64,000 nt of DNA, taken from assembly GCF_902459555.1 (NCBI RefSeq), contig NZ_CABPSM010000009.1:62001-126000 (forward strand), written 5' to 3'. Every line of letters starts with the position of its first letter. Positions within the stretch are counted from its first letter, which is position 1. Both the position numbers and the translations under genes were made by a program. Source of the stretch: Pandoraea horticolens. Lineage in GTDB: Bacteria > Pseudomonadota > Gammaproteobacteria > Burkholderiales > Burkholderiaceae. The notes under the pieces were generated by a model, which searched no databases, was not told where the DNA came from, and was given only the letters and a program-made list of their open reading frames with translations. Positions 1 to 64,000 of the stretch are shown here, piece by piece.

Positions 1-441
1 ATACTTGAAGTCCTGATCGTTGCCGGCCTCGCCGTCGTGTGTACGCCCTCTGGCGCGGCCCCGACCATGGATAGCCCTGCAGCCGCCCATGCCACGAGGA
101 CGGCCGCGCGCGTGCCTATCGAAACCCGCATCACCAGTCTGCACACGCGGTTACAAATCACTTCGACCCAAGAGTCCCTGTGGCAACCCGTCGCGCAAAT
201 CATGCGCGAGAACGCGAACACGATGCAGACGTTGCTGCGTGCACGCGAGGATGGCGCCAGCCACATGAGCGCCATTGACGACTTGCACGCTTACGCCCAA
301 ATTGCCGAGTCGCATGCCGACGGCATCAGGAAGCTGACGCTCGCGTTCGAGTCTCTGTACAACAGCATGTCCGACGTGCAGAAACGCAATGCCGACCAGA
401 TCTTCCGTAATGAAGGGCATCACATGGGCCGTAAGGGCTGA
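1..441 (+). CDS. Spy/CpxP-like (LTXXQ-type) exported protein, 5' end cut by window edge
   Basis: The reading frame is open from base 1, and the first residues seen form a hydrophobic run ending in an Ala-rich stretch, as in the end of a signal peptide. I therefore treat the gene as truncated by the window rather than starting at the GTG at 37. The mature part is helical, with a segment of the form ETRITSLHTRLQITSTQESLW and then 'NANTMQTLL'. This resembles the Spy/CpxP periplasmic family, in which a short L-T-x-x-Q motif is repeated. Family members are periplasmic chaperones or metal/envelope-stress sensors. It is followed 14 bp later by a second exported protein gene. The family assignment rests on motif resemblance only. 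Confidence 0.5.
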   Translation: MLEVLIVAGLAVVCTPSGAAPTMDSPAAAHATRTAARVPIETRITSLHTRLQITSTQESLWQPVAQIMRENANTMQTLLRAREDGASHMSAIDDLHAYAQIAESHADGIRKLTLAFESLYNSMSDVQKRNADQIFRNEGHHMGRKG

Positions 442-455
442 GAACACCGGAGTCA

Positions 456-794
456 ATGATGAAATCGTCAATTACACGAAGACATGGCACGACGCCCCTC
501 GGGGTGACGCTCGGCCTTGCGCTGGTGATCCTTTGCACGCTTGCACCGTCCGTCGTGCGTGCGGAGCCTGGATATCAGGACAACCGGAACACTTACCAGA
601 CGGATAGACGTGACTTCCGGCACGATCCGCACCGGGAGGGCCACATGTATCGCCACGATCGGGCGCGTTACTACGACGGGTACCGTGACGGCTACGGGTA
701 CCGCGACGGCTACACCTACGGGGCACCGCCCGTGGTGTACGCACCGCAGACATCGCCGGGCATCACCCTTTTCCTGCCGTTCCAGGCGCGATAG
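456..794 (+). CDS. Small exported protein rich in Tyr/Arg/Asp/Gly
   Basis: A 112-residue protein. It has a basic N-terminus, a hydrophobic core (about residues 15-30) and a likely signal peptidase site near 'VVRAEP', so it is probably periplasmic or surface-exposed. The mature region is low-complexity, with repeated D-x-Y-R-D-G-Y units (about residues 65-88) and a short hydrophobic C-terminus. I recognise no named domain. The start is one of two adjacent ATG codons, and the gene lies 14 bp downstream of the Spy-like gene, probably in the same operon. Similar short Tyr/Arg-rich exported proteins are common in Burkholderiaceae; their role is unknown to me. Confidence 0.6.
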   Translation: MMKSSITRRHGTTPLGVTLGLALVILCTLAPSVVRAEPGYQDNRNTYQTDRRDFRHDPHREGHMYRHDRARYYDGYRDGYGYRDGYTYGAPPVVYAPQTSPGITLFLPFQAR

Positions 795-896
795 CCCGTG
801 CCTGACCTGACGCGCCAAATCCGGCCGCTATGCCTATGCCGCCCCCGACGTTGGTACGCCGGCACCGTGGGGCGCCGAGTGCGGGTTGCCCGTACA

Positions 897-2633
897 TCAC
901 GAAGCACCTGCGTCAGGCGCGTTTTCAGGGGCACTTACGATGCGCGGAAGCGATTCGGCGTCGCCCAGCGCCGCATCGACGATGGATTGAGCTTCGCCCA
1001 GCAGTTGCTGCAGGTGGTGGTCTCCCTGAAAGCTCTCGCCGTATATCTTGTAAATCGGTTCGGTTCCTGACGGACGAGCCGCGAACCAGCCATGGTCGGT
1101 AACGACCTTCAAGCCGCCTATCGGCGCGTCGTTACCGGGCGCCTGCGTCAAAATCGCGTTGATCGGCTCTCCGGCGAGCCGCTTCGAGCGCACCTTATCT
1201 GCCGTCAATGCGGCGAGCACAGCCTGTTGTGCAGCGGTTGCACTTGCCTCACGACGTGCCTCGACCGGCGAGCCCAGGGCATGCGACAACGTCTGGTACA
1301 ACGCGCCGGGGTCTCGCCCGGTGCGCGCCATCATCTCGCCTGCCAACAGTGCGGGTATGAGACCGTCTTTGTCGGTTGTCCAGACCGAGCCGTCGCGCCG
1401 CGCGAAGCCAGTGCCTGCGCTTTCTTCTCCGGCTACCGCCAATGAGCCGTCGAGTAGTCCGGCGGCAAACCATTTGAATCCGACGGGAACTTCATACACA
1501 CGTCTCCCGAGTTTTGACGCGAGACGATCGATCAACTGGCTGCCGACGACCGTCTTGCCAATGGCCGCATCGGACCGCCATTCGGGACGGTGTTCGAACA
1601 AATACTCGACGACCACGGCGAAATAATGATTAGGTGGAAGCAGGCCAGCCTCTGGCGTGACGATGCCGTGGCGATCATGGTCGGTGTCGCAGGCAAATGC
1701 GATGTCGAAGGCATTCTTTTGCGCGATAAGCCCCCGCATGGCGAAAGCCGACGAGGGGTCCATGCGGATGCGACCGTCCCAATCGGCGGTCATGAAACCG
1801 AACGTCGGATCCACGGTCGTACGGGTTACCGTCAGATTCAGTCGATACCGCTCGGCAATGGCCGGCCAGTAATGCACACCGGCTCCCCCCAGGGGGTCGA
1901 CCCCCAAGTGAATGCCCGAGTCGCGCAACAAGTCCATGTCGATGACGTTGTGCAGGTCGTCGACATAGGTATTCAGGAAGTCATAGGGGTGCGTCGTGGC
2001 CGCGCGCATCGCCTCCTCGACGCTCATGCGCGGCATCGACCGCAAGCCGCTGCGCAGCAGTTCGTTGGCTTGCGTTTCAATCCAGGTGGTCACTGCGGAG
2101 TCTGCGGGTCCACCATGCGGCGGGTTGTACTTGATGCCGCCGTTATCGGGCGGATTATGTGACGGCGTGATGACGATGCCGTCTGCGAACCCCGCCGACC
2201 GCCTGCGGTTGTAGGTGACGATGGCGTGAGACACCGCTGGTGTGGGCGTGTATTCGCCGCCCTCGGAAATCATCACGTCGATGCCGTTGCCTGCGAATAC
2301 CTTCATGACGGTCGCGAAGGCTGGCTCCGACAAGGCGTGAGTATCGATGCCGACGAATGTCGGACCACTGATGCCATGCCGTTGACGGTAACGGCAGATG
2401 GCCTGACTGATGGCCAGGACGTGCGCCTCGTTGAATGTCGTGAGGAACGACGAACCGCGATGGCCCGAGGTACCGAACGCAACGCGCTGTGCTGCAACGT
2501 CGGGATCAGGGACATTGCAGTAGTACGCTGTGACCAGCCGCGAGACATTGACCCACTTGTCCGGCGATAAGGCTTGTCCGGCGTACGGACTGACCGGCGG
2601 GGCCCCCGGTGCGGGCGCTTGGGATTCGGTCAT
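897..2633 (-). CDS. pgm: Phosphoglucomutase (alpha-D-glucose phosphate-specific)
   Basis: This enzyme interconverts glucose 1-phosphate and glucose 6-phosphate in the cytoplasm, linking glycogen or sugar-nucleotide metabolism to glycolysis and the pentose phosphate pathway. The 578-residue protein carries the hallmark sites in order: catalytic serine loop TPSHNP (about residue 155), metal-binding loop DTDHDRHG (about 315), sugar-binding loop GEESAG (about 395) and phosphate-binding RPSGTEPIYKIY near the C-terminus. It is slightly longer than the E. coli enzyme because of a Pro/Ala-rich N-terminus and a C-terminal tail. Its ATG overlaps the stop of tkt (ATGA), which implies translational coupling in a gnd-tkt-pgm operon. 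Confidence 0.94.
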   Translation of the reverse strand: MTESQAPAPGAPPVSPYAGQALSPDKWVNVSRLVTAYYCNVPDPDVAAQRVAFGTSGHRGSSFLTTFNEAHVLAISQAICRYRQRHGISGPTFVGIDTHALSEPAFATVMKVFAGNGIDVMISEGGEYTPTPAVSHAIVTYNRRRSAGFADGIVITPSHNPPDNGGIKYNPPHGGPADSAVTTWIETQANELLRSGLRSMPRMSVEEAMRAATTHPYDFLNTYVDDLHNVIDMDLLRDSGIHLGVDPLGGAGVHYWPAIAERYRLNLTVTRTTVDPTFGFMTADWDGRIRMDPSSAFAMRGLIAQKNAFDIAFACDTDHDRHGIVTPEAGLLPPNHYFAVVVEYLFEHRPEWRSDAAIGKTVVGSQLIDRLASKLGRRVYEVPVGFKWFAAGLLDGSLAVAGEESAGTGFARRDGSVWTTDKDGLIPALLAGEMMARTGRDPGALYQTLSHALGSPVEARREASATAAQQAVLAALTADKVRSKRLAGEPINAILTQAPGNDAPIGGLKVVTDHGWFAARPSGTEPIYKIYGESFQGDHHLQQLLGEAQSIVDAALGDAESLPRIVSAPENAPDAGAS

Positions 2634-4738
2634 GACGTTTCCCCCCGGTGTTTGCTGCCGTGACGCATGAGTTGCGCCTTGGCTGTCGTGACGATATGCG
2701 CCACATCGAAACCGAAATGACGGGCCAGCGTCTCGCGCGGGGCAGACATGCCAAACGTGTGCAATCCGAGAATCGCCCCCTCATGCCCGGCATAGCGCTC
2801 CCAGCCGAAGGTCGACGCTTCTTCGACGGCAACGCGTGCGACGACCGAGGGGGGCAGGATATGGTCTCGGTAGGCCAACGACTGGCTCTCGAATATCTCC
2901 CATGACGGCAAGCTGACGACGCGCGCCAGAATGCCTTCGCGCTTCAACTCGTCATACGCGGCGGCGCACAGCGCAACTTCGCTGCCGGTGGCGAGCAACA
3001 AGACGTCCGGGGTATCGTCTTCGACATTCATTTCCTCGCAGGCATCGATCAGGACGTAGGCGCCCCGCGCAACGCCTGCGGCGTTGCCGTAACGGTTCCG
3101 GTCGAGCACGGCTACCGCCTGACGTGTCAGCACGAGGCAGACCGGCCCCCGCTTGAGCGCCATGATGACGCGCCAGGCCTCAACCACCTCACCGGCGTCG
3201 GCCGGACGCAGTACCGTCATGCCCGGCATGGCGCGTAGCGAGGCAAGTTGTTCGACGGGCTGATGCGTCGGTCCGTCTTCTCCCAGGCTGATCGAGTCAT
3301 GCGTCCATATCGTAATCAACGGCAATTCCATCATCGCGCTCAAACGCAGCGCCGCCCGGCAATAGTCGGTGAAGATCAGGAAACTGGCAACGAACGGTCT
3401 CAGCGATGACAGACTCATGCCGCTCGCGATTGCACACATGGCATGTTCGCGCACGCCGAAATGTAAATTCCTGCCGCGATAGTCGCCCCCCGACTGCGGG
3501 TCGCGGCTCTGAAAGTCGCCCGCGAGATCGAACGTGAGACGAGTGAGCGTCGATGGCGCCAGATCGGCCGCGCCCCCCACCAACCAGGGCACCCGCGCGG
3601 CAATGGCATTGAGCACTTGCCCCGATGCAGCCCGGGTGGAAAGACCTGCCGCCGTTGGTGTGAATTCGGGCAGTCCCGTGTCCCATCCGGCGGGTAGCTC
3701 GCGCGCTTGCATCTGCTCCAGCGCCTCGGCCAGGTCGGGATACTGGGCCCGATAGTCCGCAAAGCGCTCCAGCCACCGGGTATGGGCATCGCGTCCCCGG
3801 CGGCCGAAGCCGTCGCGCCAATGGGCCTTGACGCCTTCGGGCACGTCGAACTGCCGGTCGGGATCGCTGCCGAAAAATTCCTTGGCCAGGCGGACTTCGT
3901 TCACGCCAAGCGGCTCGCCGTGCGCCTCTCGTGTATCTTGCCGATGGGGAGCACCGTAACCGATATGGCTTTGCACGATGATGAGGGTGGGGGTGTGTCT
4001 GGTATCGAGAAATCCTTGATAGGCCCGGGTCAACTGCGCGAGGTCGTTGGCATCGCTTACCCGTTCGACATGCCAGCCGTAAGAGGCAAAACGCGCACCG
4101 ACGTCCTCCGTGAATGCCAGGTCGGTGGACCCTTCGATGGTGATGTGGTTGTCGTCATAGATCCAACACAGATTGGCCAGCTTCAGATGACCGGCCAGCG
4201 ACGCCGCCTCCGCTCCCACCCCCTCCATCAGGTCGCCATCGCTGCAAAGCGCGTAGACGTTGTACTGAAACAGCGGGAATCCCGGTCTGTCGTAGGTTGC
4301 GCTCAGCCATTGTCCCGCGACAGCCATGCCGACGCTCGTGGCAAGCCCTTGCCCGAGCGGCCCGGTCGTGGTCTCCACACCGGTCGTCCATCCGTACTCG
4401 GGATGCCCGGTGCATCGGCTTCCGGCTTGGCGAAACGACTTCAGATCGTCGATGGTTACGGCTAGCTCGCCGGTAGTGTCATCACTTCTGACGCCGCAAA
4501 CGTGCAGCAGGCTGTACAGCAACGCACAGGCATGCCCGTTGGACAGAACAAAACGATCCCGTCCGGCCCAGTGTGGGTGCTCGGGGTCGTATCTCAGGAA
4601 CCGCTGCCACAGACAATAGGCCGTTGGCGCCGCATCCATCGGCGTGCCGGGATGCCCGGATTGCGCCTTTTGCACCGCGTCGATCGACAAGGTGCGCAGG
4701 GTGTTGATGCACAACTGATCAAGATCATCTGACTGCAT
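2630..4738 (-). CDS. tkt: Transketolase
   Basis: Thiamine-diphosphate enzyme that moves two-carbon ketol units between pentose-, heptulose- and triose-phosphates. The 702-residue length is normal. Visible family features are the N-terminal AxxGHPGTPM substrate motif, the ThDP motif GDGxxxEG-like segment 'CSDGDLMEGVGAEAASLAGH', and the pyrimidine-domain segment with 'GVREHAMCAIASGM'. I chose the ATG at 4738 because a GGAG lies 9 bases upstream; an in-frame GTG-like extension to 4804 would add 22 residues with no ribosome site. It lies 79 bp after gnd, and its stop overlaps the pgm start, so the three form one minus-strand operon. Confidence 0.92.
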   Translation of the reverse strand: MQSDDLDQLCINTLRTLSIDAVQKAQSGHPGTPMDAAPTAYCLWQRFLRYDPEHPHWAGRDRFVLSNGHACALLYSLLHVCGVRSDDTTGELAVTIDDLKSFRQAGSRCTGHPEYGWTTGVETTTGPLGQGLATSVGMAVAGQWLSATYDRPGFPLFQYNVYALCSDGDLMEGVGAEAASLAGHLKLANLCWIYDDNHITIEGSTDLAFTEDVGARFASYGWHVERVSDANDLAQLTRAYQGFLDTRHTPTLIIVQSHIGYGAPHRQDTREAHGEPLGVNEVRLAKEFFGSDPDRQFDVPEGVKAHWRDGFGRRGRDAHTRWLERFADYRAQYPDLAEALEQMQARELPAGWDTGLPEFTPTAAGLSTRAASGQVLNAIAARVPWLVGGAADLAPSTLTRLTFDLAGDFQSRDPQSGGDYRGRNLHFGVREHAMCAIASGMSLSSLRPFVASFLIFTDYCRAALRLSAMMELPLITIWTHDSISLGEDGPTHQPVEQLASLRAMPGMTVLRPADAGEVVEAWRVIMALKRGPVCLVLTRQAVAVLDRNRYGNAAGVARGAYVLIDACEEMNVEDDTPDVLLLATGSEVALCAAAYDELKREGILARVVSLPSWEIFESQSLAYRDHILPPSVVARVAVEEASTFGWERYAGHEGAILGLHTFGMSAPRETLARHFGFDVAHIVTTAKAQLMRHGSKHRGETS

Positions 4739-4817
4739 GTTTGATAACTCCATCGATGTGAGCGACAGTTCGCCGCTATGCCGGTTGACGCACGAACACG
4801 GCATTACCCTGCGGCGC

Positions 4818-5870
4818 TCACGCGTCGCGAGGCGTCACCGGCACCGCAAGGTCTACGTGGCCGCCAAACGCATAGCGCATGGCCGACAAAAGCTGATCCG
4901 CGAAGACGGATTGTCCTCGGGAGCTGAAACGCGCATAGAGTGCCGCGCTCAGCACTGGCGCAGGTACGGCTTCGTCGATCGCTGCCTCGATCGACCAACG
5001 ACCTTCTCCGGAATCTGAAACGTGACCGGCGAACTGTGCCAGCGTAGGATCTGTGCGCAATACTTCCGCCACTTTGCCGAGGAGCCACGAATCGATCACG
5101 CTTCCATGTCGCCAGACCTCGGCGATATCGGCCAGATTGAACGTGTACTGGTAGTACTCGGGATGATGTAATGGGGTGACTTCGGCGTCGGCTGCGCCTT
5201 GCTGTGCGCCGATATTCGCGCATTTGAGAATGTTCAGGCCTTCCGAATAGGCGGCCATCATGCCGTACTCGATGCCGTTGTGGATCATCTTCACGAAATG
5301 GCCGGCCCCGGAAAGCCCGCAATAGAGATACCCGGACGCTGCCGTGGGGGCGTCGAGACCCATCGTGCGGCCGATACCGTCGGGTTTTGGCTTTGCTACA
5401 CCGTCTGTGGTGGAAGCCAATGCGGTAAAGAGCGGTGTGAGGTACACCACGACATCCTCTTCGCCGCCGATCATCAGACAGTAGCCGCGCGCCAGACCGG
5501 CGATCCCCCCGCTGGTGCCGACGTCGATGAAATGAACGCCTCTGGCACCCAGTTCGACACTGCGTCGCATATCGTCCCGGTAGTAGGAGTTGCCGCCGTC
5601 GATGACGATATCGCCGGGCGCCAGCCGGGGCCCGAGGTCGGCGAGCGCCGCTTCGACTGCGGCTGCGGGCACCATTAGCCACAGGATTCTGGGGCCCTCC
5701 AGAAGCGACATCATCTGGTCGAGCGAAGCGGCCCCCGTCGCGCCTTCCTGCTGCAGCGCAGCGATCGCCGACGGATGAACATCGTGGACGACACACTGGT
5801 GACCGTGGCGCATCAGGCGGCGCACCAGATCGGCCCCCATGCGTCCTAATCCAATCATGCCGAGTTGCAT
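4818..5870 (-). CDS. gnd: 6-phosphogluconate dehydrogenase, decarboxylating
   Basis: Oxidatively decarboxylates 6-phosphogluconate to ribulose 5-phosphate, making NAD(P)H. The 350-residue protein starts with the Rossmann motif GMIGLGRMGADLV and contains the substrate-binding stretch 'DVGTSGGIAG' and the catalytic segment 'GHFVKMIHNGIEYGMM'. It is shorter than the 468-residue E. coli Gnd and fits the short GndA/YqeC-type class, many of which prefer NAD. Start: ATG at 5870 preceded by GGAG at 6-7 bases; a longer in-frame extension has no signal. First gene of the gnd-tkt-pgm operon. No FNR-type palindrome was seen in the 286 bp upstream. Confidence 0.92.
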   Translation of the reverse strand: MQLGMIGLGRMGADLVRRLMRHGHQCVVHDVHPSAIAALQQEGATGAASLDQMMSLLEGPRILWLMVPAAAVEAALADLGPRLAPGDIVIDGGNSYYRDDMRRSVELGARGVHFIDVGTSGGIAGLARGYCLMIGGEEDVVVYLTPLFTALASTTDGVAKPKPDGIGRTMGLDAPTAASGYLYCGLSGAGHFVKMIHNGIEYGMMAAYSEGLNILKCANIGAQQGAADAEVTPLHHPEYYQYTFNLADIAEVWRHGSVIDSWLLGKVAEVLRTDPTLAQFAGHVSDSGEGRWSIEAAIDEAVPAPVLSAALYARFSSRGQSVFADQLLSAMRYAFGGHVDLAVPVTPRDA

Positions 5871-6156
5871 GGTTTGCTCCCTAGGAGTGTGAGTGAGGGT
5901 GATGTGGAACGCGGCACATCGCCCTCTCGACACTAGGGGCGTTCGCCGGGTAGTTCTGTCCACTACCGAACACAAAATGGTCGCTGCGATATGCGATATG
6001 CGACACGCGGTTGCGGCGCAAGTCCGGTGCTTCTGACACCGAACGACGTTTGTTCACTGTCCACGTACGGCACCGAACCGACATGTCCTCGTCTACCGGC
6101 TAAGTTGCGGGTGAGGGTGGAGAAATCCCCCCTCTCACCGACGTGGGGAGCAAATC

Positions 6157-6315
6157 ATGTCTTTAGGAATTGTGGTGATGATTGTCTTGGCGCTTCTGTT
6201 GGTAGGAGCGTTTCCGGCCTGGTCGTATAACTCGGGTTGGGGATATGCGCCGAGTGGCGCGGTGGGGCTGATGCTCGCCGTTCTGATTGTTCTGCTCTTG
6301 ATGGGGCGACTATGA
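6157..6315 (+). CDS. DUF3309 family small membrane protein
   Basis: A 52-residue hydrophobic protein beginning MSLGIVVMIVLALLLVGAFP, followed by 'WSYNSGWGYAPSGAVGLML' and a second hydrophobic run. This is the layout of DUF3309 proteins: two short membrane segments around a W-x-Y-x-x-G-W-G-Y-x-P-S-G loop. A strong GGGGAG ribosome site precedes the ATG. The short leader just upstream (about 6110-6138) can fold into a G+C-rich hairpin. DUF3309 genes commonly sit beside CsbD-like stress genes, as here. The molecular function is unknown. Confidence 0.82.
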   Translation: MSLGIVVMIVLALLLVGAFPAWSYNSGWGYAPSGAVGLMLAVLIVLLLMGRL

Positions 6316-6390
6316 GGCGCTCGACCCAAGGCATGCTCGACGCCGTCAATCGGCGCGCAGGGCAGGTCGCCACGAAGGTGAGCGACACGC

Positions 6391-6417
6391 GAGCCCCGGA
6401 CAAGGGGCTCAATTTTT
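6391..6417 (+). terminator. Rho-independent terminator between DUF3309 and CsbD genes
   Basis: GAGCCCC, a 6-base loop, GGGGCTC, then AATTTTT. This is a perfect 7-bp G+C stem followed by a T run on the plus strand, 75 bp after the DUF3309 stop. It suggests that the following CsbD gene either has its own promoter or is expressed by read-through. Confidence 0.75.
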
Positions 6418-6441
6418 CATCCACCGAGAACGTCAAACATC

Positions 6442-6612
6442 ATGAACAAAGATCAAGTGAAAGGCCGGGTCAAGGAAGCCGCAGGCAAAATCAAAGAGGT
6501 CACCGGTAAAGTGGTAGGCAACAAGCAGATGGAAGTCGACGGCAAGATCGAGAAGCACGCCGGCAAAGTCCAGTCAGTCGTGGGCGACGCGCGCCGCGAT
6601 CTGAAGAAGTGA
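6442..6612 (+). CDS. CsbD family stress-response protein
   Basis: A 56-residue, highly charged Lys/Gly/Val-rich protein beginning MNKDQVKGRVKEAAGKIKEV, containing the CsbD signature (K-G-x-x-K-E-x-x-G-K-x-K-E-x-x-G) and then 'GKIEKHAGKVQ'. CsbD-like proteins are small, often intrinsically disordered and among the most abundant general-stress proteins in proteobacteria; the mechanism is not established. The gene lies in the plus-strand gap between the gnd operon and tal, next to the DUF3309 gene. Confidence 0.9.
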   Translation: MNKDQVKGRVKEAAGKIKEVTGKVVGNKQMEVDGKIEKHAGKVQSVVGDARRDLKK

Positions 6613-6628
6613 AAATTGTGGATAACCT

Positions 6629-6646
6629 GCCCCCGTCACAGGGGGC
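6629..6646. terminator. Possible hairpin between csbD and tal
   Basis: GCCCCC, a 6-base loop, then GGGGGC, lying between the converging csbD and tal genes. There is no T run on either strand, so it would be a weak or Rho-assisted bidirectional terminator at best. Confidence 0.35.
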
Positions 6647-6665
6647 TCACTGGCCGTGCCCGTAT

Positions 6666-7772
6666 TCAGGAGGTGCTTCCTTCGGCCGGAGCCAGGTGCC
6701 GTTCGGGCATGCGTTTTCCGGCAATGACCTGCATGAGTTCGGCCCAGGCCTGACGAAACGCCTCGACACCCTCGCGCTGCAGGCGTGCGGCCAGCGCGGT
6801 TACGTCAATGCCGGCATGAGTAAAATCGGCAAGCACCGGGTCGGCGTTACCGCCATCCTCGCGCATGACACTGATCAACTCGCCTCCCGCGGCAAAGGCC
6901 AGCAACGTCGCCTCCGGCACGGTGTCGATGGTATCTGGTGCGGCAAGGGCTTCTACGTAATAGCCGGGCGAGATTTCCCGGCTCTTCGCGCCGGTACTGG
7001 CCCACAACAGACGTTGAGGGCTCGCACCGGCGTCGGCCAATTCCCGCCACATCGGATGCGACATGCGATCACGGTAGGCACCGTAGGTTTGTTTTGCGAT
7101 GGCAACACCGAGGCGATTGCGTAACCCGAATGGCACCTCGCCAGTGACGGCGGTGTCCCAACGGCTGACGAAGAGCGACGCCACAGAGGCGACGCGCAAG
7201 TCAAGCCCGGCGTCGCGCCGGCGCGCCAGACCTCGCCAGTAGGCGTTTGCAGCCTCGACGTATTGCTCGCGAGAGAAAAGGAGCGTGACGTTGACCGGCA
7301 CACCGGCAAAGATCGCTTCCTCGATTGCGATCAAGCCGGCTGCCGTTCCGGGAATCTTGATGAAGAGATTGGGACAACGCGCGCTTGCATGAAGGCTTTT
7401 GGCCGCCGCCACTGTCCCGACGGCATCCTCGGTAAGCCATGGCGATACTTCGAGCGAGACCCATCCATCAACGCCTTGGGTGCGCTGATGCACCGGCAGG
7501 AACAGTTCGGCAGCCTCCGTCAGATCCTTGATCGCCAGTGAGAAGAATAGTGCTTCGTCCGTCAGAGGCGGATCGGCGGATTTGGCAATATCGATATCGT
7601 ATGCCGCCGTATCGCGGATCGCCTTGAGATAAATACTTGGATTCGACGTCAAACCTGTGACGTTGTATTCGTCCCGATAGCGGGCCAATGTCCCGTCACC
7701 AAGCAAGTCTCGTGTGATGTTGTCGAGCCAGAGACTCTGACCGAGTGCCTGTAATTTCAGAGTGGCTTTCAT
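6666..7772 (-). CDS. tal: Transaldolase
   Basis: Moves a dihydroxyacetone unit between sedoheptulose 7-phosphate and glyceraldehyde 3-phosphate through a Schiff-base lysine. The 368-residue protein contains 'YNVTGLTSNPSIYLKAI' near the N-terminus and the active-site segment 'NLFIKIPGT', with the lysine in the K-I-P context. The length and the N-terminal 'LWLDNITRDLL' fit the longer class found in actinobacteria and some proteobacteria rather than E. coli TalB. It is monocistronic on the minus strand and completes, with gnd and tkt, most of the pentose phosphate pathway within 7 kb. Confidence 0.93.
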   Translation of the reverse strand: MKATLKLQALGQSLWLDNITRDLLGDGTLARYRDEYNVTGLTSNPSIYLKAIRDTAAYDIDIAKSADPPLTDEALFFSLAIKDLTEAAELFLPVHQRTQGVDGWVSLEVSPWLTEDAVGTVAAAKSLHASARCPNLFIKIPGTAAGLIAIEEAIFAGVPVNVTLLFSREQYVEAANAYWRGLARRRDAGLDLRVASVASLFVSRWDTAVTGEVPFGLRNRLGVAIAKQTYGAYRDRMSHPMWRELADAGASPQRLLWASTGAKSREISPGYYVEALAAPDTIDTVPEATLLAFAAGGELISVMREDGGNADPVLADFTHAGIDVTALAARLQREGVEAFRQAWAELMQVIAGKRMPERHLAPAEGSTS

Positions 7773-8147
7773 GAAACCTCGCCGAGTGAGTTTTCGGAGA
7801 TGGCTATTGATCTCCCAAGGGGCCGATTACGTATTCGGCGCTGTGCTCTGCGACCGATTCGCCATTGCATGTCGACTCGACGTGCTTTCCGCCACCGATC
7901 TCACGTTACATGGAGCACCAACGCCGATGCGGTACGTCAGCGTACCAATCCGGTCGGCGCTTTCATGCCTGGATGGCCCGCCGCGTCGCGGCACCGGGAC
8001 GGTCCTGCCGTGGCCGCGATGCCTGTAATTTCTTTGCCGGCCTGTGCGATACCGGACCGACGCGCCGTCTCGCCGGCGAGCAGAGTGTTGTCGAAGGTTG
8101 GGTCGAGCAACGGGCACGCACGCCCACTTGAGTCTATGGAGAGGCTT
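7773..8147. other. Intergenic region upstream of tal and the 58-residue gene
   Basis: A 375-bp divergent gap. I see no convincing gene, repeat or palindrome; the overlapping open frames on both strands lack ribosome sites and family resemblance. It presumably carries promoters for tal (minus) and the small gene at 8148 (plus). Confidence 0.5.
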
Positions 8148-8324
8148 ATGACACCTAGTCAGGTCAGAGATCGAATCAGAGAGTTGGAACAGAAGTTCTC
8201 GCGCCTCAAGAACGAGTTCCGTCAAGTCGCGAGTGGACGAAAACGCGCTCCCCGAAAATGGGGGGAGGCAGCGGCGTCAGTCGAAGCAGGCGAAATCAGG
8301 GAGGATCTGACCGGGGACCGTTAG
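8148..8324 (+). CDS. Small charged helical protein, function unknown
   Basis: A 58-residue protein beginning MTPSQVRDRIRELEQKFSRL. The N-terminal two-thirds is predicted to be an amphipathic helix or coiled coil, followed by a basic segment and an acidic tail. The ATG at 8148 follows GGAGAGG at good distance, which supports a real gene; the longer frame upstream has no start signal. I recognise no family. It heads a run of small plus-strand genes (lipoprotein, exported protein). Confidence 0.55.
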   Translation: MTPSQVRDRIRELEQKFSRLKNEFRQVASGRKRAPRKWGEAAASVEAGEIREDLTGDR

Positions 8325-8421
8325 GAAAAGTCAGGCGACTGACGATTCACGTTGGCGAATGTACGCAAAGCGTGTATATCGACGGCCCCGGCGCTAACGT
8401 CGAATCCGGAGGAGAGAAGTC

Positions 8422-8601
8422 ATGAAAGCTGTTCGAAAATTGATGTTGATGCTTGTGGTCGCCTCGCTAGGCGGCTGCTGGTGGGGGCCTGGCCCCGGTG
8501 ACGATCACGGAGGGTATGGCCATGACCGTTACGACCATGGGGGTTTCGGCCATGACCGTTACGATCGCGATGGCGGCCCGGGGCCGGGGCGAGATCGGTA
8601 A
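8422..8601 (+). CDS. Small putative lipoprotein with His/Asp/Gly/Tyr repeats
   Basis: A 59-residue protein preceded by an excellent GGAGGAG site. The N-terminus is a lipoprotein signal with lipobox L-G-G-C (Cys about residue 19). The mature part is a low-complexity stretch with two copies of a G-H-D-R-Y-D unit and a Gly/Pro/Arg tail. It was probably missed by length-filtered gene callers. His/Asp-rich repeats could bind metal, but that is speculation. Confidence 0.65.
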   Translation: MKAVRKLMLMLVVASLGGCWWGPGPGDDHGGYGHDRYDHGGFGHDRYDRDGGPGPGRDR

Positions 8602-8651
8602 GTGAAGGGCAAATGCCACTCACGTGAGTGATCGTGAGCAAGGAGGCAAAC

Positions 8652-9527
8652 ATGCGACATCTACTGATTACAGCGACCGTGCTGCTTTGCCCGGTGATAT
8701 CGGCTCAGGCACAGGTTCAGGTCGGCGTGAGCATCACATCGCCCGGTGTCAGCATCGGCATCGATTTGCCCGCCTATCCGGCGCTGGTACAAGTGCCCGA
8801 CTATCCGGTCTATTACGCGCCACAACTGGATTCCAATTACTTCTTCTACGAGGGCCAGTACTGGGTGTATCAAGGCGACAACTGGTACACCAGCGCCTGG
8901 TACAACGGGCCATGGCAGATGGTATTGCCTACGGCCGTGCCCGTGTTCATCTTGCGCATTCCAGTACGCTACTACCGACGCCCGCCCGACTATTTCAATG
9001 GTTGGGCAGGCGATGCGCCACCCCGCTGGAGACAGCGTTGGGGGCCGCAATGGGAAGCACAGCGCCGCGGGTGGGACCAGTGGAATCGTCGTGATGCGCC
9101 GCGCCCGGCGCCGTTGCCGATGTATCAGCAGCAATACTACGGCGCCCGATATCCGCACTCGGTTGCGCAGCAGAATGCGCTGCGTGCCCAAAACTACGGG
9201 GATCCGTCGCGCACGGGCCAGAGTCCCGGTCCCGGGGGGGCCCATAACGGCCGCGCCGCGCCTCAGGCACCGCGCGAGCCGAGAGCGAACGGGCAGCCGT
9301 CGGAGCATATGCAATGGGACCAACAGGATCCGCAGGGGCATCAACGGATGCCGCAACCCGAACCGCAGCGACAATCCCAGATGGGTTTGCAGGTACCGCG
9401 CGGCGCGCCCCCCCAAGGGCAACGCAGCCAATCGGCGCCGGAGCCGCGCGGCCGGGAGGACCGGGGAGGACAGCAAGGGGGAGCAGAGGAGGGACGAGAC
9501 GTTGGGCGAGGCGATTCGCGACGTTGA
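8652..9527 (+). CDS. Exported protein with Tyr/Trp-rich N-domain and Pro/Gln/Arg-rich tail
   Basis: A 291-residue protein with a signal peptide (cleavage near 'SAQAQ'). It has a conserved-looking domain of about 110 residues rich in Tyr/Trp ('DYPVYYAPQLDSNYFFYEG', 'YWVYQGDNWYTS', 'NGPWQ') and a long disordered tail rich in Pro, Gln, Arg and Gly. The N-domain resembles small Burkholderiales exported proteins that carry Y-x-W-x-G-x-W units. ATG at 8652 is chosen for the GGAGG 5 bases upstream; an upstream GTG at 8628 would add eight residues. The role is unknown; it is likely periplasmic or outer-membrane associated. Confidence 0.65.
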   Translation: MRHLLITATVLLCPVISAQAQVQVGVSITSPGVSIGIDLPAYPALVQVPDYPVYYAPQLDSNYFFYEGQYWVYQGDNWYTSAWYNGPWQMVLPTAVPVFILRIPVRYYRRPPDYFNGWAGDAPPRWRQRWGPQWEAQRRGWDQWNRRDAPRPAPLPMYQQQYYGARYPHSVAQQNALRAQNYGDPSRTGQSPGPGGAHNGRAAPQAPREPRANGQPSEHMQWDQQDPQGHQRMPQPEPQRQSQMGLQVPRGAPPQGQRSQSAPEPRGREDRGGQQGGAEEGRDVGRGDSRR

Positions 9528-9639
9528 ATCTGCCGCCTCGGATGGCTGTCATTCCAAGCCGGCCTCGCGCAAATGAAATGTCGTTCGACATATTTGTGCG
9601 AGGCCCGTATTACCGTTGCCCCAGGCGGGCACGGAGGCG

Positions 9640-10359
9640 TCAAATGGCCTGGATATCGGGAAGCAATCGATCGAACTCCCGCTTCACCACCCCATAGCAT
9701 TCACAAACGCGTTTTTCGAGGCCAGCTCTGTCCAGCACTTCGATATGCCCGTGGCTGTAGCGTATGAGTCCGGCGGTTTGAAGCTTCAACGCCGCTTCCG
9801 TAACGCCGGATCTGCGAACGCCCAACATGTTGGCAATGAGTTCCTGAGTCATCCGCAACTCGTTGGACGGCAGGCGATCAATGCTCAGCAGCAGCCATCG
9901 GCATAACTGCTGGTCGATCGAGTGGTGACGATTACATACTGCGGTTTGCGCCATTTGCGTGATCAATGCTTGTGTGTAGCGCAAAAGCAATCGCTGCGTC
10001 GGACCGGCGCGCTTGAACTCCTCTTTGAGCAGCCGGGCGCTCAGCCGATAGGCGTACCCGGCGCTTTGCACGATCGCTCGACTCGGCGTGGTTTCGCCGC
10101 CCATGAACAACGCAATGCCGACGACCCCTTCCTTGCCTACGATCGCAATCTCGGCAGAGGACCCATCTTCCATGACGTACAGCAGAGAGACGATGGCGGT
10201 CGTAGGGAAATACACGTGATCCAGACGGTCGCCGGATTCATAAATGACTTTGCCGAGCGGCATCTCGATCAAAACCAACTCCGGTGCGATTCGTCCCCAC
10301 TCGGCATCCGGCAAGACGGACAGCAGATGGTTGGCGCTTTTGTTCGGTTGCGCAAGCAT
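9640..10359 (-). CDS. Crp/Fnr family transcriptional regulator (no N-terminal Cys cluster)
   Basis: A 239-residue protein with an N-terminal cyclic-nucleotide-binding-like beta-barrel ('GKVIYESGDRLDHVYFP', 'GKEGVVGIALFMGG') and a C-terminal winged helix ('MTQELIANMLGVRRSGVTEAA'). The FNR four-cysteine cluster is absent, and the recognition helix 'RRSGVTEA' lacks E--SR, so it should not bind FNR boxes. It therefore probably senses something other than oxygen through an Fe-S cluster. Start at 10359 is chosen because AGGGG precedes that ATG at a proper distance; in-frame extensions upstream lack one. Confidence 0.85.
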   Translation of the reverse strand: MLAQPNKSANHLLSVLPDAEWGRIAPELVLIEMPLGKVIYESGDRLDHVYFPTTAIVSLLYVMEDGSSAEIAIVGKEGVVGIALFMGGETTPSRAIVQSAGYAYRLSARLLKEEFKRAGPTQRLLLRYTQALITQMAQTAVCNRHHSIDQQLCRWLLLSIDRLPSNELRMTQELIANMLGVRRSGVTEAALKLQTAGLIRYSHGHIEVLDRAGLEKRVCECYGVVKREFDRLLPDIQAI

Positions 10360-10628
10360 GTATTTCCCCTTCATGCCCTGAAACTGGACACGTGCGCGTC
10401 TGATTCGCTGCGCAATGAATACACTGAGTGAATCGATGGCGCGACCATCATTGAACGAGACTGCCGCGTGGCAGGGCTCCCCGGCGGGTTGCTCCGAGCC
10501 GTTGACGTGCATCGGCTTTCGTCTAGATTTTTGGTCGCCACCCTGGAATTGTCAATCATGTGTCGCCCGATGATAATCGGCAATTGGCTCACACGGGGAA
10601 GTATCACGAGATTCGTGGCGCTTGGCCG

Positions 10629-10688
10629 TCAAGACGATCGCCCGCCTTCTTTTTCCCAAACGCGAACTGCCGCTTGATATATGTCGCG
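10629..10688 (-). pseudogene. 3' remnant of a small gene, copy of the gene end at 59611-59802
   Basis: Directly after the permease stop, the minus strand continues R-D-I-Y-Q-A-A-V-R-V-W-E-K-E-G-G-R-S-S-stop. This matches, at protein and DNA level, the C-terminal part 'RDLYQAAVRVWEEEGGRSS' of the 63-residue protein encoded near 59611. Only the tail is present here, with no start codon, so it is a remnant left by a rearrangement or duplication that abuts the permease end. Confidence 0.7.
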
Positions 10689-12058
10689 CTATCCCGCTCG
10701 CATGGACCAGATACGTTTGCGGTTCAGTAGCAGCGGAATGGCGCCGATGACAATGCCGCCCATACCAACGATATTGGTGACCCAATCAAAGGTCGGGACG
10801 CTGTATAGCGCGATGAAGAAAAGGAAAATGCCGCTGACCGCCGGCCATATGACATGCGTCACGGCAAGCCACGCCCCCTGCGTCAGTACCTTGCGGTAGT
10901 ACCAGCCGCAGGCGAGGCCGGTCAGTCCGAGATAGAAGCAGATCTGGAAGCCGATGGCGGTAATCGAATCCTGCAGGATGACGTTGATGGTCGGCAGATA
11001 GGACGACATCAGCAACAGCGCGAGTCCGGCGATCCAGATGAAAAGAATGGCGATGTGCGGCGTTCGCCAATGTGGATGCAGGCGCGCATAACGTTCGTGG
11101 AGGGCGCCGTCTCGGCTCTTGGCAAAAAGCGTTCTCGTGAACTGCAGCATCTGCGTCTCGACCGTCCCTACCGTGCTCAGCAACACCGCAATGATCGCCA
11201 CGTACCCCCAGGTCGGCCCTAACAGCTTTTCTGCAATGGCGAAGATGACATTCGTGTTGTAGTGCTGGATCTCGGCATCCGACAGCCCAAGCAGCGTAAT
11301 GACAATGAAGATGAGGAAAAACGCCATCAGGAACACCATCGACCAGAATGCAGCTCGACCGGGACGCGGTTGGAGTCCCGCGTTTCCTCGCTGAGGTTCA
11401 GCGTCACGTCCCAGCCGTAAAAGAAGAAGATCGCCACCAACGCCCCATTGGCGAACAGCTTCGGTGTGAAAGTAAAGGGCCAGAACCAGGCCCACGAGAA
11501 CGGGTGTTGCGGCGCGCGCGGGAAGACGAAGAAACTCGCGACGACGATCACGAGCAGGATGACGCCTTCAATGATCGTCATCAGTACCTGAGCGTAGCTG
11601 GTGAGCTTGATCCCCTTGATGACCACCGCACTGACAACCGTGAGCCACGCCGCCGCGATCAGTGTCACGTAGTGCACGTTATTCATCATGGGACGATTAA
11701 AGATGAGCAACGTGGCATTCGCCGCCGGAATCATGGCCGATACCATGAATACACAGCACAGCACCAAAAGTGCCCAGCCGGCAAAGAAGCCGAGCGAGCG
11801 CCCGAACACCATGCTCACCCACGAATAAGAGGTGCCGGCACTCGCCAGCGCCCGGTTCATGTTGATGAACGCGTAAGCGATGCCAAACATGATGAGCCCG
11901 CACACCAGAATGCTCGCCGGCGACAGCGTCCCGGCCCTCCCGATAATGGTGGACGTCGTGGCCTCGACGCTATAGGCGGGCGCCGTGCCGGCGATGCCCA
12001 TGATGACCGACTCGACGATGCCCAGCGAATCGGCATTGAGCTTGGCGGGTTGGTCCAT
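10689..12058 (-). pseudogene. APC-family amino-acid permease, broken by a frameshift
   Basis: Two overlapping frames together give a roughly 455-residue APC permease. The first (from ATG at 12058) runs from 'MDQPAKLNADSLGIVESVIMG' through six or so membrane segments to 'LSEETRDSNRVP'. The family then expects 'GRAAFWSM...', which is found only in the next frame and continues to the C-terminus at 10689. A one-base loss in a short C run at about 11363-11370 explains the switch. Either the gene is inactive or there is an assembly/sequencing error at this homopolymer. Family role: proton-coupled uptake of amino acids or polyamines. Confidence 0.8.
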
Positions 12059-12239
12059 GGGCGCGACTCGTGGTTGACGATCGATGGATCGACTTTTACT
12101 CCGTCACGGCGCGGGATTCAACAATTAGTTGGAGACGGCTGCCCAGGGCAAATATGGCAGTTGGCGGATGCTATTCCCCCTGCGTCCGGATGAGGCATCG
12201 GGGTGCCTGGGCAAACGCCGCATCGCGGTCGGCGTCCAA

Positions 12240-12539
12240 CTAGTCGTCCCGACACGGTGGGTACTCCATTCCCCAGCGGAAATGTCCACTGCGCAGTAAA
12301 ACCGGCGCCCCCTGGCAAAGCGCCAGATACCGCCCAGTCATCTTTTCGATGGCCGCCCGATTCGCTCTGAATGCCGTCATCAGATCGTCTGCATTGCACG
12401 ATTTCGCACCGAAATGGTCTTCCAACGCTTCCGCTGAGATAGCACATACAATCCGCTTCTGATCGCAATCGACAGTGAACTCGATCGTCATGTCGTCGCC
12501 GTTATAGGCTGGCGCGATGTGTGGAAACTCGATCTTCAT
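12240..12539 (-). CDS. DUF1488 family protein
   Basis: A 99-residue protein beginning MKIEFPHIAPAYNGDDMTIEF and containing 'VCAISAEALEDHFGAKS' and 'AFRANRAAIEKM', the typical DUF1488 core. The function is unknown; the family is common in Burkholderiales stress loci. The ATG lies one base after the stop of the metallo-beta-lactamase gene, so the two are co-transcribed and probably translationally coupled. Confidence 0.82.
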   Translation of the reverse strand: MKIEFPHIAPAYNGDDMTIEFTVDCDQKRIVCAISAEALEDHFGAKSCNADDLMTAFRANRAAIEKMTGRYLALCQGAPVLLRSGHFRWGMEYPPCRDD

Positions 12540-12540
12540 G

Positions 12541-13986
12541 TTACGGCTCCACGAATGTGTTACCCCAACGCGAGACGCCGCTTACCTCTTCAGACGCAAC
12601 CGGACGCCTGCCTTCCCGACCCGCCTCGGTGTCCAGGCGAGCTTCCTCCATAAACTCCACGACGTGACATGGCCACCCGAACCGCTCGGCGATGCGCCTG
12701 CGCAAACTGTCGGCGGCGGCAGGCTCGCCATGATTGAGGAAGACATGGCGAACTGGCTTCTGGAACCTGGATAGCCACGCCAGTGTTTCGTCGTAATCGG
12801 TATGTGCCGACAACGTGTCGAGTTGAACAACTTCGGCATTGATGTGGACATATTCGCCGAAGATTTTCACTTCGCTGCCGCCATTGACCATGGTCGATCC
12901 GCGGGTGCCTAGGGCTTGAAAACCGGTAAACAGCACCGTATTGCGCCAATTGCCGGCCAACGCTCTGAGATGATGCAGGACACGGCCGCCGGTGGCCATG
13001 CCGCTACCGGCAATCACGATGAAAGGCATCGAGCGAGTGTCCAGCCATTTGGATTCCTCGACACTCGTGACGAACGTGGCCGCGCCGCACATCTCGGCGC
13101 ATTCGGCACGGTTCAGACGGTGATCTTTGAGGTGCGCCGAATAGGCGTTCGTGACGTTGATCGCCATGGGACTGTCCAGATACACCGGAACGTCCGGAAT
13201 GTCTCCTGCCGACTTCAGGCGTGCAATCCAGTAAAGGAGGCTTTGCACACGCCCCACGGCAAATGCGGGGACGATTACGGCACCGCCGCGCGTGAACGTG
13301 CGATTCAGAATCTCCGCCAACTGAGCGCCAGGGTCCGTCCTGTCATGCAGACGATCCCCATATGTCGACTCCAGCACCAGGAAATCGGGCGTTTCGGGTA
13401 TCGCGGGTGGCAGCATGATTGGATCGTCCCGGCGCCCGAGGTCCCCGGAGAACAGAATTTTCACGCCGCAAACCACGAACTGCGCCATCGCGGCGCCGAG
13501 AATATGACCTGCGTGCAAGAACGTCACCTTTAGCTCGGGGGCGATGGCGAGCGGGGTGTCGAAAGGCTGCGGCTTCAGTAAGGCAATGGCGCGATGGGCA
13601 TCCTCCGTCGTGAATAACGGAAGCGCGGGTCGATGCTTCGATTTTCCGTGGCGATTGAGATAATCCGCCTGTTCTTCTTCCAGCCGGGCACTGTCGAGCA
13701 ACAGGATTTCGCACAGATCTCGGGTCGCCGACGTGCAGTAGACGGGGCCCTTGAATCCGTAGCGGACCAGCACGGGCAAGTAGCCGCTGTGATCGATATG
13801 GGCGTGCGTGAGAACAACGGCATCGAGCCGGCTAACGTCGAAGGCTGGCGGCGCCCAGTTTCGCGCCCGAAGGTTCTTGATCCCTTGATATGCACCACAA
13901 TCGATCAATACCTGCCTGCCGTCTGCCGATAGCAGGGTCTTGGAGCCGGTGACCGTGCCGGCCGCCCCCAGAAAGCTCAATTGCAT
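12541..13986 (-). CDS. Metallo-beta-lactamase / beta-CASP RNase-like exonuclease
   Basis: A 481-residue protein with the MBL zinc motif HAHIDH at residues 61-66, further metal ligands ('HAGHILGAA', 'FSGDLGRRDDPIM'), a beta-CASP domain and the C-terminal 'LSAHTDYDETL' and 'FLNHGEPAAADSLRRRI' (RMMBL region). This is the architecture of RNA-processing exonucleases (CPSF73/RNase J/TTHA0252 type). Homologues are present in the B. cenocepacia lxa locus as I remember it. The upstream gap, shared with the divergent USP gene, contains an FNR-type palindrome. Confidence 0.88.
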   Translation of the reverse strand: MQLSFLGAAGTVTGSKTLLSADGRQVLIDCGAYQGIKNLRARNWAPPAFDVSRLDAVVLTHAHIDHSGYLPVLVRYGFKGPVYCTSATRDLCEILLLDSARLEEEQADYLNRHGKSKHRPALPLFTTEDAHRAIALLKPQPFDTPLAIAPELKVTFLHAGHILGAAMAQFVVCGVKILFSGDLGRRDDPIMLPPAIPETPDFLVLESTYGDRLHDRTDPGAQLAEILNRTFTRGGAVIVPAFAVGRVQSLLYWIARLKSAGDIPDVPVYLDSPMAINVTNAYSAHLKDHRLNRAECAEMCGAATFVTSVEESKWLDTRSMPFIVIAGSGMATGGRVLHHLRALAGNWRNTVLFTGFQALGTRGSTMVNGGSEVKIFGEYVHINAEVVQLDTLSAHTDYDETLAWLSRFQKPVRHVFLNHGEPAAADSLRRRIAERFGWPCHVVEFMEEARLDTEAGREGRRPVASEEVSGVSRWGNTFVEP

Positions 13987-14084
13987 GGACGTACCTCGCG
14001 CGAATGTCGGGCGGTGACATGACCCCCCGGTATTGTCAGCATAGCTATCTCTCCCGGTATCGCGCGCCTGTGAAGTTCGGGACG

Positions 14085-14098
14085 TTGATGTGTGTCAA
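14085..14098. promoter_or_regulatory. FNR-type box between the MBL and USP genes
   Basis: TTGATGTGTGTCAA matches TTGAT-N4-ATCAA at 9 of 10 positions. It lies in the divergent gap, 147 bp from the USP start and about 100 bp from the MBL start. A TATACC at 14138 could serve the plus strand (centre about -58 from its start point), though the phase is not ideal. Confidence 0.6.
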
Positions 14099-14244
14099 GG
14101 ACCATGCTCGTGTCAACCCACGCCCGGCCGCGCTGCATATACCGTTGAGTTGCGGCGACAACCGTCGGATGACCGTCGCGCATTGGGAAGCCACCGGCCG
14201 ATACGTCGTCATCCGATTCGCTAACTACATTGAGGACGACAAAA

Positions 14245-14751
14245 ATGCCCCATCGAATCCTTCTTGCCATGGACGGCAGTGAGACGTCATGGCACGCATT
14301 GCGCGAAGCCATCCGCTTCGCCATGCCCGACGATGTTGTCAGGGCGATAAGCGTTATCGATGACCCATTCGCCCACTACCAGTCCGCGTTTGCGTCGCAC
14401 ATCGATCTCGAGGCGGTCAGGGAAGGCCTGATTGCCGAGACGCAGCTCACATTGGCCGATGCCTACAAAAAGCTTCATGATGAAGGCCTGCAGGCCGACA
14501 CTCGCTCCATCGATTTGCGCGCCTGGGGCGGAACGATTGCGGATGCCATCGTCAGGGAGGCGGAACGGTGGCATGCCGATCTGTTGATTCTCGGCACGCA
14601 TGGGCGTCGGGGCATCCGGCGTCTGATGATCGGTAGCGTCGCAGAACAGGTACTTCGGCAGGCGCATCGCCCGGTCATGCTGGTGACCTGCCCATCGGCC
14701 GCATCGTCACAAAGCGCCTCCGCGATGTCTGCGGAGAGCACAAAGGGGTGA
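14245..14751 (+). CDS. Universal stress protein (ATP-binding type)
   Basis: A 168-residue single UspA domain beginning MPHRILLAMDGSETSWHALR. It ends with the ATP-binding signature G-x2-G-x9-G-S ('GTHGRRGIRRLMIGS'), so it should be of the nucleotide-binding class. A Ser/Ala-rich tail follows. ATG at 14245 follows GAGGA by 8 bases; an upstream TTG is also in frame. It lies 4 bp before a second USP gene, and both are expected to respond to the FNR-type box upstream. Confidence 0.9.
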   Translation: MPHRILLAMDGSETSWHALREAIRFAMPDDVVRAISVIDDPFAHYQSAFASHIDLEAVREGLIAETQLTLADAYKKLHDEGLQADTRSIDLRAWGGTIADAIVREAERWHADLLILGTHGRRGIRRLMIGSVAEQVLRQAHRPVMLVTCPSAASSQSASAMSAESTKG

Positions 14752-14755
14752 AATC

Positions 14756-15223
14756 ATGTTCGAGCGTATATTGGTCGCGATTGACGGTAGCCCCACGGCA
14801 GACGAGGCATTCGACTATGCGTTGGCACTTGCCGCCGCACGCAAAGCCCGGCTGCATGTCTTGTTCGTCGTCGATATTCCCGTCGCCTACGTGGCCGACG
14901 CCGACCCGTTCCCCTTCATTGAAGCGATGCGGCTGCAAGGAGAGAGCATTCGCAAACTGGCCGGCGAGCGCCTTAAAAGGGCCGGCGTCGAGGGCGACGT
15001 GGAGATTCGGGAACTCTTGCCGCTTGGGGGAGATGTTCCGCATCAGATCAACCTTGCCGCCGAAGAATGGCATGCCGACGTTATCGTGATCGGCACGCAC
15101 GGGCGGCGGGGCATAAGACGTCTGGCATTGGGCAGCGTGGCGGAAAACTGTGTCAGACAGGCAACGCGCTCCGTGATCCTCATCCCGGGCGCAAAGACCC
15201 AAGCGAACGACGAGGTACTTTAG
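14756..15223 (+). CDS. Universal stress protein (ATP-binding type)
   Basis: A 155-residue UspA-domain protein starting MFERILVAIDGSPTADEAFD. The ATP motif 'GTHGRRGIRRLALGS' is intact. It is similar to the preceding gene, from which it probably arose by tandem duplication, and is separated from it by 4 bp. USPs act in the cytoplasm as small ATP-binding stress regulators; no enzymatic role is assured. Confidence 0.9.
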   Translation: MFERILVAIDGSPTADEAFDYALALAAARKARLHVLFVVDIPVAYVADADPFPFIEAMRLQGESIRKLAGERLKRAGVEGDVEIRELLPLGGDVPHQINLAAEEWHADVIVIGTHGRRGIRRLALGSVAENCVRQATRSVILIPGAKTQANDEVL

Positions 15224-15375
15224 CGCGTCAACAACCGTGGCCTGGTGCAAGCCGGGTGATGGCATATCGTGCGCCCGTGCGTGTAGAATCGTCGGCGCGT
15301 TTGTGCGGCTTCAGGCAAACGCGTATTTCAGGAATGCAATACTCCAGAATAACGTTACGACACAAAGGCAGGCGC

Positions 15376-16020
15376 ATGACTCGCATCATTGTTGCGGACG
15401 ATCACACACTGGTTCGCGCCGGGTTGCAGCGTATCCTCGCCAGCAGTGACGATCTCGAGATCGTGGGCGAGGCCTCGAATGGGGCCGAAGCCATTGCGCT
15501 GCTTCAGGCGGCGCCGTGCGATGTGCTGCTGCTGGATTTGTCCATGCCGGGACGCAGCGGCGTCGACCTCATTGCCCAGATCAAGGCGCTGTTTCCTCGC
15601 TTGGCCATTCTCGTGCTCACCATGCACGGCGAAGAGCAGTATGCCGTGAGAGCGCTGAAGGCTGGCGCGGCCGGGTACCTGACCAAGGAAAGTGCGCCGG
15701 CAGAGCTGGTGAGCGCCGTCAGGAAGGTCGACAACGGTGGCGTCTACCTGAGCCCAACCATGGCTGAGCGGATTGCGAAAGACCTTGCGACAGCCGTGGC
15801 GGACGGCCCGAGTTTTCGACAGCTGTCGGACCGTGAATTCGACGTATTCATGATGCTCGCCCGAGGACTGACGCTGAACGATATCGCGAGCGATTTATGC
15901 GTGAGCGTCAAGACCGTCAGCACCTATAAGGCTCGCGTTCTCCAGAAGCTCCAACTCAAGACTCAAACCGAATTGGTGCATTACGCGATCCGGCATGATT
16001 TGTTGCGCGATAGTCTCTAG
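15376..16020 (+). CDS. NarL/FixJ-family response regulator
   Basis: A 214-residue protein with a receiver domain (acidic pair DD at residues 8-9, phospho-acceptor Asp54 in 'LLLDLSMPG', conserved Thr and Lys in 'VLTMHGEEQY' and 'GYLTKESA') and a C-terminal LuxR-type helix-turn-helix ('LSDREFDVFMMLARGLTLNDIASDL...SVKTVSTYKARVLQKL'). The kinase at 17974-19959 is a plausible partner. The ATG at 15376 is preceded by AGG; longer in-frame extensions are noise from the USP gene. It closely resembles the second regulator at 34736. Confidence 0.9.
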   Translation: MTRIIVADDHTLVRAGLQRILASSDDLEIVGEASNGAEAIALLQAAPCDVLLLDLSMPGRSGVDLIAQIKALFPRLAILVLTMHGEEQYAVRALKAGAAGYLTKESAPAELVSAVRKVDNGGVYLSPTMAERIAKDLATAVADGPSFRQLSDREFDVFMMLARGLTLNDIASDLCVSVKTVSTYKARVLQKLQLKTQTELVHYAIRHDLLRDSL

Positions 16021-16030
16021 CCCGTGGATT

Positions 16031-16048
16031 TGTAGGCCGCGGCCTACA
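16031..16048. repeat. Perfect 18-bp palindrome
   Basis: TGTAGGCCGCGGCCTACA reads the same on both strands and lies 10 bp after the response-regulator stop and 110 bp before the FNR gene. It could be a terminator stem without a T run or an operator for a dimeric regulator such as the adjacent NarL-type protein. Confidence 0.7.
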
Positions 16049-16158
16049 CGCCGCCATATCGGCTGACAAAATATCGCGCAGGTCACTGATTTCCTTTTCG
16101 GCGTTCGTCTTCGATACTGGAGACGTCCAATCAAGACGCTGATCCGCCGGAGGTCACC

Positions 16159-16947
16159 ATGTACATCCCACTTCGCGAATATCAAACTGGCCCTGTGTCG
16201 GATGCGCAGCCCATCCACGTGCATCGGGCTTTCGACGAACCCGCAGGCGCAATCCCCCGATGCAGCACCTGCCTACTGCGCCAGTTCTGTCTGGCCGAGG
16301 GACTGTCCGACGAATCGGCGCGCCGTCTGGATGGCGTTACCCGCGTGCGCCGGACCATCCGCCGGGGGGAGGTGCTGTTTCGTCCCGGCGATGTGCTGGA
16401 GCACATATACGCTGTGCGTGCAGGTTCCTTCAAAACGGTTATTACGCATCCGGACGGCAAGGAGCAGGTCACCGGATACATGTTGGGCGGCGAGATTCTG
16501 GGGCTGAGCGCGATTGCGAACGGCAAGTACGTTTCGGAAGCGGTCGCGCTTGAAGACAGTCAGGTTTGCGCAATCAGGTTCTCCGAGCTGGAAAGCGTCG
16601 CCGCACAGTTCCCTGTCGTGCTGCACCAGTTGCACCGCCTGATCGCCGCGGGCATCGTGCGGGAGCAGAACCAGTTGATGCGCTTGGGCATCGCACGCGG
16701 CGAAGCACGGCTGGCCGGCTTCCTGCTCGACGTGTCGGCGCGTCTGGCGGCGCGGGGTTATTCTCCAAACGCGTTCCTGCTGCGCATGACGCGAGAAGAG
16801 ATCGGCAGTTTTCTGGGCCTGCAATTGGAAACGGTCAGCCGAATGCTCTCTCGTATGCAGGCGCAGAATACGCTGCGCGTCAAGCAACGCGAGATCACCC
16901 TGATCGACACCAAGCGCCTGAGCGATTTGGCGAGCGCGGCCCAGTAA
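16159..16947 (+). CDS. fnr: FNR-type oxygen-sensing transcriptional regulator
   Basis: A 262-residue Crp/Fnr protein with Cys35-x2-Cys38-x5-Cys44 near the N-terminus and Cys137. The spacing, including the 93-residue step from the third to the fourth cysteine, is the same as in E. coli FNR (20, 23, 29, 122), so an oxygen-labile [4Fe-4S] cluster is strongly suggested. The recognition helix 'LETVSRMLSRMQ' has the E--SR contacts that read TTGAT half-sites, and such sites are scattered across this island. It is followed 26 bp later by an alcohol dehydrogenase gene. The ortholog may be called fnr, anr or fixK-like in related genomes. Confidence 0.93.
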   Translation: MYIPLREYQTGPVSDAQPIHVHRAFDEPAGAIPRCSTCLLRQFCLAEGLSDESARRLDGVTRVRRTIRRGEVLFRPGDVLEHIYAVRAGSFKTVITHPDGKEQVTGYMLGGEILGLSAIANGKYVSEAVALEDSQVCAIRFSELESVAAQFPVVLHQLHRLIAAGIVREQNQLMRLGIARGEARLAGFLLDVSARLAARGYSPNAFLLRMTREEIGSFLGLQLETVSRMLSRMQAQNTLRVKQREITLIDTKRLSDLASAAQ

Positions 16948-16973
16948 ACGCAACCGTTCCAGCGGAGATCCCC

Positions 16974-17966
16974 ATGCGGGCAATGCAGTTTTCACGCGCC
17001 GACGGCAGACTCCGGCTCGTGGACATCCCCGTGCCCACTCCGGGGCCGACGCAAGTCCTCATACGGGTGAACGTCTGCGGTGTTTGCCGTACCGACTTGC
17101 ATGTCGTCGACGGTGACCTTCCCGACGTTCCCGACGGCATCATCCCGGGCCATGAGATTGTCGGGACGGTCGAGGCGCTGGGGGCGGATGTCCGCGAACT
17201 CGCACTCGGCGATAGAGTCGGGGTGCCCTGGCTTGGCGCCACCTGCGGCTGCTGCCGGTTCTGCCTGAGCGAGCGCGAGAACCTATGTGCAGACGCGAAA
17301 TTTACCGGCTATACGCTCAACGGAGGTTATGCCGAATATGTGGTGGCGCAGGCGCGCTTCACTTTCCGGCTGCCCGAGAACTATGATGATGCGACCGCAG
17401 CCCCGCTATTGTGCGCGGGTCTGATTGGGTATCGTTCGTTGAGCATGGCGGGCGATGCCCGCAGGCTTGGGATCTATGGCTTCGGCGCGGCGGCCCATCT
17501 TATTGCACAGATCGCCCAGGCTCAAATGCGCGAGGTTTATGCCTTCACTCGGCCCGGCGATGAAGAGGGCATGGCGTTTGCGTTATCGCATGGTGCCTGC
17601 TGGGCAGGTCCGAGCGATGCGCCTGCACCGCAACCACTCGACGCCGCGATCATTTTTGCGCCGGTCGGCGACCTGGTGCCGCAAGCGCTCGCCGGAGTCG
17701 ATCGTGGCGGTGTCGTCGTATGCGCAGGTATTCATATGAGCGATATTCCGGCGTTCCCCTACCGGTTGATCTGGGGCGAACGTCAGATCAGGTCCGTCGC
17801 CAACCTCACGAGAGAAGACGGCCTGGCGTTTCTGTCGCTGGCCGAGAGAGTTCCGCTGCGCGTGGCGACCCACGCGTATCCTCTCGAGCGAGCCAATGCG
17901 GCACTCGACGACTTGCGCCGGGGCGCGTTCTCCGGTGCCGCCGTGCTGCGGATCAGGGCGTCCTGA
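16974..17966 (+). CDS. Zinc-dependent alcohol dehydrogenase
   Basis: A 330-residue medium-chain dehydrogenase: catalytic zinc ligands in 'CGVCRTDLHVVDG' and 'GHEIVG', four-Cys structural zinc site ('CGCCRFCLSERENLC'), and a nucleotide-binding segment 'LGIYGFGAAAHL' (a variant of GxGxxG). It probably reduces aldehydes or oxidises alcohols with NAD(P), a typical fermentative redox outlet at low oxygen. Start: ATG at 16974 with GGAG 8 bases upstream. Close behind fnr and probably co-transcribed. Confidence 0.88.
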   Translation: MRAMQFSRADGRLRLVDIPVPTPGPTQVLIRVNVCGVCRTDLHVVDGDLPDVPDGIIPGHEIVGTVEALGADVRELALGDRVGVPWLGATCGCCRFCLSERENLCADAKFTGYTLNGGYAEYVVAQARFTFRLPENYDDATAAPLLCAGLIGYRSLSMAGDARRLGIYGFGAAAHLIAQIAQAQMREVYAFTRPGDEEGMAFALSHGACWAGPSDAPAPQPLDAAIIFAPVGDLVPQALAGVDRGGVVVCAGIHMSDIPAFPYRLIWGERQIRSVANLTREDGLAFLSLAERVPLRVATHAYPLERANAALDDLRRGAFSGAAVLRIRAS

Positions 17967-17973
17967 CCAGCAG

Positions 17974-19959
17974 CTAATCGGACGACTCCTCGGCGGGCGC
18001 CGACGTCGGCAACGGAATCACCGTGGTGATGATGGTTCCGCCGTCGGCCGGACTTCGAATGTCCAGCGATCCGCCGAACAAGCGAGCCCGTTCGCGCATA
18101 CTGATAAGGCCCAGCGAATCGGACTTCGGACGCGTTGGCGGCAGCCCGCGGCCATTATCGGAAATACGCAGCCGGAAATCCCGATCGCAAGACAGTTCAA
18201 TCGTAACGGACGTCGCTCTCGCATGTTTCGCCACGTTGTTCAACGCTTCCTGAACGATTCGGAATAACGCCGTCGCCAACGCCGCAGGGATGGGCGGCAG
18301 GCTGTGAGCCCCTGTCACGTCGATAGCCACGCCATAACGGCGCGCAAAGTCCTGGGCAAACCATTCGATAGCGGGGCCAAGGCCCAGATCGTCGAGCATC
18401 GTCGGGCGAAGGTCCGCAGCCATCTGGCGAACCGCCGTAATCATGCCGTCGATCGATTGCTCGATTCTGACGATGTCGGCGCTCGCGGGCGTTTTTCCAC
18501 CCAATGCCATTTTGAGCATGGCAGCGTCCATCTTCAGCGCGGTCAGCCGCTGGCCAATGTCGTCGTGCAGCTCTCTTGCGATCCGGAGCTTCTCCTCTTC
18601 CCGAACGTCCTGAAGACGAGCCGTCAGTTTTTCAAGCTCACTTCGGGAGTTTTGCAGGGCGTTGGCGATTTTTCGTTGCTCGGTGACGTCACGCAATATG
18701 ACCGTGTAAAACTTGCCTTCGGCATCGGCACTCTGAGAAATCGAGGCTTCCATCGGAAATTCCTCGCCGTCCGCGCGCACCCCCCACAGCGGCCTGCCAC
18801 GTCCCATCAGGCGCTCGGAAACACCCGTTAATCCGAAGCGGGCGATGTGCTGATGGTGGGCGTCTCGAAACCGTTCCGGAATGAACCGTGAAAGCGGCTC
18901 GCCAATCACTTCCATGGCACTGCATCGGAAGATGCTCTCCGCAGTGGGATTGAAGATTTGAATGCGCTGACGCTCGTCGATAGTGATGATCGCCTCGCGC
19001 ACGGACTCGATCACGCTGAACAGCCGGCTGTCCGATCGACGCTTGTCAAGCGTCTCTCGTTCGCCAAGCGCCCGTGCGCGGCGGCGAACGACCAGAGCGA
19101 GCGCCCAGGCGAATAGCGTCCCCAGGCTCATGAGAGCGCCGAACGCGAGTACCCAGTCTGCGACGCCCGCACCGCGCAAAGTCGCAAACTCGCGGGAGGC
19201 CGTAAATGTGAGGGACAACGCGGGCTTGCCCGCATACGGCACGCTAGCTTGTGTTCGGTAGTCGGCCGGCGGTCGCGGCTCGGCGGGCGCTCTCGGGGAA
19301 AGGCTGTCGAAGACGGGAACTGGTTGCCCGGCTCCCTCCAGAAATGCAATGGTCAGCGTGAGATCATGGATCAGAGGGCCGATGGCCGTATGCACGATCC
19401 GATCGACATCGGCAATGGCGTAGGCGCAGACCGCCGGTTGGCGAGTGTCGGACAAGAAAACCAGATAGGAGCGCCCGGTCGACGGATCGATGCGCGGGAA
19501 GACGCGATCCGACGTTTGGGGGCTGCCGGGCAACACGGTTGAGCCGTCCGGCCCGAGCGCAACCTCGTCTCCCAAGGAATAGGCAACGGTTCTCTTGATC
19601 CGGTTGCCCACGCGCTCACAGCCTGCGAGTGTCGTCAGACCGGGCAGCCGTTCCGCCAGCCTCATGCTCTGTACGTAGGCGCCCCATGTTTGGGCATCCA
19701 TTGGGGGTGTCGCCGCGAGACGATCCGACGCGATGTGTACCGCGTCGCGATACGCCGTCATGGCGATCGCCAGTTTGTCCCTTGCCGCACTGGTACGCAG
19801 GTCGAACCGCGCGTCGACGTTGTTCTGCATCGTTGTACGCACTGCAAGCCAGTTAATCGCAGCGAGGGCAACCACGACCGCGCATAGCGCCACGAAAATG
19901 ACACCGTCGGTTCGCTTCGAGAGAGATCGGAATAGGTCAGGTAGCGTTATTTTGGTCAT
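17974..19959 (-). CDS. CHASE-PAS sensor histidine kinase (HisKA_3 type)
   Basis: A 661-residue kinase. Two membrane segments (about residues 20-40 and 270-295) flank a periplasmic domain that looks like CHASE ('QSMRLAERLPGLTTLAGCERV'). Next come a PAS domain ('VIESVREAIITIDERQRIQIFNPTAESIF'), a coiled coil, the HisKA_3 phospho-acceptor box 'ARELHDDIGQRLTALK' and an HATPase with 'NNVAKHA', 'DNGRGLPPT' and 'GLISMRERARLFGG'. NarL-type regulators are the usual partners; two are encoded in this window. It converges with the alcohol dehydrogenase gene (7-bp gap). Confidence 0.9.
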   Translation of the reverse strand: MTKITLPDLFRSLSKRTDGVIFVALCAVVVALAAINWLAVRTTMQNNVDARFDLRTSAARDKLAIAMTAYRDAVHIASDRLAATPPMDAQTWGAYVQSMRLAERLPGLTTLAGCERVGNRIKRTVAYSLGDEVALGPDGSTVLPGSPQTSDRVFPRIDPSTGRSYLVFLSDTRQPAVCAYAIADVDRIVHTAIGPLIHDLTLTIAFLEGAGQPVPVFDSLSPRAPAEPRPPADYRTQASVPYAGKPALSLTFTASREFATLRGAGVADWVLAFGALMSLGTLFAWALALVVRRRARALGERETLDKRRSDSRLFSVIESVREAIITIDERQRIQIFNPTAESIFRCSAMEVIGEPLSRFIPERFRDAHHQHIARFGLTGVSERLMGRGRPLWGVRADGEEFPMEASISQSADAEGKFYTVILRDVTEQRKIANALQNSRSELEKLTARLQDVREEEKLRIARELHDDIGQRLTALKMDAAMLKMALGGKTPASADIVRIEQSIDGMITAVRQMAADLRPTMLDDLGLGPAIEWFAQDFARRYGVAIDVTGAHSLPPIPAALATALFRIVQEALNNVAKHARATSVTIELSCDRDFRLRISDNGRGLPPTRPKSDSLGLISMRERARLFGGSLDIRSPADGGTIITTVIPLPTSAPAEESSD

Positions 19960-20105
19960 TAGGTCGCCCGATACAGGTTCGCACGCCGCCAACGGTGCCG
20001 TTGTATCACCACTGGCGCCAACATCCTATCAGAGGCAATCCGTACTCCCCGGCATCAACGTGAAGCCGAGCGGACGGCCCATGTGGCGTGCGGTCCGATA
20101 AGAGC

Positions 20106-20154
20106 TTGATCCGTATCAACCGGCGCGGCGCGCATGAGAACTACAGTGCAAGGA
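20106..20154 (+). promoter_or_regulatory. FNR-dependent promoter of the USP gene at 20178
   Basis: The perfect FNR box TTGATCCGTATCAA (20106-20119) is centred 41.5 bp upstream of a start point at about 20154, as set by the -10-like TACAGT at 20142-20147. This is classic class II activator geometry. The predicted leader is about 24 nt, with GGAG before the ATG. Confidence 0.78.
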
Positions 20155-20177
20155 GATCGCTTCTCTGGAGAGCCGCC

Positions 20178-21020
20178 ATGACCTACCGGACTTTGCTCGT
20201 ACACGTGGACAACAGTCGGCAATGCCGTGCACGCCTTGAACTTGCGGTGGACCTCGCTCGACGGTTACCCGCTCACCTCACCGGTATTTACTTACCGTTT
20301 CGCCCACCGGCGTTTCCCGATGTTACCCGTAGCGCAGGGGCAGGGCTGCCTCCGCCCCCGGAGCCGGAGAACGACGCCAAACGCCTGGCGCAGGCAGAAC
20401 AGATGTTTAGAGACATTTGTCAGCGCCAAGGGGTGAGTCCGGAACGGCTGACACCCCAGTACGAAGAAAATAGTGAGATACGAACCCACGCACGCTATGC
20501 GGATCTGGTCATCGTCGGCCAACAAGACCGAAACGATCCCGAGACTTCTCCTGCCGTGGGATTCGTCGAGTCAGCCGTCTTGGGTGGCGGGCGTCCCGTC
20601 TTGATTCTGCCGTACGCCGGAAAACTACCCAAGGCGTTCGATAACATCCTGCTCGCCTGGGACGGTGGACGAGAAGCCGCGCGTGCAGCGGCGGACGCGA
20701 TGCCGTTGCTGATGGGCGCGAAGACCGTGCACGTCATGCATGTTGGTCGCGGTGACCGGCCCGATGATCTGGGGCCCATCCCGGGACTCGATATCGGTAT
20801 GTTCTTCGCACGTCACGGCGTCAACGTGGAAGTCACGCCTGAGCGCGGCACCACAGACATCAGCATCGCCGAAACACTGCTCTCGCGCGCAGCGGACATG
20901 AGCATCGACCTCATCGTGATGGGCGGCTACGGGCACTCGCGCATGCAGGAGTGGGTGCTTGGCGGCGTCACCCGCACGCTACTTGAAACCATGACAGTGC
21001 CCGTGCTGATGTCGCACTGA
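20178..21020 (+). CDS. Tandem-domain universal stress protein
   Basis: A 280-residue protein with two UspA-like halves. The first starts MTYRTLLVHVDNSRQCRARL; the second begins near 'FDNILLAWDGGREAARAA' and ends 'GGYGHSRMQEWVLGGVTRTLL'. The ATP motif is altered (GG instead of G-S/T), as in the non-ATP-binding UspE-like class. ATG 20178 follows GGAG; longer upstream frames are non-coding. It is probably co-transcribed with the alcohol dehydrogenase 24 bp downstream, under the perfect FNR box. Confidence 0.9.
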   Translation: MTYRTLLVHVDNSRQCRARLELAVDLARRLPAHLTGIYLPFRPPAFPDVTRSAGAGLPPPPEPENDAKRLAQAEQMFRDICQRQGVSPERLTPQYEENSEIRTHARYADLVIVGQQDRNDPETSPAVGFVESAVLGGGRPVLILPYAGKLPKAFDNILLAWDGGREAARAAADAMPLLMGAKTVHVMHVGRGDRPDDLGPIPGLDIGMFFARHGVNVEVTPERGTTDISIAETLLSRAADMSIDLIVMGGYGHSRMQEWVLGGVTRTLLETMTVPVLMSH

Positions 21021-21044
21021 CACTACCAAACACGGAGTCATTCC

Positions 21045-22082
21045 ATGAAAGCCCTTGTGTTTCACGGTCCGCAGCAAATCGCGCTGGAAGACCGGCCCAT
21101 CCCGCAGTTGCTGGCGCCAACCGACGCCATCGTCCGCGTTCGCAAGACCACCATATGCGGTACCGATCTGCACATCCTGAAGGGCGACGTGCCGACGGTA
21201 GAGCCGGGGCGAATTCTGGGCCACGAGGGCGTCGGGGAGGTCGTCCAGACCGGAGACGCCGTCACGGCTTTCAAACCCGGTGACCACGTTCTGATCTCCT
21301 GCATTTCGTCTTGCGGAAAATGCGACGCTTGCCGGCGCGGGATGTATTCCCACTGCGCCGCGGGTGGCTGGATTCTTGGCAACCGGATCGACGGCACACA
21401 AGCGGAATATGTCCGCACGCCGCATGCCGATACCAGCCTTTACCATGCGCCGGTCAACGTCGACGAGGACGCCCTGGTGATGCTGAGCGATATTCTGCCC
21501 ACCGGGTTCGAGTGCGGCGTGCTCAATGGCAAAGTCCAACCCGGCAGCAGCGTGGCCATTGTGGGCGCTGGCCCGATCGGGCTGGCGGCGCTGCTGACCG
21601 CGCAGTTCTTCACCCCGGCCCAAGTGATCGTCATCGACCCCGACGTCACACGTCTTGAGGTGGCGGCGCGGCTCGGCGCCACGACCGTGGTGTCGCCTGC
21701 CAAGGAAGATGCCGTGGAGGCCATCCGGCGATTGACCGGCGGCCAGGGCGTCGATACGGCCATCGAAGCGGTGGGCGTGCCGGCGACATTCGAGCTTTGC
21801 GAGTCGATCGTTGCTGCGGGAGGCGTCATCGCCAACGTCGGCGTGCATGGCCGCAAAGTGGATTTGCACCTCGAATCGTTGTGGGACCGGAACATCAGCA
21901 TCACGACCCGGCTGGTCGACACCGCCGCCACCCCCATGCTGCTGAAGACCGTGGCATCCGGGCGCCTAGCTCCCGGTGTGTTGATTACCCACCATTTCCC
22001 GCTTGCCCACATTCTCGACGCGTACCGGACGTTTGGCGACGCGTCCAGCACGCATGCGCTGAAAGTCATCATCTCGCCCTGA
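21045..22082 (+). CDS. Zinc-dependent alcohol dehydrogenase (secondary-alcohol/isopropanol type)
   Basis: A 345-residue medium-chain dehydrogenase: 'TTICGTDLHILKG' and 'GHEGVGEV' (catalytic zinc), four-Cys lobe 'SCGKCDACRRGMYSHC', and Rossmann motif 'VAIVGAGPIGLAAL'. The segment 'GGWILGNRIDGTQAEYVRTPHAD' is typical of NAD(P)-dependent secondary-alcohol dehydrogenases. It is the second enzyme of this family in the island and is likely transcribed with the preceding USP gene, which is consistent with redox balancing in anoxia. Confidence 0.9.
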   Translation: MKALVFHGPQQIALEDRPIPQLLAPTDAIVRVRKTTICGTDLHILKGDVPTVEPGRILGHEGVGEVVQTGDAVTAFKPGDHVLISCISSCGKCDACRRGMYSHCAAGGWILGNRIDGTQAEYVRTPHADTSLYHAPVNVDEDALVMLSDILPTGFECGVLNGKVQPGSSVAIVGAGPIGLAALLTAQFFTPAQVIVIDPDVTRLEVAARLGATTVVSPAKEDAVEAIRRLTGGQGVDTAIEAVGVPATFELCESIVAAGGVIANVGVHGRKVDLHLESLWDRNISITTRLVDTAATPMLLKTVASGRLAPGVLITHHFPLAHILDAYRTFGDASSTHALKVIISP

Positions 22083-22094
22083 GGCGGCAAACAA

Positions 22095-22127
22095 GCGGGA
22101 AGGCGATTGTCCGCTACGCCTTCCCGC
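22095..22127. terminator. Bidirectional terminator hairpin
   Basis: GCGGGAAGGCG, an 11-base loop, then CGCCTTCCCGC: a perfect 11-bp stem in the 50-bp gap between the converging alcohol dehydrogenase and PRPP synthetase genes, with a partial outer stem (CTGAGG/CCTCAG). There is no T run. Confidence 0.65.
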
Positions 22128-22132
22128 AGCCC

Positions 22133-23041
22133 TCAGAGAGGTTCCGGCAAGTTCTCCAGCAGATCGCGAACCGCGTCGGCCAAGGCCGGCGTGACGTCGA
22201 TGGCGTTCGAGGCGTGCGGCACGGTATTGCAGGTCAGCACCCGGCTGGCCCCGGCAGAGACAAGGTCATCGACGCTCACGCCTTCGAACAGGCCATGCAC
22301 GGCAATGCATACCGGATTGCCGAACCCGTGGTGAACGAGCGCGCCAATGGTGCCGAGCATGGTTTGCCCGCTCGACAGAATGTCGTCGACAATGACGGCT
22401 GTGCGTTTTGCATAGGCAGGGGGGACATGCAATTTGACGCTGACGCGCCGATCTGCCTCGCGGGTCTTGTGCGCCACGACGCACGGCGCACCGATACGTT
22501 CGGCGATCTGGGTGACCCACGCTTTGCTTTCGTCGTCCGGCCCTACGATCAGGGGATCTCGAACATTCTCTGAAATCCACTGGGCTGTGGCGACTACCCC
22601 ATGAGGGGACCGCACGGGAACGGAATACGCGGCCGAGAGCGAGGGAAGGCGATGCAGGTGCGGCTCCATCGTCACCAGGCCGTCGATATGGGCGCTGAGC
22701 AATCGGCCGAAACAATAGGCGGACACCGATTCGCCGGGGCGGAATCGAGCGTCCTGGCGCAAGTAGCACAGGTAGGGCGCGACGAGTATCACGTTGCTCG
22801 CCCCAAGGTCGCGGGCGGTGTCCGCCGCAAAAACAAGCGGCAGAATTTTTGCGTCCGGCCGATGAAGCGAACAGACGAGGACGACCGACTTTGCGCTGAG
22901 CGGCCCTTCGAGCGAGACGAGTTGTTCGCCGTCTGGGAAGTGGTGCACGCTAAGCCGTTGCAAAGGACTATCAATCGCATCGGCCAGCGATCGCGCCAAG
23001 AGTTCGTTTCCCGGTAACGGGTAGACGGCAACATCGTTCAT
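22133..23041 (-). CDS. prs: Ribose-phosphate pyrophosphokinase family protein
   Basis: A 302-residue type I phosphoribosyltransferase-fold protein of the PRPP-synthetase family: 'HHFPDGEQLVSLEGPL' (the F-P-D-G-E motif), 'APYLCYLRQDARFRPGE' (ATP-binding flexible region, Y-x-R-Q-D), and PRPP motif 'AVIVDDILSSGQTM'. It is divergent from housekeeping Prs (about 315 residues), so it is likely an accessory copy; some such paralogs act on other ribose phosphates. Its ATG overlaps the stop of the phosphorylase gene (ATGA), so the two act together. Confidence 0.85.
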   Translation of the reverse strand: MNDVAVYPLPGNELLARSLADAIDSPLQRLSVHHFPDGEQLVSLEGPLSAKSVVLVCSLHRPDAKILPLVFAADTARDLGASNVILVAPYLCYLRQDARFRPGESVSAYCFGRLLSAHIDGLVTMEPHLHRLPSLSAAYSVPVRSPHGVVATAQWISENVRDPLIVGPDDESKAWVTQIAERIGAPCVVAHKTREADRRVSVKLHVPPAYAKRTAVIVDDILSSGQTMLGTIGALVHHGFGNPVCIAVHGLFEGVSVDDLVSAGASRVLTCNTVPHASNAIDVTPALADAVRDLLENLPEPL

Positions 23042-24648
23042 GATTCCCCCACAGCGACGATTGCGGGAAAACGACAGGCGTACTCGTACGCGTAGTCGAG
23101 TTCTCCCTGACTTTCGGCATAAATGGTGAATAGGGGTTGGCCGGAAACCACTGGCTTTCCGATCGATACCTCGTAGACGACACCGGCCCGCGCCGCGGCC
23201 GGAGCGCCAGCCAGCTTGGCAACCCGAGCCAGGTGCCGGTTGTCCACGGCCATGACGACGCCGCCGTGGCGGGCGGTCACCGGCTTGCTATGCCGACCGG
23301 CCAGTGGCTCGCGCATCCCGCCCTGAGCTTCGCAGATTCGCTGAAACTGCTGCCAGGCGAGTCCGCTGGACACAACGGCGCGCGCACAGGTCTCCCCGTC
23401 GCCCGGGGGCACTTTCCCTCCCATCTCAAGCAGTCTTCCGGCGATTTCCACGCTCTTGTTCAATAGGTCGGCAGGCGCGTAGCTACGATTCTGCAGGACT
23501 GACAGGACATCGCGGGCTTCAAGACTGGGGCCAATGCCTCGCCCGACAGGCTGGTCTCCCTGACAGACGTAGGTGGAAATGTCGAGTCCGAGTGTATGGC
23601 CAATCGTTTGCAGGCGCTTGGAGAACAGTGCGCTGGCATATCGGGAGCGAATCTTGGCCGTCACGCCGACTGGGACGTCGATCAGCACGTGCGTCGAGCC
23701 TGCAGCCAGCTTCTTCGACAGAATGGAGGCCATCATCTGGGCCTCGCTGTCCAGGTCGAGCGGGCGCTCGACCTGAATCAGAGTATCGTCGGCAGGACTC
23801 AGGCCAGCCGCGCCACCGAAGACGACGCAACCGCCGACGGCATTCACAACCCTGCGCATGTCCTCCAGGCCGAGATCGACCGGCGCCATGGTTTCCATGG
23901 TATCGGCGGTCCCCGCTGGCGATGTGATCGCGCGTGACGATGTTTTCGGCATCACCAATCCTTGCGACGTCACGATGGCGACGACGATTGGCGTGGTTCG
24001 ATTTCCCGGCAGCCCGCCCACGCTGTGCTTATCGACAATGCACTCTGCCTGCCAGCGAAGCGTCTTGCCGGTGGCGACCATCGCACGCGTGAGCGAAATG
24101 ATCTCGTCGTCGGAAAGCCGGTTGCCCGTGCAGGTCGTCAAAAATGCGGAAATCTGGATGGGGGAATATCGGCCTGCCGCGATATCGGCCACTACCTCGT
24201 CTAGCGCGGCAGGGGTAAAGGCTTCGCCGAACATGCGTCCCCGCACGTGACGAAACGACTCGACCGGTGGCATGTGGCGTACCCGAACCCATTCCCCCTC
24301 CGCCACATCGAGGGCGAGCAGGGCGGCTTCGCTCAATCCGATCTCGTCGAGTTCCAGCCAATCCCCGGTCACCGTCTGAAGCGTTGCGACGACGACCACA
24401 TCGCCGTACTCGAGTTGAAGGCGCGTCTGTGCCGCGAACCCTTCGGAGCGGCAGATCTGGCTATCGCGTCGAAGATAGGCGACCGCTTCGCGCAGTGTGT
24501 CCACTTGCACCCTGTGCGCGCGCAATCGCCGCCCCGTTAGCGGAACCGGCGCGCTTTCTCCCATCGCCTGACCTGCGCGGCGCGGCACAGGCGAGCTTGC
24601 TGGACCCAAAGCCGCCGCTTGGGGTGATTTTTCGATGTCGTCCGACAC
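23038..24648 (-). CDS. AMP/thymidine phosphorylase family protein
   Basis: A 536-residue protein with an N-terminal extension of about 130 residues, then the glycosyltransferase-family-3 core. The segments 'DKHSVGGLPGNRTTPIVVAI' and 'KTSSRAITSPAGTADTMETMAP' match archaeal-type AMP phosphorylases better than E. coli DeoA. The likely reaction is phosphorolysis of a nucleotide or nucleoside to base plus ribose phosphate. GTG start at 24648 with AGGAG 7 bases upstream. Overlapping the PRPP-synthetase-family gene points to ribose-phosphate recycling that could feed tkt/tal. A 9/10 FNR box lies 128 bp upstream. Confidence 0.83.
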   Translation of the reverse strand: MSDDIEKSPQAAALGPASSPVPRRAGQAMGESAPVPLTGRRLRAHRVQVDTLREAVAYLRRDSQICRSEGFAAQTRLQLEYGDVVVVATLQTVTGDWLELDEIGLSEAALLALDVAEGEWVRVRHMPPVESFRHVRGRMFGEAFTPAALDEVVADIAAGRYSPIQISAFLTTCTGNRLSDDEIISLTRAMVATGKTLRWQAECIVDKHSVGGLPGNRTTPIVVAIVTSQGLVMPKTSSRAITSPAGTADTMETMAPVDLGLEDMRRVVNAVGGCVVFGGAAGLSPADDTLIQVERPLDLDSEAQMMASILSKKLAAGSTHVLIDVPVGVTAKIRSRYASALFSKRLQTIGHTLGLDISTYVCQGDQPVGRGIGPSLEARDVLSVLQNRSYAPADLLNKSVEIAGRLLEMGGKVPPGDGETCARAVVSSGLAWQQFQRICEAQGGMREPLAGRHSKPVTARHGGVVMAVDNRHLARVAKLAGAPAAARAGVVYEVSIGKPVVSGQPLFTIYAESQGELDYAYEYACRFPAIVAVGES

Positions 24649-24775
24649 TGTGCATCTCCTTTCGGGGGCGAGGAGGGCGTCTGTTGCGCGTGAGCGCCGA
24701 GGAAAATTCGAATATGCCCCCGCTTTAGAGCCTAATGCCGCTTCTTTCGCCGCGCGACGAGTGCCCTACGTGAGG

Positions 24776-24789
24776 TTGACGTGCATCAA
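24776..24789 (-). promoter_or_regulatory. FNR-type box upstream of the phosphorylase/prs operon
   Basis: TTGACGTGCATCAA, 9 of 10 matches to the FNR consensus, lies 128 bp upstream of the phosphorylase GTG. The best nearby minus-strand -10-like sequences (TCTAAA or CATTAG, about 24725-24737) sit a few bases from ideal activator spacing. Confidence 0.58.
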
Positions 24790-24836
24790 ACCGCACCTGC
24801 CGTCATGTCCTTTCGGTCGCGACACATTTTCGCGGC

Positions 24837-24884
24837 TTGAGGAATGTCAAGCCTGATCCTGTCGTGGCGCGCTATTGTTGAGAC
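24837..24884 (+). promoter_or_regulatory. FNR-type promoter driving a candidate small RNA
   Basis: TTGAGGAATGTCAA (24837-24850, 8 of 10) is centred exactly 41.5 bp upstream of an A at 24885, with TATTGT at 24873-24878 as -10. It faces away from the phosphorylase gene and back-to-back with the box at 24776. Confidence 0.6.
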
Positions 24885-25017
24885 ATTGTCGGCACTCACC
24901 TGCCGACGCTACGATCACCCGATGTTGCGCTTGTTCTGGCACTTGCGTCCGGAAACGGCCCCGTGAAGGATGTAAGCAAGTTGGGTTTTTTTGCCCGCTT
25001 TTGCGGGCATTCTTTTT
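24885..25017 (+). ncRNA. Candidate FNR-activated small RNA
   Basis: This is a non-coding stretch of about 133 nt bounded by a predicted FNR-type promoter and a strong intrinsic terminator. Three bases from the predicted 5' end there is a perfect stem-loop (GTCGGCA, 6-base loop, TGCCGAC; 24888-24907). A less structured middle and the terminator hairpin with U tract follow. No plus-strand gene lies upstream, and the next gene (25196) has its own FNR-like promoter after the terminator. This is the standard layout of a bacterial trans-acting small RNA. The alternative is an attenuated leader of the downstream phasin-like gene. Confidence 0.5.
24993..25017 (+). terminator. Rho-independent terminator
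   Basis: GCCCGC, TTTT loop, GCGGGC, then ATTCTTTTT on the plus strand: a textbook intrinsic terminator in a gap with no upstream plus-strand protein gene. A T run also precedes the stem. Confidence 0.85.
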
Positions 25018-25052
25018 GTGTCGCCCGCAGGTGGCAGCCGTGCGTGGCGATC

Positions 25053-25093
25053 TTGATGTGGGACAAACGGGGCGAGGCGGCTCCGGCTATGCT
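25053..25093 (+). promoter_or_regulatory. FNR-like promoter of the phasin-like gene
   Basis: TTGATGTGGGACAA (25053-25066, 8 of 10) precedes TATGCT (25088-25093), giving a centre at about -40.5. The same TATGCT -10-like sequence recurs at other promoters of the island. Confidence 0.5.
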
Positions 25094-25195
25094 GGACTTT
25101 GTAGCGCCTCGATTTTGCTTTCGTGGCGTTTCCGACTTTCGGTCGGACTCGGCGGTCACGATCCGGTGATCGCCCGCCATTCTGGAGACGCGATC

Positions 25196-25696
25196 ATGTC
25201 CAAAGACCCCAATCCCCCACTTGCCCTGTGTAAGGCGCAGTGGTTTGCGGTACTCGATGCCCACAGAAACTGGATGGAGAGTCTGCAATGCCTGCGCGAA
25301 ATGCAATTGAAGACCGACGAAGGCCTGCTCCATGCCGACAAGGAGTTCGCCAGCGCGATTGATAGCGCATCGGATTTCAGTGAGATGCTCAATAGTCAAC
25401 TCGCCTTTATCAACCGTCAGTTGGCGATGCAGAACCTCATATGGCAAGGACTGGTGCAGATGAGTGCGCGCATGCCGACGGCGTGGGCCGAACAGTACTA
25501 CTCGGCAGAAAAGGCATGGCAACGCGTTTTCTCCGACAGCGCGGCTGCGACCAGCGATACAGAGTGTCCCGCCAACGGATGGGCCGCTTGGGCCGATATC
25601 GCAAGATCGGCCATGCAATCGTTCAACGCTATGTCGACTGAGGACGGTCAAAGCGCTAAGCGGCGACTCACCCGTATCGCGGGAGCCAAGGGGTAA
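25196..25696 (+). CDS. Phasin-like (polyhydroxyalkanoate granule-associated) protein
   Basis: A 166-residue, almost wholly helical protein beginning MSKDPNPPLALCKAQWFAVL. It has long amphipathic helices ('SLQCLREMQLKTDEGLLHAD', 'SQLAFINRQLAMQNLIWQGL') and an aromatic-rich middle, resembling short phasin-like proteins found in the B. cenocepacia lxa locus. Phasins coat PHA granules; here the assignment is by general pattern, so it could instead be another helical stress protein. ATG at 25196 with GGAG 9 bases upstream; the long frame upstream overlaps the terminator and is not coding. Confidence 0.55.
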   Translation: MSKDPNPPLALCKAQWFAVLDAHRNWMESLQCLREMQLKTDEGLLHADKEFASAIDSASDFSEMLNSQLAFINRQLAMQNLIWQGLVQMSARMPTAWAEQYYSAEKAWQRVFSDSAAATSDTECPANGWAAWADIARSAMQSFNAMSTEDGQSAKRRLTRIAGAKG

Positions 25697-25808
25697 CGCG
25701 TCGCGCGGCGTGCCTGCGGTATTGGCAAGCGATGTAGGCCAACGCTGATCGGGCGCACCGAAAGCCGTCCGGCAATGGCAGGCGCTCGTGCTCCGATGGC
25801 CCGAGGCA

Positions 25809-25822
25809 TTGACGTTCGTCAA
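25809..25822 (+). promoter_or_regulatory. FNR-type palindrome upstream of the nitroreductase
   Basis: TTGACGTTCGTCAA, a near-perfect inverted repeat with 8 of 10 consensus matches, lies 114 bp before the nitroreductase GTG. GATAAG at 25851 could be the -10 (centre near -47, not the ideal phase). Confidence 0.5.
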
Positions 25823-25935
25823 TGCGCATCGGCACGGTTGGCCCAAACTGGATAAGGTGCTCGCCGAGTCTTCCGTTTGACGCAATGCTGCACCGCCAAA
25901 ATATCAGTCCCATCCATCGGCCGAAGGAGGTCATC

Positions 25936-26973
25936 GTGTCCCGATCCAATGAAAACCGGCTTCAGGCTTGGGCGGTCGACGAACACGCGTTCGCCAGGAC
26001 GGCGACTGCCGTAGAAAAACTCAGATTCTGCCTGCGTTACGCGATACTCGCGCCGTCGACGCACAACACGCAACCGTGGCGCTTCGTCGTAAGCGACGAC
26101 ACGCTCCTGCTGTGTGCCGACCGATCGCGGGCGCTACCGGTGAGCGACACCTATGATCGCGAATTGACGATTAGCTGCGGAGCGGCGTTGTTCAATCTGC
26201 GCGTGGCCCTAAGTCACTTTGGCTGCCCGTATTTGATCCGCGTCATGCCTGCCGGCGCAGAGCCGGATGTGCTCGCGAGTCTGCAGATTTCGGACGAGGG
26301 ATTCGTCGACACGGACATCGCGACGCTTTTCCCATCCATGGCGAAGCGCGTGACGAACCGCCGCATATTCGACGCGGCGCCGGTTCCCCAGTCCGCCATT
26401 GAATTGCTGCGCAAGGCGACAGAGGGGGAGGGGGCTCAGTTCTCCGCCATCGCCGACGAGAGCGAGCGTTCGCGCGTGGCAGACCTCATCGACCAGGCGG
26501 ATCGGGTGCAATTGGGTGACCCTCGCTTTCGCCGGGAGCTTGCATCGTGGGTTAGTGCGACGCGTCGCGACGACGGCATGGCCAGCTACTCGGCGACCGC
26601 CGGAGGATTGCTCGACTTTGCTTCGCCGATCATCAGTTCCGTCGTTCGCACATTCGACATCGGCGGGGGCGTGGCGGCGAGTCATCGACGACTCGTCGAA
26701 GGCTCGCCTTTATTGATATGCCTTGCCACGTCGACCGACGACGCCGAGAGCTGGTTATTGGTGGGCCAGGCAATGCAGCGCGTGCTGCTGACCCTCACTG
26801 CTCATGGGTTGCACGCATCTTTTCTTAATCAACCTATCGAAGTCGAAGCATTGCGCTGCGCCGTGGGCTCCATGACTGGCACCGGCGACTTCCCTCAATT
26901 GCTGCTGCGCGTGGGCCATGGTCCGGAGCAGGCCCATACGCCCCGGCGCTCTGTCGAATCGGTGACGATGTGA
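25936..26973 (+). CDS. Acg-type nitroreductase family protein
   Basis: A 345-residue FMN-dependent nitroreductase-fold protein with the conserved N-terminal 'AILAPSTHNTQPWRF' and a second half containing 'SPLLICLATSTDDAESWLLVGQAMQRVLL'. This two-lobed form is the Acg/Rv2032 family, members of which belong to the mycobacterial DosR dormancy regulon and are thought to bind or sequester FMN. GTG at 25936 follows AGGAGG, so the longer frame beginning at 25822 is not used. An FNR-type palindrome lies upstream. Confidence 0.85.
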   Translation: MSRSNENRLQAWAVDEHAFARTATAVEKLRFCLRYAILAPSTHNTQPWRFVVSDDTLLLCADRSRALPVSDTYDRELTISCGAALFNLRVALSHFGCPYLIRVMPAGAEPDVLASLQISDEGFVDTDIATLFPSMAKRVTNRRIFDAAPVPQSAIELLRKATEGEGAQFSAIADESERSRVADLIDQADRVQLGDPRFRRELASWVSATRRDDGMASYSATAGGLLDFASPIISSVVRTFDIGGGVAASHRRLVEGSPLLICLATSTDDAESWLLVGQAMQRVLLTLTAHGLHASFLNQPIEVEALRCAVGSMTGTGDFPQLLLRVGHGPEQAHTPRRSVESVTM

Positions 26974-27045
26974 TACTTCGACGTTGCCTTGACATGCATC
27001 GGTGTGCAGGAGCACACGAAATCCAACTTGAGTTGCGAGGCGGGA

Positions 27046-28353
27046 ATGGGGGTTGAACTGCGCGGCGAACGCTCGTTAACCGTACTCCAGGCACTGCGCA
27101 AGCGGATGCGCGAACACCCGCTTGCGCGGGTGGGGCCGGGGCTCATTACAGGCGTTGCCGACGACGATCCGAGCGGCGTCGTGACATACGCCCAAGCGGG
27201 CGCACAGTACGGCTTCAACATGCTCTGGACGATGCCGCTCGCGTTCCCGTTGATGGCTGCCATGCAATTGGTTTGTGCGCGTATCGGCCGAGTGACGGGC
27301 AAAGGACTTGCCGAGAACATCGGAACGGCATTTCCGCCCGTGGTTCTGCGGGCCGTGATCGTGTTGCTGCTCATTGCAAACACACTCAACATTGCGGCCG
27401 ATCTGGCGGCCATGGGGGAAGTCGCCGAGTTGGTCAGCGGTGCGGATCGTCATTGGATGACCATCGCGTTTGCCCTCGGAACGTTACTCCTGCAAGTGTT
27501 TGTACCGTACCACCGGTACGTCGTGTTCCTGAAGTGGCTGACCCTATCCTTGCTCGCGTACGCCGCCGTTCTGCTTACGGTGCAGGTGCCGTGGCGTCTG
27601 GTAGCGTTGCGAACCGTGTGGCCCGAATTCAGTATCGACGCCTCCAGCGCTGCGGTGGTGGTCGGTGTGTTTGGCACGACCATCAGCCCGTACCTTTTCT
27701 TCTGGCAGACCTCGGAAGAGGTGGAAGAGATGGAAAGAACCCCTGGCGCGGTTCCGTTGATCAACGACCAGAGCGCCGCAGGGAGTGAGCTCAGGCGAAT
27801 TGGCTGGGACACCTGGACGGGCATGTTCTATTCGGACATCACGGCTTACTTTGTCATGCTCTCGACCGCCGTCACCCTCCATGTGGCAGGGATTCACAGT
27901 ATCGAGACGGCGGCCCAGGCGGCCGATACGTTGCGGCCGCTGGCGGGCGATCTGGCTTATGTGCTCTTCAGCATCGGCATCGTGAGCGTCGGATTGATCG
28001 GCGTCCCCGTGCTGGCAGGCTCCGGCGCGTATGCGCTCTCGGAGGCAATGCACTGGAACGAGGGGCTCGAGCGCACGCCCCGCAGCGCGCTAGGCTTTTA
28101 CGGGATCATTACGTTGAGCATGCTGGCGGCGACCGCCATTCAGTATTCCCCCATCAACCCGATGAAAGCCTTGTTCTGGAGTGCCGTCATCAATGGAGTG
28201 GTGGCGGTTCCGCTCATGGCTGTGGTTCTGCTTTTGGCGACCCGCAAATCGGTGATGGGGCGGTTTACTGCGAGTTGGCCGATTCTCGCGTTGGGGTGGA
28301 TCGCCACCGGCGTCATGTGCGCGGCGGCCGTCATCATGTTGTTTGCGAGCTAA
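27046..28353 (+). CDS. NRAMP-family divalent metal transporter (divergent)
   Basis: A 435-residue polytopic membrane protein with about 11 hydrophobic segments. The first-helix metal motif reads ADDDPSG instead of canonical DPGN, and the sixth-helix region reads 'GTTISPYLFFWQ' instead of A-x-x-M-P-H, so its metal selectivity may differ from Mn(II)/Fe(II) transporters, perhaps resembling NRAMP-related Mg transporters. Start is uncertain: ATG 27046 has a modest GAGGCGGGA site and an upstream TTG is in frame. A close paralog lies at 60403-61722. Confidence 0.85.
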   Translation: MGVELRGERSLTVLQALRKRMREHPLARVGPGLITGVADDDPSGVVTYAQAGAQYGFNMLWTMPLAFPLMAAMQLVCARIGRVTGKGLAENIGTAFPPVVLRAVIVLLLIANTLNIAADLAAMGEVAELVSGADRHWMTIAFALGTLLLQVFVPYHRYVVFLKWLTLSLLAYAAVLLTVQVPWRLVALRTVWPEFSIDASSAAVVVGVFGTTISPYLFFWQTSEEVEEMERTPGAVPLINDQSAAGSELRRIGWDTWTGMFYSDITAYFVMLSTAVTLHVAGIHSIETAAQAADTLRPLAGDLAYVLFSIGIVSVGLIGVPVLAGSGAYALSEAMHWNEGLERTPRSALGFYGIITLSMLAATAIQYSPINPMKALFWSAVINGVVAVPLMAVVLLLATRKSVMGRFTASWPILALGWIATGVMCAAAVIMLFAS

Positions 28354-28358
28354 GAGAA

Positions 28359-28386
28359 CACTGCAGCCCCCGAAGCGGCTGCAGTG
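28359..28386. terminator. Bidirectional terminator hairpin
   Basis: CACTGCAGCC, an 8-base loop, then GGCTGCAGTG: a perfect 10-bp stem six bases after the NRAMP stop and before the converging USP stop. No T run. Confidence 0.65.
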
Positions 28387-28410
28387 CGGATCGGATCGAA
28401 TTGGACAGGG

Positions 28411-29238
28411 TTAATGTGAGAGCAGTACGGGGGTGGACATGTGCTTGAGCACCGTCCGGGTTGCGCCGCCGAAGACGCGTTCGCGCGTCGGCCCGTGTCC
28501 ATAGGCGCCCATGACAAGCAAGTCGGCCTCGTGCTCCTCTGAAACCGCCAGCAACTGAACGCCGTCGCTCGCTTCGGTATCTTGCCTCACCGATACGGCC
28601 TTTGCGCGCAACCCGTGACCCTCCATTAGCCGCACGATGTCGGCGAGCGAAGGGTCATCGCCGGCCGGCGCGCGGTTGATGCCCACGACGAAAATATCCT
28701 GGGCACGCCCCAGCAGTTGCCAGGCGTCGCCGATGGCGCGGCGCGCCTCGCGCGAGCCGTTCCACGCGACCACGATACGTCGAATCTCACGCGGCAAGGT
28801 GACATTGTGGGGGAGTCCCAGTACCGGAACGCCCGCCGAAACAATGATGTCTCCGATACCGTCGACGCCCAGTGCGGCAACGCCGCCCGGTGAATCGGGC
28901 TGGCCGACAATGCAAAGGTCGGCGGCTTTGGCAAAGTTCGACAGAATGGTTGTCGGTGCACCGAACGGCGAGCGCCAGTCTCCGGTGACATCGTGTTCGG
29001 CACAGACTTCCTTGAAAAGATGTTCGGCCGCGTGCAAGGCTGCCTGAGAGCGCCCCTCCATCTGATAGCGAGTCCCGGACGATTCGGGTTGTCCGGCATG
29101 CACGGCGCCAGGCCGATGTGGCAGATAGATGCCGGCGAGGCTGGCATCATGCTGGCGAGCGAGCAGCCCGCTGAAGCGCAAACGCGCGGCACTCGTCGCA
29201 GTGTCATCCACGTGGACGCAAATTCTCCGTAGGCTCAT
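28411..29238 (-). CDS. Tandem-domain universal stress protein
   Basis: A 275-residue protein with two UspA-like halves. The N-terminal half begins MSLRRICVHVDDTATSAARL, and the C-terminal half ends 'GAYGHGPTRERVFGGATRTVL' with the ATP motif altered to GG-A-T, as in the homologue at 20178. ATG at 29238 follows AGGAGG. Its upstream region carries a perfect FNR box centred at -61.5 from a predicted start point. Confidence 0.9.
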   Translation of the reverse strand: MSLRRICVHVDDTATSAARLRFSGLLARQHDASLAGIYLPHRPGAVHAGQPESSGTRYQMEGRSQAALHAAEHLFKEVCAEHDVTGDWRSPFGAPTTILSNFAKAADLCIVGQPDSPGGVAALGVDGIGDIIVSAGVPVLGLPHNVTLPREIRRIVVAWNGSREARRAIGDAWQLLGRAQDIFVVGINRAPAGDDPSLADIVRLMEGHGLRAKAVSVRQDTEASDGVQLLAVSEEHEADLLVMGAYGHGPTRERVFGGATRTVLKHMSTPVLLSH

Positions 29239-29310
29239 TTTGTTCCTCCTCGCATAAGGCACGTAGCCGTTTGCCCGCGACAGCACAGATTCCTGTACGG
29301 GCGTGTTTTT

Positions 29311-29372
29311 GTTATACGTCTGTAATCACGTCACGGCGGGTGCGCTCACGACATCCCGTTGATGCGAATCAA
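29311..29372 (-). promoter_or_regulatory. FNR-dependent (class I) promoter of the USP gene
   Basis: The perfect box TTGATGCGAATCAA (29359-29372) is centred 61.5 bp upstream of a start point at about 29304, set by the minus-strand -10 TATAAC (29316-29311). -61.5 is the standard class I position for Crp/FNR activators. Confidence 0.75.
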
Positions 29373-29476
29373 TGTCCGGCGAGTCGATGACCGGTGGCAG
29401 TTCTCGCAAGGGTGTTGTTCGCTGTCGTCGAGACTACGAATGCCGCATTGCGCGACAGGTGCTTCGCCGGGTCGAA

Positions 29477-29549
29477 TTGACGCTGATCAAGCGACGGCGG
29501 GAGAACCCGGCAATACGCAGCGCATAAGGCTAAGGTGAAGTGGTATATC
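29477..29549 (+). promoter_or_regulatory. FNR-type promoter of the BON-domain gene
   Basis: TTGACGCTGATCAA (29477-29490, 9 of 10) lies upstream of an extended -10 (TGGTATATC, 29541-29549), putting the box near -72, another helix-turn-compatible activator position. The gap 29239-29612 therefore has one box per divergent gene. Confidence 0.58.
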
Positions 29550-29612
29550 GCGGTATGGGCGTCGCCGACGTGTTGTATCGCGTGAATCGGCACCACGTCC
29601 CGGAGACACCCC

Positions 29613-30266
29613 ATGAAGACGGATTCCCAATTGCAGCGTGATGTGATGGACGAGCTCGCGCGCGACACCAGCATTCATGCCAATGAGATTGGTGTGGAAG
29701 TTCAGGATGGCATCGTCACGCTATCAGGCAACGTGGCGAGTTTTCTTGAAAAGTGCGAGGCGGAGCGCGTCGCCGCCCGTGTTGCCGGCGCACGCGCGAT
29801 CGTTGTGTCATTGGAGGTCCTGCCAACGTCGAAAGACCGGCACACGGACGCCGATATCGCGAAAGCGGCGCTCGCCGTCCTGAAGTGGCACGCCGGGCTG
29901 CCGGTCGACGGCATGCACGTCAAGGTGGAGAACGGCTGGGTCACGATCGAGGGCAATGTCGAATCCTATACGCAGCGCGTACTCGCTGAAAACGCCGTTC
30001 GCACGTTGCGCAGCGTGAGGGGCGTCATCAACGACATCAAGGTGCAAGATAGCCCCCGTCGCTCGGAAGTCGTCGGACATATTGCCGCGGCGCTGGCTCG
30101 ACAGGCGCTGCGCGAGGCCCACCACATCGAAATCTCGCTGTTGGGTAACGGCGAAGTGCTTCTGACGGGCAAAGTCCATTCTCTGGCCGAGAAGGAGGCG
30201 ATCCGAGGGGCTGCCATGACGACGCATGGCGTATGCGCGGTCGTGGATCGGATGACCGTCGAGTGA
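29613..30266 (+). CDS. BON-domain protein (three BON repeats)
   Basis: A 217-residue protein starting MKTDSQLQRDVMDELARDTS, with three BON modules: 'IGVEVQDGIVTLSGNVASFLEK', 'MHVKVENGWVTIEGNVESYTQR' and 'IEISLLGNGEVLLTGKVHSLAEK'. No signal peptide is visible, so it is probably cytoplasmic, unlike OsmY. BON domains bind lipids or polymers. The ATG follows CGGAGACACCCC. Downstream is the pyridoxamine-oxidase-like gene, 60 bp away. Confidence 0.88.
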   Translation: MKTDSQLQRDVMDELARDTSIHANEIGVEVQDGIVTLSGNVASFLEKCEAERVAARVAGARAIVVSLEVLPTSKDRHTDADIAKAALAVLKWHAGLPVDGMHVKVENGWVTIEGNVESYTQRVLAENAVRTLRSVRGVINDIKVQDSPRRSEVVGHIAAALARQALREAHHIEISLLGNGEVLLTGKVHSLAEKEAIRGAAMTTHGVCAVVDRMTVE

Positions 30267-30326
30267 GCAAGCCGGGCGCTGGCGGCGCAATCGCTGTGAG
30301 CCGGAGCGACACATAGGAGGCCCCTG

Positions 30327-30794
30327 ATGAACGCAACACTGGAAGCCGTCACGCTGGACATTCTCGACAGTTGCAGAGAGCTGTCGCTCGCCACGCTGAT
30401 GGCAGACGGGAATACCCAGTCGGATGTCGTTTGTTTTGTTCATCATGGACTCGACATCTACTTCGCCACCGGACGCGACAGCCTCAAGATAGCGAATATC
30501 GAGCGCAATCCGCAGGTGTCCTTCTGTCTCTATAAGCCCTACACGGAATGGCCCGAAATCAAAGGGCTGTCAGGCCACGCGTTTGCGGAAATTCTGTCGG
30601 ACGAATCCGCCGAGCGTTCACTCGCAATCCGGTTGCTCGACGCACGCTTTCCGGACGCATGGACACGAGTGCCGGAACATGGATCGAGCAGAACGACCAT
30701 CGTGAAGCTGGAGTCGTGGGCTATCAAGGTGCTGGACTACAGTCGTGGGTTCGGTCATACCGACATCGTCACTATCCCGTCAAAGCGCCGCTAG
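30327..30794 (+). CDS. Pyridoxamine 5'-phosphate oxidase-like (FMN split-barrel) protein
   Basis: A 155-residue protein beginning MNATLEAVTLDILDSCRELS. The segments 'LSLATLMADGNTQSDVVCFVHHG', 'IYFATGRDSLKIANIERNPQVSF' and 'GLSGHAFAEIL' are typical of flavin-reductase-like or F420/FMN split-barrel folds. AGGAGG precedes the ATG. Such proteins occur in both the lxa locus and the DosR regulon; the substrate is unknown. A hairpin (GCCGCTA/TAGCGGC) overlaps the stop codon. Confidence 0.83.
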   Translation: MNATLEAVTLDILDSCRELSLATLMADGNTQSDVVCFVHHGLDIYFATGRDSLKIANIERNPQVSFCLYKPYTEWPEIKGLSGHAFAEILSDESAERSLAIRLLDARFPDAWTRVPEHGSSRTTIVKLESWAIKVLDYSRGFGHTDIVTIPSKRR

Positions 30795-30850
30795 GAATAG
30801 CGGCTGTGTCATTGGCCGGCTTATCTCGCAGCGAAGCGCACGGAGGCAAT

Positions 30851-31312
30851 ATGTATCGCAACATTATGGTGGCCTTTGATGACAGCGAGCCATCAAAGAC
30901 GGCTTTGGTTCATGCGGCAAGGCTCGCCCGAGCGCTGGGGGCGAACCTGCGTGTCGCCTATGTCGAAGTGGACCCGGCGCTTTACTTCCCGTTGATGGCC
31001 GCAGCGCTGCCGTCGGTGGCCGAAGTTCGGAACGCGCAGAGCGCCGAGACGCTGGCCGTGCGGGAAGCGGCGCTGAACTTATTGGCCCGTGAGGGGATTG
31101 CTGCCGATTTCCTGGCGCTTCCGCTTGTGGATAGCCACATGCATATCGCGGATCGGTTGCTTTCCGAAGCGAAGCGTGTCGGGGCGGATCTCTTGGTCAC
31201 TGGAACGCATGGCCGCCGGGGTCTCGCTCGCCTCACGCTCGGGAGCGAGGCCAACCGCGTGCTTCAACACGCAGATCTGCCGGTGCTCGTCGTCAAGTCG
31301 GCCTGCCCGTAG
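30851..31312 (+). CDS. Universal stress protein (ATP-binding type)
   Basis: A 153-residue UspA domain, MYRNIMVAFDDSEPSKTALV at the start and 'GTHGRRGLARLTLGSEANRVL' with an intact ATP motif at the end. A strong GGAGG precedes the ATG at 30851; the longer frame upstream overlaps the preceding gene out of phase. It lies 56 bp after the split-barrel gene and probably belongs to the same transcript. Confidence 0.9.
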   Translation: MYRNIMVAFDDSEPSKTALVHAARLARALGANLRVAYVEVDPALYFPLMAAALPSVAEVRNAQSAETLAVREAALNLLAREGIAADFLALPLVDSHMHIADRLLSEAKRVGADLLVTGTHGRRGLARLTLGSEANRVLQHADLPVLVVKSACP

Positions 31313-31338
31313 CGGGCCTGGCGACACCCGACACCCGG

Positions 31339-32298
31339 TCAGCCTGCCCCATTGACTATCAGCAACGGGCGATCGATCACGCGGGCGACGCGTTCGTTCT
31401 CATGCCCGTTGAACCACGAGGACAACCCTTCGCGATCCTGTGCGCCAATGACAACGAGATCGGCCTCCCATTCGCGCGTTTCCCGGACAATGGCTGCCGC
31501 CACATCCTCGGTCATGCCTGCGTGCGATAACCGACGTTCAATTGTCGCGTTTGGGGCTTGCTCCGACATGAGTGTTGTGGCTGACTCCAGTGCAAGCTCG
31601 CCTCTGGACATGCCGGACGACGGCGATCGCAGAAACTCCTTCGGATCAGACATGTCCACGCCCTGGTCTTTTACATAGACCGCCAACAACTGCGCGTGAG
31701 CAGGGGCGAGCTGCATGCCGGTGCGCACCGCACTCAATGAGGCGTCGCTGCCGTCCACCGCGAACAATATCCGGCGCGGCAGGTGCAATGACGATTCAAT
31801 CGCGCGCTCCGGAATCACGAGAATTGCGCGATGTGTGTGCTCTGCGAGAACGCCGGAGACTCGGGTGGTCAACGTGGCAAAGAGCCCGTCGGCTGGTTCT
31901 GCGCCTACGACGACGAGGTCGGCATTCCATTCATTGGCGACCCTGGCGATACCCGCAGATATGTCCCGATTCCCCAGCGCGCGGCCAAGAAGGCGGGGAT
32001 GGACCGATGCGCCACTGCGTTGCAATGCCACTTTCGCGCGCTCCATGGCCAGAAGCTCGTCTTCCCGCAGCTCATTGAACGCCTGATGCATATCCGCTGG
32101 CGTTCGCGAGTGCGGCTTGAGGTAGGCCGCAGGATCCTCGAAAAACCCCAAAACCAGCACCTGAGTTTCGTGTGTGCAAAGGCGCGTCGTGTAGGCAACC
32201 GCATTCTGCGACGCGCCGGCGGGATCTACGGCCACGAGGATTCGCCGGAAAGGCTTGGGAATGCCATGCGGCGACAACAATTGTGAGACAGGTTCCAT
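31339..32298 (-). CDS. Tandem-domain universal stress protein
   Basis: A 319-residue protein with two UspA-like halves, the second starting 'LPRRILFAVDGSDASLSAVR'. Neither half has a canonical G-x2-G-x9-G-S/T motif ('GAEPADGLFATLTTRVSG', 'GAQDREGLSSWFNGHENER'), so it is probably of the non-ATP-binding class. ATG at 32298 is chosen because the predicted start point (about 32339) lies just upstream; the ribosome site is weak either way. Confidence 0.88.
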   Translation of the reverse strand: MEPVSQLLSPHGIPKPFRRILVAVDPAGASQNAVAYTTRLCTHETQVLVLGFFEDPAAYLKPHSRTPADMHQAFNELREDELLAMERAKVALQRSGASVHPRLLGRALGNRDISAGIARVANEWNADLVVVGAEPADGLFATLTTRVSGVLAEHTHRAILVIPERAIESSLHLPRRILFAVDGSDASLSAVRTGMQLAPAHAQLLAVYVKDQGVDMSDPKEFLRSPSSGMSRGELALESATTLMSEQAPNATIERRLSHAGMTEDVAAAIVRETREWEADLVVIGAQDREGLSSWFNGHENERVARVIDRPLLIVNGAG

Positions 32299-32345
32299 GA
32301 TTGATACCGCATCTCGGATGCGACCCTTGGCAACGAACAATTGAC

Positions 32346-32433
32346 AGCATAAGCCTTTGTGGTGCGAACCCCTTGCGTTCGGTCAATATCCAGCCGTAGC
32401 TCAGCGCGGCGTCCGATCCCTGTCGCCTATGCT
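32346..32433. promoter_or_regulatory. Divergent FNR-like control region between USP and MgtC genes
   Basis: A 7/10 palindrome, TTGCGTTCGGTCAA (32373-32386), has a TATGCT -10-like element on each side: on the minus strand at 32351-32346 (box centre about -40.5) and on the plus strand at 32428-32433 (box centre about -60.5). One site could therefore serve both genes, class II one way and class I the other. Confidence 0.48.
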
Positions 32434-32468
32434 AGGCCTTATCCCCACTGGTAATGGACGGGCACACC

Positions 32469-33719
32469 ATGGCTGAACCCATGCTCGACCTCCTGCCTTA
32501 TGCAACCGCATTGGCTGTCGGCTTGCTGATTGGCGCTGAACGGGAGCGGCGCAAGGGCACCACGCGCGAACGTGCCGCTGCGGGCATCCGGACGTTTGCA
32601 CTGACCTCGGTTCTCGGGGCGGTGGCCATGTCTTCCGGGGGCGTCTGGCTGCTGATCTCCGTCGTTCTCGCGCTTTGCGCACTATTGACGGCTGCGTATA
32701 TGCGCCCTCATGACGATCCCGGGATTACCACGGAAATCGGGTTGGTCCTGACGCTGCTCCTCGGCGCGACGGCGCAGCGCAACCCTGCATTGAGCATTGC
32801 GATCGCCGTGGCGGTTGCATGCGTGATGCAGGTGCGTTTTCACTTGCATCACATTGTCACGCGTATGGTGACGGAAGCGGAACTGCAAGACATGCTCGTG
32901 CTTGCGGTGGCAGCGCTTGTGATTCTGCCGATACTTCCCGACCGGGCGATCGACTCCTTTTACTCGCTCAATCTTTACACGATCTGGCGATTCACAGTCG
33001 TGATGCTGTCGATAGCCGTCATCGGGCATTTTGCGCAACGAGCGCTTGGGCCCAGCGCGGGGCTTCCGGTCACGGGCTTCGTCTCGGGGTTTGCCTCGAG
33101 CATCGCAACGATCAGCGCGATGGGGTCGCACGTCAAGCGCAATCCCGAACTGCTACTCGCCGCCGCAGCGGGCGCCGTGCTCTCCACGATTGCCACGATG
33201 ATTCAACTCGGCATCGTGATCGGAACGATCTTCCCGAGCGTTCTGATCGATCTGGCGCTGCCCCTTGGCGCGGGCGCAAGCATGGCGCTGGCGTACGCAC
33301 TGTGGGCGCTATGGCGGGCGAGCCGGCAGGCAACACCGCAAACCGTTCACGTGGGCGGCGGCATCGACATGAAGTCGGCGTTGGTGCTGACGGTGAGTGT
33401 GTCGCTCGTCATGCTCGCGTCGGGCGTGCTTTCCCGTTGGTTCGGCAATGCCGGCTTGCTGGCGGTGGCAATGGCGGGCGGTCTCGCAGATGCCCACTCC
33501 GTCGCGGCGAGCATCACTTCGCTGGCGGAGCAGGGGCAGTTAAGCGCTGCCGACGCAGCCCTGCCGATACTCGCTGGGGCCTCGACGAACGCCGTTTCCA
33601 AGGGAATCGTGGCGCTGCTCTCCGGTGGCCCTCGCTTTGCGAAGATCGTGGTCCCAGGGCTTGTCCTCGTGATGGGCGCGATCTGGCTAGGTTATGTCTT
33701 CTCGCCCGCACACCGATGA
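32469..33719 (+). CDS. MgtC/SapB-DUF4010 membrane protein
   Basis: A 416-residue membrane protein. The N-terminal MgtC/SapB domain carries the typical 'GLLIGAERERRKG' motif and further helices; the C-terminal DUF4010 domain contains 'GLPVTGFVSGFASSIATISAM' and 'GLADAHSVAASITSL'. About twelve membrane segments. MgtC-like proteins help cells survive Mg limitation and intracellular stress, often by modulating ATP synthase; this longer version is uncharacterised. An in-frame ATG at 32454 is an alternative start. Confidence 0.85.
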   Translation: MAEPMLDLLPYATALAVGLLIGAERERRKGTTRERAAAGIRTFALTSVLGAVAMSSGGVWLLISVVLALCALLTAAYMRPHDDPGITTEIGLVLTLLLGATAQRNPALSIAIAVAVACVMQVRFHLHHIVTRMVTEAELQDMLVLAVAALVILPILPDRAIDSFYSLNLYTIWRFTVVMLSIAVIGHFAQRALGPSAGLPVTGFVSGFASSIATISAMGSHVKRNPELLLAAAAGAVLSTIATMIQLGIVIGTIFPSVLIDLALPLGAGASMALAYALWALWRASRQATPQTVHVGGGIDMKSALVLTVSVSLVMLASGVLSRWFGNAGLLAVAMAGGLADAHSVAASITSLAEQGQLSAADAALPILAGASTNAVSKGIVALLSGGPRFAKIVVPGLVLVMGAIWLGYVFSPAHR

Positions 33720-33738
33720 TCCGGAACGAAGTCCCCTC

Positions 33739-33779
33739 TTGACATCAGTCAATCCGCCGATCCATCCCGCTTATAGATT
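33739..33779 (+). promoter_or_regulatory. FNR-type promoter of hsp20
   Basis: TTGACATCAGTCAA (33739-33752) is an inverted repeat with 8 of 10 matches to the FNR consensus. TAGATT (33774-33779) lies so that the box centre is about -40.5; TATAGA, two bases earlier, is an alternative -10. Confidence 0.55.
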
Positions 33780-33877
33780 AGATAGCGTGCGAACCGGATC
33801 AGGACGAAAACGACCTGTCGCCAGGCACTGCCCTGGAGCCTGGAGCGCACTTAGGCGTTCAACCTACGGAGTCAGTC

Positions 33878-34306
33878 GTGGCAAACATTACCCGATTCGA
33901 TCCATTGAGTTTCGATGAGCCCTTTGAGAATCTCATTCGCAATGCGTTCTGGCGTCCGCTGGCCCTGGAAAGCTCCAAGCGCATGCAAATCAAGCTGGAT
34001 GTCGAAGAAGACGACAAGCAATTTACGGTGCACGCCGATATGCCTGGTGTCAGCAAGGAAAACATCAAGGTTGCCGTCGACGGAAACCAGGTTTCCATCA
34101 GCGCTCATGTGAGTAAGGCGACGGAAAAAAAAGATAATGGGAACTTCGTGCACCGCGAACGCTATGAAGGCGATATGTATCGCAGCTTTACGTTATCGCA
34201 GACTGTCGACAAGGAAAAAGCCCAGGCGAATTATCGCGATGGCGTTCTTGAACTGGTGCTCCCAAAGCGGACTGACGGCGGTCAACGGGAGTTGACCATT
34301 CAGTAA
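33878..34306 (+). CDS. Hsp20/alpha-crystallin family small heat-shock protein
   Basis: A 142-residue sHSP. The alpha-crystallin domain runs from 'MQIKLDVEEDDKQFTVHADM' ('PGVSKENIKVAVDGNQVSI') to 'ANYRDGVLELVLPK', and the C-terminal tail 'RELTIQ' is a weak I-x-I-like anchor. ATP-independent holdase in the cytoplasm. GTG start at 33878 with GGAG 8 bases upstream. The lxa locus and the DosR regulon (HspX) each contain an Hsp20, and here an FNR-type promoter precedes the gene. Confidence 0.92.
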   Translation: MANITRFDPLSFDEPFENLIRNAFWRPLALESSKRMQIKLDVEEDDKQFTVHADMPGVSKENIKVAVDGNQVSISAHVSKATEKKDNGNFVHRERYEGDMYRSFTLSQTVDKEKAQANYRDGVLELVLPKRTDGGQRELTIQ

Positions 34307-34336
34307 GTCCCTCTTGTGGGGCAAGCGTGTGTGGGG

Positions 34337-34360
34337 GGGAGGGGGCTAACACCCCCTCCC
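34337..34360 (+). terminator. G+C-rich hairpin after hsp20
   Basis: GGGAGGGGG, a 6-base loop, CCCCCTCCC: a perfect 9-bp stem 30 bp after the Hsp20 stop. No T run, so termination may be weak or Rho-assisted. The rest of the 429-bp gap (34307-34735) is A+T-rich for this genome and holds the regulator promoter but no gene. Confidence 0.6.
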
Positions 34361-34540
34361 TCATGCATTCCAATGCCGCTCCGAGCCTGTGATTGTCGAC
34401 TTTCATTCGACAATCCATCTTCCTCAAAAATCGCTTCAGCCCTCCGATTTTGCATGAATTGTCCGATATTTTATTTAAATCAGATCGCGCCATGCCATAT
34501 GTCCTCTGATTGGAGGATTTTCTCTCATCTTTTCGGCTGA

Positions 34541-34570
34541 TTTACGCGCTAATGCCAGACACGTTATAAG
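34541..34570 (+). promoter_or_regulatory. Candidate sigma70 promoter of the response regulator
   Basis: TTTACG (34541-34546), an 18-base spacer and TATAAG (34565-34570) in an A+T-rich stretch upstream of the NarL-type gene. No FNR box was seen here. Confidence 0.4.
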
Positions 34571-34735
34571 TCTAAGAAAATATGGCGTCGCCTCAGCACG
34601 CTGGGCAAGTGGACCGCCATTGCTTTGATAGTGCACGCCCAGGGCGATGGCTTGCGCACGACGACTGCCGAATCAGGAACCTCACCACACCGCTTCAACT
34701 GCCGTTGCAGTTGGCGATCGAGTTGGAGACAGGAA

Positions 34736-35422
34736 ATGACACGCGTCATGATCGCTGACGATCACGCCGTTGTGCGCGACGGCATCAAGCACATCCTGGA
34801 AGGGGCCGGCACGTTTGACGTCGTCGGTGAGGTGGCGGACGGCGCTCAAATTCCTGCGCTAGTTCGCGATTGCTCCCCAAACGTGCTGTTGCTTGATTTG
34901 TCGATGCCGGGCAGGAACGGATTGGAATTGATCCAGATACTGCGGGATGCGCATCCGGGTTTGCGCGTATTGGTATTGACCATGCATTCCGAGGAGCAAT
35001 ACATCGTTCGGGCCTTCCAAGCGGGTGCGGCAGGATACCTGACCAAGGAGAGCGCGGCCGAAGAACTCGTAACAGCACTCGAGCATGTGGCACGCGGCGG
35101 CACGTATGTCAGCCATTCGATCGCGGGAAAGTTGGCGTCGAGCTTTCGCACCGATTGCGGCGACGCGCCTCATCGGCACCTCTCCAACCGCGAACTGGAG
35201 GTCTATCATCGCCTGGTCCGCGGAGAAACGCTCACCGTCATTGCCGATGCCTTGTGTGTGAGTCCCAAAACGGTTAGCACCTACAAGATGCGCATCATGG
35301 AGAAAATGCAGATGTCCGGTGACGTGCAACTTGTGCGCTATGCGCTTCGCAACCATATCTTCGAAGACGGCGAAGATCTGAGACAAGGCGCCGCCGCTAT
35401 CAGGTTTTCAACGCGTACTTGA
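34736..35422 (+). CDS. NarL/FixJ-family response regulator
   Basis: A 228-residue protein: receiver domain (DD at residues 8-9, Asp54 in 'LLLDLSMPG', 'VLTMHSEEQY', 'GYLTKESA') and LuxR-type DNA-binding domain ('LSNRELEVYHRLVRGETLTVIADAL...SPKTVSTYKMRIMEKM'). It is close to the regulator at 15376 and, like it, has no kinase gene next to it, so the two may share the kinase at 17974. ATG at 34736 follows GGAGACAGGAA. The C-terminal 20 residues extend beyond the usual end. Confidence 0.9.
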   Translation: MTRVMIADDHAVVRDGIKHILEGAGTFDVVGEVADGAQIPALVRDCSPNVLLLDLSMPGRNGLELIQILRDAHPGLRVLVLTMHSEEQYIVRAFQAGAAGYLTKESAAEELVTALEHVARGGTYVSHSIAGKLASSFRTDCGDAPHRHLSNRELEVYHRLVRGETLTVIADALCVSPKTVSTYKMRIMEKMQMSGDVQLVRYALRNHIFEDGEDLRQGAAAIRFSTRT

Positions 35423-35601
35423 TCTGCCATCTCACCGGCGAGTGAGAAATACCGGCTTCCGGCGCTTGGCGACGATGCCTTGTTCAACGCTTCCCATGAC
35501 GAGACATTCTGGCGTGCTGCAATGCGCGCGGCCCGGCGGCGACGTGCGAACCTGAACGCAATTTGTTCCATGTCATGTCCCGCCTACGTCGTATGCCTAT
35601 A

Positions 35602-35646
35602 TTGGACTCACGCTCGCGCCCAGGCAGGGCGCGAGCGTGAGTCCAA
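35602..35646 (+). repeat. Perfect 20-bp inverted repeat (hairpin) upstream of the DUF883 gene
   Basis: The arms 35602-35621 and 35627-35646 are exactly complementary over 20 bp with a 5-base loop, ending 24 bp before the DUF883 ATG. There is no T run, so it is not a simple intrinsic terminator. A TATATT at 35598-35603 overlaps its left end, and a short palindrome CCAACGTTGG overlaps the right. It could be an operator, an mRNA-stabilising 5' hairpin, or a remnant of a mobile repeat. Confidence 0.75.
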
Positions 35647-35670
35647 CGTTGGCCCCGACCGGAGCGAAAG

Positions 35671-36045
35671 ATGAATGACACCCCTACGGAACGTATGAAT
35701 CACCGGCAGACACTGATTCACGATGCAGACGCGCTGTTGGCGGACATGAAGGCGCTACTGAAAGACCTCGCGGACGAAGCCAATCTCGAGGCCAGCGAGG
35801 CCAAACCCGCGCTGAACGCCAGGCTTCAGCAACTCACTGCACGTCTGGACACACTGCGAAAGGCCGGTACGAAGAGCGTTTCGGCGTTGGCGCAGAACAC
35901 CGATCACTACGTGCGTGCCCACCCTTGGCGGAGCATTCTCGCAGCCGCATCCGTCGCTGCTGCTGCGGCAACGGCGGGTGCCATTGTGGCGCCCATGATT
36001 GCCCGGCGCCGGCGTCAGGCCGAAGACACCGAATTGCGCCGGTGA
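35671..36045 (+). CDS. DUF883 (ElaB/YqjD-like) protein
   Basis: A 124-residue protein. It has a charged helical N-terminal region (coiled coil, about residues 15-75), the sequence 'TDHYVRAHPWRSILAAASVA', and a C-terminal membrane segment followed by Arg-rich residues. This is the layout of ElaB/YqjD proteins, membrane-anchored stationary-phase proteins that can bind ribosomes in E. coli. ATG preceded by GGAG. A 20-bp hairpin precedes the ribosome site. Confidence 0.87.
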   Translation: MNDTPTERMNHRQTLIHDADALLADMKALLKDLADEANLEASEAKPALNARLQQLTARLDTLRKAGTKSVSALAQNTDHYVRAHPWRSILAAASVAAAAATAGAIVAPMIARRRRQAEDTELRR

Positions 36046-36059
36046 GGGGGAGGGAGAGG

Positions 36060-36236
36060 ATGGCCCCGCTCACAGCGCCGCGATCGACAACACTGATGAA
36101 GCTGCTCGACGAGGAGGCGCCGCGCGTGCGAACGCCGATGTCTGCTGCAGATTCACCCCTCGGCCAGTTCGCAACGCGGTGTGCGGCGTGCCTGCGTCGT
36201 CACGAGCGGTTGTTCCTGACGGGACGCGAAAAGTGA
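36060..36236 (+). CDS. Small hypothetical protein, 58 residues
   Basis: ATG at 36060 follows an extremely strong purine-rich site (GGGGGAGGGAGAGG). The protein has a basic start, 'LMKLLDEEAPRVRTPMS' in the middle and 'TRCAACLRRHERLF' near the end; the C-x-x-C pair might bind metal. Its stop overlaps a possible GTG of the next gene (GTGA). I recognise no family, and coding status is supported by context and ribosome site only. Confidence 0.45.
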   Translation: MAPLTAPRSTTLMKLLDEEAPRVRTPMSAADSPLGQFATRCAACLRRHERLFLTGREK

Positions 36237-36253
36237 GTCTTCGCCGGTGCGAT

Positions 36254-37042
36254 ATGGGCCGGCGGGCACTCACCGTGCTGGTCATCACGCTGATGCTGTT
36301 GGCGCAACCGGCCGGCGTGTATGCCCAATCGTCTCCGCACGACGTTTTGATTCTTGTCTATCATCGCTTTTCGGCGCGCGAGACGGATTCCACTACGGTG
36401 CGCACGGAAACTTTCCTCGCGCAGATCAGTTTCTTCGAGGAGAACGGCTTTCGGATCGTGCCACTGTCCGATGTGCTCGCATGGCACGCTGGCGTGCAGG
36501 ATAATCTGCCGCCACGGGCGCTCGTCCTGACGGTGGATGACGGCCATCGATCGGTGTATGAGGTGTTGTGGCCGATGCTGAAGGCGCACCCCGTGCCCAT
36601 CACGCTGTTCATTTACCCATCCGTGATTTCCAACGCTTCATACGCGATGACATGGGACGAATTGTGCACTCTGGCGGGGACCGGGGCCTTCGACGTTCAG
36701 TCTCACACTTACTGGCACCCGAATTTCAAGACAGAGCGAAAACGTCTGACGCCAGAGGCATACTCTCGCTTCGCTCACGACCAATTGCACCGGTCCCGTC
36801 GGCGGCTCGGGTTGGAACTGAAACACCCCGTCCGCCTGTTGGCATGGCCATTCGGCATCTACGATCAGCAACTGGAGGATATCGCCCGCGACGAGGGGTA
36901 CACCAACGGCTTCTCGCTCGATGCACAGCCAGTCGCCCGAGGGGCGAATCCGATGGCGCTGCCTCGGTATCTCATGACGCAGAGCTGCGCCACGGCGTGC
37001 CTGCGTGGCATGCTGCGCGACGCACAAAACCATCGTGATTAA
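36254..37042 (+). CDS. Exported polysaccharide deacetylase (NodB/CE4 fold)
   Basis: A 262-residue protein with a signal peptide ('VLVITLMLLAQPAGVYAQ') and NodB-fold motifs: 'LVYHRF', motif 1 'LTVDDGH' (T-F-D-D variant), motif 2 'QSHTYWHPNF' with the metal-binding His pair, and 'LAWPFGIYDQQ'. This pattern resembles the deacetylase half of PgaB, which removes acetyl groups from poly-N-acetylglucosamine in the periplasm. A GTG at 36233 is an alternative start. Its last 8 bases overlap the start of the DUF4015 gene. Confidence 0.83.
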   Translation: MGRRALTVLVITLMLLAQPAGVYAQSSPHDVLILVYHRFSARETDSTTVRTETFLAQISFFEENGFRIVPLSDVLAWHAGVQDNLPPRALVLTVDDGHRSVYEVLWPMLKAHPVPITLFIYPSVISNASYAMTWDELCTLAGTGAFDVQSHTYWHPNFKTERKRLTPEAYSRFAHDQLHRSRRRLGLELKHPVRLLAWPFGIYDQQLEDIARDEGYTNGFSLDAQPVARGANPMALPRYLMTQSCATACLRGMLRDAQNHRD

Positions 37043-38303
37043 ACGATCGATATTCTGGGGGCCGTTGCTGTTGTGGCTTCCCCTCTTGACTTCGGTCTCG
37101 GCCGCCGACATTACCGCGACCGTCATTGACTCGTCGACCGGACAGCCGATCGCGGGTGCGACCATCGTCGGTGCAGATCACGTGTGGGTCAGCGCCCGCG
37201 ACGGATCATTTCCACTGCCGGACTTAGCGCGAGATGGCGCCACGGCAATATCGGTGAAGGCGCCGGGATATGCGAGGGCGGAAGCGTCGATCGTCAGGGG
37301 CAAGTCTGTGACGGTCGCCATGGTCCCCAGCCGCCCCAAAGCGGTCTACCTTTCTGCCTACGGCATCGCCAGCCGCACGTTGCGCGATGCTGCGGTTGCC
37401 CTCTCTGGGCGCACTGCGATCAGTGCGCTCGTCATCGACATCAAAGGCGATCGCGGCATAGCACCCTATCGAAGCGCCGCACGCGAGCGCATTGGCGCGC
37501 AAGCCCATGTCAGCGCGCACCCCCCCAGGGTAGAGAACCTTCCGGCCTTGCTCAAATCGCTTCATGACCGGGGCCTATATCTTATTGCCCGAATCGTGGT
37601 GTTCAAGGACGACCCTTTGGCAGCGGCGCATCCCGAGTGGGCGGTGCGCGACAGCGATGGCAGTGTCTGGCGCGACCGGGAACACCTCAGGTGGATTGAT
37701 CCAACGATTTCCGCTGCATGGTCGACCCATCTTGATATGGCAGAGGAAGCCGCGCGCATGGGGTTCGACGAGATTCAATTCGACTATCTTCGATTCCCCG
37801 ACGCGCCGGGGCTGCAATTCCACGAGGCGAATACCGCCGAACATCGGGTCGGCGCTATTACCGGATTCCTTGCCGCCGCCCGCGAGCGGCTTGTCCGATA
37901 CAACGTCTACGTCTCTGCCGACATCTTTGGCTATGTTTGCTGGAATCTGAACGACACGGACATTGGCCAGCAGTTGGAAACCCTCGGCGACCTCGTCGAC
38001 TACATTTCTCCGATGTTGTACCCGTCGGGATTTAGCTGGGGACTTCCCGGGTGCAGACGGCCGACGGAACATCCGGGGGAAATCGTGTCTCGCTCATTGG
38101 AAGAGGCCATCCGGCGGTCTGGGTTGCCCGGGGTGCGATTCCGGCCCTGGTTACAGGCGTTTCGCGATTACGCTTTCGATCACCGGGCCTTCGGCGCCAC
38201 TGAGATTCGAGCACAGATCGAGGCCGCGGAGTCGGCGCAGGCCGATGGCTGGATGCTGTGGAATCCGCGGAATCAGTACGATCCGGCCACGCTGCCACGG
38301 TAG
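37035..38303 (+). CDS. DUF4015 putative glycoside hydrolase with N-terminal carboxypeptidase-regulatory-like domain
   Basis: A 422-residue exported protein. GTG start at 37035 (in the overlap GTGATTAA), signal peptide to about residue 24, a beta-sandwich carboxypeptidase-regulatory-like domain ('DSSTGQPIAGATIVGADHVW'), then a TIM-barrel DUF4015 domain with 'ALVIDIKGDRG', 'GFDEIQFDYLRFP', 'VSADIFGYVCW' and 'DYISPMLYPSGFSWG'. DUF4015 is a putative glycoside hydrolase family. Coupled to the deacetylase, it mirrors PgaB's deacetylase-plus-hydrolase pairing as separate proteins. Confidence 0.83.
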   Translation: MIKRSIFWGPLLLWLPLLTSVSAADITATVIDSSTGQPIAGATIVGADHVWVSARDGSFPLPDLARDGATAISVKAPGYARAEASIVRGKSVTVAMVPSRPKAVYLSAYGIASRTLRDAAVALSGRTAISALVIDIKGDRGIAPYRSAARERIGAQAHVSAHPPRVENLPALLKSLHDRGLYLIARIVVFKDDPLAAAHPEWAVRDSDGSVWRDREHLRWIDPTISAAWSTHLDMAEEAARMGFDEIQFDYLRFPDAPGLQFHEANTAEHRVGAITGFLAAARERLVRYNVYVSADIFGYVCWNLNDTDIGQQLETLGDLVDYISPMLYPSGFSWGLPGCRRPTEHPGEIVSRSLEEAIRRSGLPGVRFRPWLQAFRDYAFDHRAFGATEIRAQIEAAESAQADGWMLWNPRNQYDPATLPR

Positions 38304-38350
38304 TTCGGACGGCGCGCACAGGGGCGGCACGATGTCGAATGCTGCACGAT

Positions 38351-38391
38351 TTGATCTACGCCAAATCGCGTTGAGCATCATCGCCTACTGT
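38351..38391 (+). promoter_or_regulatory. Possible FNR-like promoter of the BCAM0308-family gene
   Basis: TTGATCTACGCCAA (38351-38364, 8 of 10) with a poor -10 TACTGT (38386-38391), giving a box centre at about -40.5. Weakest of the island's sites apart from 32373 and 41101. Confidence 0.38.
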
Positions 38392-38502
38392 TGAACATGT
38401 AGCGAGTCAGCCCGGTAGGCGGCAGCGTCGTCGCCGTGCATGCCTCGCTCGCATGCCATGTATTCGACGCAAGTCTGCGCCAGCATATCCAGGAGTTACA
38501 CC

Positions 38503-39006
38503 ATGAAATTCAGAGCCCGGTCAGCCATGGTTCGGCCCGCGAGGTGGGACCACCTTCCCGATGAGCACGTTCCGGACAGCTACAAGCAGCCCGACGCGGC
38601 GCCCGCATTGGCGGCGTGTCCCGTTTGCCATGCGGTTTATCTGCGCGGGCACTGGCAATGGCGTGTGGTACCCCCAGACGCGGCCTCGCTCACATGTTCC
38701 GCATGCCATCGCACCGCCGACGGTGTACCGGCCGCCCGCATTGCTTTGGAAGGGGAGTTCGAGGCGGCGCATCGTGCGGAGATTCTGGGACTGGTTCGCC
38801 ATCGGGCGCAGCGGTTGCACCGGGAGCACCCCATGGAGCGCGTGATGGCCATCACGTCTGATGAGACAGGGACTGCCATCACGACGACCGGCATGCATGT
38901 CGCACGGGACATCGCAACCGCGATTCATCATGCCTACGGGGGAAAGCTCAACTTCGATTACGGGCACGCAGAAGCGGAACTGCGCGTGCGCTGGCATCGG
39001 ACCTGA
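38503..39006 (+). CDS. BCAM0308 family protein (zinc-ribbon-like)
   Basis: A 167-residue cytoplasmic protein. Two C-x-x-C pairs ('ACPVCHAVYLRGHWQW' and 'LTCSACHRTADGVPAA') form a likely zinc ribbon; they are followed by 'LEGEFEAAHRAEILGLVRHRA' and 'HPMERVMAI'. The family is named after a gene of the B. cenocepacia low-oxygen-activated locus, so this is a useful marker for the island. Function unknown. ATG at 38503 preceded by AGGAG. Confidence 0.85.
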   Translation: MKFRARSAMVRPARWDHLPDEHVPDSYKQPDAAPALAACPVCHAVYLRGHWQWRVVPPDAASLTCSACHRTADGVPAARIALEGEFEAAHRAEILGLVRHRAQRLHREHPMERVMAITSDETGTAITTTGMHVARDIATAIHHAYGGKLNFDYGHAEAELRVRWHRT

Positions 39007-39057
39007 CCCGTGAACGCCCCGCGCCGGAGTCGGCGCGATCTAGCGAGGATGCAGACA

Positions 39058-39711
39058 ATGAACGAAGCTCACCATCCCCCGTACGACATCGTACCGGGCA
39101 CGCCAACGGCGCCTGCCGCGCCCGGATCACCGGCTGTCATCGATCTTCCGCCCCCGGACCTCAAGGGGAGCGCCCCGTTGATGATTGCGCTCGCACGGCG
39201 CAAAAGCCTGCGGGAATTCGCGCAGACGTCGCTGTCGCGCCAGCAACTCAGCGACATTCTATGGGCTGCGGACGGCATCAATCGCGCGGACACCGGTGGT
39301 CGCACCGCACCGTCGGCGCACGGCGTGAACGAAATCGACGTTTACGCCGCGCTGCCCGAGGGGGTGTACCGGTACGAGTCCATGTCGCACAAGTTGCGTC
39401 TCAAACATGCTGTCGACGCAAGAAACCTCACCGGCTATCAGGACTTTGTCGGCAAAGCGCCGCTCGATCTCGTGTATGTCGTGAATCATGCGCGCGCAGA
39501 CCAACTCCCGCAGTCACAGCGCGACTCGTTCGCGGGCGTGGCTATCGGCGCCATTTCGCAAAACGTCTCGCTCTATTGCGCGGCGGCCGGGCTGGCATGT
39601 GTCGTGCGCGGCTGGTTGAATCATCGGTTGCTTGCCAACGCCATGTCGCTGAACGAGGACGAAATTCCGGTGCTTGCCCAAACGATCGGACACTCGGTCA
39701 TCCCGACCTGA
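39058..39711 (+). CDS. SagB/ThcOx-type nitroreductase family protein
   Basis: A 217-residue FMN-dependent dehydrogenase-fold protein with 'RRKSLREFAQTSLSRQQLSDILWAADGINR', 'GGRTAPSAHGVNEIDVYAAL' and 'GAISQNVSLYCAAAGLACVVRG'. SagB-type proteins dehydrogenate peptides in some systems, but stand-alone versions without a cyclodehydratase, as here, occur widely and are uncharacterised. ATG at 39058 is favoured (GAGG 9 bases upstream); a GTG at 39010 is in frame. Confidence 0.85.
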   Translation: MNEAHHPPYDIVPGTPTAPAAPGSPAVIDLPPPDLKGSAPLMIALARRKSLREFAQTSLSRQQLSDILWAADGINRADTGGRTAPSAHGVNEIDVYAALPEGVYRYESMSHKLRLKHAVDARNLTGYQDFVGKAPLDLVYVVNHARADQLPQSQRDSFAGVAIGAISQNVSLYCAAAGLACVVRGWLNHRLLANAMSLNEDEIPVLAQTIGHSVIPT

Positions 39712-39730
39712 GTTGCGGCGCGTCGGGTCT

Positions 39731-39951
39731 TCAGACCTGATCCTCTTCGTCGCTTCGCACTAGCAGTATCGGCGTCGTGCTGGCAGTCACGACGCCCAGC
39801 GCCACGCTTTCCCCAACAAGGCGTCGCTATCGTCGACGATATAAATCGCCTTGATTTCGGCGTGACTCAATTGCGCAAGCTCAATCGCGTGCAATGTCGC
39901 CAGGCGCGACGCATGACTGCCGTCGACCGCCACCAGAATCTTGCGTAACAC
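39731..39951 (-). pseudogene. Universal stress protein with internal deletion
   Basis: From a GTG at 39951 with GGAGGT upstream, the frame encodes a normal UspA N-terminus ('LRKILVAVDGSHASRLATLH' to 'IYIVDDSDALL') and then runs out of frame. The other frame gives a normal USP C-terminus, 'ESVALGVVTASTTPILLVRS', ending at 39731. About 75 central codons, including the ATP loop, are missing at the junction near 39808. It is last in a minus-strand group with the rhomboid gene. Confidence 0.8.
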
Positions 39952-40008
39952 GGCCGCACCTCCGCTCAAGCGTCGGGGGCAGGAACGGGCACCTGCCTTC
40001 GCCCTATG

Positions 40009-40638
40009 TCACCACTCGGCTCGCTGCTCATGCTTGTGCCGCCGCCAATACAGCATGAGCGCGGCGCCCCCCAGCATTCCCCCCAAATGGGCGAAATGCG
40101 CCACGCCGTTCAGCGATCCGGAAACGCCCAGTGCCAGCTCGGCAACGCCGTAGAGCGTGGCGAACAGCCAGGCCTGTATGGGTATTGGTGGGATGAGGAG
40201 AACGACCGTTCGCCGTGGGAACAGCGCCGCAAACCCGAACAGCAATCCGAATACCCCGCCTGACGCGCCCACCGTCGGGTATGGCGAGGGAAATACGAAC
40301 GACGTGACGATCAGTTGCGTGAGCCCCGCGCTAAAGACGCTGCCGGCATACAGCGTCAACAAGCGTGCAGAGCCGAGTTCGCTTTCGATGTCCCGACCGA
40401 AGAGATAGAGGCCCCACATGTTGAACGCGAGATGAACCCATCCGGAGTGAAGCAGGCTATAGGTCAACAATTGCCATACGTGGAATTGCGAGGGTGCGTA
40501 GGGCGAAATGGAGGAGGCTGATGAAACCGGTGAAATGGGAGGTAGCGGCCAGAGGGCCAGCGCGTTCACGGACGCATCTCCTGCCGCGAGTTGGAGCAAG
40601 AATGCAACGACATTCACTAGAACGATGAGCTGCGTCAT
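40009..40638 (-). CDS. Rhomboid family intramembrane serine protease
   Basis: A 209-residue protein with six membrane segments. The catalytic Ser lies in 'VGASGGVFGLLFG' and the His in 'VAHFAHLGGMLGG'; the family 'HSGWVHLAFNMWGLYLFG' stretch is present. It cleaves membrane-anchored substrates within the bilayer. It sits 18 bp after the 114-residue gene, probably in the same operon and under the FNR-like promoter at 41074-41114. Confidence 0.9.
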   Translation of the reverse strand: MTQLIVLVNVVAFLLQLAAGDASVNALALWPLPPISPVSSASSISPYAPSQFHVWQLLTYSLLHSGWVHLAFNMWGLYLFGRDIESELGSARLLTLYAGSVFSAGLTQLIVTSFVFPSPYPTVGASGGVFGLLFGFAALFPRRTVVLLIPPIPIQAWLFATLYGVAELALGVSGSLNGVAHFAHLGGMLGGAALMLYWRRHKHEQRAEW

Positions 40639-40656
40639 GGCGGTTCTGCACGACGG

Positions 40657-41001
40657 TTAATGGAGGGTTTGGGGACAAGCAACGAGTGCCGTGGCCGCGA
40701 AGCCGCCATTGAATTGGGGAAGCGCCATCCCGTCGATGACGCGGCGTGCATAGCTGATGGCGCGCCGTAATGCGCGATACGGATCTGAATCCAGTCGATC
40801 GCTCAATGTGATCTGTATGACAACGGCGTCCTGCGACGGTGTTTCGCGCAAGCCGTCGTTACCCTTCACACTGACGCTACGCAGGATGGCGATGGGTATG
40901 TATCGCCGCTCTCCGCTTGGCACCGTATACCCGCCCAGTCCTGCGAGCTTGGCGTGGGCCTCGATAATGAATTCCTTATAGTGTTGCCGCAACGAAGACA
41001 T
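40657..41001 (-). CDS. Conserved-looking hypothetical protein, 114 residues
   Basis: Begins MSSLRQHYKEFIIEAHAKLA after a GGGAG site. Alternating beta and helix, soluble, with 'YRALRRAISYARRVIDGM' as an amphipathic helix near the end. Its N-terminus resembles small Burkholderiales proteins that start with a short Y-x-x-F-x-I-x-A motif, but I cannot assign a family. Probably cytoplasmic. First gene of a group with the rhomboid protease. Confidence 0.6.
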   Translation of the reverse strand: MSSLRQHYKEFIIEAHAKLAGLGGYTVPSGERRYIPIAILRSVSVKGNDGLRETPSQDAVVIQITLSDRLDSDPYRALRRAISYARRVIDGMALPQFNGGFAATALVACPQTLH

Positions 41002-41073
41002 GGAAACTCCCGTATCAGCTTGAGATATTGAGCACAGGTCCGACGCGACGACTCGCACTCTCGATATCTCACA

Positions 41074-41114
41074 TTTATAGACCCGTACGCGGCTCACGCC
41101 ATGACCCAAGTCAA
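41074..41114 (-). promoter_or_regulatory. FNR-like promoter of the 114-residue gene/rhomboid operon
   Basis: On the minus strand, TTGACTTGGGTCAT (41114-41101, 7 of 10) precedes TATAAA (41079-41074). The predicted start at about 41067 places the box centre near -40.5, good class II geometry despite one weak half-site. Confidence 0.45.
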
Positions 41115-41270
41115 CTCGCACTGCCTCGACAGGAGTGAGACCGCACAAATCCCGCTTTCAGGCGTCTCTCCGTCACATCGGCGACCGGCATTCGCGCATG
41201 AACCATCCCATCGTTTTGGATGGCGCACATGAAGGGGCATTGACTTGCGACAAAACAATTTTGCGAATGA

Positions 41271-41558
41271 GTGCCAAGCTTGAACTGTCGATCAGACGGG
41301 CGATGCCGTGATTTCCGGATGACGCCGGGCCTGGTCTCGATTGGCACACAAGATAGCGTGAGCGACGCGCTGCAATCCATGCTCTCACATGGGGTCCGGC
41401 GTCTGGCAGTGCTCGATGGCGGCACCTTGGTTGGCGTTGTTTCGCTCGACGACATCCTGGGGGTACTGGCAGCAGACTGGAATATGCTCGCGGCACTGAT
41501 TCGCAACGAACAAGCGCGCGAGCGTGCGGACCATGTGCCGCCTGGGTTGATCGTCTGA
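41271..41558 (+). pseudogene. CBS-domain protein reduced to its second CBS domain
   Basis: Only one CBS motif is present, starting at 'MTPGLVSIGTQDSVSDALQ' and containing 'HGVRRLAVLDGGTLVGVVSLDDIL'. The usual first CBS domain is absent; the preceding about 40 bases give scrambled residues, and no good ribosome site is seen. Related stress-locus proteins have two CBS domains (as HRP1 in mycobacteria). It may be a remnant, or a short stand-alone domain. Confidence 0.55.
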
Positions 41559-41706
41559 CCCCATGCCGAAAATGCCGCATTATGTCTGCCAACCTCGTGC
41601 AACGCCGGGCGAAACGGCATATTGGCGACGACGGCTTGCCAGTGAGCTGACCTGCGGGCCCGGCGGCGGAACGTCGGGAGAACTCAGCAAGCCGAGGAGA
41701 AGGTCA

Positions 41707-42336
41707 ATGCGTCAATTCTTCGATCGGGCTGACGCCGGGCGTCAGCTAGCCAAGGCGCTGAGTCATTACGCCGGGAAGCATCCATTGATCCTGGGGATTC
41801 CGCGCGGCGGCGTGCCCATTGCAGCCATCGTTGCAGAGGCATTGGGCGGTGAGCTGGATGTTGTTCTGGTTCGAAAACTAAGAGCGCCGGGGAATGCAGA
41901 ACTCGCTATTGGCGCCGTGGACGAAACTGGGCGAACCTTTCTGACGCCGTACGCCCAGATGGGAAACGTGGAGAGCGCCTATATCCAGCACGAGCGGGCA
42001 GCGCAACTCGAAACGCTGAGGTGGCGACGGGCTTGTCTCACGCCGGGGCGCAGAAGCACCAGCGCCCGTGGCCGGGTGACCATTGTCGTCGATGACGGCG
42101 TCGCCACCGGGGCGTCCATGATCGCGGCGTTGCAGGCCGTGCGGCAGTGCGAGCCGGCGCGTCTGGTGTGCGCCGTGCCCGTCGCTCCCCAAGACACCCT
42201 ACCTGAGCTTGCCTCGTACGCCGACGAAGTGGTGTGCCTGAACGCCCCCACCGAATTCAGCGCGGTGGGTGAATTTTATCGAACCTTTGCCCAGGTTGAC
42301 GACGACGAGGTGCTCGCATGCCTGCATGTCGGCTGA
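41707..42336 (+). CDS. Phosphoribosyltransferase family protein
   Basis: A 209-residue type I phosphoribosyltransferase: 'ILGIPRGGVPIAAIVAEALG' near the start and the PRPP-binding loop 'TIVVDDGVATGASMIAAL'. Stand-alone versions with a long hood region are found in dormancy and low-oxygen gene sets (for example in mycobacteria), with unknown substrate. ATG at 41707 follows GAGGAGAAGG; the frame upstream is not coding. Confidence 0.87.
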   Translation: MRQFFDRADAGRQLAKALSHYAGKHPLILGIPRGGVPIAAIVAEALGGELDVVLVRKLRAPGNAELAIGAVDETGRTFLTPYAQMGNVESAYIQHERAAQLETLRWRRACLTPGRRSTSARGRVTIVVDDGVATGASMIAALQAVRQCEPARLVCAVPVAPQDTLPELASYADEVVCLNAPTEFSAVGEFYRTFAQVDDDEVLACLHVG

Positions 42337-42348
42337 CGCGATGCGCTG

Positions 42349-43758
42349 TCAGGTGGCGAGGTTCGGATACAGGCGTGCGCCAACGATCAGCAACACGGCG
42401 AACACGGCGATCATGACCCCGAAGCTGGTGGTCAGCGGGTAGTGGCTCACGCCGCCGACGATCATGCCGCTTCGCAGGGTGTCGACCAGATAGGTCAGCG
42501 GATTCATCGCCGCAAGCACCCTCAGCCACGGGGGCATCAGATCCAGTGGATAAATGGCGTTCGATGCGAAAAACAGCGGCATCGTGAGTACTTGCCCGAT
42601 TCCCATGAAGCGCTCGCGCGTTTTCACCAGACAGGCGATCACCAAGGAAAACGTGGAAAAAATGCACGCCCCGATACATACGCTGCAAATCACCATGATG
42701 ATTGCCAATGGCTCAAGCCGAACCGCGACGTGCAACGCAGCGGCAATGAGATAGACAACCAGTGCCTGAACCAGCGCACGCAGCGTGGCGGCGAGCGCTT
42801 TGCCGAATACCACTAGCCACAACACGGGCTGAATCGCTCGCGAGAGCAGTTCGGTGGGATCACGCCGCAGCTTTCTCACTTCAGCGTCTGCCACGGCAAG
42901 ACTTTCATACAGCGCGCTGAACATCGGCCACCCCAATCGTTGAATGGCGCCGCGACTTTCGCGGATGTTTCGATAGCTCCCGCCGTGTTCGATGACCACA
43001 CCGCTGAAGTGCGCGAAGACGTCGTTCAGATCGGCGTTCGGCCCGAGCGCGGCCTTGAGTTCGCCGGGACGCCCGACCGCCGCCATTCGCCCCTCATGGA
43101 GAATCGCCAGGCGATCGCAAAGGACATCGGCTTCTTCCATGTCGTGCGCAGTGATCAGAACGGTGACCTGGTGGTCGGCGCGGAGTTGCTCGAGGCGCTC
43201 CCAGACGGTTTTACGTGCGACGGGGTCCAGACCGATCGTCGGCTCATCGAGGAACAGAACTTCCGGATGATGCAGCGTGGCCTGCGCAATCTCAAGGCGT
43301 CGAATCATGCCGCCGGAGTAGGTCCGCACGAGTTGATCGGCGGAATTGAGCAAGCCGGCAAACGCGAGCGCCTCATGCACCCGATCGACACGCAACTGCC
43401 CGAAAATGCCATGCAGGCGAGCCGACAGTGTCAGGTTCTCCCGGGCGGTGAGCGCACCGTCTGCGGACAGCAACTGCGGCACGTAGCCGATCCGGCGACG
43501 CACCTCGACGGGGGACGTCGTCACATCGAAGCCCGCGACTTCAGCGCCCCCGGAACTTGCGCGGAGCAGCGTTGTGAGGATCTTGATCGTTGTGCTTTTG
43601 CCTGCACCATTCGGACCGAGCAAACCGAATATCTGACCTTTGGCCACCGTAAGGGACAGGTCGTCAAGCGCGACGAGATCGCCAAATCGCCTGCAAAGCC
43701 GGCGCGTGACGATCGCAGGCGAGTCAGGCGGAGGATGCAGATCGTGAAGGTCATTCAT
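42349..43758 (-). CDS. ABC transporter, fused ATPase and ABC-2-type permease, with a damaged permease
   Basis: A 469-residue fusion. The N-terminal ATPase is complete: Walker A 'GPNGAGKST', Q-loop, signature 'TYSGGMIRRLEIAQA', Walker B 'VLFLDEPTIGLDP', H-loop 'ITAHDMEEAD', in the DrrA/NodI style. The permease begins 'AVADAEVRKLRRDPTELLSRAIQPVLWLVVFG', then jumps directly to 'KALAATLRALVQALVVYLIA'. About 70-80 residues, including two expected membrane helices, are missing in frame, so transport is doubtful. ATG 43758 chosen over a TTG five codons upstream. Confidence 0.82.
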   Translation of the reverse strand: MNDLHDLHPPPDSPAIVTRRLCRRFGDLVALDDLSLTVAKGQIFGLLGPNGAGKSTTIKILTTLLRASSGGAEVAGFDVTTSPVEVRRRIGYVPQLLSADGALTARENLTLSARLHGIFGQLRVDRVHEALAFAGLLNSADQLVRTYSGGMIRRLEIAQATLHHPEVLFLDEPTIGLDPVARKTVWERLEQLRADHQVTVLITAHDMEEADVLCDRLAILHEGRMAAVGRPGELKAALGPNADLNDVFAHFSGVVIEHGGSYRNIRESRGAIQRLGWPMFSALYESLAVADAEVRKLRRDPTELLSRAIQPVLWLVVFGKALAATLRALVQALVVYLIAAALHVAVRLEPLAIIMVICSVCIGACIFSTFSLVIACLVKTRERFMGIGQVLTMPLFFASNAIYPLDLMPPWLRVLAAMNPLTYLVDTLRSGMIVGGVSHYPLTTSFGVMIAVFAVLLIVGARLYPNLAT

Positions 43759-43888
43759 GCGATATCGTCCCAAGCGGAGACAACTTCAGTGGCAGTCGCG
43801 CGAGCGCAGGCGCCCAACTATCGTCGGGATCATAAGTGCGCATCGACATCACCCACAGGGGCCTGCCTCCGGGGAAACACCGTCACGT

Positions 43889-44359
43889 TCAGGGGCGCGG
43901 TTTCGGGCAGCCCTTGCAGAGCTTCATCACTCCCGGATAGTCGGGGGCATCCCAGGAAAAATTCAGGTTCACGCCGCCACGTGCGGGCACTTGAACCTTC
44001 CGGTATTCCGACATTCGGGGTGTTTGTGCCGAAACCCGGTAAAGACCGGCGGGAAGGCGTACGAAGAGGAACGGCCCCTCGGTCCGGACGGCGAGGACCG
44101 ACCGCCCACTGGCATCGGCGATCATGACATCCACGTCCGAAAGGTAGTTTCCCGCCTTCGACGCGAAGGTCATGCGGAGGTTGTATTTCGAGGCCGCAGC
44201 GCGAAACTCTTTGACCTCGTCTTCACCAATGCCTCCTGTGATGTATGAGATGCCGGGTTGCTTTTCCGGCTGAGATGCCGGTGCGGCTGCCGCCCCGCCG
44301 GCCATCCATAAGCTGGCGAGCAGGGGCAACATCAAGGAAAAGCGGGCGCACTTGAACAT
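43889..44359 (-). CDS. Exported protein with carboxypeptidase-regulatory-like domain
   Basis: A 156-residue protein with a signal peptide (to about residue 28, 'GGAAAAPA') and a single beta-sandwich domain: 'ISYITGGIGEDEVKEFRAAA', 'DVDVMIADASGRSVLAVRTEGPFLFVRLPAGLYRVSAQ'. A paralog with the same Y-x-x-G-G-I-G-x-x-E motif lies at 59110-59541. ATG at 44359 is preceded by GGAGG. Probably periplasmic, function unknown. An FNR-type palindrome lies upstream. Confidence 0.75.
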   Translation of the reverse strand: MFKCARFSLMLPLLASLWMAGGAAAAPASQPEKQPGISYITGGIGEDEVKEFRAAASKYNLRMTFASKAGNYLSDVDVMIADASGRSVLAVRTEGPFLFVRLPAGLYRVSAQTPRMSEYRKVQVPARGGVNLNFSWDAPDYPGVMKLCKGCPKPRP

Positions 44360-44486
44360 GGCAATCCTCCACATGAGGCTACCCCCGCTCGGGAGCGTGG
44401 CCGGAATTGGCGTGGCGGCGAACTGCGGAGTCGTTGCACAGGAGGTGCGTACGAGTCGCTCGGCCGCGCGGTTCGTCTTCACCTCC

Positions 44487-44528
44487 AGCATGGTCTCTTA
44501 GAGGCAGTTGGACGTTGACCGATGTCAA
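44487..44528 (-). promoter_or_regulatory. FNR-type promoter of the exported-protein gene
   Basis: TTGACCGATGTCAA (44515-44528), a TTGA-N6-TCAA inverted repeat with 8 of 10 matches. CATGCT (minus strand, 44492-44487) would place the box centre at -41.5. It marks the right-hand edge of the FNR-box cluster. Confidence 0.5.
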
Positions 44529-44550
44529 GGGCTTGCGCAGGGGCTCGCGA

Positions 44551-45513
44551 TCAGATGCCCGCCGGTTCCACCATGCTGAAGATGCGGCGGGCCGGACCGT
44601 CGGAGGAGGCCGCCAATTCCCGTGCTACCCGCCAGAACGTCTCCAGAAACGCCAGCGCCGGGCCTTGCAGCGGCTCATAGCGGCGGGTGATCAGGCATGT
44701 CGTGCTTTCGTCGGTAATCGCATCGAAATCGAGTGCGACGAAGCGGTCGCGCATGTCCGGTGTCTCGATCAAGGGCCAGGGCACGGCTGTGAGCATGTCG
44801 GTCGAGCGCACGATGGCCAGCGCCGCGTTGACGGACCGTGCGAAGTGGCACCGCTGCACGGCCTCGTCGCGCTGATTTTCCACCAACGCCCGAATGGCTT
44901 GCGCCGTGCGTTCCATCGAGCGGCTGAGCAGCCAGTCGTAGCCGGCCAGATCGGCAATCGTGCGGGCGTTCGCCGCGGGATGCCCTGGGCGACAGACCAC
45001 CGCGAACGAATACGTATAGATCGGCCGGATTTCCAGCGCACGCTCCTGACCCACGTCAGGGCTCGGGCCGAACGCGAAATCCAACTGGCCGTTGCGTACA
45101 GCCGGATAGTCGCCGCCGAGGTGCTCGGCGATGTCGAGCTGGACGTCCGGACGTTGTTCCCGGAACGCGCGCACGACGGCCGGAATCACCCCATGCATCA
45201 ACCAGGGGGTGACAGACATGCGAATCGTGCCCCCGCGTTTGGCACCCCCGCGCACCACGTCTTCGCTCGCTCGGCTCAGTTGTCCGAGGATCAGCCGGGC
45301 GTGCGAAAGCAGGGAAGTGCCGGAAGGCGTGAGCGCCACACCATCCGCGCGGCGCTCCATCAGCACCACGTCCATCGATTGTTCCAGTTCCCGCAATGCC
45401 TTGCTGACAGCGGTCGGCGACCGTCCGAGCCGACTCGCGGCCGTACGCACGCTGCCGTGATCGGCCACGGCCACGAGGCATTCGAGTTGGTGCAGTTTTA
45501 GATCGGAGGACAT
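44551..45513 (-). CDS. LysR-type transcriptional regulator
   Basis: A 320-residue LTTR. The N-terminal helix-turn-helix ('LHQLECLVAVADHGSVRTAASRLGRSPTAVSKALRELEQ') is followed by a ligand-binding domain ('GTIRMSVTPWLMHGVIPAVVRAFREQRPDV'). ATG at 45513 is chosen; upstream in-frame ATG codons would add about 30 residues of low-complexity sequence. It is divergent from the porin gene and likely controls the porin-amidohydrolase-MFS cluster through the palindrome at 45610. Confidence 0.9.
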   Translation of the reverse strand: MSSDLKLHQLECLVAVADHGSVRTAASRLGRSPTAVSKALRELEQSMDVVLMERRADGVALTPSGTSLLSHARLILGQLSRASEDVVRGGAKRGGTIRMSVTPWLMHGVIPAVVRAFREQRPDVQLDIAEHLGGDYPAVRNGQLDFAFGPSPDVGQERALEIRPIYTYSFAVVCRPGHPAANARTIADLAGYDWLLSRSMERTAQAIRALVENQRDEAVQRCHFARSVNAALAIVRSTDMLTAVPWPLIETPDMRDRFVALDFDAITDESTTCLITRRYEPLQGPALAFLETFWRVARELAASSDGPARRIFSMVEPAGI

Positions 45514-45609
45514 GATTCTCAGGTGGGGAGCAAGGGCATCCAAGGGGCTGGGATCGGGTCGGAAGAGTCCGAGCCGTGACATTGAATCATCGACTGGCAT
45601 GGCATGGGC

Positions 45610-45626
45610 GTCAACCTATGGTTGAC
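45610..45626. promoter_or_regulatory. Likely LysR operator
   Basis: GTCAACC-TAT-GGTTGAC, two perfect 7-bp arms around 3 bases, in the 246-bp divergent gap between the LysR and porin genes. It fits the T-N11-A pattern of LTTR sites. Confidence 0.6.
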
Positions 45627-45759
45627 ACGAAAATTTGGCGTTGCCTATCCGCAGCAAATCGACATGGCTACCATGCGTCGAAATTTCATGAGCCGCACGT
45701 AACTGTTTTACAAACAAGGCCGCCCTCGACGGCCAATAAGGCACACGCATAGGAGCCCA

Positions 45760-46839
45760 ATGAGCCAAACCCCCATCCGCGCCATCGCCCGCAGCGCCCA
45801 TCGCCGCACCGACTGTGTCGGTTTGACCGGCATTGCCGCCGGCACGTTGCTGGCCATCGGCAGCACTGCCGCACAGGCTGACGTGCAACTGTATGGCGCC
45901 GTCGACAACTACGTCAGCTACGACTCGGGTGGCAAGGGCAGCTCGACGCAGGTCGGCAGCGGCGCGGGCTCGACCTCGCGGTTCGGTTTCACGGGCACGG
46001 AAGATCTGGGCGGAGGTCTCGCGTCGGGCTTCCGATTGGAATCGGGCTTTAACGCCAACAACGGCACGCTGCAATCGACCAATACCCTCTTCAACCGGGA
46101 AGCCAACGTTTGGCTGATCTCGCGCCAGTACGGCATGCTCAAGCTCGGCCGTCAGTTCCCGACAATCTTCCCGCTCTCGTCGCAGGTCGATCCGTATGCC
46201 CTGACCAAGTTGTCGCTGATGGCCAATCTGGCCTATGGCACGTCGGATCTGGGCGGTAACGCGGCGGCCATCGATTCGCGCGTGGCCAACGCCGTGAGCT
46301 ACACCACGCCGGACATGAACGGCTTCTCCGGGCAGGCGCTGTATGGCTTCAGTACGGCCACCGCGAGCGGCGCACCGGCGCACTACACCGGTTACCTCGC
46401 ACAGTACGAAGGCCGGCGCCTGTATGCCGGCCTGTCGTACAACGTGGTGCGCAACGAGCTGTCGCAGGCCACCAACCACTATGGCGCGGGCCTGTCGTAC
46501 AAGATTGGCGGCGCCACGCTGTCGCTGGCCTACAACCGCATCGTGCCAAGCGTCGCATCGGGTCGCATCGCCACTACGTATCTGGTGGGCGCCACCGTGC
46601 CCGTCGGCCCGCACGTGTTCAAGCTGTCGGTGCTGGAGCGTTTGATCGCCGGGGGTGGCAACCATGCGTTCGGCGCCCTGGGCGGCTACGACTATCAATT
46701 GTCCAAGCGTACGGCCCTGTACGCGCGCGTGGCCTGGATCGACAACGGCGGCGCATCGGCGCTCACGCTCGATAACGCGCAGACCAGCGCCGGGCGAGAC
46801 GTGTTCGTGACCGCGCTGGGCGTAACGCACCGCTTCTGA
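45760..46839 (+). CDS. Gram-negative outer-membrane porin (Burkholderiales general-porin family)
   Basis: A 359-residue protein. The N-terminus has an unusual long basic signal region ending 'STAAQA', and the mature protein starts 'DVQLYGAVDNYVSYDSGG', typical of betaproteobacterial trimeric porins. 'GFTGTEDLGGGLASGFRLESGFN' and the terminal 'VTALGVTHRF' with C-terminal Phe complete the 16-strand barrel pattern. AGGAG precedes the ATG. It probably brings in the substrate of the downstream amidohydrolase. Confidence 0.92.
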   Translation: MSQTPIRAIARSAHRRTDCVGLTGIAAGTLLAIGSTAAQADVQLYGAVDNYVSYDSGGKGSSTQVGSGAGSTSRFGFTGTEDLGGGLASGFRLESGFNANNGTLQSTNTLFNREANVWLISRQYGMLKLGRQFPTIFPLSSQVDPYALTKLSLMANLAYGTSDLGGNAAAIDSRVANAVSYTTPDMNGFSGQALYGFSTATASGAPAHYTGYLAQYEGRRLYAGLSYNVVRNELSQATNHYGAGLSYKIGGATLSLAYNRIVPSVASGRIATTYLVGATVPVGPHVFKLSVLERLIAGGGNHAFGALGGYDYQLSKRTALYARVAWIDNGGASALTLDNAQTSAGRDVFVTALGVTHRF

Positions 46840-46905
46840 TGTTCCGTTGTTCAAGGCGAGCGCGTCGCGCGTTCGCCTTCTTGTCATTTTTGAATTGGAG
46901 ACACG

Positions 46906-48129
46906 ATGCCCCACGACACCTCTGAGTACGCCTTTCCGGCGGTGATCGAGGCCGACATCCCGGCCGACATTCTCGAACACGACGCCAGCATGCGCGCGCT
47001 GCGTCATCAGATTCACGCCCATCCGGAACTCGCTTACGAAGAGTTTCAGACGAGCAATCTGGTGGCCGACAAGCTCACGGAATGGGGCTATACCGTCTCG
47101 CGCGGCATCGGGGGCACCGGTCTGGTCGGCACCCTCAAGGTGGGCGATAGCCCGCGCACCTTGGGCATTCGTGCAGACATGGACGCGCTGCCGATCCAGG
47201 AAGCGACCGGCAAGGCTTACGCCAGCCGGCATACTGGCAAGATGCACGCCTGCGGTCACGACGGCCATACGGCTACGCTGCTGGCCGCGGCCCGCCATCT
47301 GGCGAAGACGCGCGATTTCGACGGCACGCTGCATCTGATTTTCCAACCGGCGGAAGAGGGGCTGGCCGGTGCGAAGAAGATGATCGAAGATGGCTTGTTC
47401 GAACGCTTCCCGTGCGACGCCGTGTTCGCGTACCACAATATGCCGGGCTTTCCAGCCGGCAAGATCGGTTTTCGCGCCGGCCCGGCGATGGCATCCTCCG
47501 ATACGGTAATCATTCGGGTGCACGGTCGCGGCGGTCACGGTTCGATGCCGAATGCCAGCGTCGATGCGGTGTTGGCGGCGTCGTACATCGTGGTGGCGCT
47601 CCAATCGATCGTGTCGCGCAACGTCGATCCGCGTCGCATGGCGGTGGTGACAGTCGGCGCAATTCACGGCGGCGACGCGCCCAACGTGATTCCGGACAGC
47701 GTAGAGCTGCGCCTGTCCGTGCGCGCGCACACGCCGCAGGTGCGGGAGCAGTTGCGCGAGCGCATCGTCGAGTTGGTGAATGCGCAGGCTGCCGTGTTCG
47801 GCGCGCGCGCCGAGATCGACTATCGCTGGCGCTATCCGGCGCTGATAAACGATGCTGAGATGACCGAGTTCGCGCGGCAGGTGGCACTGGACTGGCTGGG
47901 CCCGCAGGGTCTGATGGAGGACTTTGAACCGCTCACCGGCAGCGAGGACTTTTCATTCATGTTGGAGAAGTGCGCGGGCAGCTACCTCATCATCGGTAAT
48001 GGAGAAGGCGAGGGCGGCTGCATGGTGCACAACCCGCATTACGATTTCAACGATGCGCTGCTGCCGATCGGCGCAACGTACTGGACGCGTCTGGTCGAGC
48101 GTTTCCTGAGCCTGGAGAACAAGGCATGA
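46906..48129 (+). CDS. M20-family amidohydrolase (hippurate hydrolase/N-acyl-amino-acid type)
   Basis: A 407-residue metallo-amidohydrolase. Metal-site motifs include 'GIRADMDALPIQE', 'GKMHACGHDGHTATLLAAA' (His and Cys-G-H-D-G-H), 'LIFQPAEEGLAGAKKMIEDG' (catalytic Glu pair) and 'GRGGHGSMPNAS' in the lid domain. It hydrolyses N-acyl bonds in N-acyl amino acids or similar. Its stop overlaps the MFS gene start (ATGA), indicating that product and transporter are matched. Confidence 0.92.
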   Translation: MPHDTSEYAFPAVIEADIPADILEHDASMRALRHQIHAHPELAYEEFQTSNLVADKLTEWGYTVSRGIGGTGLVGTLKVGDSPRTLGIRADMDALPIQEATGKAYASRHTGKMHACGHDGHTATLLAAARHLAKTRDFDGTLHLIFQPAEEGLAGAKKMIEDGLFERFPCDAVFAYHNMPGFPAGKIGFRAGPAMASSDTVIIRVHGRGGHGSMPNASVDAVLAASYIVVALQSIVSRNVDPRRMAVVTVGAIHGGDAPNVIPDSVELRLSVRAHTPQVREQLRERIVELVNAQAAVFGARAEIDYRWRYPALINDAEMTEFARQVALDWLGPQGLMEDFEPLTGSEDFSFMLEKCAGSYLIIGNGEGEGGCMVHNPHYDFNDALLPIGATYWTRLVERFLSLENKA

Positions 48130-49442
48130 CGACGCGCCTCGATACTACTGCGGCACCGGCCGCACCGGCCAAGGCGAGCGTGCGTCCGGCGTCGCTTACG
48201 AAGAAGATCGTTGCCATTACGGTTGGCAACGGCCTGGAGTTCTTCGATTTCGCCATCTACACGTACTTTGCGACCGTGCTTGGCAAGTTGTTTTTCCCCG
48301 CGGCCACGCCGTTCACGCAGTTGCTGCTGTCGCTGGCGACGTTCGGCGTGGGCTTCGTGGTGCGCCCGCTGGGCGGCATCGTGATCGGCAGCTATGCCGA
48401 TCGTCATGGCCGCAAGGCTGCCATGACGCTGACGCTGTGGCTGATGGCCGCAGGCTCGGCGGTTTTCGTCGTGGTACCGACGTATGCGCAGATCGGCATG
48501 GCGGCACCGATGCTGCTGATTGCCGGCCGTCTGGTGCAGGGGTTCGCCGTGGGCGGGGAAGTGGGCGCATCGACGTCAATGCTGCTCGAATACGCCAATG
48601 CCAACAATCGGGGCCTGTTCGCGAGCTGGCAGTTGTTCAGCCAGGCGTTCTCCACGCTACTTGGTTCGCTGGTGGGACTGGTACTGAGCGCGTCGCTGTC
48701 GCACGAGCAGTTGCTCGCGTGGGGCTGGCGCGTGCCGTTTCTGATCGGTTTGGCGCTCATTCCGCTGGGCACCTATATCCGCAAGCATCTGGATGAGACG
48801 CATGAAGTCGAGCCGGCCAAGCACGGCGCGCGCAGCCCGGTGGCACAGGTGCTGGGTGAGCATCGCCGTGCGCTGGTGCTGGGCATTCTAATGACGGCCG
48901 GCGCGACCTCGTCGAACTACATCTCTCTGCACTACTTGACTAACTATGGCGTGGGCGTGCTCAAGCTGTCGTTGTCGAGCGGGCTGTGGGCATCGTTCGT
49001 GGCAGGCGGTTTGCAGATGGCCCTGGCTGCGGCAGCCGGTATTGCCAGCGACCGTTGGGGTCGCAAGCGCGTGGTGACGATTGCTCGTGTGGTTCTGCTG
49101 GCATCGATCGTGCCGGCATTCGTCTGGTTGACGGCGGCACCCGATACGGCGCGTCTGCTGATCGTGGCGGCAGTGCTGACAATCCCGACCGTGTTTATCT
49201 CGGTGACGACGGTGACGATGATTACCGAGGTATTCCCGCGCCACATTCGTGCGACGGGTCTGGCGATCGTCTACGGCGTGGGGGTGTCGGTGTTCGGCGG
49301 GTTTGCGCAGTTCATCGCGACGTGGCTGATTGCCGCGACCGGCTCCAAGCTGGCCCCGGCGGGCTATGTGATCGTCATCAGCCTGATTTCGCTGGTGGCG
49401 GCGCTCAAGAGCCGCGAGATGTCGCGCGTGGCGCTGGACTGA
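48126..49442 (+). CDS. MFS transporter, metabolite:H+ symporter (MHS) family
   Basis: A 438-residue protein with 12 membrane segments and the MFS motif 'GSYADRHGRKAAMTLTLW' in the 2-3 loop, together with 'GRLVQGFAVGGEVGASTSMLLEYA', the hallmark of the MHS subfamily (citrate/alpha-ketoglutarate/shikimate permeases). It probably imports the acyl-amino acid or the hydrolysis product. Translationally coupled to the amidohydrolase. Confidence 0.92.
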   Translation: MTTRLDTTAAPAAPAKASVRPASLTKKIVAITVGNGLEFFDFAIYTYFATVLGKLFFPAATPFTQLLLSLATFGVGFVVRPLGGIVIGSYADRHGRKAAMTLTLWLMAAGSAVFVVVPTYAQIGMAAPMLLIAGRLVQGFAVGGEVGASTSMLLEYANANNRGLFASWQLFSQAFSTLLGSLVGLVLSASLSHEQLLAWGWRVPFLIGLALIPLGTYIRKHLDETHEVEPAKHGARSPVAQVLGEHRRALVLGILMTAGATSSNYISLHYLTNYGVGVLKLSLSSGLWASFVAGGLQMALAAAAGIASDRWGRKRVVTIARVVLLASIVPAFVWLTAAPDTARLLIVAAVLTIPTVFISVTTVTMITEVFPRHIRATGLAIVYGVGVSVFGGFAQFIATWLIAATGSKLAPAGYVIVISLISLVAALKSREMSRVALD

Positions 49443-49533
49443 TGCGCTCGACCGTTCGACGGCAAGCGCTGTAGGTCAAACGACAACGCCGGCCTTTCCT
49501 GGCTGGCGTTGTGCTATCTATGGCAGGAAGTCA

Positions 49534-49738
49534 GTGCTGGCCGTCCTCGCACATGGTGCCTTTGCAGCAATTTCGGACCGAATTGGCCGTCGGCCTATAT
49601 ACCTGTTTGGCGCCGTAGTTGTGTTCGTGACAGCATTTCCATTCCTCTTGTTGCTGCACACGCAAATTGTCCCCTCATATTGTCCTCTGTTATGTCATCG
49701 CCCAAGTGATGAGCGTAATGTTTCCGTACGCATACTAG
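49534..49738 (+). pseudogene. Fragment of an MFS transporter
   Basis: Residues 'HGAFAAISDRIGRRPIYLFG' followed by a hydrophobic run 'VVFVTAFPFLLLLHTQ' match the second-half loop of an MHS-type permease. The continuation ('IVLCYVIAQVMSVMFPYAY') is in another frame and soon stops, and no start region exists. The remaining gap 49443-49873 shows nothing else. It is a remnant next to the IS element and is probably unrelated to the intact MFS gene upstream. Confidence 0.6.
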
Positions 49739-49933
49739 CAATCCGAATAGTTGGCTATGACCCACGTATGTGGCCTCATGGTGATTCCGCGAGCACGCAT
49801 CTCATGCTTGCAGCCCTTGGGTTCCAAACGCTTGTCAAGATAGCCATGACGACTGATCGGCTTTAGAAATCTTGGACCGATCTGAGCGCGAGTTTTGCGG
49901 CAAACTTCACCCTGAACCGGGAGGTGGTTTGTC

Positions 49934-50215
49934 ATGAAACGGAAACGCTTTTCGATCGAACAGATTGTGGCAGTGCTGAGGCAAGCCGAGCTGGGGATGC
50001 CGGTGGCCGATGTGATCCGGCAGGTCGGTATCTCGGAACAGACGTTCTATCGGTGGAAGAAGCAATACGCCGGGATGCAGTCTGATCAAGTACGCGAACT
50101 TAAGCAGCTGCAGGAAGAGAACGCGCGGCTGAAGAAGCTGGTCGCCGACCAGGCACTCGATATCCAAGTCCTGAAGGAGATCGGCGCAAAAAATGTATGG
50201 TCCGCCCCGCGCTGA
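49934..50215 (+). CDS. IS3-family transposase OrfA
   Basis: A 93-residue protein, MKRKRFSIEQIVAVLRQAEL at the start, with a helix-turn-helix ('GMPVADVIRQVGISEQTFYRWKKQYAG') and a leucine-zipper coiled coil ('LKQLQEENARLKKLVADQAL'). It binds the element ends. OrfB lies in the -1 frame, and an A run at 50188-50193 just before the overlap is a plausible slippery site for an OrfAB fusion. Confidence 0.9.
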   Translation: MKRKRFSIEQIVAVLRQAELGMPVADVIRQVGISEQTFYRWKKQYAGMQSDQVRELKQLQEENARLKKLVADQALDIQVLKEIGAKNVWSAPR

Positions 50216-51090
50216 GACGAGACGTGGTGGATTACGTGGTAAGCCACTACGGATTGACGATGAGGCGGGCCTGTCGGCTCGTGAAGCAACCGCGCAGCGT
50301 CCAGTATTACCGGAGCGTCAAAGATCCCCGTCGGGAGCTGCGTGCACGCATGCGCGAGATTGCCCACACGCGTGTGCGCTACGGCTATCGGCGTGTTCAC
50401 GTGCTGTTGCTCCGCGAGGGCTGGCAGTTGGGCAAGAACCAGGCGTATCGGCTGTATTGCGAAGAGCAATTGCAGTTACGTTCGAAGTTGCCGAAGCGAC
50501 GAAAGATGGTTGTGACGCGAGTGGCGAAGATCGTGCCGGCCAAACCGAACGACGCGTGGAGTATGGATTTTGTGGCCGACCAGCTAGCTGATGGTTCGAA
50601 GTTCCGCACCTTGACGATCGTGGACGTCTTCACGAAAGAAGCATTGGACATCGAAGTCGGACAGCGTTTGAGAGGCGAACACGTGGTGTCAGCACTGAAT
50701 CGTATCGCCGTCAGACGCGGAGCTCCGCGACACCTGTTCGTGGACAATGGCAGCGAATTTTCCGGGCGCCTGCTCGACATGTGGGCGTACCACTACCGAG
50801 CAAAAATCGACTTCAGCAGGCCCGGTAAGCCGACGGACAATTGCCACATTGAGACGTTTAACGGATCATTCCGCGATGAGTGCTTGAACCTACATTGGTT
50901 CGAAACGCTGGGCGAAGCCAAGGCGATTGTCGAGGCGATTGTCGAGGCGATTGTCGAGGCGTGGCGCCGGGATTACAACGAGAGCCGTCCTCACTCTGCT
51001 CTCAAAGAGTTGGCACCAGCCGAATTCGCCCGTCAACTGGTGCTTTCATCGGGTTCAACCGAACCCGAAACGCCGGAAAACTCGCTCTAG
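50197..51090 (+). CDS. IS3-family transposase OrfB (DDE integrase domain)
   Basis: A 297-residue integrase-type catalytic subunit. DDE residues are visible in 'AWSMDFVADQL' (D), 'HLFVDNGSEFSG' (D) and 'NCHIETFNGSFRDECLN' (E). Near the C-terminus an in-frame run 'AIVEAIVEAIVEAWRRDYN' is longer than in relatives, where one such unit precedes 'WRRDYNESRPHSAL'; it is encoded by a 12-bp tandem repeat. The gene is otherwise intact, so the element may still be active if the insertion is tolerated. Confidence 0.9.
   Translation: MVRPALRRDVVDYVVSHYGLTMRRACRLVKQPRSVQYYRSVKDPRRELRARMREIAHTRVRYGYRRVHVLLLREGWQLGKNQAYRLYCEEQLQLRSKLPKRRKMVVTRVAKIVPAKPNDAWSMDFVADQLADGSKFRTLTIVDVFTKEALDIEVGQRLRGEHVVSALNRIAVRRGAPRHLFVDNGSEFSGRLLDMWAYHYRAKIDFSRPGKPTDNCHIETFNGSFRDECLNLHWFETLGEAKAIVEAIVEAIVEAWRRDYNESRPHSALKELAPAEFARQLVLSSGSTEPETPENSL
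50933..50968 (+). repeat. 12-bp tandem repeat, three copies, inside the transposase
   Basis: GCGATTGTCGAG is repeated exactly three times in frame, encoding A-I-V-E three times. This suggests slippage expansion from a single ancestral unit. Confidence 0.9.
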
Positions 51091-51100
51091 ATCTGGTCCG

Positions 51101-51453
51101 GAAATTCCAAGCGGATCAATCGAGGCCGTTCTCCAAGACTGAAACGGTCCGAAGAAATCAGGCAGGTCAGCGTCGCTCAATAACGTTCGAATCATCTCCA
51201 CCTATTCATGCAAAAGGCAAGATGGAAATACATTTCATCGAATGTCAACAGACTATAGGTCGCACTCAAACTACCTGTTACACTGTGCGAGTTCGCGAGT
51301 CGCCGCAGTTCGAGACATCACCACAACTTGTGTTGTGCGACACACGGTCAGTATCTCCGGCGAGAGCATTTCCACGAAGCGGTGACGAGCAAAACGGTCA
51401 CCGGCCTGGCGTTTGAATTCGCTTCCCAACTCACCCCCCATAGGGAACACGCC
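51101..51453. other. Gap between IS and acyltransferase gene
   Basis: A 353-bp stretch of lower G+C than its neighbours. I see no gene or strong palindrome; a weak TTACACT-like -10 lies near 51277. It presumably contains the acyltransferase promoter. Confidence 0.45.
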
Positions 51454-52329
51454 TTGAAACGCATCAGCCTTGCGCTCATCGTGGCGGTGCTACGCGTATT
51501 TTCCGTACTTCCGTATCCATTTGTCGCCAGACTCGGGATGGTGGTCGGCACGGTCTTGTATGCGCTTCCTAGCCGCCGCAAGCATATCGTCCTCGTGAAC
51601 CTGCGTCTTTGCTTCCCCGACAAGACCAGCCTCGAACATCAGAAACTTGCAAGAACCCACTTCCGACACGTTGTCCGCAGCTATCTCGAGCGGGGCATCC
51701 AGTGGTTTGGCAGCGCGCAGTCGATTCAGAATATCGTTCAGCTCGACAGCAAGATCGATCTCGGCGACCCGGCCGCTCCGCCCACCATCTTCATGGGCTT
51801 TCACTTTGTAGGCATTGAGGTCGGGTGCATGCTCTATTCGACGCATCTTCCCGTTGCGTCGCTTTACACACGTATGTCGAGCACGGGCCTATGCGATCTG
51901 GCGAAGCGGCAACGCGGCCGATTCGGCGCAGAAATGATCGAGCGTGCGACCAGTGCCAAGAAGATCGTGGGATTGCTGCGTTCCGGCAAACCGGTCATGA
52001 TCGCGGCGGATATGGACCAAGGCGTCGACAACTCCGTTTTTGTCCCCTTCTTCGGGGTTCCCGCCTGCACGCTCACGGCCGTTTCGCGTCTAGCGAGACT
52101 TGGGCGCGCACGGGTTGTGCCGTTCGTCACGGAGGTGCTCCCGAATTATCAAGGGTACAAGCTGACGATTTTCGAGCCGCTCGCACACTTCCCGTCGGGA
52201 AACGATGTGGTTGACGCACGCCGCATGAATGCGTTCCTTGAGGAACAGATCGTCAAATTTCCCGAGCAGTACTACTGGGTGCACCGGCGCTTCAAGCACC
52301 GGCCATCGGGCATGGCATCGGTGTATTGA
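51454..52329 (+). CDS. Lipid A biosynthesis acyltransferase (LpxL/HtrB family)
   Basis: A 291-residue inner-membrane acyltransferase. One N-terminal membrane segment is followed by the catalytic 'GFHFVGIEVG' (H-x4-[ED] variant: His then Glu), 'YTRMSSTGLCDLAKRQRGRFGAEMIERA', 'PVMIAADMDQG' and 'FPEQYYWVHRRFKHRP'. It adds a secondary acyl chain to lipid A. A TTG start at 51454 with AGGGAA upstream is chosen because it gives the usual family length; an in-frame ATG at 51328 would add 42 residues of poor character. Confidence 0.85.
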   Translation: MKRISLALIVAVLRVFSVLPYPFVARLGMVVGTVLYALPSRRKHIVLVNLRLCFPDKTSLEHQKLARTHFRHVVRSYLERGIQWFGSAQSIQNIVQLDSKIDLGDPAAPPTIFMGFHFVGIEVGCMLYSTHLPVASLYTRMSSTGLCDLAKRQRGRFGAEMIERATSAKKIVGLLRSGKPVMIAADMDQGVDNSVFVPFFGVPACTLTAVSRLARLGRARVVPFVTEVLPNYQGYKLTIFEPLAHFPSGNDVVDARRMNAFLEEQIVKFPEQYYWVHRRFKHRPSGMASVY

Positions 52330-52518
52330 CCGGTTCGCCTGATCGATACCAACGAACGTAGCGCGCTAATATTCATTAAAAAGCTACCTCGCGCTCGGTG
52401 TCGTCATCTTCCCCGCCAACTCGAACGTTCAACCTGACGTTGGCAAAACACAACAGTCACCGAGAAGTTACTAGGAGTGTTTACAGCTCGTTCAAAGCTG
52501 CCTACACTCCCATCAATT

Positions 52519-52537
52519 AATGCGAATCAATCTCATT
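52519..52537. promoter_or_regulatory. Fur-like box
   Basis: AATGCGAATCAATCTCATT; its core TGCGAAT-C-AATCTCA matches the 7-1-7 Fur consensus TGATAAT-N-ATTATCA at 10 of 14 positions. It is located about 285 bp before the siderophore receptor start, next to an A+T-rich tract. Confidence 0.6.
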
Positions 52538-52607
52538 ATTAATAAAACCGAATCGCAGCCGGGTGCACGGGGCACTTGAGCCGCTGAATCTTTGCTGGAA
52601 CACACGT

Positions 52608-52706
52608 ATGTCTACCGCTTTCCAGGCGCGCCAGCGTCTGCTCGTCACCGCCTTCGCCCTGGTGGCCGCCGGCAGCATGCATCTTGCCCATTCGCCGTTT
52701 GCCTGA
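52608..52706 (+). CDS. Possible 32-residue signal-peptide-like leader ORF
   Basis: ATG at 52608 opens 32 codons encoding MSTAFQARQRLLVTAFALVA and then a short polar end, looking like an orphan signal peptide. It lies between the Fur box and the receptor gene. It could be a leader peptide, the remnant of an exported-protein gene, or chance; no good ribosome site is seen. Confidence 0.25.
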   Translation: MSTAFQARQRLLVTAFALVAAGSMHLAHSPFA

Positions 52707-52820
52707 ATTCGACCAAACGGTAACCCCTGCCTTTAGCTCTTCTTCCTTGCCGGACTGTGCGTTGCCAACACGAGCGGCGCTGTCCAGCAGACAACTATTC
52801 TTCTATTAACAGCGCGTGTC

Positions 52821-55028
52821 ATGCCAGTAAAAACGAAGCACTACGATGCAAAACGGCGATATCACTTCCATGGAGGCGTCAAGGCACCCAAGCCCCACGT
52901 CCTTGTCTTGGTCCTGGCCACCGCGTTTTCTTCAGGGGTGCTCGCGCAAGGACCATCGGCGGCCGATGGCTCACCCAGTGACAGTCGACTGGCTGCGACG
53001 ACGGTAAGCGCATCCGCGTTGAGTGATACGGCGCCAGCACCGGGCGGTCAGATCGCCAGGGGAGGGCGCGTGGGGATACTGGGCGACAAAAGCGCCATGG
53101 AGACGCCGTTTTCGGTGACCAGCTACACGTCTGAACGTATCGAAAACCAGCAAGCCGTCACACTTGCAGAGGTATTGAACTCGGACCCGTCAGTGCGATT
53201 TACCGGCCAAATCGGCGGCGTCACCGACTCCTTCTTTATTCGCGGCTTTCCGATCAACGAGGGAAATTTATCCGAGGTCGCGTTCGACGGTGTGTATGGG
53301 GTGTCGCCGAACTATCATCTCTTTACCGAGTACATCGATCGCGTCGAAATACTGCGCGGCCCTGCCGCCTTGCTGTATGGCATGTCGCCTAACGGTGGCG
53401 TGGGAGGGGTGGTCAACATCGTGCCCAAACGAGCGTTGGCGAGGGATCTGACGCGGGTCACCGTGGACTACGCCACCAAGAGTCAAGCTGGCGTTGCGCT
53501 CGACGTCAGCCGCCGGTTCGGTGACGATCGTCAGTGGGGCATTCGCTTTAATGGCTTGCACCGCCAAGGCAGCACCGCACTGGACAATCAGTCCTCGCGT
53601 GCCGAAGTCGGCGCGCTGTCGCTGGACTATCACGGCACACGCCTGCGGGCCTCGCTTGACGTGATCGAACAGTACCAATGGGTCGATGCGCCCACCCGGC
53701 CATTTCTCGTCGCCGCCGGGATTCAGGTACCGTCTGCGCCGGGCGGTGCGCGAAACGTGACGCAAAAATGGGGCTGGTGGAAGTCCAACGATATCTCGAC
53801 ACTGGCGCACGTTGAGTACGATCTGTCGGATAACGTGACGGTGTTCGCCGATGCAGGTACTGCAAAATCCGACGTGGCGCGCCTTTCGGAACCCACACCG
53901 ACAATTCTGGACACGTTCGGCAACACTTCGGCGACTCCGCAGAACTGGAAGTTTCAAGTCAACCGCACGACGCTGGATACCGGTGTGCGGGGAACCTTCC
54001 ATACCGGCGACGTCTCGCACGCCGTGACCGCGCAAGCCAACTATTACACCGACCGTGTCGCGTCGGGTGCCAACGCCGGCACGGCCTTGCTGTCGAATAT
54101 CTACGCCCCGATGGATAGGCCGGAGCAGTTCATTGGCGCCCCTACGCGCGTGCCGTTGGGGTCGACCTCGACGCTATCGGGCGTTGCCCTGGCCGACACG
54201 ATCGGGATGTTCGCCGACCGACTGCAATTGACGCTTGGTGTGCGCGGCCAACAGGTCCGCTCGAACAACTACAACGCTGTCTCCGGCGCCGTTTCGACGG
54301 CCTACGACAAGAGTGCCATCACGCCGCTGGCGGGCATTTTGTTCAAGGCAACAGAGGATGTTTCGCTTTACGCCAACTACATCGAGGGTTTGAGTAAAGG
54401 CGATGTGGCGCCAACCACGGCGAGCAACGCGGGCGAGGTGTTTGCCCCATACAAGACCAAGCAAAAGGAGGTGGGTGTCAAGGTCGCAATGGGCGGCGTG
54501 ATCGCGACGCTCGCAGCATTCGAGATCACGAAGCCGAGCGGTTCGCTCAGCAACTCTGTGTTTAGCGTCAACAGCGAGCAACGCAATCGCGGCCTGGAAC
54601 TCACGATGGCAGGCGAGCCGTACGCGGGGCTGCGCCTGATCGGTGGTCTCACCTGGCTGAATGCACAGTTGACCAAGACGCCGAATGCCGCAACGCAAGG
54701 CAACCGCCCGGTCGGCGTGCCTCAGCTCATGGCCAATGCGGGCGTGGAGTGGGACGTGAAGTGGGTACCCGGCATGACACTGACCGGTGCACTGACGTAC
54801 ACCGCCGACGAGTATGTCAACCAGACCAACACCCAATCGGTGCCCTCATGGACAACCGTCGACTTAGGGGTGCGATATAAGACGAAGCTTGTCGGCAAAA
54901 GCACGACGTTCCGCGTTGGCGTGAACAACCTGTTCGATCGTCATTACTGGTCCGGTGTGGCATCGTACGGGACAATTTCTCTGGGGGCCCCACGCACCCT
55001 CTACGCCTCGGCCGCCGTGGACTTCTGA
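52821..55028 (+). CDS. TonB-dependent siderophore receptor (ferrichrome/hydroxamate type)
   Basis: A 735-residue outer-membrane receptor. It has a signal peptide with a long N-terminal extension, a plug domain ('SVTSYTSERIENQQAVTLAEVL', 'FFIRGFPIN', 'VEILRGPAALLYGMSPNGGVGGVVNIVPKRA') and a 22-strand barrel ending 'LGAPRTLYASAAVDF' with terminal Phe. The plug details resemble FcuA/FhuA-like receptors, but the ligand is uncertain. The upstream Fur box indicates iron repression. Confidence 0.92.
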   Translation: MPVKTKHYDAKRRYHFHGGVKAPKPHVLVLVLATAFSSGVLAQGPSAADGSPSDSRLAATTVSASALSDTAPAPGGQIARGGRVGILGDKSAMETPFSVTSYTSERIENQQAVTLAEVLNSDPSVRFTGQIGGVTDSFFIRGFPINEGNLSEVAFDGVYGVSPNYHLFTEYIDRVEILRGPAALLYGMSPNGGVGGVVNIVPKRALARDLTRVTVDYATKSQAGVALDVSRRFGDDRQWGIRFNGLHRQGSTALDNQSSRAEVGALSLDYHGTRLRASLDVIEQYQWVDAPTRPFLVAAGIQVPSAPGGARNVTQKWGWWKSNDISTLAHVEYDLSDNVTVFADAGTAKSDVARLSEPTPTILDTFGNTSATPQNWKFQVNRTTLDTGVRGTFHTGDVSHAVTAQANYYTDRVASGANAGTALLSNIYAPMDRPEQFIGAPTRVPLGSTSTLSGVALADTIGMFADRLQLTLGVRGQQVRSNNYNAVSGAVSTAYDKSAITPLAGILFKATEDVSLYANYIEGLSKGDVAPTTASNAGEVFAPYKTKQKEVGVKVAMGGVIATLAAFEITKPSGSLSNSVFSVNSEQRNRGLELTMAGEPYAGLRLIGGLTWLNAQLTKTPNAATQGNRPVGVPQLMANAGVEWDVKWVPGMTLTGALTYTADEYVNQTNTQSVPSWTTVDLGVRYKTKLVGKSTTFRVGVNNLFDRHYWSGVASYGTISLGAPRTLYASAAVDF

Positions 55029-55192
55029 TCTGGCTCGTGACACTGAGTGCCGCCGAAGTCCGATTTCTCTGTCAGGGACAACCACGGCGCGGCCTTGGGG
55101 GACTGAGTTGGTACTGGTTGCTGTGCGCCGTACCCCCACTGGCCAAGCGGCCGATGCCGAAGAGACCGTACCGAACGCCGGGAGCCGTCAAT

Positions 55193-56434
55193 CTATTCGC
55201 CTAGCAGCTCGGCCAAGGGCTGGAAATGCTCCACATGCTGCGAAACGACCTTCACGATGACGATGATCGGGATGCTCAGCAGCATGCCGGCAATTCCCCA
55301 GAGCCACCCCCAAAACAGCAGAGAAACGAAAATGGCGGCCGGGTTCATTCTGGCGATTCTTCCGGTAATCCACGTGGAGACAAACGTGCCGACGAGAACA
55401 GCAATGGCGAGCGATGCCCCTGAGACCAGAAGCGCCATCGAGAACGACTGGAACTGCAGATAAGCCGCCATACCGGTTGTCGCGGCCGTCACCCCCGGCC
55501 CCAGGTAGGGGACCACATGTAACAATCCCGCCGCCAGGGCCCATGCCCCCGCGCTATCCAGTCCGATCATGCGAAACGCGACCCACGTCAGCACGGCGAC
55601 CAGCAGGTTAGTGACAAGCATCATCAGCATGTATCGCTGGATGGAGTCGTTGATGTCGTCGAGGATGCGCACGGTGATCTTCTTCTTGGCCAGCGATGGT
55701 CCCGCCAAATGCACGAGCTTTTGCTTGAACGTGCCGCCGCTAACCAGGAGAAAGAACGCCAGCAGGATCACCGTCAGCGCTTGGGCAATGAATCCCAATG
55801 CCCCCATCGATCCGCCCCACAAGAAGGCGCTGAGCTTGAAAGCGGGTTGATCCAGCACGACATGCGTGACAGGTTGCCTCGGCGTCGAGGACAGGTCCGA
55901 GGCTTGGTTTGCCGCCGTCTCTATCGCGCCCGCTGCCGCTTTCATCTTCTGAAGATTGCCGAAAGTGCCGCTGTGCAGGTCAGCGAGCACGATCGAGAAC
56001 GTTCGCATGGCGGCCGGCAATTGTTCGACCACCCTGTCGATCTGATCGCGCAAAGGGTAGCTGCCGGACACGCACACGCCAATACCGGCGAGCATCACGA
56101 TGACGGCGCCGACCGAACGATTGATTTTGATTCGTGCCAACCAAACGACAAGGGGATTCAAAGTGTAGGCCAGCAAAATTGCGAGCAGCACCGGCACGAT
56201 AAACCGCTGTGCCCATTCCAGCGCGAACAGGATGGCGAGCGTGGCCAGAATGCCCAGTGCGAGACCGTGCGCGTCCACCGGCATACGCGGCGCAGAAGGC
56301 TCTGTGGAGGGCGCGGGGTTGCGTGTGGGCACAGTCAAGACAGCATCCGGTAGTTGGGCGATATTGTCGCCACGTCTTCCCCGACGTCCGAGAAGACGGG
56401 CAGCGCCCCGGCTGATCCATGCGAATGACCACAC
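55193..56434 (-). CDS. AI-2E family transporter (PerM/YdiK-like)
   Basis: A 413-residue inner-membrane protein with about eight membrane segments. It contains the family blocks 'VPVLLAILLAYTLNPLVVWLARIKI', 'GLLHVVPYLGPGV' and 'ISIPIIVIVKV'-like end ('LLSIPIIVIVKVVSQHVEH'). The name derives from one autoinducer-2 exporter; most members have unknown substrates or sodium/proton antiport activity. GTG start at 56434 with AGGAG at good spacing. Confidence 0.88.
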   Translation of the reverse strand: MWSFAWISRGAARLLGRRGRRGDNIAQLPDAVLTVPTRNPAPSTEPSAPRMPVDAHGLALGILATLAILFALEWAQRFIVPVLLAILLAYTLNPLVVWLARIKINRSVGAVIVMLAGIGVCVSGSYPLRDQIDRVVEQLPAAMRTFSIVLADLHSGTFGNLQKMKAAAGAIETAANQASDLSSTPRQPVTHVVLDQPAFKLSAFLWGGSMGALGFIAQALTVILLAFFLLVSGGTFKQKLVHLAGPSLAKKKITVRILDDINDSIQRYMLMMLVTNLLVAVLTWVAFRMIGLDSAGAWALAAGLLHVVPYLGPGVTAATTGMAAYLQFQSFSMALLVSGASLAIAVLVGTFVSTWITGRIARMNPAAIFVSLLFWGWLWGIAGMLLSIPIIVIVKVVSQHVEHFQPLAELLGE

Positions 56435-56641
56435 GGTGTGTCTCCTGATTCTTAGAGTGATGCCGGCAAATTCATGGGTGCCATCGGTTGAAGAGCAGGG
56501 GCACCCGGCCCCCTTGAGAGCAGCATTGGCTGCTATGAGAAAAGCAAAATGAACGCCGTCGCGACAAGCGGGAGTGCCGCGTCACTCGTCGCGATCACTT
56601 TCACTTCGCATTCATCGGGCGATGTTGCCGTTGGGTGCGAA

Positions 56642-57103
56642 CTATCGCGTGCCGACGGTCAACCCCGAGCTATCTATACGCGTGACGCCCTTCACATGCC
56701 CCGCAATGCGTTTCGCATCGTTGACGGCATCGCGACTGTCGAGCATCCCGCTCAGCGTGACCACGCCGTGGGTGGTCTTGACTTTGACGCTTGTGCCATC
56801 ACCGATGCTATTTGCGAGGAGCTCGGACTTCACTTTGGTGGTAATCCAACTGTCGGACACGACACGTTCCGAGTGATGCATGTCGGCCTTGACGTCAGAG
56901 GTCATGCTGCTGTCCGCAGCCTTTGCTGGTACGAGCAAGAGGCCAAGTGCCACCGCCAGACCGCCAGCAAGCGCGCCGCGCCAGGCGGAGCGATGCACGC
57001 GAACCATGGCCAGCAAGTGTTTCCTGGGCTTGAGCGTTGCCGGTAGCGCATCGACGGCGACCGATTCGGCAACAGCGGGAACAATGGGAATTTGGGCAGT
57101 CAT
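56642..57103 (-). CDS. Exported BON-domain protein (OsmY-like)
   Basis: A 153-residue protein. It has a cytosolic leader of about 40 residues, a hydrophobic export segment ('ALAGGLAVALGLLLVPAKAA'), then one BON domain ('DSWITTKVKSELLANSIGDGTSVKVKTTHGVVTLSGML'). It is probably periplasmic. ATG at 57103 follows GGAG. OsmY-like proteins respond to osmotic and envelope stress. Confidence 0.85.
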   Translation of the reverse strand: MTAQIPIVPAVAESVAVDALPATLKPRKHLLAMVRVHRSAWRGALAGGLAVALGLLLVPAKAADSSMTSDVKADMHHSERVVSDSWITTKVKSELLANSIGDGTSVKVKTTHGVVTLSGMLDSRDAVNDAKRIAGHVKGVTRIDSSGLTVGTR

Positions 57104-57400
57104 GGTGATCTCCGTATGACCACGGTGGCCTGGAGCGAACGCCGATATGACGTACGCGAGGCGAACCGGACACGACCGCTCGCACACGCGGGGCCGCGCT
57201 CAACCACAGGGCTGAGAAATTCAGCATGCGCGTACGCTTACCCCATGTCAGTTCGCTACCGAACCGACGGATTGTGTTTCACACGCGGTCTTTCAACGGT
57301 TTGCTCGTTGACGAACCTCTCGGGCGCGTACGTTGACGTACCGCATCCCGAGGCGCGTGGGCGTAGCTTGGGCATGTTACTCACGACTCGGGAGAAGGTC

Positions 57401-57988
57401 ATGCAAAGACGAAAATTCATTTGGGGCACCTCAGGTTCGATGATGGTGCTCGGACTGGCGCTCTCCGGCTGCACGACCACCAGCCCAACGAACGCCAGCG
57501 GGCAGCAGTTGGACAAGCGACATACGATTGACGCCGGCGTGGACTCGACTCTGACGCGGCTCTACGCCACGGCCAACGGCTCCCGCGAACTGGTACGTAA
57601 AGCGCATGGGGTATTGATCTTCCCATCGGTCATCGATGCGGGATTTGTGGTGGGGGGGCAGTACGGCGAAGGATCGCTGCGCGTTGCGGATCAAACCGTG
57701 GGCTACTACAGCACGGTGACGGGATCGATCGGCTGGCAGATCGGCGCGCAGTCCAGAGCGATTGTGCTGCTCTTCATGACGCAGGAATCGCTGAACCGGT
57801 TCCGCAATGCTGACGGATGGTCGGCCGGTGGAGACGCATCGGTTGCAGTGCTGAAGATCGGCGCCAATGGGAATGTCGATACCACGACGGCCAGCAGTCA
57901 GGTGAACGCATTTGTTCTGACCAACAATGGTCTGATGGCAGGTGCGTCGCTCGAGGGGACGAAGATCACAAGAATCAAATCGTTGTGA
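57401..57988 (+). CDS. SYLF/YSC84-domain lipoprotein
   Basis: A 195-residue protein with a lipoprotein signal (lipobox L-S-G-C at about residue 25) and a SYLF domain ('DAGVDSTLTRLYATANGSRELVRKAHGVLIFPSVIDAGFVVGGQYGEG', 'YYSTVTGSIGWQIGAQSRAIVLLFMT'). SYLF domains bind phosphoinositide-type or other lipids in eukaryotes; bacterial versions are periplasmic with unclear role. ATG at 57401 with GGGAG upstream; the long frame before it is not coding. A GTACGT/ACGTAC palindrome lies at 57328-57341. Confidence 0.87.
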   Translation: MQRRKFIWGTSGSMMVLGLALSGCTTTSPTNASGQQLDKRHTIDAGVDSTLTRLYATANGSRELVRKAHGVLIFPSVIDAGFVVGGQYGEGSLRVADQTVGYYSTVTGSIGWQIGAQSRAIVLLFMTQESLNRFRNADGWSAGGDASVAVLKIGANGNVDTTTASSQVNAFVLTNNGLMAGASLEGTKITRIKSL

Positions 57989-58046
57989 GACGCCACATAG
58001 CATCGAGCCCCCCAATGGGGGCCCGATCAGTTACGTATCCGGGAAG

Positions 58047-58241
58047 TTATTGTGAAGGGACGACCACCACTGTCCCCGGCGAATTCGTCCCTCTCGGTCC
58101 CATGTCACCCTGCATACCTGTCGCGCCGGTGTAGCCAGTATTGCCCGTGTTGCCCGTTGCCCCCTGCGGTCCGGCAGGTCCGGTACAGGCGCCGAAGGCG
58201 AGTACCGCCAGGACAGTGGTAATCAACTTTGCATATTGCAT
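58047..58241 (-). CDS. Small collagen-like lipoprotein
   Basis: A 64-residue protein. The lipoprotein signal peptide ends with lipobox F-G-A-C (Cys19), and then nine or so G-x-x triplets ('GPAGPQGATGNTGNTGYTG') form a collagen-like repeat before a Val-rich end. It is probably anchored in a membrane and surface-exposed. AAGGA precedes the ATG. Collagen-like repeats this short are unlikely to form long triple helices on their own. Confidence 0.7.
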   Translation of the reverse strand: MQYAKLITTVLAVLAFGACTGPAGPQGATGNTGNTGYTGATGMQGDMGPRGTNSPGTVVVVPSQ

Positions 58242-58301
58242 GATTCATCCTTCAATTTGATGTCGGGTGCCTATCCGCAGGGATAAGCAATGAAGATGGC
58301 A

Positions 58302-58736
58302 CTACAGCGGGTCGGACGGACGGTAATACGCGTCGATCGCCTGGGCCCAGGCCTGATCTGCCATGTCGGGCCAATGGTCTGGGTCAAATCCCGGGGCATT
58401 TTTTAGCCGGTCCTTGTCGACATCGAGAACAAAGCACTTGTTCTCTGTATCGAGCTTCAGTGCCTGCCAGGGCACCGCAAACAGTTTTTTCCCCATTCCC
58501 AAAAAACCGCCAAACGACAGTACGGCGTAACCGACCCTGCCGGCGCGCACATCAAGCATGATTTCCTTGATGTCGCCCAAGGCTTCACCGTGCTCGTTGC
58601 ACACACTATTGCCGACGAGCGTGTCTGCGCCCATCAGACTGGGGCCGGGCCCCTGCGCAGTGTTCGGGCCCGGTCCCGGGCTCGAAGCTCCGCGCGTTTT
58701 GTACATTCCGTACGTATCGCGATCTTCGTAGTTCAT
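58302..58736 (-). CDS. PRC-barrel domain protein
   Basis: A 144-residue soluble protein with a Gly/Pro/Ser-rich N-terminal region and a PRC-barrel ('LVGNSVCNEHGEALGDIKEIMLDVRAGRVGYAVLSFGGFLGMGKKLFAVPWQAL'). The barrel is related to the photosynthetic reaction centre H subunit and RimM; stand-alone versions are common stress proteins. ATG at 58736 follows GGAGAA. Confidence 0.87.
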   Translation of the reverse strand: MNYEDRDTYGMYKTRGASSPGPGPNTAQGPGPSLMGADTLVGNSVCNEHGEALGDIKEIMLDVRAGRVGYAVLSFGGFLGMGKKLFAVPWQALKLDTENKCFVLDVDKDRLKNAPGFDPDHWPDMADQAWAQAIDAYYRPSDPL

Positions 58737-59109
58737 ATTGCATTCTCCACTCAGTGCACCAGACCTCACGGCATGGCGGGTTACTCGTCGGAAAGCTGCA
58801 CCGAGGCAGTCGTATTGCCAGCTTTTCAGACCGACGAACGCGCCCACTCAAGGGGCCGAAACTGTCGCTCGTAACCAGTCCATCGGCAGTCTCATTCAGA
58901 GGCTAGAGGAGGGCTCACGCCATGTCTGTCCGATAGCGAACAATCCGTTGATACGGGCGGGCGCAGCGGATGGTCCTGCGGCGAACAGACACATCCACGT
59001 TGAAGGGCGACTCGAGACACACCGTGAAACTACGCGACACTTCGACACAGCTTCACGTCGCGCGCGTTGACGGGGGGCGACACCGGTGATTATTGCTCGT
59101 GAGCGCTGA
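58737..59109. other. Intergenic region with no recognised gene
   Basis: A 373-bp gap between the PRC-barrel and exported-protein genes, both on the minus strand. Open frames here lack ribosome sites and family signals. I see no repeat or clear promoter. Confidence 0.45.
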
Positions 59110-59541
59110 TTATCGGGACCAGAGGAACGTTTGATGAGCATGGGCGCGACTCGAGACGTTGACGGCATGCTTTTCCATGACGCCCTCGTAACTCGCGGTA
59201 ACCGTGTAGCGCCCATCCGGAAGCGACGCCAGCATGAAGGGCCCATCGGACTGCGTCGTCAGAATCATGTTCCCGCGACTATCTGAAATCGTTACGGGGA
59301 TATCCGAGAGATATTCATTGCCGTTGTTTGCCGTTCTTCCGACAAAGGTCAGAACGAGCGGGTAATTGTGCATGGCATCCTTGATCGCCAGGGATTGCTC
59401 CAGTCCGATCCCCCCCGACAGGTACTTCACCGCTCCGGACTGCTGTATTGGCGGCAGGGTGACTTCCGCCGCCATGACCACGCCCAAGCTCAATGTCAGC
59501 CCGATGGCTGCGCAAAGTCGCAAGATGTATTGATGTTTCAT
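59110..59541 (-). CDS. Exported protein with carboxypeptidase-regulatory-like domain
   Basis: A 143-residue protein with a signal peptide ('AAIGLTLSLGVVMAAE') and a beta-sandwich domain: 'VKYLSGGIGLEQSLAIKDAM', 'EYLSDIPVTISDSRGNMILTTQSDGPFMLASLPDGRYTVTASYEG'. It is a paralog of the protein at 43889-44359, sharing the G-G-I-G motif and 'SDGPF...LP.G.Y.V' core. Start after GGAG at 59541. Function unknown. Confidence 0.75.
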   Translation of the reverse strand: MKHQYILRLCAAIGLTLSLGVVMAAEVTLPPIQQSGAVKYLSGGIGLEQSLAIKDAMHNYPLVLTFVGRTANNGNEYLSDIPVTISDSRGNMILTTQSDGPFMLASLPDGRYTVTASYEGVMEKHAVNVSSRAHAHQTFLWSR

Positions 59542-59610
59542 ATCGATCTCCAAAGGGGGCGATTACGCATTCGCCGCTATCGGTGACGCCTAATTCTCAT
59601 TTGCATGCCG

Positions 59611-59802
59611 TTATGACGCCTGGAACGAAAAACTCACGACCCGTTGTCGTCGGGACGATCGTCCGCCTTCCTCCTCCCACACGCGAACTGCCGCCTGATA
59701 CAGATCTCGCTCCTGTCTGATCAGAGACAGTCGCGTCTCGCGGATTGCCAAATGCAGCGCAATCATTCGCTTGCTTAAGTGTTTGTGGTCTCTCATGGTC
59801 AT
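59611..59802 (-). CDS. Small hypothetical protein, 63 residues
   Basis: Helical and basic, with 'RMIALHLAIRETRLSLIRQE' and then 'RDLYQAAVRVWEEEGGRSSR'. The second segment is duplicated as a remnant at 10629-10688, which suggests that it belongs to a real gene family. The ribosome site is weak; the ATG at 59796 is an alternative start. No function can be assigned. Confidence 0.5.
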   Translation of the reverse strand: MTMRDHKHLSKRMIALHLAIRETRLSLIRQERDLYQAAVRVWEEEGGRSSRRQRVVSFSFQAS

Positions 59803-60049
59803 TGTCCACGCCTGTGATTTTCAGGCCTTGATATGAATGAATTCACGTCCTGAGTCTCCATCACGCTTTTCACGATAAGCAAAGCCGCGACGATGGTCGG
59901 TACGTGAGCGTACGAAGCGAGAGACTTGCAGGGCACCGGCCTCGTGTCTGATATCGAACAGACGCTGAAACCAGCGTTCACCATACTTTGATCGAAGAGC
60001 TTGGCAATCACGTCGCGCTCTTCAGCGTACAACTCCTAGTGGAGGTCAT

Positions 60050-60253
60050 ATGAAATACGCCCCCTACCGAGAGTGGGAGCTGTCTCCCCTCTACAAACTT
60101 ACCGAACCTTTGAGAAACGCCGCCGTGATCGCCGAAATCCGGCGTGCCGAAGCTACGGGTGAACATGACACACGTCTTCCCGTCACGGTCGATGAGGGCC
60201 CGAACGCTATGGTGGTGCTCTCGGGCCCCACCCGTACGGTGAAACGTTGCTGA
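60050..60253 (+). CDS. Small hypothetical protein, 67 residues
   Basis: ATG at 60050 preceded by GTGGAGG at good distance. The protein begins MKYAPYREWELSPLYKLTEP and is soluble, with a short helical centre and a beta-rich end. No family is recognised. It converges with the NRAMP gene. The 247-bp gap upstream (59803-60049) shows no gene. Confidence 0.5.
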   Translation: MKYAPYREWELSPLYKLTEPLRNAAVIAEIRRAEATGEHDTRLPVTVDEGPNAMVVLSGPTRTVKRC

Positions 60254-60402
60254 TCGACAGGATTCAATGGCTTGGCCATTCACCGGTTCTCGTGGCAGAG
60301 TGCATCGCCATCGACAGCTATCGTGCGATTGGCGAGTATCCGGGGGAGCAAGATCCGACGACGCATCGCTTGATGGAGCATTCTTGCAGACTCGCCGCCG
60401 TC

Positions 60403-61722
60403 TCACCGTCCCCACGTGGCGAACATCACGACGACGGCGCTGGCCATTGTGCCCGTGGCCAGCCACCCCAGCGCCTTGAGACGCAAGCCTATCGTGAATT
60501 TCCCCATGACGTCGGGCCTTGCCGCGATCAGCATCACGATCACCATGATCGGGACGGCAATCACACCGTTGATCACGGCGCTCCAGAAAAGCGCTTTGAT
60601 GGGGTCGATGGGGGTGAAATTCAGTGCGACGCCGAGCAGGATCGCGAGCGTCAATATGACGTAGAAGCCCCGTGCCTGCATGACTTCGCGCCCGAGGCCC
60701 ATGCGCCACTGGAAGGCCTCGGCCACCGCGTAGGCAGACGCCCCCGCCAGCACAGGCACTGCCAACAAACCACATCCGATAATGCCAGCGGAAAACAGCA
60801 GGAAGGCAAATTCCCCAGCCAGAGGGCGAAGCGCGGCGGCCGCCTGTGTCGAGGTCTGGATATCTCTGACCCCATGCTGATATAGCGTGACTGCCGCCGT
60901 CAATATGATGAAGAAGGCGATCACGTTCGAGAACGCCATACCGATATAGGTGTCGAGCCTGATGCGCCGCAAAGTTCGCCAAGCCTGCGATGGCGCCTTG
61001 ATAAGCGGCTCCTGCCCCTCTGTTGCGCGTTGAACTTCGACTTCCTGAGAGGCTTGCCAGAAGAACATGTAAGGGCTGATGGTCGTGCCGAATACCGCGA
61101 CTATTGCCACGATGTAGCCAACATTGAATGACACATCAGGCACCACCGTCCGATACAGCACGGCCCCCCACGAAACTTTGACGCTGAAAGTGGTAGCGAC
61201 ATAAGCGAGCAGCGCCAGCGTCAGCGCCTTGAGAATCGGAGCGTAACGTGGAAACGGTATGAAGACCTGCAACGTGAGCGAAACCACGCCGAACGCAACC
61301 GCGTACCAGACCGCCGGGCCACCGATCAGCAGCTTCAATGCCGCGCCCATCGCACCGACATCCGCTGCGATGTTGATCGTATTGGCCACGAGCAGGAGTC
61401 CGACGAGGACATACAGGATCCAGGCGGGGTAGTGCTTGCGAACGTTTGCAGCGATACCGTCACCGGTAACGCGTCCGATTTGGGCGCTAACGATCTGAAT
61501 CCCGATCATGAACGGATAGGTGAGCAAAGCCGTCCACAACAAGCCATACCCGAATGCAGCGCCCACCTGCGAGTAGGTGGCAACGCCGCTCGGGTCATCG
61601 TCTGCCGCGCCAGTAATCAGGCCGGGGCCCAGCTTCTCCCAAAGCGATTGATTCTTATGGAGTGCAATGCGATCTAGAGGCACGATACCCGCCGAGAGAG
61701 ACTGACCCGTTGTCTGCGTCAC
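60403..61722 (-). CDS. NRAMP-family divalent metal transporter (divergent)
   Basis: About 439 residues with 11 membrane segments. It has the same altered metal motifs as the paralog at 27046 ('GAADDDPSGVATYSQVG' in helix 1, 'GTTISPYMFFWQASQEVE' in helix 6), so both differ from Mn/Fe NRAMPs. The start is uncertain: no ATG lies near the N-terminus, a GTG at 61722 gives the usual length, and the frame continues to a TTG at 61770 inside a hairpin. No clear ribosome site. Confidence 0.85.
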   Translation of the reverse strand: MTQTTGQSLSAGIVPLDRIALHKNQSLWEKLGPGLITGAADDDPSGVATYSQVGAAFGYGLLWTALLTYPFMIGIQIVSAQIGRVTGDGIAANVRKHYPAWILYVLVGLLLVANTINIAADVGAMGAALKLLIGGPAVWYAVAFGVVSLTLQVFIPFPRYAPILKALTLALLAYVATTFSVKVSWGAVLYRTVVPDVSFNVGYIVAIVAVFGTTISPYMFFWQASQEVEVQRATEGQEPLIKAPSQAWRTLRRIRLDTYIGMAFSNVIAFFIILTAAVTLYQHGVRDIQTSTQAAAALRPLAGEFAFLLFSAGIIGCGLLAVPVLAGASAYAVAEAFQWRMGLGREVMQARGFYVILTLAILLGVALNFTPIDPIKALFWSAVINGVIAVPIMVIVMLIAARPDVMGKFTIGLRLKALGWLATGTMASAVVVMFATWGR

Positions 61723-61764
61723 GTTAAATAAGTTTGACGATCTCGTCGGTACGCTATCGGACAA

Positions 61765-61785
61765 GGGCAAAGACGGTCTTTGCCC
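61765..61785. repeat. Perfect hairpin at the 5' end of the NRAMP gene
   Basis: GGGCAAAGAC, one G, then GTCTTTGCCC: 10-bp arms around a single base, lying about 45 bp upstream of the proposed NRAMP start. It may be an operator (a palindrome for a metal regulator) or an mRNA hairpin. Confidence 0.6.
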
Positions 61786-61865
61786 GGTGTCGGGGGGGCG
61801 GGCGCTATTGGCGCTCGAATCATCGAACTCACTTACGTTTTGTATGGCAACGAACTGGCTTTGAC

Positions 61866-62150
61866 CTAGTCAAGCTGAGGTTCGAGCGAACGCCCGAGAC
61901 GTGAAATCTCGTAAGAGACTGCAACGAGGGCGGTGCTCACGACGGTGCGATTGATAAAGCCGTTGTATTCAAGGCGACGTAGGCACTGCGTTAGTGCTTT
62001 TTGCGTAACGCCGGGGTTTGCCCGACGTATGACTTTCGATGCATGGCTGGCGACACAAGGAAGACCGCTGTTCGAAAGCGCGCGAAACACCAAGAGTTCG
62101 TCGATTGCTCTGAGATAGCTCCCTTGGCGGCAGTGCGTCTTGATCTCGAT
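61866..62150 (-). pseudogene. Truncated HxlR-family regulator
   Basis: The minus strand encodes 'YLRAIDELLVFRALSNSG', then 'NPGVTQKALTQCLRRLEYNGFINRTV' and 'VSYEISRLGRSLEP', which is the winged-helix core of HxlR/MarR-like regulators. The N-terminal Cys-containing region is damaged, and no sensible start or ribosome site is found, so I call it a remnant. The rest of the gap to 62459 shows nothing convincing. Confidence 0.6.
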
Positions 62151-62459
62151 ATGGCGGATGAACAGCTCAGCCCCGTAAGGGCTTCAATTCCGCTCAGATC
62201 AAGGCGCCCAGTAAGCCAGTCACACGTTTCGTCAGCGGCTGAGTCGATACCGGATTGTTGCGATCGACATCCCTGCCGAGACGAAGTCGATCGTCCAGTA
62301 ACAATTTGAAACCTTGATCCTGCGATCGTTACTCGAATTCCCTTGGCCCCTGCGGAACGGAGTTCATATAGTCTTGATAGCGACAACCGGCGTCTGGCCG
62401 GGGATGTCGCGTCCGCCCCCGTGGGGCATTCGATCATTCCCTTTGCACAAAGGTGTTCC

Positions 62460-62849
62460 ATGGACGTTCAGCAACTGGTTTCCGAATTTCTCGCCTCCGA
62501 GCATGGCAACCAGGCAACGCAGGCCTTGGCGGCCCAAGGCATCAGCGGCGACGATGCACAACAAATGTTGAGTCAGGCGGCCGAAGCCGCTCACAGCAGC
62601 GCCGACGAACAAAGCGGCGGTTTGATGGGTGAACATTCGGGGAAGAGTTTTCTCGCGGGGTTTGCGGCTGGTCTGGTGCGCGGCGACGGCTTCTTCAAGT
62701 CACTGGAGGACGGTGGGGCAGGGATGCTGTCCGGCCGGGTCGCCGAAGCGTTGGCGAGCCGGATGGGCATTGATCCGTCGACGGCTTCGACCGTCGCAGC
62801 CGCCGCAACGCCCTATATCTTGGCGTTCATGAAGGAGAAATTCGCTTAA
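62460..62849 (+). CDS. DUF937 (YidB-like) protein
   Basis: A 129-residue protein beginning MDVQQLVSEFLASEHGNQAT, with 'GISGDDAQQMLSQAAEAA' and a Gly/Ala-rich helical C-terminal half ('GMLSGRVAEALASRMGIDPSTAS'). This resembles the YidB/DUF937 family. Function unknown. ATG at 62460 with AAAGG upstream. An intrinsic terminator follows 60 bp after the stop. Confidence 0.75.
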   Translation: MDVQQLVSEFLASEHGNQATQALAAQGISGDDAQQMLSQAAEAAHSSADEQSGGLMGEHSGKSFLAGFAAGLVRGDGFFKSLEDGGAGMLSGRVAEALASRMGIDPSTASTVAAAATPYILAFMKEKFA

Positions 62850-62909
62850 GCTCAGCACTGGATCGCGCAGCGAAACCGGAGCGTTCTTTTCTTGCGAGCG
62901 GGTGTTAAC

Positions 62910-62934
62910 AGGGCTGTCTCAGACAGCCCTTTTT
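62910..62934 (+). terminator. Rho-independent terminator
   Basis: AGGGCTGTCT, one C, AGACAGCCCT and then TTTTC: perfect 10-bp arms with a T run, downstream of the DUF937 gene. Confidence 0.85.
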
Positions 62935-62955
62935 CGTTAGCGGCCGCCACACGGC

Positions 62956-63030
62956 TTACCCTCGCGGCATTGCGCGGATCATCTTCCGGTTCAGCATCAG
63001 CGGATTGACATCGATGGCAATGCCGAGAGA
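62956..63030 (-). pseudogene. Possible C-terminal remnant of an APC permease
   Basis: The minus strand reads 'LGIAIDVNPLMLNRKMIRAM' and stops after P-R-G. It resembles the last residues of the frameshifted permease ('IVIGAIPLLLNRKRIWSMRAG'). Only the tail is present. Low confidence because the match is short. Confidence 0.35.
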
Positions 63031-63032
63031 TT

Positions 63033-63090
63033 TCAAACCCGCTCCGATTGTATACCGGCGTACTGCTTCTTCCACCGGTAGAACATCCAC
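63033..63090 (-). pseudogene. Remnant of IS3-family OrfA
   Basis: The minus strand encodes 'FYRWKKQYAGIQSERV', matching 'FYRWKKQYAGMQSDQV' of the complete OrfA at 49934. It is flanked upstream by A+T-rich non-coding sequence (63110-63200). It is a fragment of a related element in a decayed segment. The gap 62935-63445 otherwise holds nothing recognisable. Confidence 0.65.
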
Positions 63091-63445
63091 TCATCCACGA
63101 CCGAACATAAGAAGAACATCAAAGTGGCCATACAGAATATTTTTGAAATAAATAATATTAAGTCCTCTTTGAGTGTGTGAATATGCGGAGCAGATATGCA
63201 GTTGAAAATCAATGGAGATCGTTTTTGGGAGCGCCTGATGCGCCTCGGAGACATCGGCGATAATTCATAAAGGGCGCGGATTATTCGATAGTCGTGTTCG
63301 CGGGGCACGGGGGATATGTCACGAGCAAAAGGACGACGATGCGGCAACAGCGAGCTAACGTCGCTGTGGGCGAGTGCATGTTGACGTTAGGCGCATCTCC
63401 TCCCACACGGTCATCATCGATGCGTGCCGGAAGCCGGTCAAGATC

Positions 63446-63759
63446 TGAACCTTCTACATCAGCGGGTTGACTCATCAGCGACGGAAGCCTTTTGGCACCA
63501 AATTGGGAAGGCTTATCCAAGGCAAACCCCTTATTTGAACCTCAACAACGCAGCAGTTAGTCCACCTCCACGTGACGTTGAGGCCGTGATTGTCAAGACC
63601 TATCGCTTCGTCAGTGAGAATCCGGACGTCAACATGTGGGAGCGACTTGACGCGTAAATTCCCGCGATGAAGGCGCAGCTATCCCCGCATGTCTACATCC
63701 AGAAGGAAGATCTAGACCTGTTCACCAATGCACTCTCGGCAGTGGTCCGGCGCGCTTAG
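63446..63759 (+). pseudogene. Class V aminotransferase with large internal deletion
   Basis: The first part encodes 'EAFWHQIGKAYPRQTPYLNL' and 'NNAAVSPPPRDVEAVIVKTY' and stops after 'NMWERLDA'. This is the N-terminus of an isopenicillin-N-epimerase-like PLP enzyme. After the stop, a second frame (63667-63759) gives 'HVYIQKEDLDLFTNALSAVV', the C-terminal end of the same family. The roughly 300 central residues, including the PLP lysine, are missing. Sequence from 63760 to 64000 shows no recognisable gene. Confidence 0.6.
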
Positions 63760-64000
63760 ATGACACGTCGGAGATCCATGAAAAAGCAGCAGAACTGGAG
63801 AAAAGGAGGAAACGAGGTGGGCTAGTTGGGAAGCCCAAGGCCGTCGCACCCGAGTATCGCTTCGCGGTCTACCAACGTCTGCGAGCAACAAAGACGTCTA
63901 CCAGGACGCGGCGGGGTTCTCCGGTTCTGCAAGGCTATTTTGAGAACGGCAAGCGAAGGTAGGAAAAGATGGAAAAAAGACGCCTGACATCAGTATCGCC

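Follow-up and report, generated by a model that had tools for sequence, protein, structure and literature searches.

The 64-kb stretch of Pandoraea DNA analysed here (the window) is likely to encode a small regulatory RNA (sRNA) of ~133 nt that would be FNR-activated, probably Hfq-assisted and trans-acting. Its promoter architecture, its conservation, the compensatory changes in its structure and its independence from the neighbouring gene are all apparent at the level of sequence. The sRNA gene sits inside a cluster of the low-oxygen-survival type and is small enough for clean deletion, and because its start is predicted and one of its loops is invariant, both its induction and its putative seed are directly testable.

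Locus and promoter architecture

The features of the locus are listed in Table 1. The sequence-only reading had proposed an FNR-type box centred at -41.5 from a TATTGT-defined start near 24885, a perfect stem-loop close to that start and an intrinsic terminator about 130 nt later. All promoter elements were recovered at the named positions, the 7-bp stem of the 5' hairpin was read directly from the letters, and the terminator stem was found together with its T-rich tail. Since both genes on the left-hand side lie on the minus strand, the plus-strand terminator is not needed by a close upstream gene.

Table 1. Features of the sRNA locus, of the window and of the short variant loci (window coordinates unless a locus is named).
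Feature	Position	Strand	Remarks
FNR cores in the window	14085, 20106, 24776, 24837, 25809, 29359, 29477, 33739, 44515		TTGA-N6-TCAA
FNR-family regulator, candidate activator	16159-16947	+	8 kb from the sRNA
Phosphorylase neighbour gene	22133-23041	-
Divergent thymidine/AMP phosphorylase-like gene	23038-24648	-	NCBIfam NF003338, 639.7 bits (cut-off 434)
Second FNR-type box, TTGACGTGCATCAA	24776-24789		Upstream of the sRNA box, 61 bp away
FNR-type box of the sRNA, TTGAGGAATGTCAA	24837-24850	+	Centre 24843.5, a class II position (-41.5 relative to the predicted start)
-10 element, TATTGT	24873-24878	+	22 nt 3' of the box
Predicted sRNA, ~133 nt	24885-25017	+	Start and end are predictions
5' hairpin	24888-24907	+	Perfect 7-bp stem GTCGGCA/TGCCGAC, 6-nt loop
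Conserved core, three-way junction	24918-24985	+	Closing helix CCCGAT (24918-24923) with GTTGGG (24980-24985)
Main hairpin, CTTGCGTCC/GGATGTAAG	24942-24976	+	Apical ACGGCCCCGT (24955-24964)
Intrinsic terminator, TGCCCGC-TTTT-GCGGGCA	24992-25009	+	Followed by a T-rich tract to 25017
FNR-like box (TTGATGTGGGACAA, a single mismatch in the core), 21 nt, TATGCT	25053-25093	+	Probably a promoter dedicated to the phasin-like gene
Phasin-like gene (weak label)	25196-25696	+	Pfam Phasin_2, E 0.61, 10.8 of 24.9 bits
Short variant, L081	6100-6226	-
Short variant, L082	5757-5883	+
Short variant, L083	7469-7595	-

The core TTGA-N6-TCAA of the sRNA box was kept in 11/11 syntenic genomes, which are exactly those with a phosphorylase at least 76% identical (the nearest, from Pandoraea communis, at 96%). 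A box at -41.5 of the predicted sRNA start was found in all 11 syntenic copies and was absent from a relocated copy in genome G022. The spacing from the box to the -10 element was exactly 22 nt, followed by TAnnGT, in each of the 11 copies, and three variant genomes had the same spacing, to TAnnCT. The sRNA box carries G at position 5 instead of the C or T of the usual TTGAT/C and is the sole one of the nine boxes in the window to fail the stricter pattern TTGAY-N4-RTCAA. The core of the second box was likewise kept in 11/11 syntenic genomes (identity 0.85). Because its distance to the sRNA box varies, however, this second box is no fixed part of the sRNA promoter, and it perhaps serves the divergent phosphorylase gene.

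Nine FNR cores were counted in the window, compared with an expectation of 0.55, and the window is therefore probably an FNR-regulated region. Between 23500 and 26500, one terminator-like site was found on the two strands together; as shuffles of this stretch contained 2.3 on average, the terminator alone is unremarkable. A sigma-70 promoter scan of the same interval gave no prediction; such a scan seeks a -35 hexamer, which is dispensable at an FNR-activated promoter. The complete architecture, defined as a box followed by TANNNT after 20-24 nt and by a terminator no more than ~330 nt away, was present in 1 of the 18 box orientations of the window (nine sites, both strands), whereas approximate dinucleotide shuffles gave an expectation of ~0.005 per 18 orientations, with one match in 3600 shuffled stretches. 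The combination of box, -10 element and terminator is thus beyond chance. The same scan over 95 sources (the window and loci L070-L163) gave 21 matches among 318 box orientations. In this count, which takes in both strands, seven genomes occur in duplicate; the distinct sites number 14, all within Pandoraea (11 main copies and 3 variant). In L077 and L090, the scan took an earlier hairpin as the terminator. No match was obtained in the 73 phosphorylase loci outside the close copies of the genus (L091-L163).

Distribution in Pandoraea and the family

A DNA search detected the sRNA in 11 of 32 Pandoraea genomes, its own included; a looser limit added short, chance-like matches. The 11 sequences were used to build the main covariance model R1, which at E values of up to 0.01 matched 15/32 genomes of the genus. 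Twelve of these matches were strong (at least 76.7 bits), and three genomes (G012, G023 and G029) had weak matches only, at 27-28 bits; a strong match was absent from 20/32 genomes. All strong copies except that of G022 adjoin the phosphorylase gene (11/12), and the order phosphorylase, sRNA, phasin-like gene was found in ten of the 12 (the window and nine of 11 further loci).

Among 249 sampled genomes of the family, 53 gave an R1 match at E values of up to 0.01, of which 12 were strong (76.7-148 bits). No strong relative was found outside Pandoraea in this sample, the remaining matches reaching at most 34.1 bits in a search whose filters lose some weak matches. The sequence-only reading had looked to conservation across the Burkholderiales, an expectation that did not hold, since all strong matches in the family came from Pandoraea. 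At 23 weak-match loci that were inspected, an FNR core lay within 110 bases in two, both from variant Pandoraea genomes. The best R1 match in L091-L163 was partial and scored 21.8 bits (L153). A comparison of positions 24600-25300 of the window with a plasmid collection gave no match.

RNA structure and sequence conservation

The single-sequence fold had a free energy of -52.9 kcal/mol (z -3.45), and 1/200 shuffles was as good. The consensus consists of the 5' hairpin, a closing helix formed by CCCGAU with GUUGGG, two hairpins within this helix, and the terminator. The covariance model matched the window at 24885-25019 with 131.6 bits, the window sequence being one of its building sequences.

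The sequence-only reading had named a lack of stem conservation in relatives as a point against an sRNA; in an alignment of 12 sequences the stems were conserved. Paired cells made up 97.0% of the alignment, compared with 94.8% in shuffles (0/500 as high), 5 pairs were changed on both sides (2.4 in shuffles; 2/500 as high) and 12 cells were changed on both sides (4.2 in shuffles; 0/500); these figures are not probabilities, because the alignment was fitted to the covariance model and leans towards its structure and because the species are related. When one side of a helix was slid by 1-3 columns, pairing fell to 32-43%. One of the five covariation measures, the number of further pair types, gave no excess (15 versus 15.5 in shuffles; 472/500). 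Compensatory changes are thus present in the aligned structure. As the closing helix and the terminator hardly vary, covariation rests on helix 1 (the 5' hairpin; 4 pairs counted, of which 2 changed on both sides, with 95.7% of its cells paired) and helix 4 (the main hairpin; 9 pairs, 3 changed on both sides). Helices 5 and 6 are invariant and helix 2 nearly so, which leaves covariation neutral on them, and the 6 counted stem pairs of the terminator did not change in the 12 sequences. The apical ACGGCCCCGT was identical in 12/12 sequences, as were CCCGAT and TTGGG, which explains why the closing helix is almost without covariation.

In mean pairwise identity, the box (0.94), the terminator stem (0.86), the core (0.80) and the -10 element (0.79) ranked above the 5' hairpin (0.59), and other neighbouring non-coding stretches had values of 0.41-0.53.

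Short variant and relocated copy

A short FNR-type candidate RNA of ~84 nt was found in 3/3 Pandoraea genomes with a diverged cluster (G023, G029 and G025), whose phosphorylases are 52-54% identical. Its layout comprises an FNR core and, after 22 nt, TATGCT or TATCCT, followed by a long hairpin whose apical region contains CGCCCCG, and a terminator. R1 recovered the three variant loci at 25-28 bits. Conversely, a variant model (R2) built from the three variant sequences matched the main sRNA locus in 7/11 syntenic genomes at 32-36 bits when run on the 249 genomes at E values of up to 0.001, and in the locus set it matched all 12 strong copies at weaker scores (the weakest, L079, at E 0.34); a near-identical terminator contributes part of every one of these cross-match scores. 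R2 also matched six genomes of other genera at 32-37 bits, level with the main sRNA; none of the four of these loci that were inspected had an FNR core upstream. The R2 match in G017 did not lie at the sRNA position of that genome. Because promoter, loop and gene neighbourhood are shared, the main and short forms are likely to be homologous, though this is unproved.

The copy in G022 (L080 7657-7807, minus strand) is diverged and shares 0/8 tested genes with the window. Upstream of the match lie a phosphoketolase gene and then an acetate kinase gene, with 20 nt between the latter and the start of the match. Although outside the building set of the model, this copy, folded on its own, adopts the three-way junction of the main form (z -2.38; 3/200 shuffles as good), with a main stem that is largely different. 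Even with one mismatch allowed, the stretch scanned contained no FNR core, so FNR control of the RNA is not universal. Judging from its position, the G022 copy could be part of the 3' end of the phosphoketolase-acetate kinase mRNA or a 3' end-derived sRNA. The same locus carries an Rfam P9 match on the minus strand (L080 2673-2757), at 43.1 bits against a gathering score of 43.

It is conceivable, and put forward here tentatively, that these forms make up a new sRNA family, seen to date only in Pandoraea, which serves an FNR-controlled cluster for low-oxygen survival as its RNA arm. The C-rich apical loop would be the fixed functional part, and the rest would have been rebuilt around it in evolution, as a three-way junction in most species, as a single long hairpin of ~84 nt in the sister group and, behind the fermentative phosphoketolase-acetate kinase pair of G022, as the relocated copy, which would have lost its FNR box and maybe derives from the 3' end of the mRNA of this pair.

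Alternative explanations

The RNA might instead belong to a 5' leader that attenuates the phasin-like gene, with transcription started by FNR and a terminator that is passed conditionally; the short RNA would then be a by-product of cis control. The phasin-like gene indeed lies downstream on the same strand in 10/12 genomes. In L074, L077 and L078, moreover, the T tract and the gene start are ~50 nt apart and the gene lacks an FNR-like promoter of its own, which makes read-through plausible there. However, in 8/11 syntenic genomes another FNR-like promoter, with a single mismatch in its core and TAnnnT after 21 nt, lies beyond the terminator, a count made without a shuffle control. In G017 (L079), where the gene-order comparison gave no phasin match, a phasin-like remnant with early stop codons lies on the sRNA strand ~235 bases past the apical loop, whereas neither the RNA nor either of the two promoters beside it has decayed. 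The next downstream ORF of at least 200 codons in G022 is on the opposite strand, and in the three variant genomes the RNA is close to the phasin-like gene and points towards it, the two being convergent. Transcription continuing into this gene, which the sequence-only reading had named as a point against an sRNA, may therefore occur, above all in L074, L077 and L078, but is not the main purpose of the RNA. Since the gene has a likely FNR-like promoter of its own in most syntenic genomes and is a remnant in G017, where the RNA persists, the RNA is, as far as the comparison of genomes goes, not merely a leader, and we regard cis control of the phasin-like gene as unlikely. In G028 (C12:71608-72090), the phasin-like match contains two stop codons; either the gene is decaying or the match overruns its end.

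The RNA could also act by binding a protein, as an FNR-driven sponge for a regulator, instead of by pairing with mRNAs. The strongly conserved fold, with its invariant stretches in the closing helix and the loop, fits this explanation, as does the outcome of the searches for pairing targets by loop complement and at neighbouring gene starts, which found none. A CsrA sponge is expected to carry a GGA motif, whereas GGA is not conserved before the loop (CGGAAACGG, CGGATACGG, CGTATACGG, CGAATACGG or GGTAACGG), and no protein other than CsrA is implied; protein binding thus appears a decidedly poor prospect. That the box solely serves the divergent phosphorylase gene, with hairpin and terminator incidental, is suggested by the near-palindromic nature of FNR boxes and by the second box 61 bp off, and the sRNA box may have an additional role at a divergent promoter. 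As the sole function, this is highly improbable in view of the 22-nt spacing to a plus-strand -10 element, fixed in 14/14 distinct sites, and of the conserved, covarying RNA behind the box. There is, finally, next to no likelihood that the stretch encodes a small protein. A 14-codon ATG frame is present at 24922 in the window, but its start codon, frame and stop vary by species, no purine-rich ribosome-binding site precedes it, and the changes follow the stems. The lack of a protein gene within the RNA, as originally claimed, was upheld: a mechanical TTG ORF spans 24875-25696, but no frame is conserved across relatives, and a small protein was rejected on this ground.

Candidate regulator, proposed mechanism and target searches

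The FNR-family regulator encoded in the window has cysteines (Cys35, 38, 44 and 137) that align with those of a solved FNR structure (PDB 9qmc, E 2.6e-47), and its DNA-binding helix reads ETVSR where the solved protein has ETISR. Against NF008365 (FNR proper), it scored 196.3 of 228 bits and thus stayed below the cut-off. Hfq is encoded in the same genome.

For the sRNA, the following course of events is proposed. Upon exhaustion of oxygen, an FNR-family protein carrying an iron-sulphur cluster would bind the box at -41.5 and recruit RNA polymerase, with transcription beginning near 24885 and ending at the intrinsic terminator near 25017. The transcript would fold into the 5' hairpin, a three-way junction that displays the invariant C-rich apical loop ACGGCCCCGU, and the U-tailed terminator hairpin. 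Together with Hfq, the C-rich loop would then pair with G-rich ribosome-binding regions of mRNAs that are unneeded without oxygen, leading to their repression. Such action is suggested because E. coli FnrS represses mRNAs of this kind and likewise has its FNR site at -41.5. With FnrS as the model, expression, FNR dependence, use of Hfq, a seed role for the loop and the repression of aerobic genes are inferred.

Sites matching the 10-base complement of the loop numbered 27 in the genome, including the sRNA gene itself; the reversed control pattern gave 56. No convincing target emerged among the 27 sites: 17 lie near an ATG or GTG by a loose rule, and most of these codons belong to frames nested in longer frames or running opposite to them. 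Four sites were read by eye. At the starts of eight neighbouring genes, compared in up to 11 genomes, pairing was no better than with shuffled RNA (lowest mean z -0.53, lowest single value -1.7; folding within each RNA was ignored).

Relation to known RNAs and low-oxygen systems

To our knowledge, few oxygen-controlled sRNAs have been described in the Burkholderiales. Rfam 15 gave no match at gathering score over the whole window. Three families with sub-threshold matches were rejected: anti-hemB (RF02837; 16.2 bits against 49.5, over 24915-25017), RyhB (RF00057; 24.5 against 55, from 24972 and mainly in the terminator) and ncS54 (RF02871; 13.2 against 43, at the terminator end from 24966).

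The FNR site of E. coli fnrS is of class II and lies at -41.5 (PMC3032703), and FnrS is a small RNA of the FNR regulon that represses genes dispensable in anaerobiosis, a pulse repressing more than 30 mRNAs, including those for aerobic respiration and central metabolism (PMC8139620). The Pandoraea RNA is like enterobacterial FnrS in the position of the class II site, here relative to a predicted start (PMC3032703), but differs in gene context and belongs to no Rfam family at gathering score. It is best read, by analogy, as a functional counterpart of FnrS and not as a demonstrated homologue.

Among the Betaproteobacteria, meningococcal AniS is an FNR-activated sRNA. Gonococcal FnrS, also from a betaproteobacterium, is described as having a predicted class II FNR site, an intrinsic terminator and anaerobic induction (PMC3032703). 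The first two of these features recur in the Pandoraea RNA, which is thus likened to gonococcal FnrS and AniS by description and not by sequence, whereas the gene context differs. PaiI of Pseudomonas aeruginosa is similar in size (126 nt) and anaerobically induced, but requires nitrate and NarXL, the effect of ANR being most likely indirect (PMC8139620).

No FNR-controlled sRNA of Pandoraea was found among the literature matches listed, most subscription papers lying outside reach, and the word sRNA did not occur in the low-oxygen papers PMC9104464 and PMC9733578; the primary lxa paper lay outside this comparison. Within the literature and Rfam as searched, the RNA is accordingly new but of a functional kind already known. 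For the iron-controlled sRNA BrrF, conservation in Pandoraea has been reported (PMC7377471).

The region around the sRNA includes several universal stress proteins, an Acg-family oxidoreductase and the FNR-family regulator and is probably a low-oxygen gene cluster. Several universal stress proteins are also encoded by the lxa locus of Burkholderia cenocepacia, which the window presumably resembles in further respects. The lxa locus is described as a low-oxygen locus of 50 genes that encodes six such proteins (PMC9733578).
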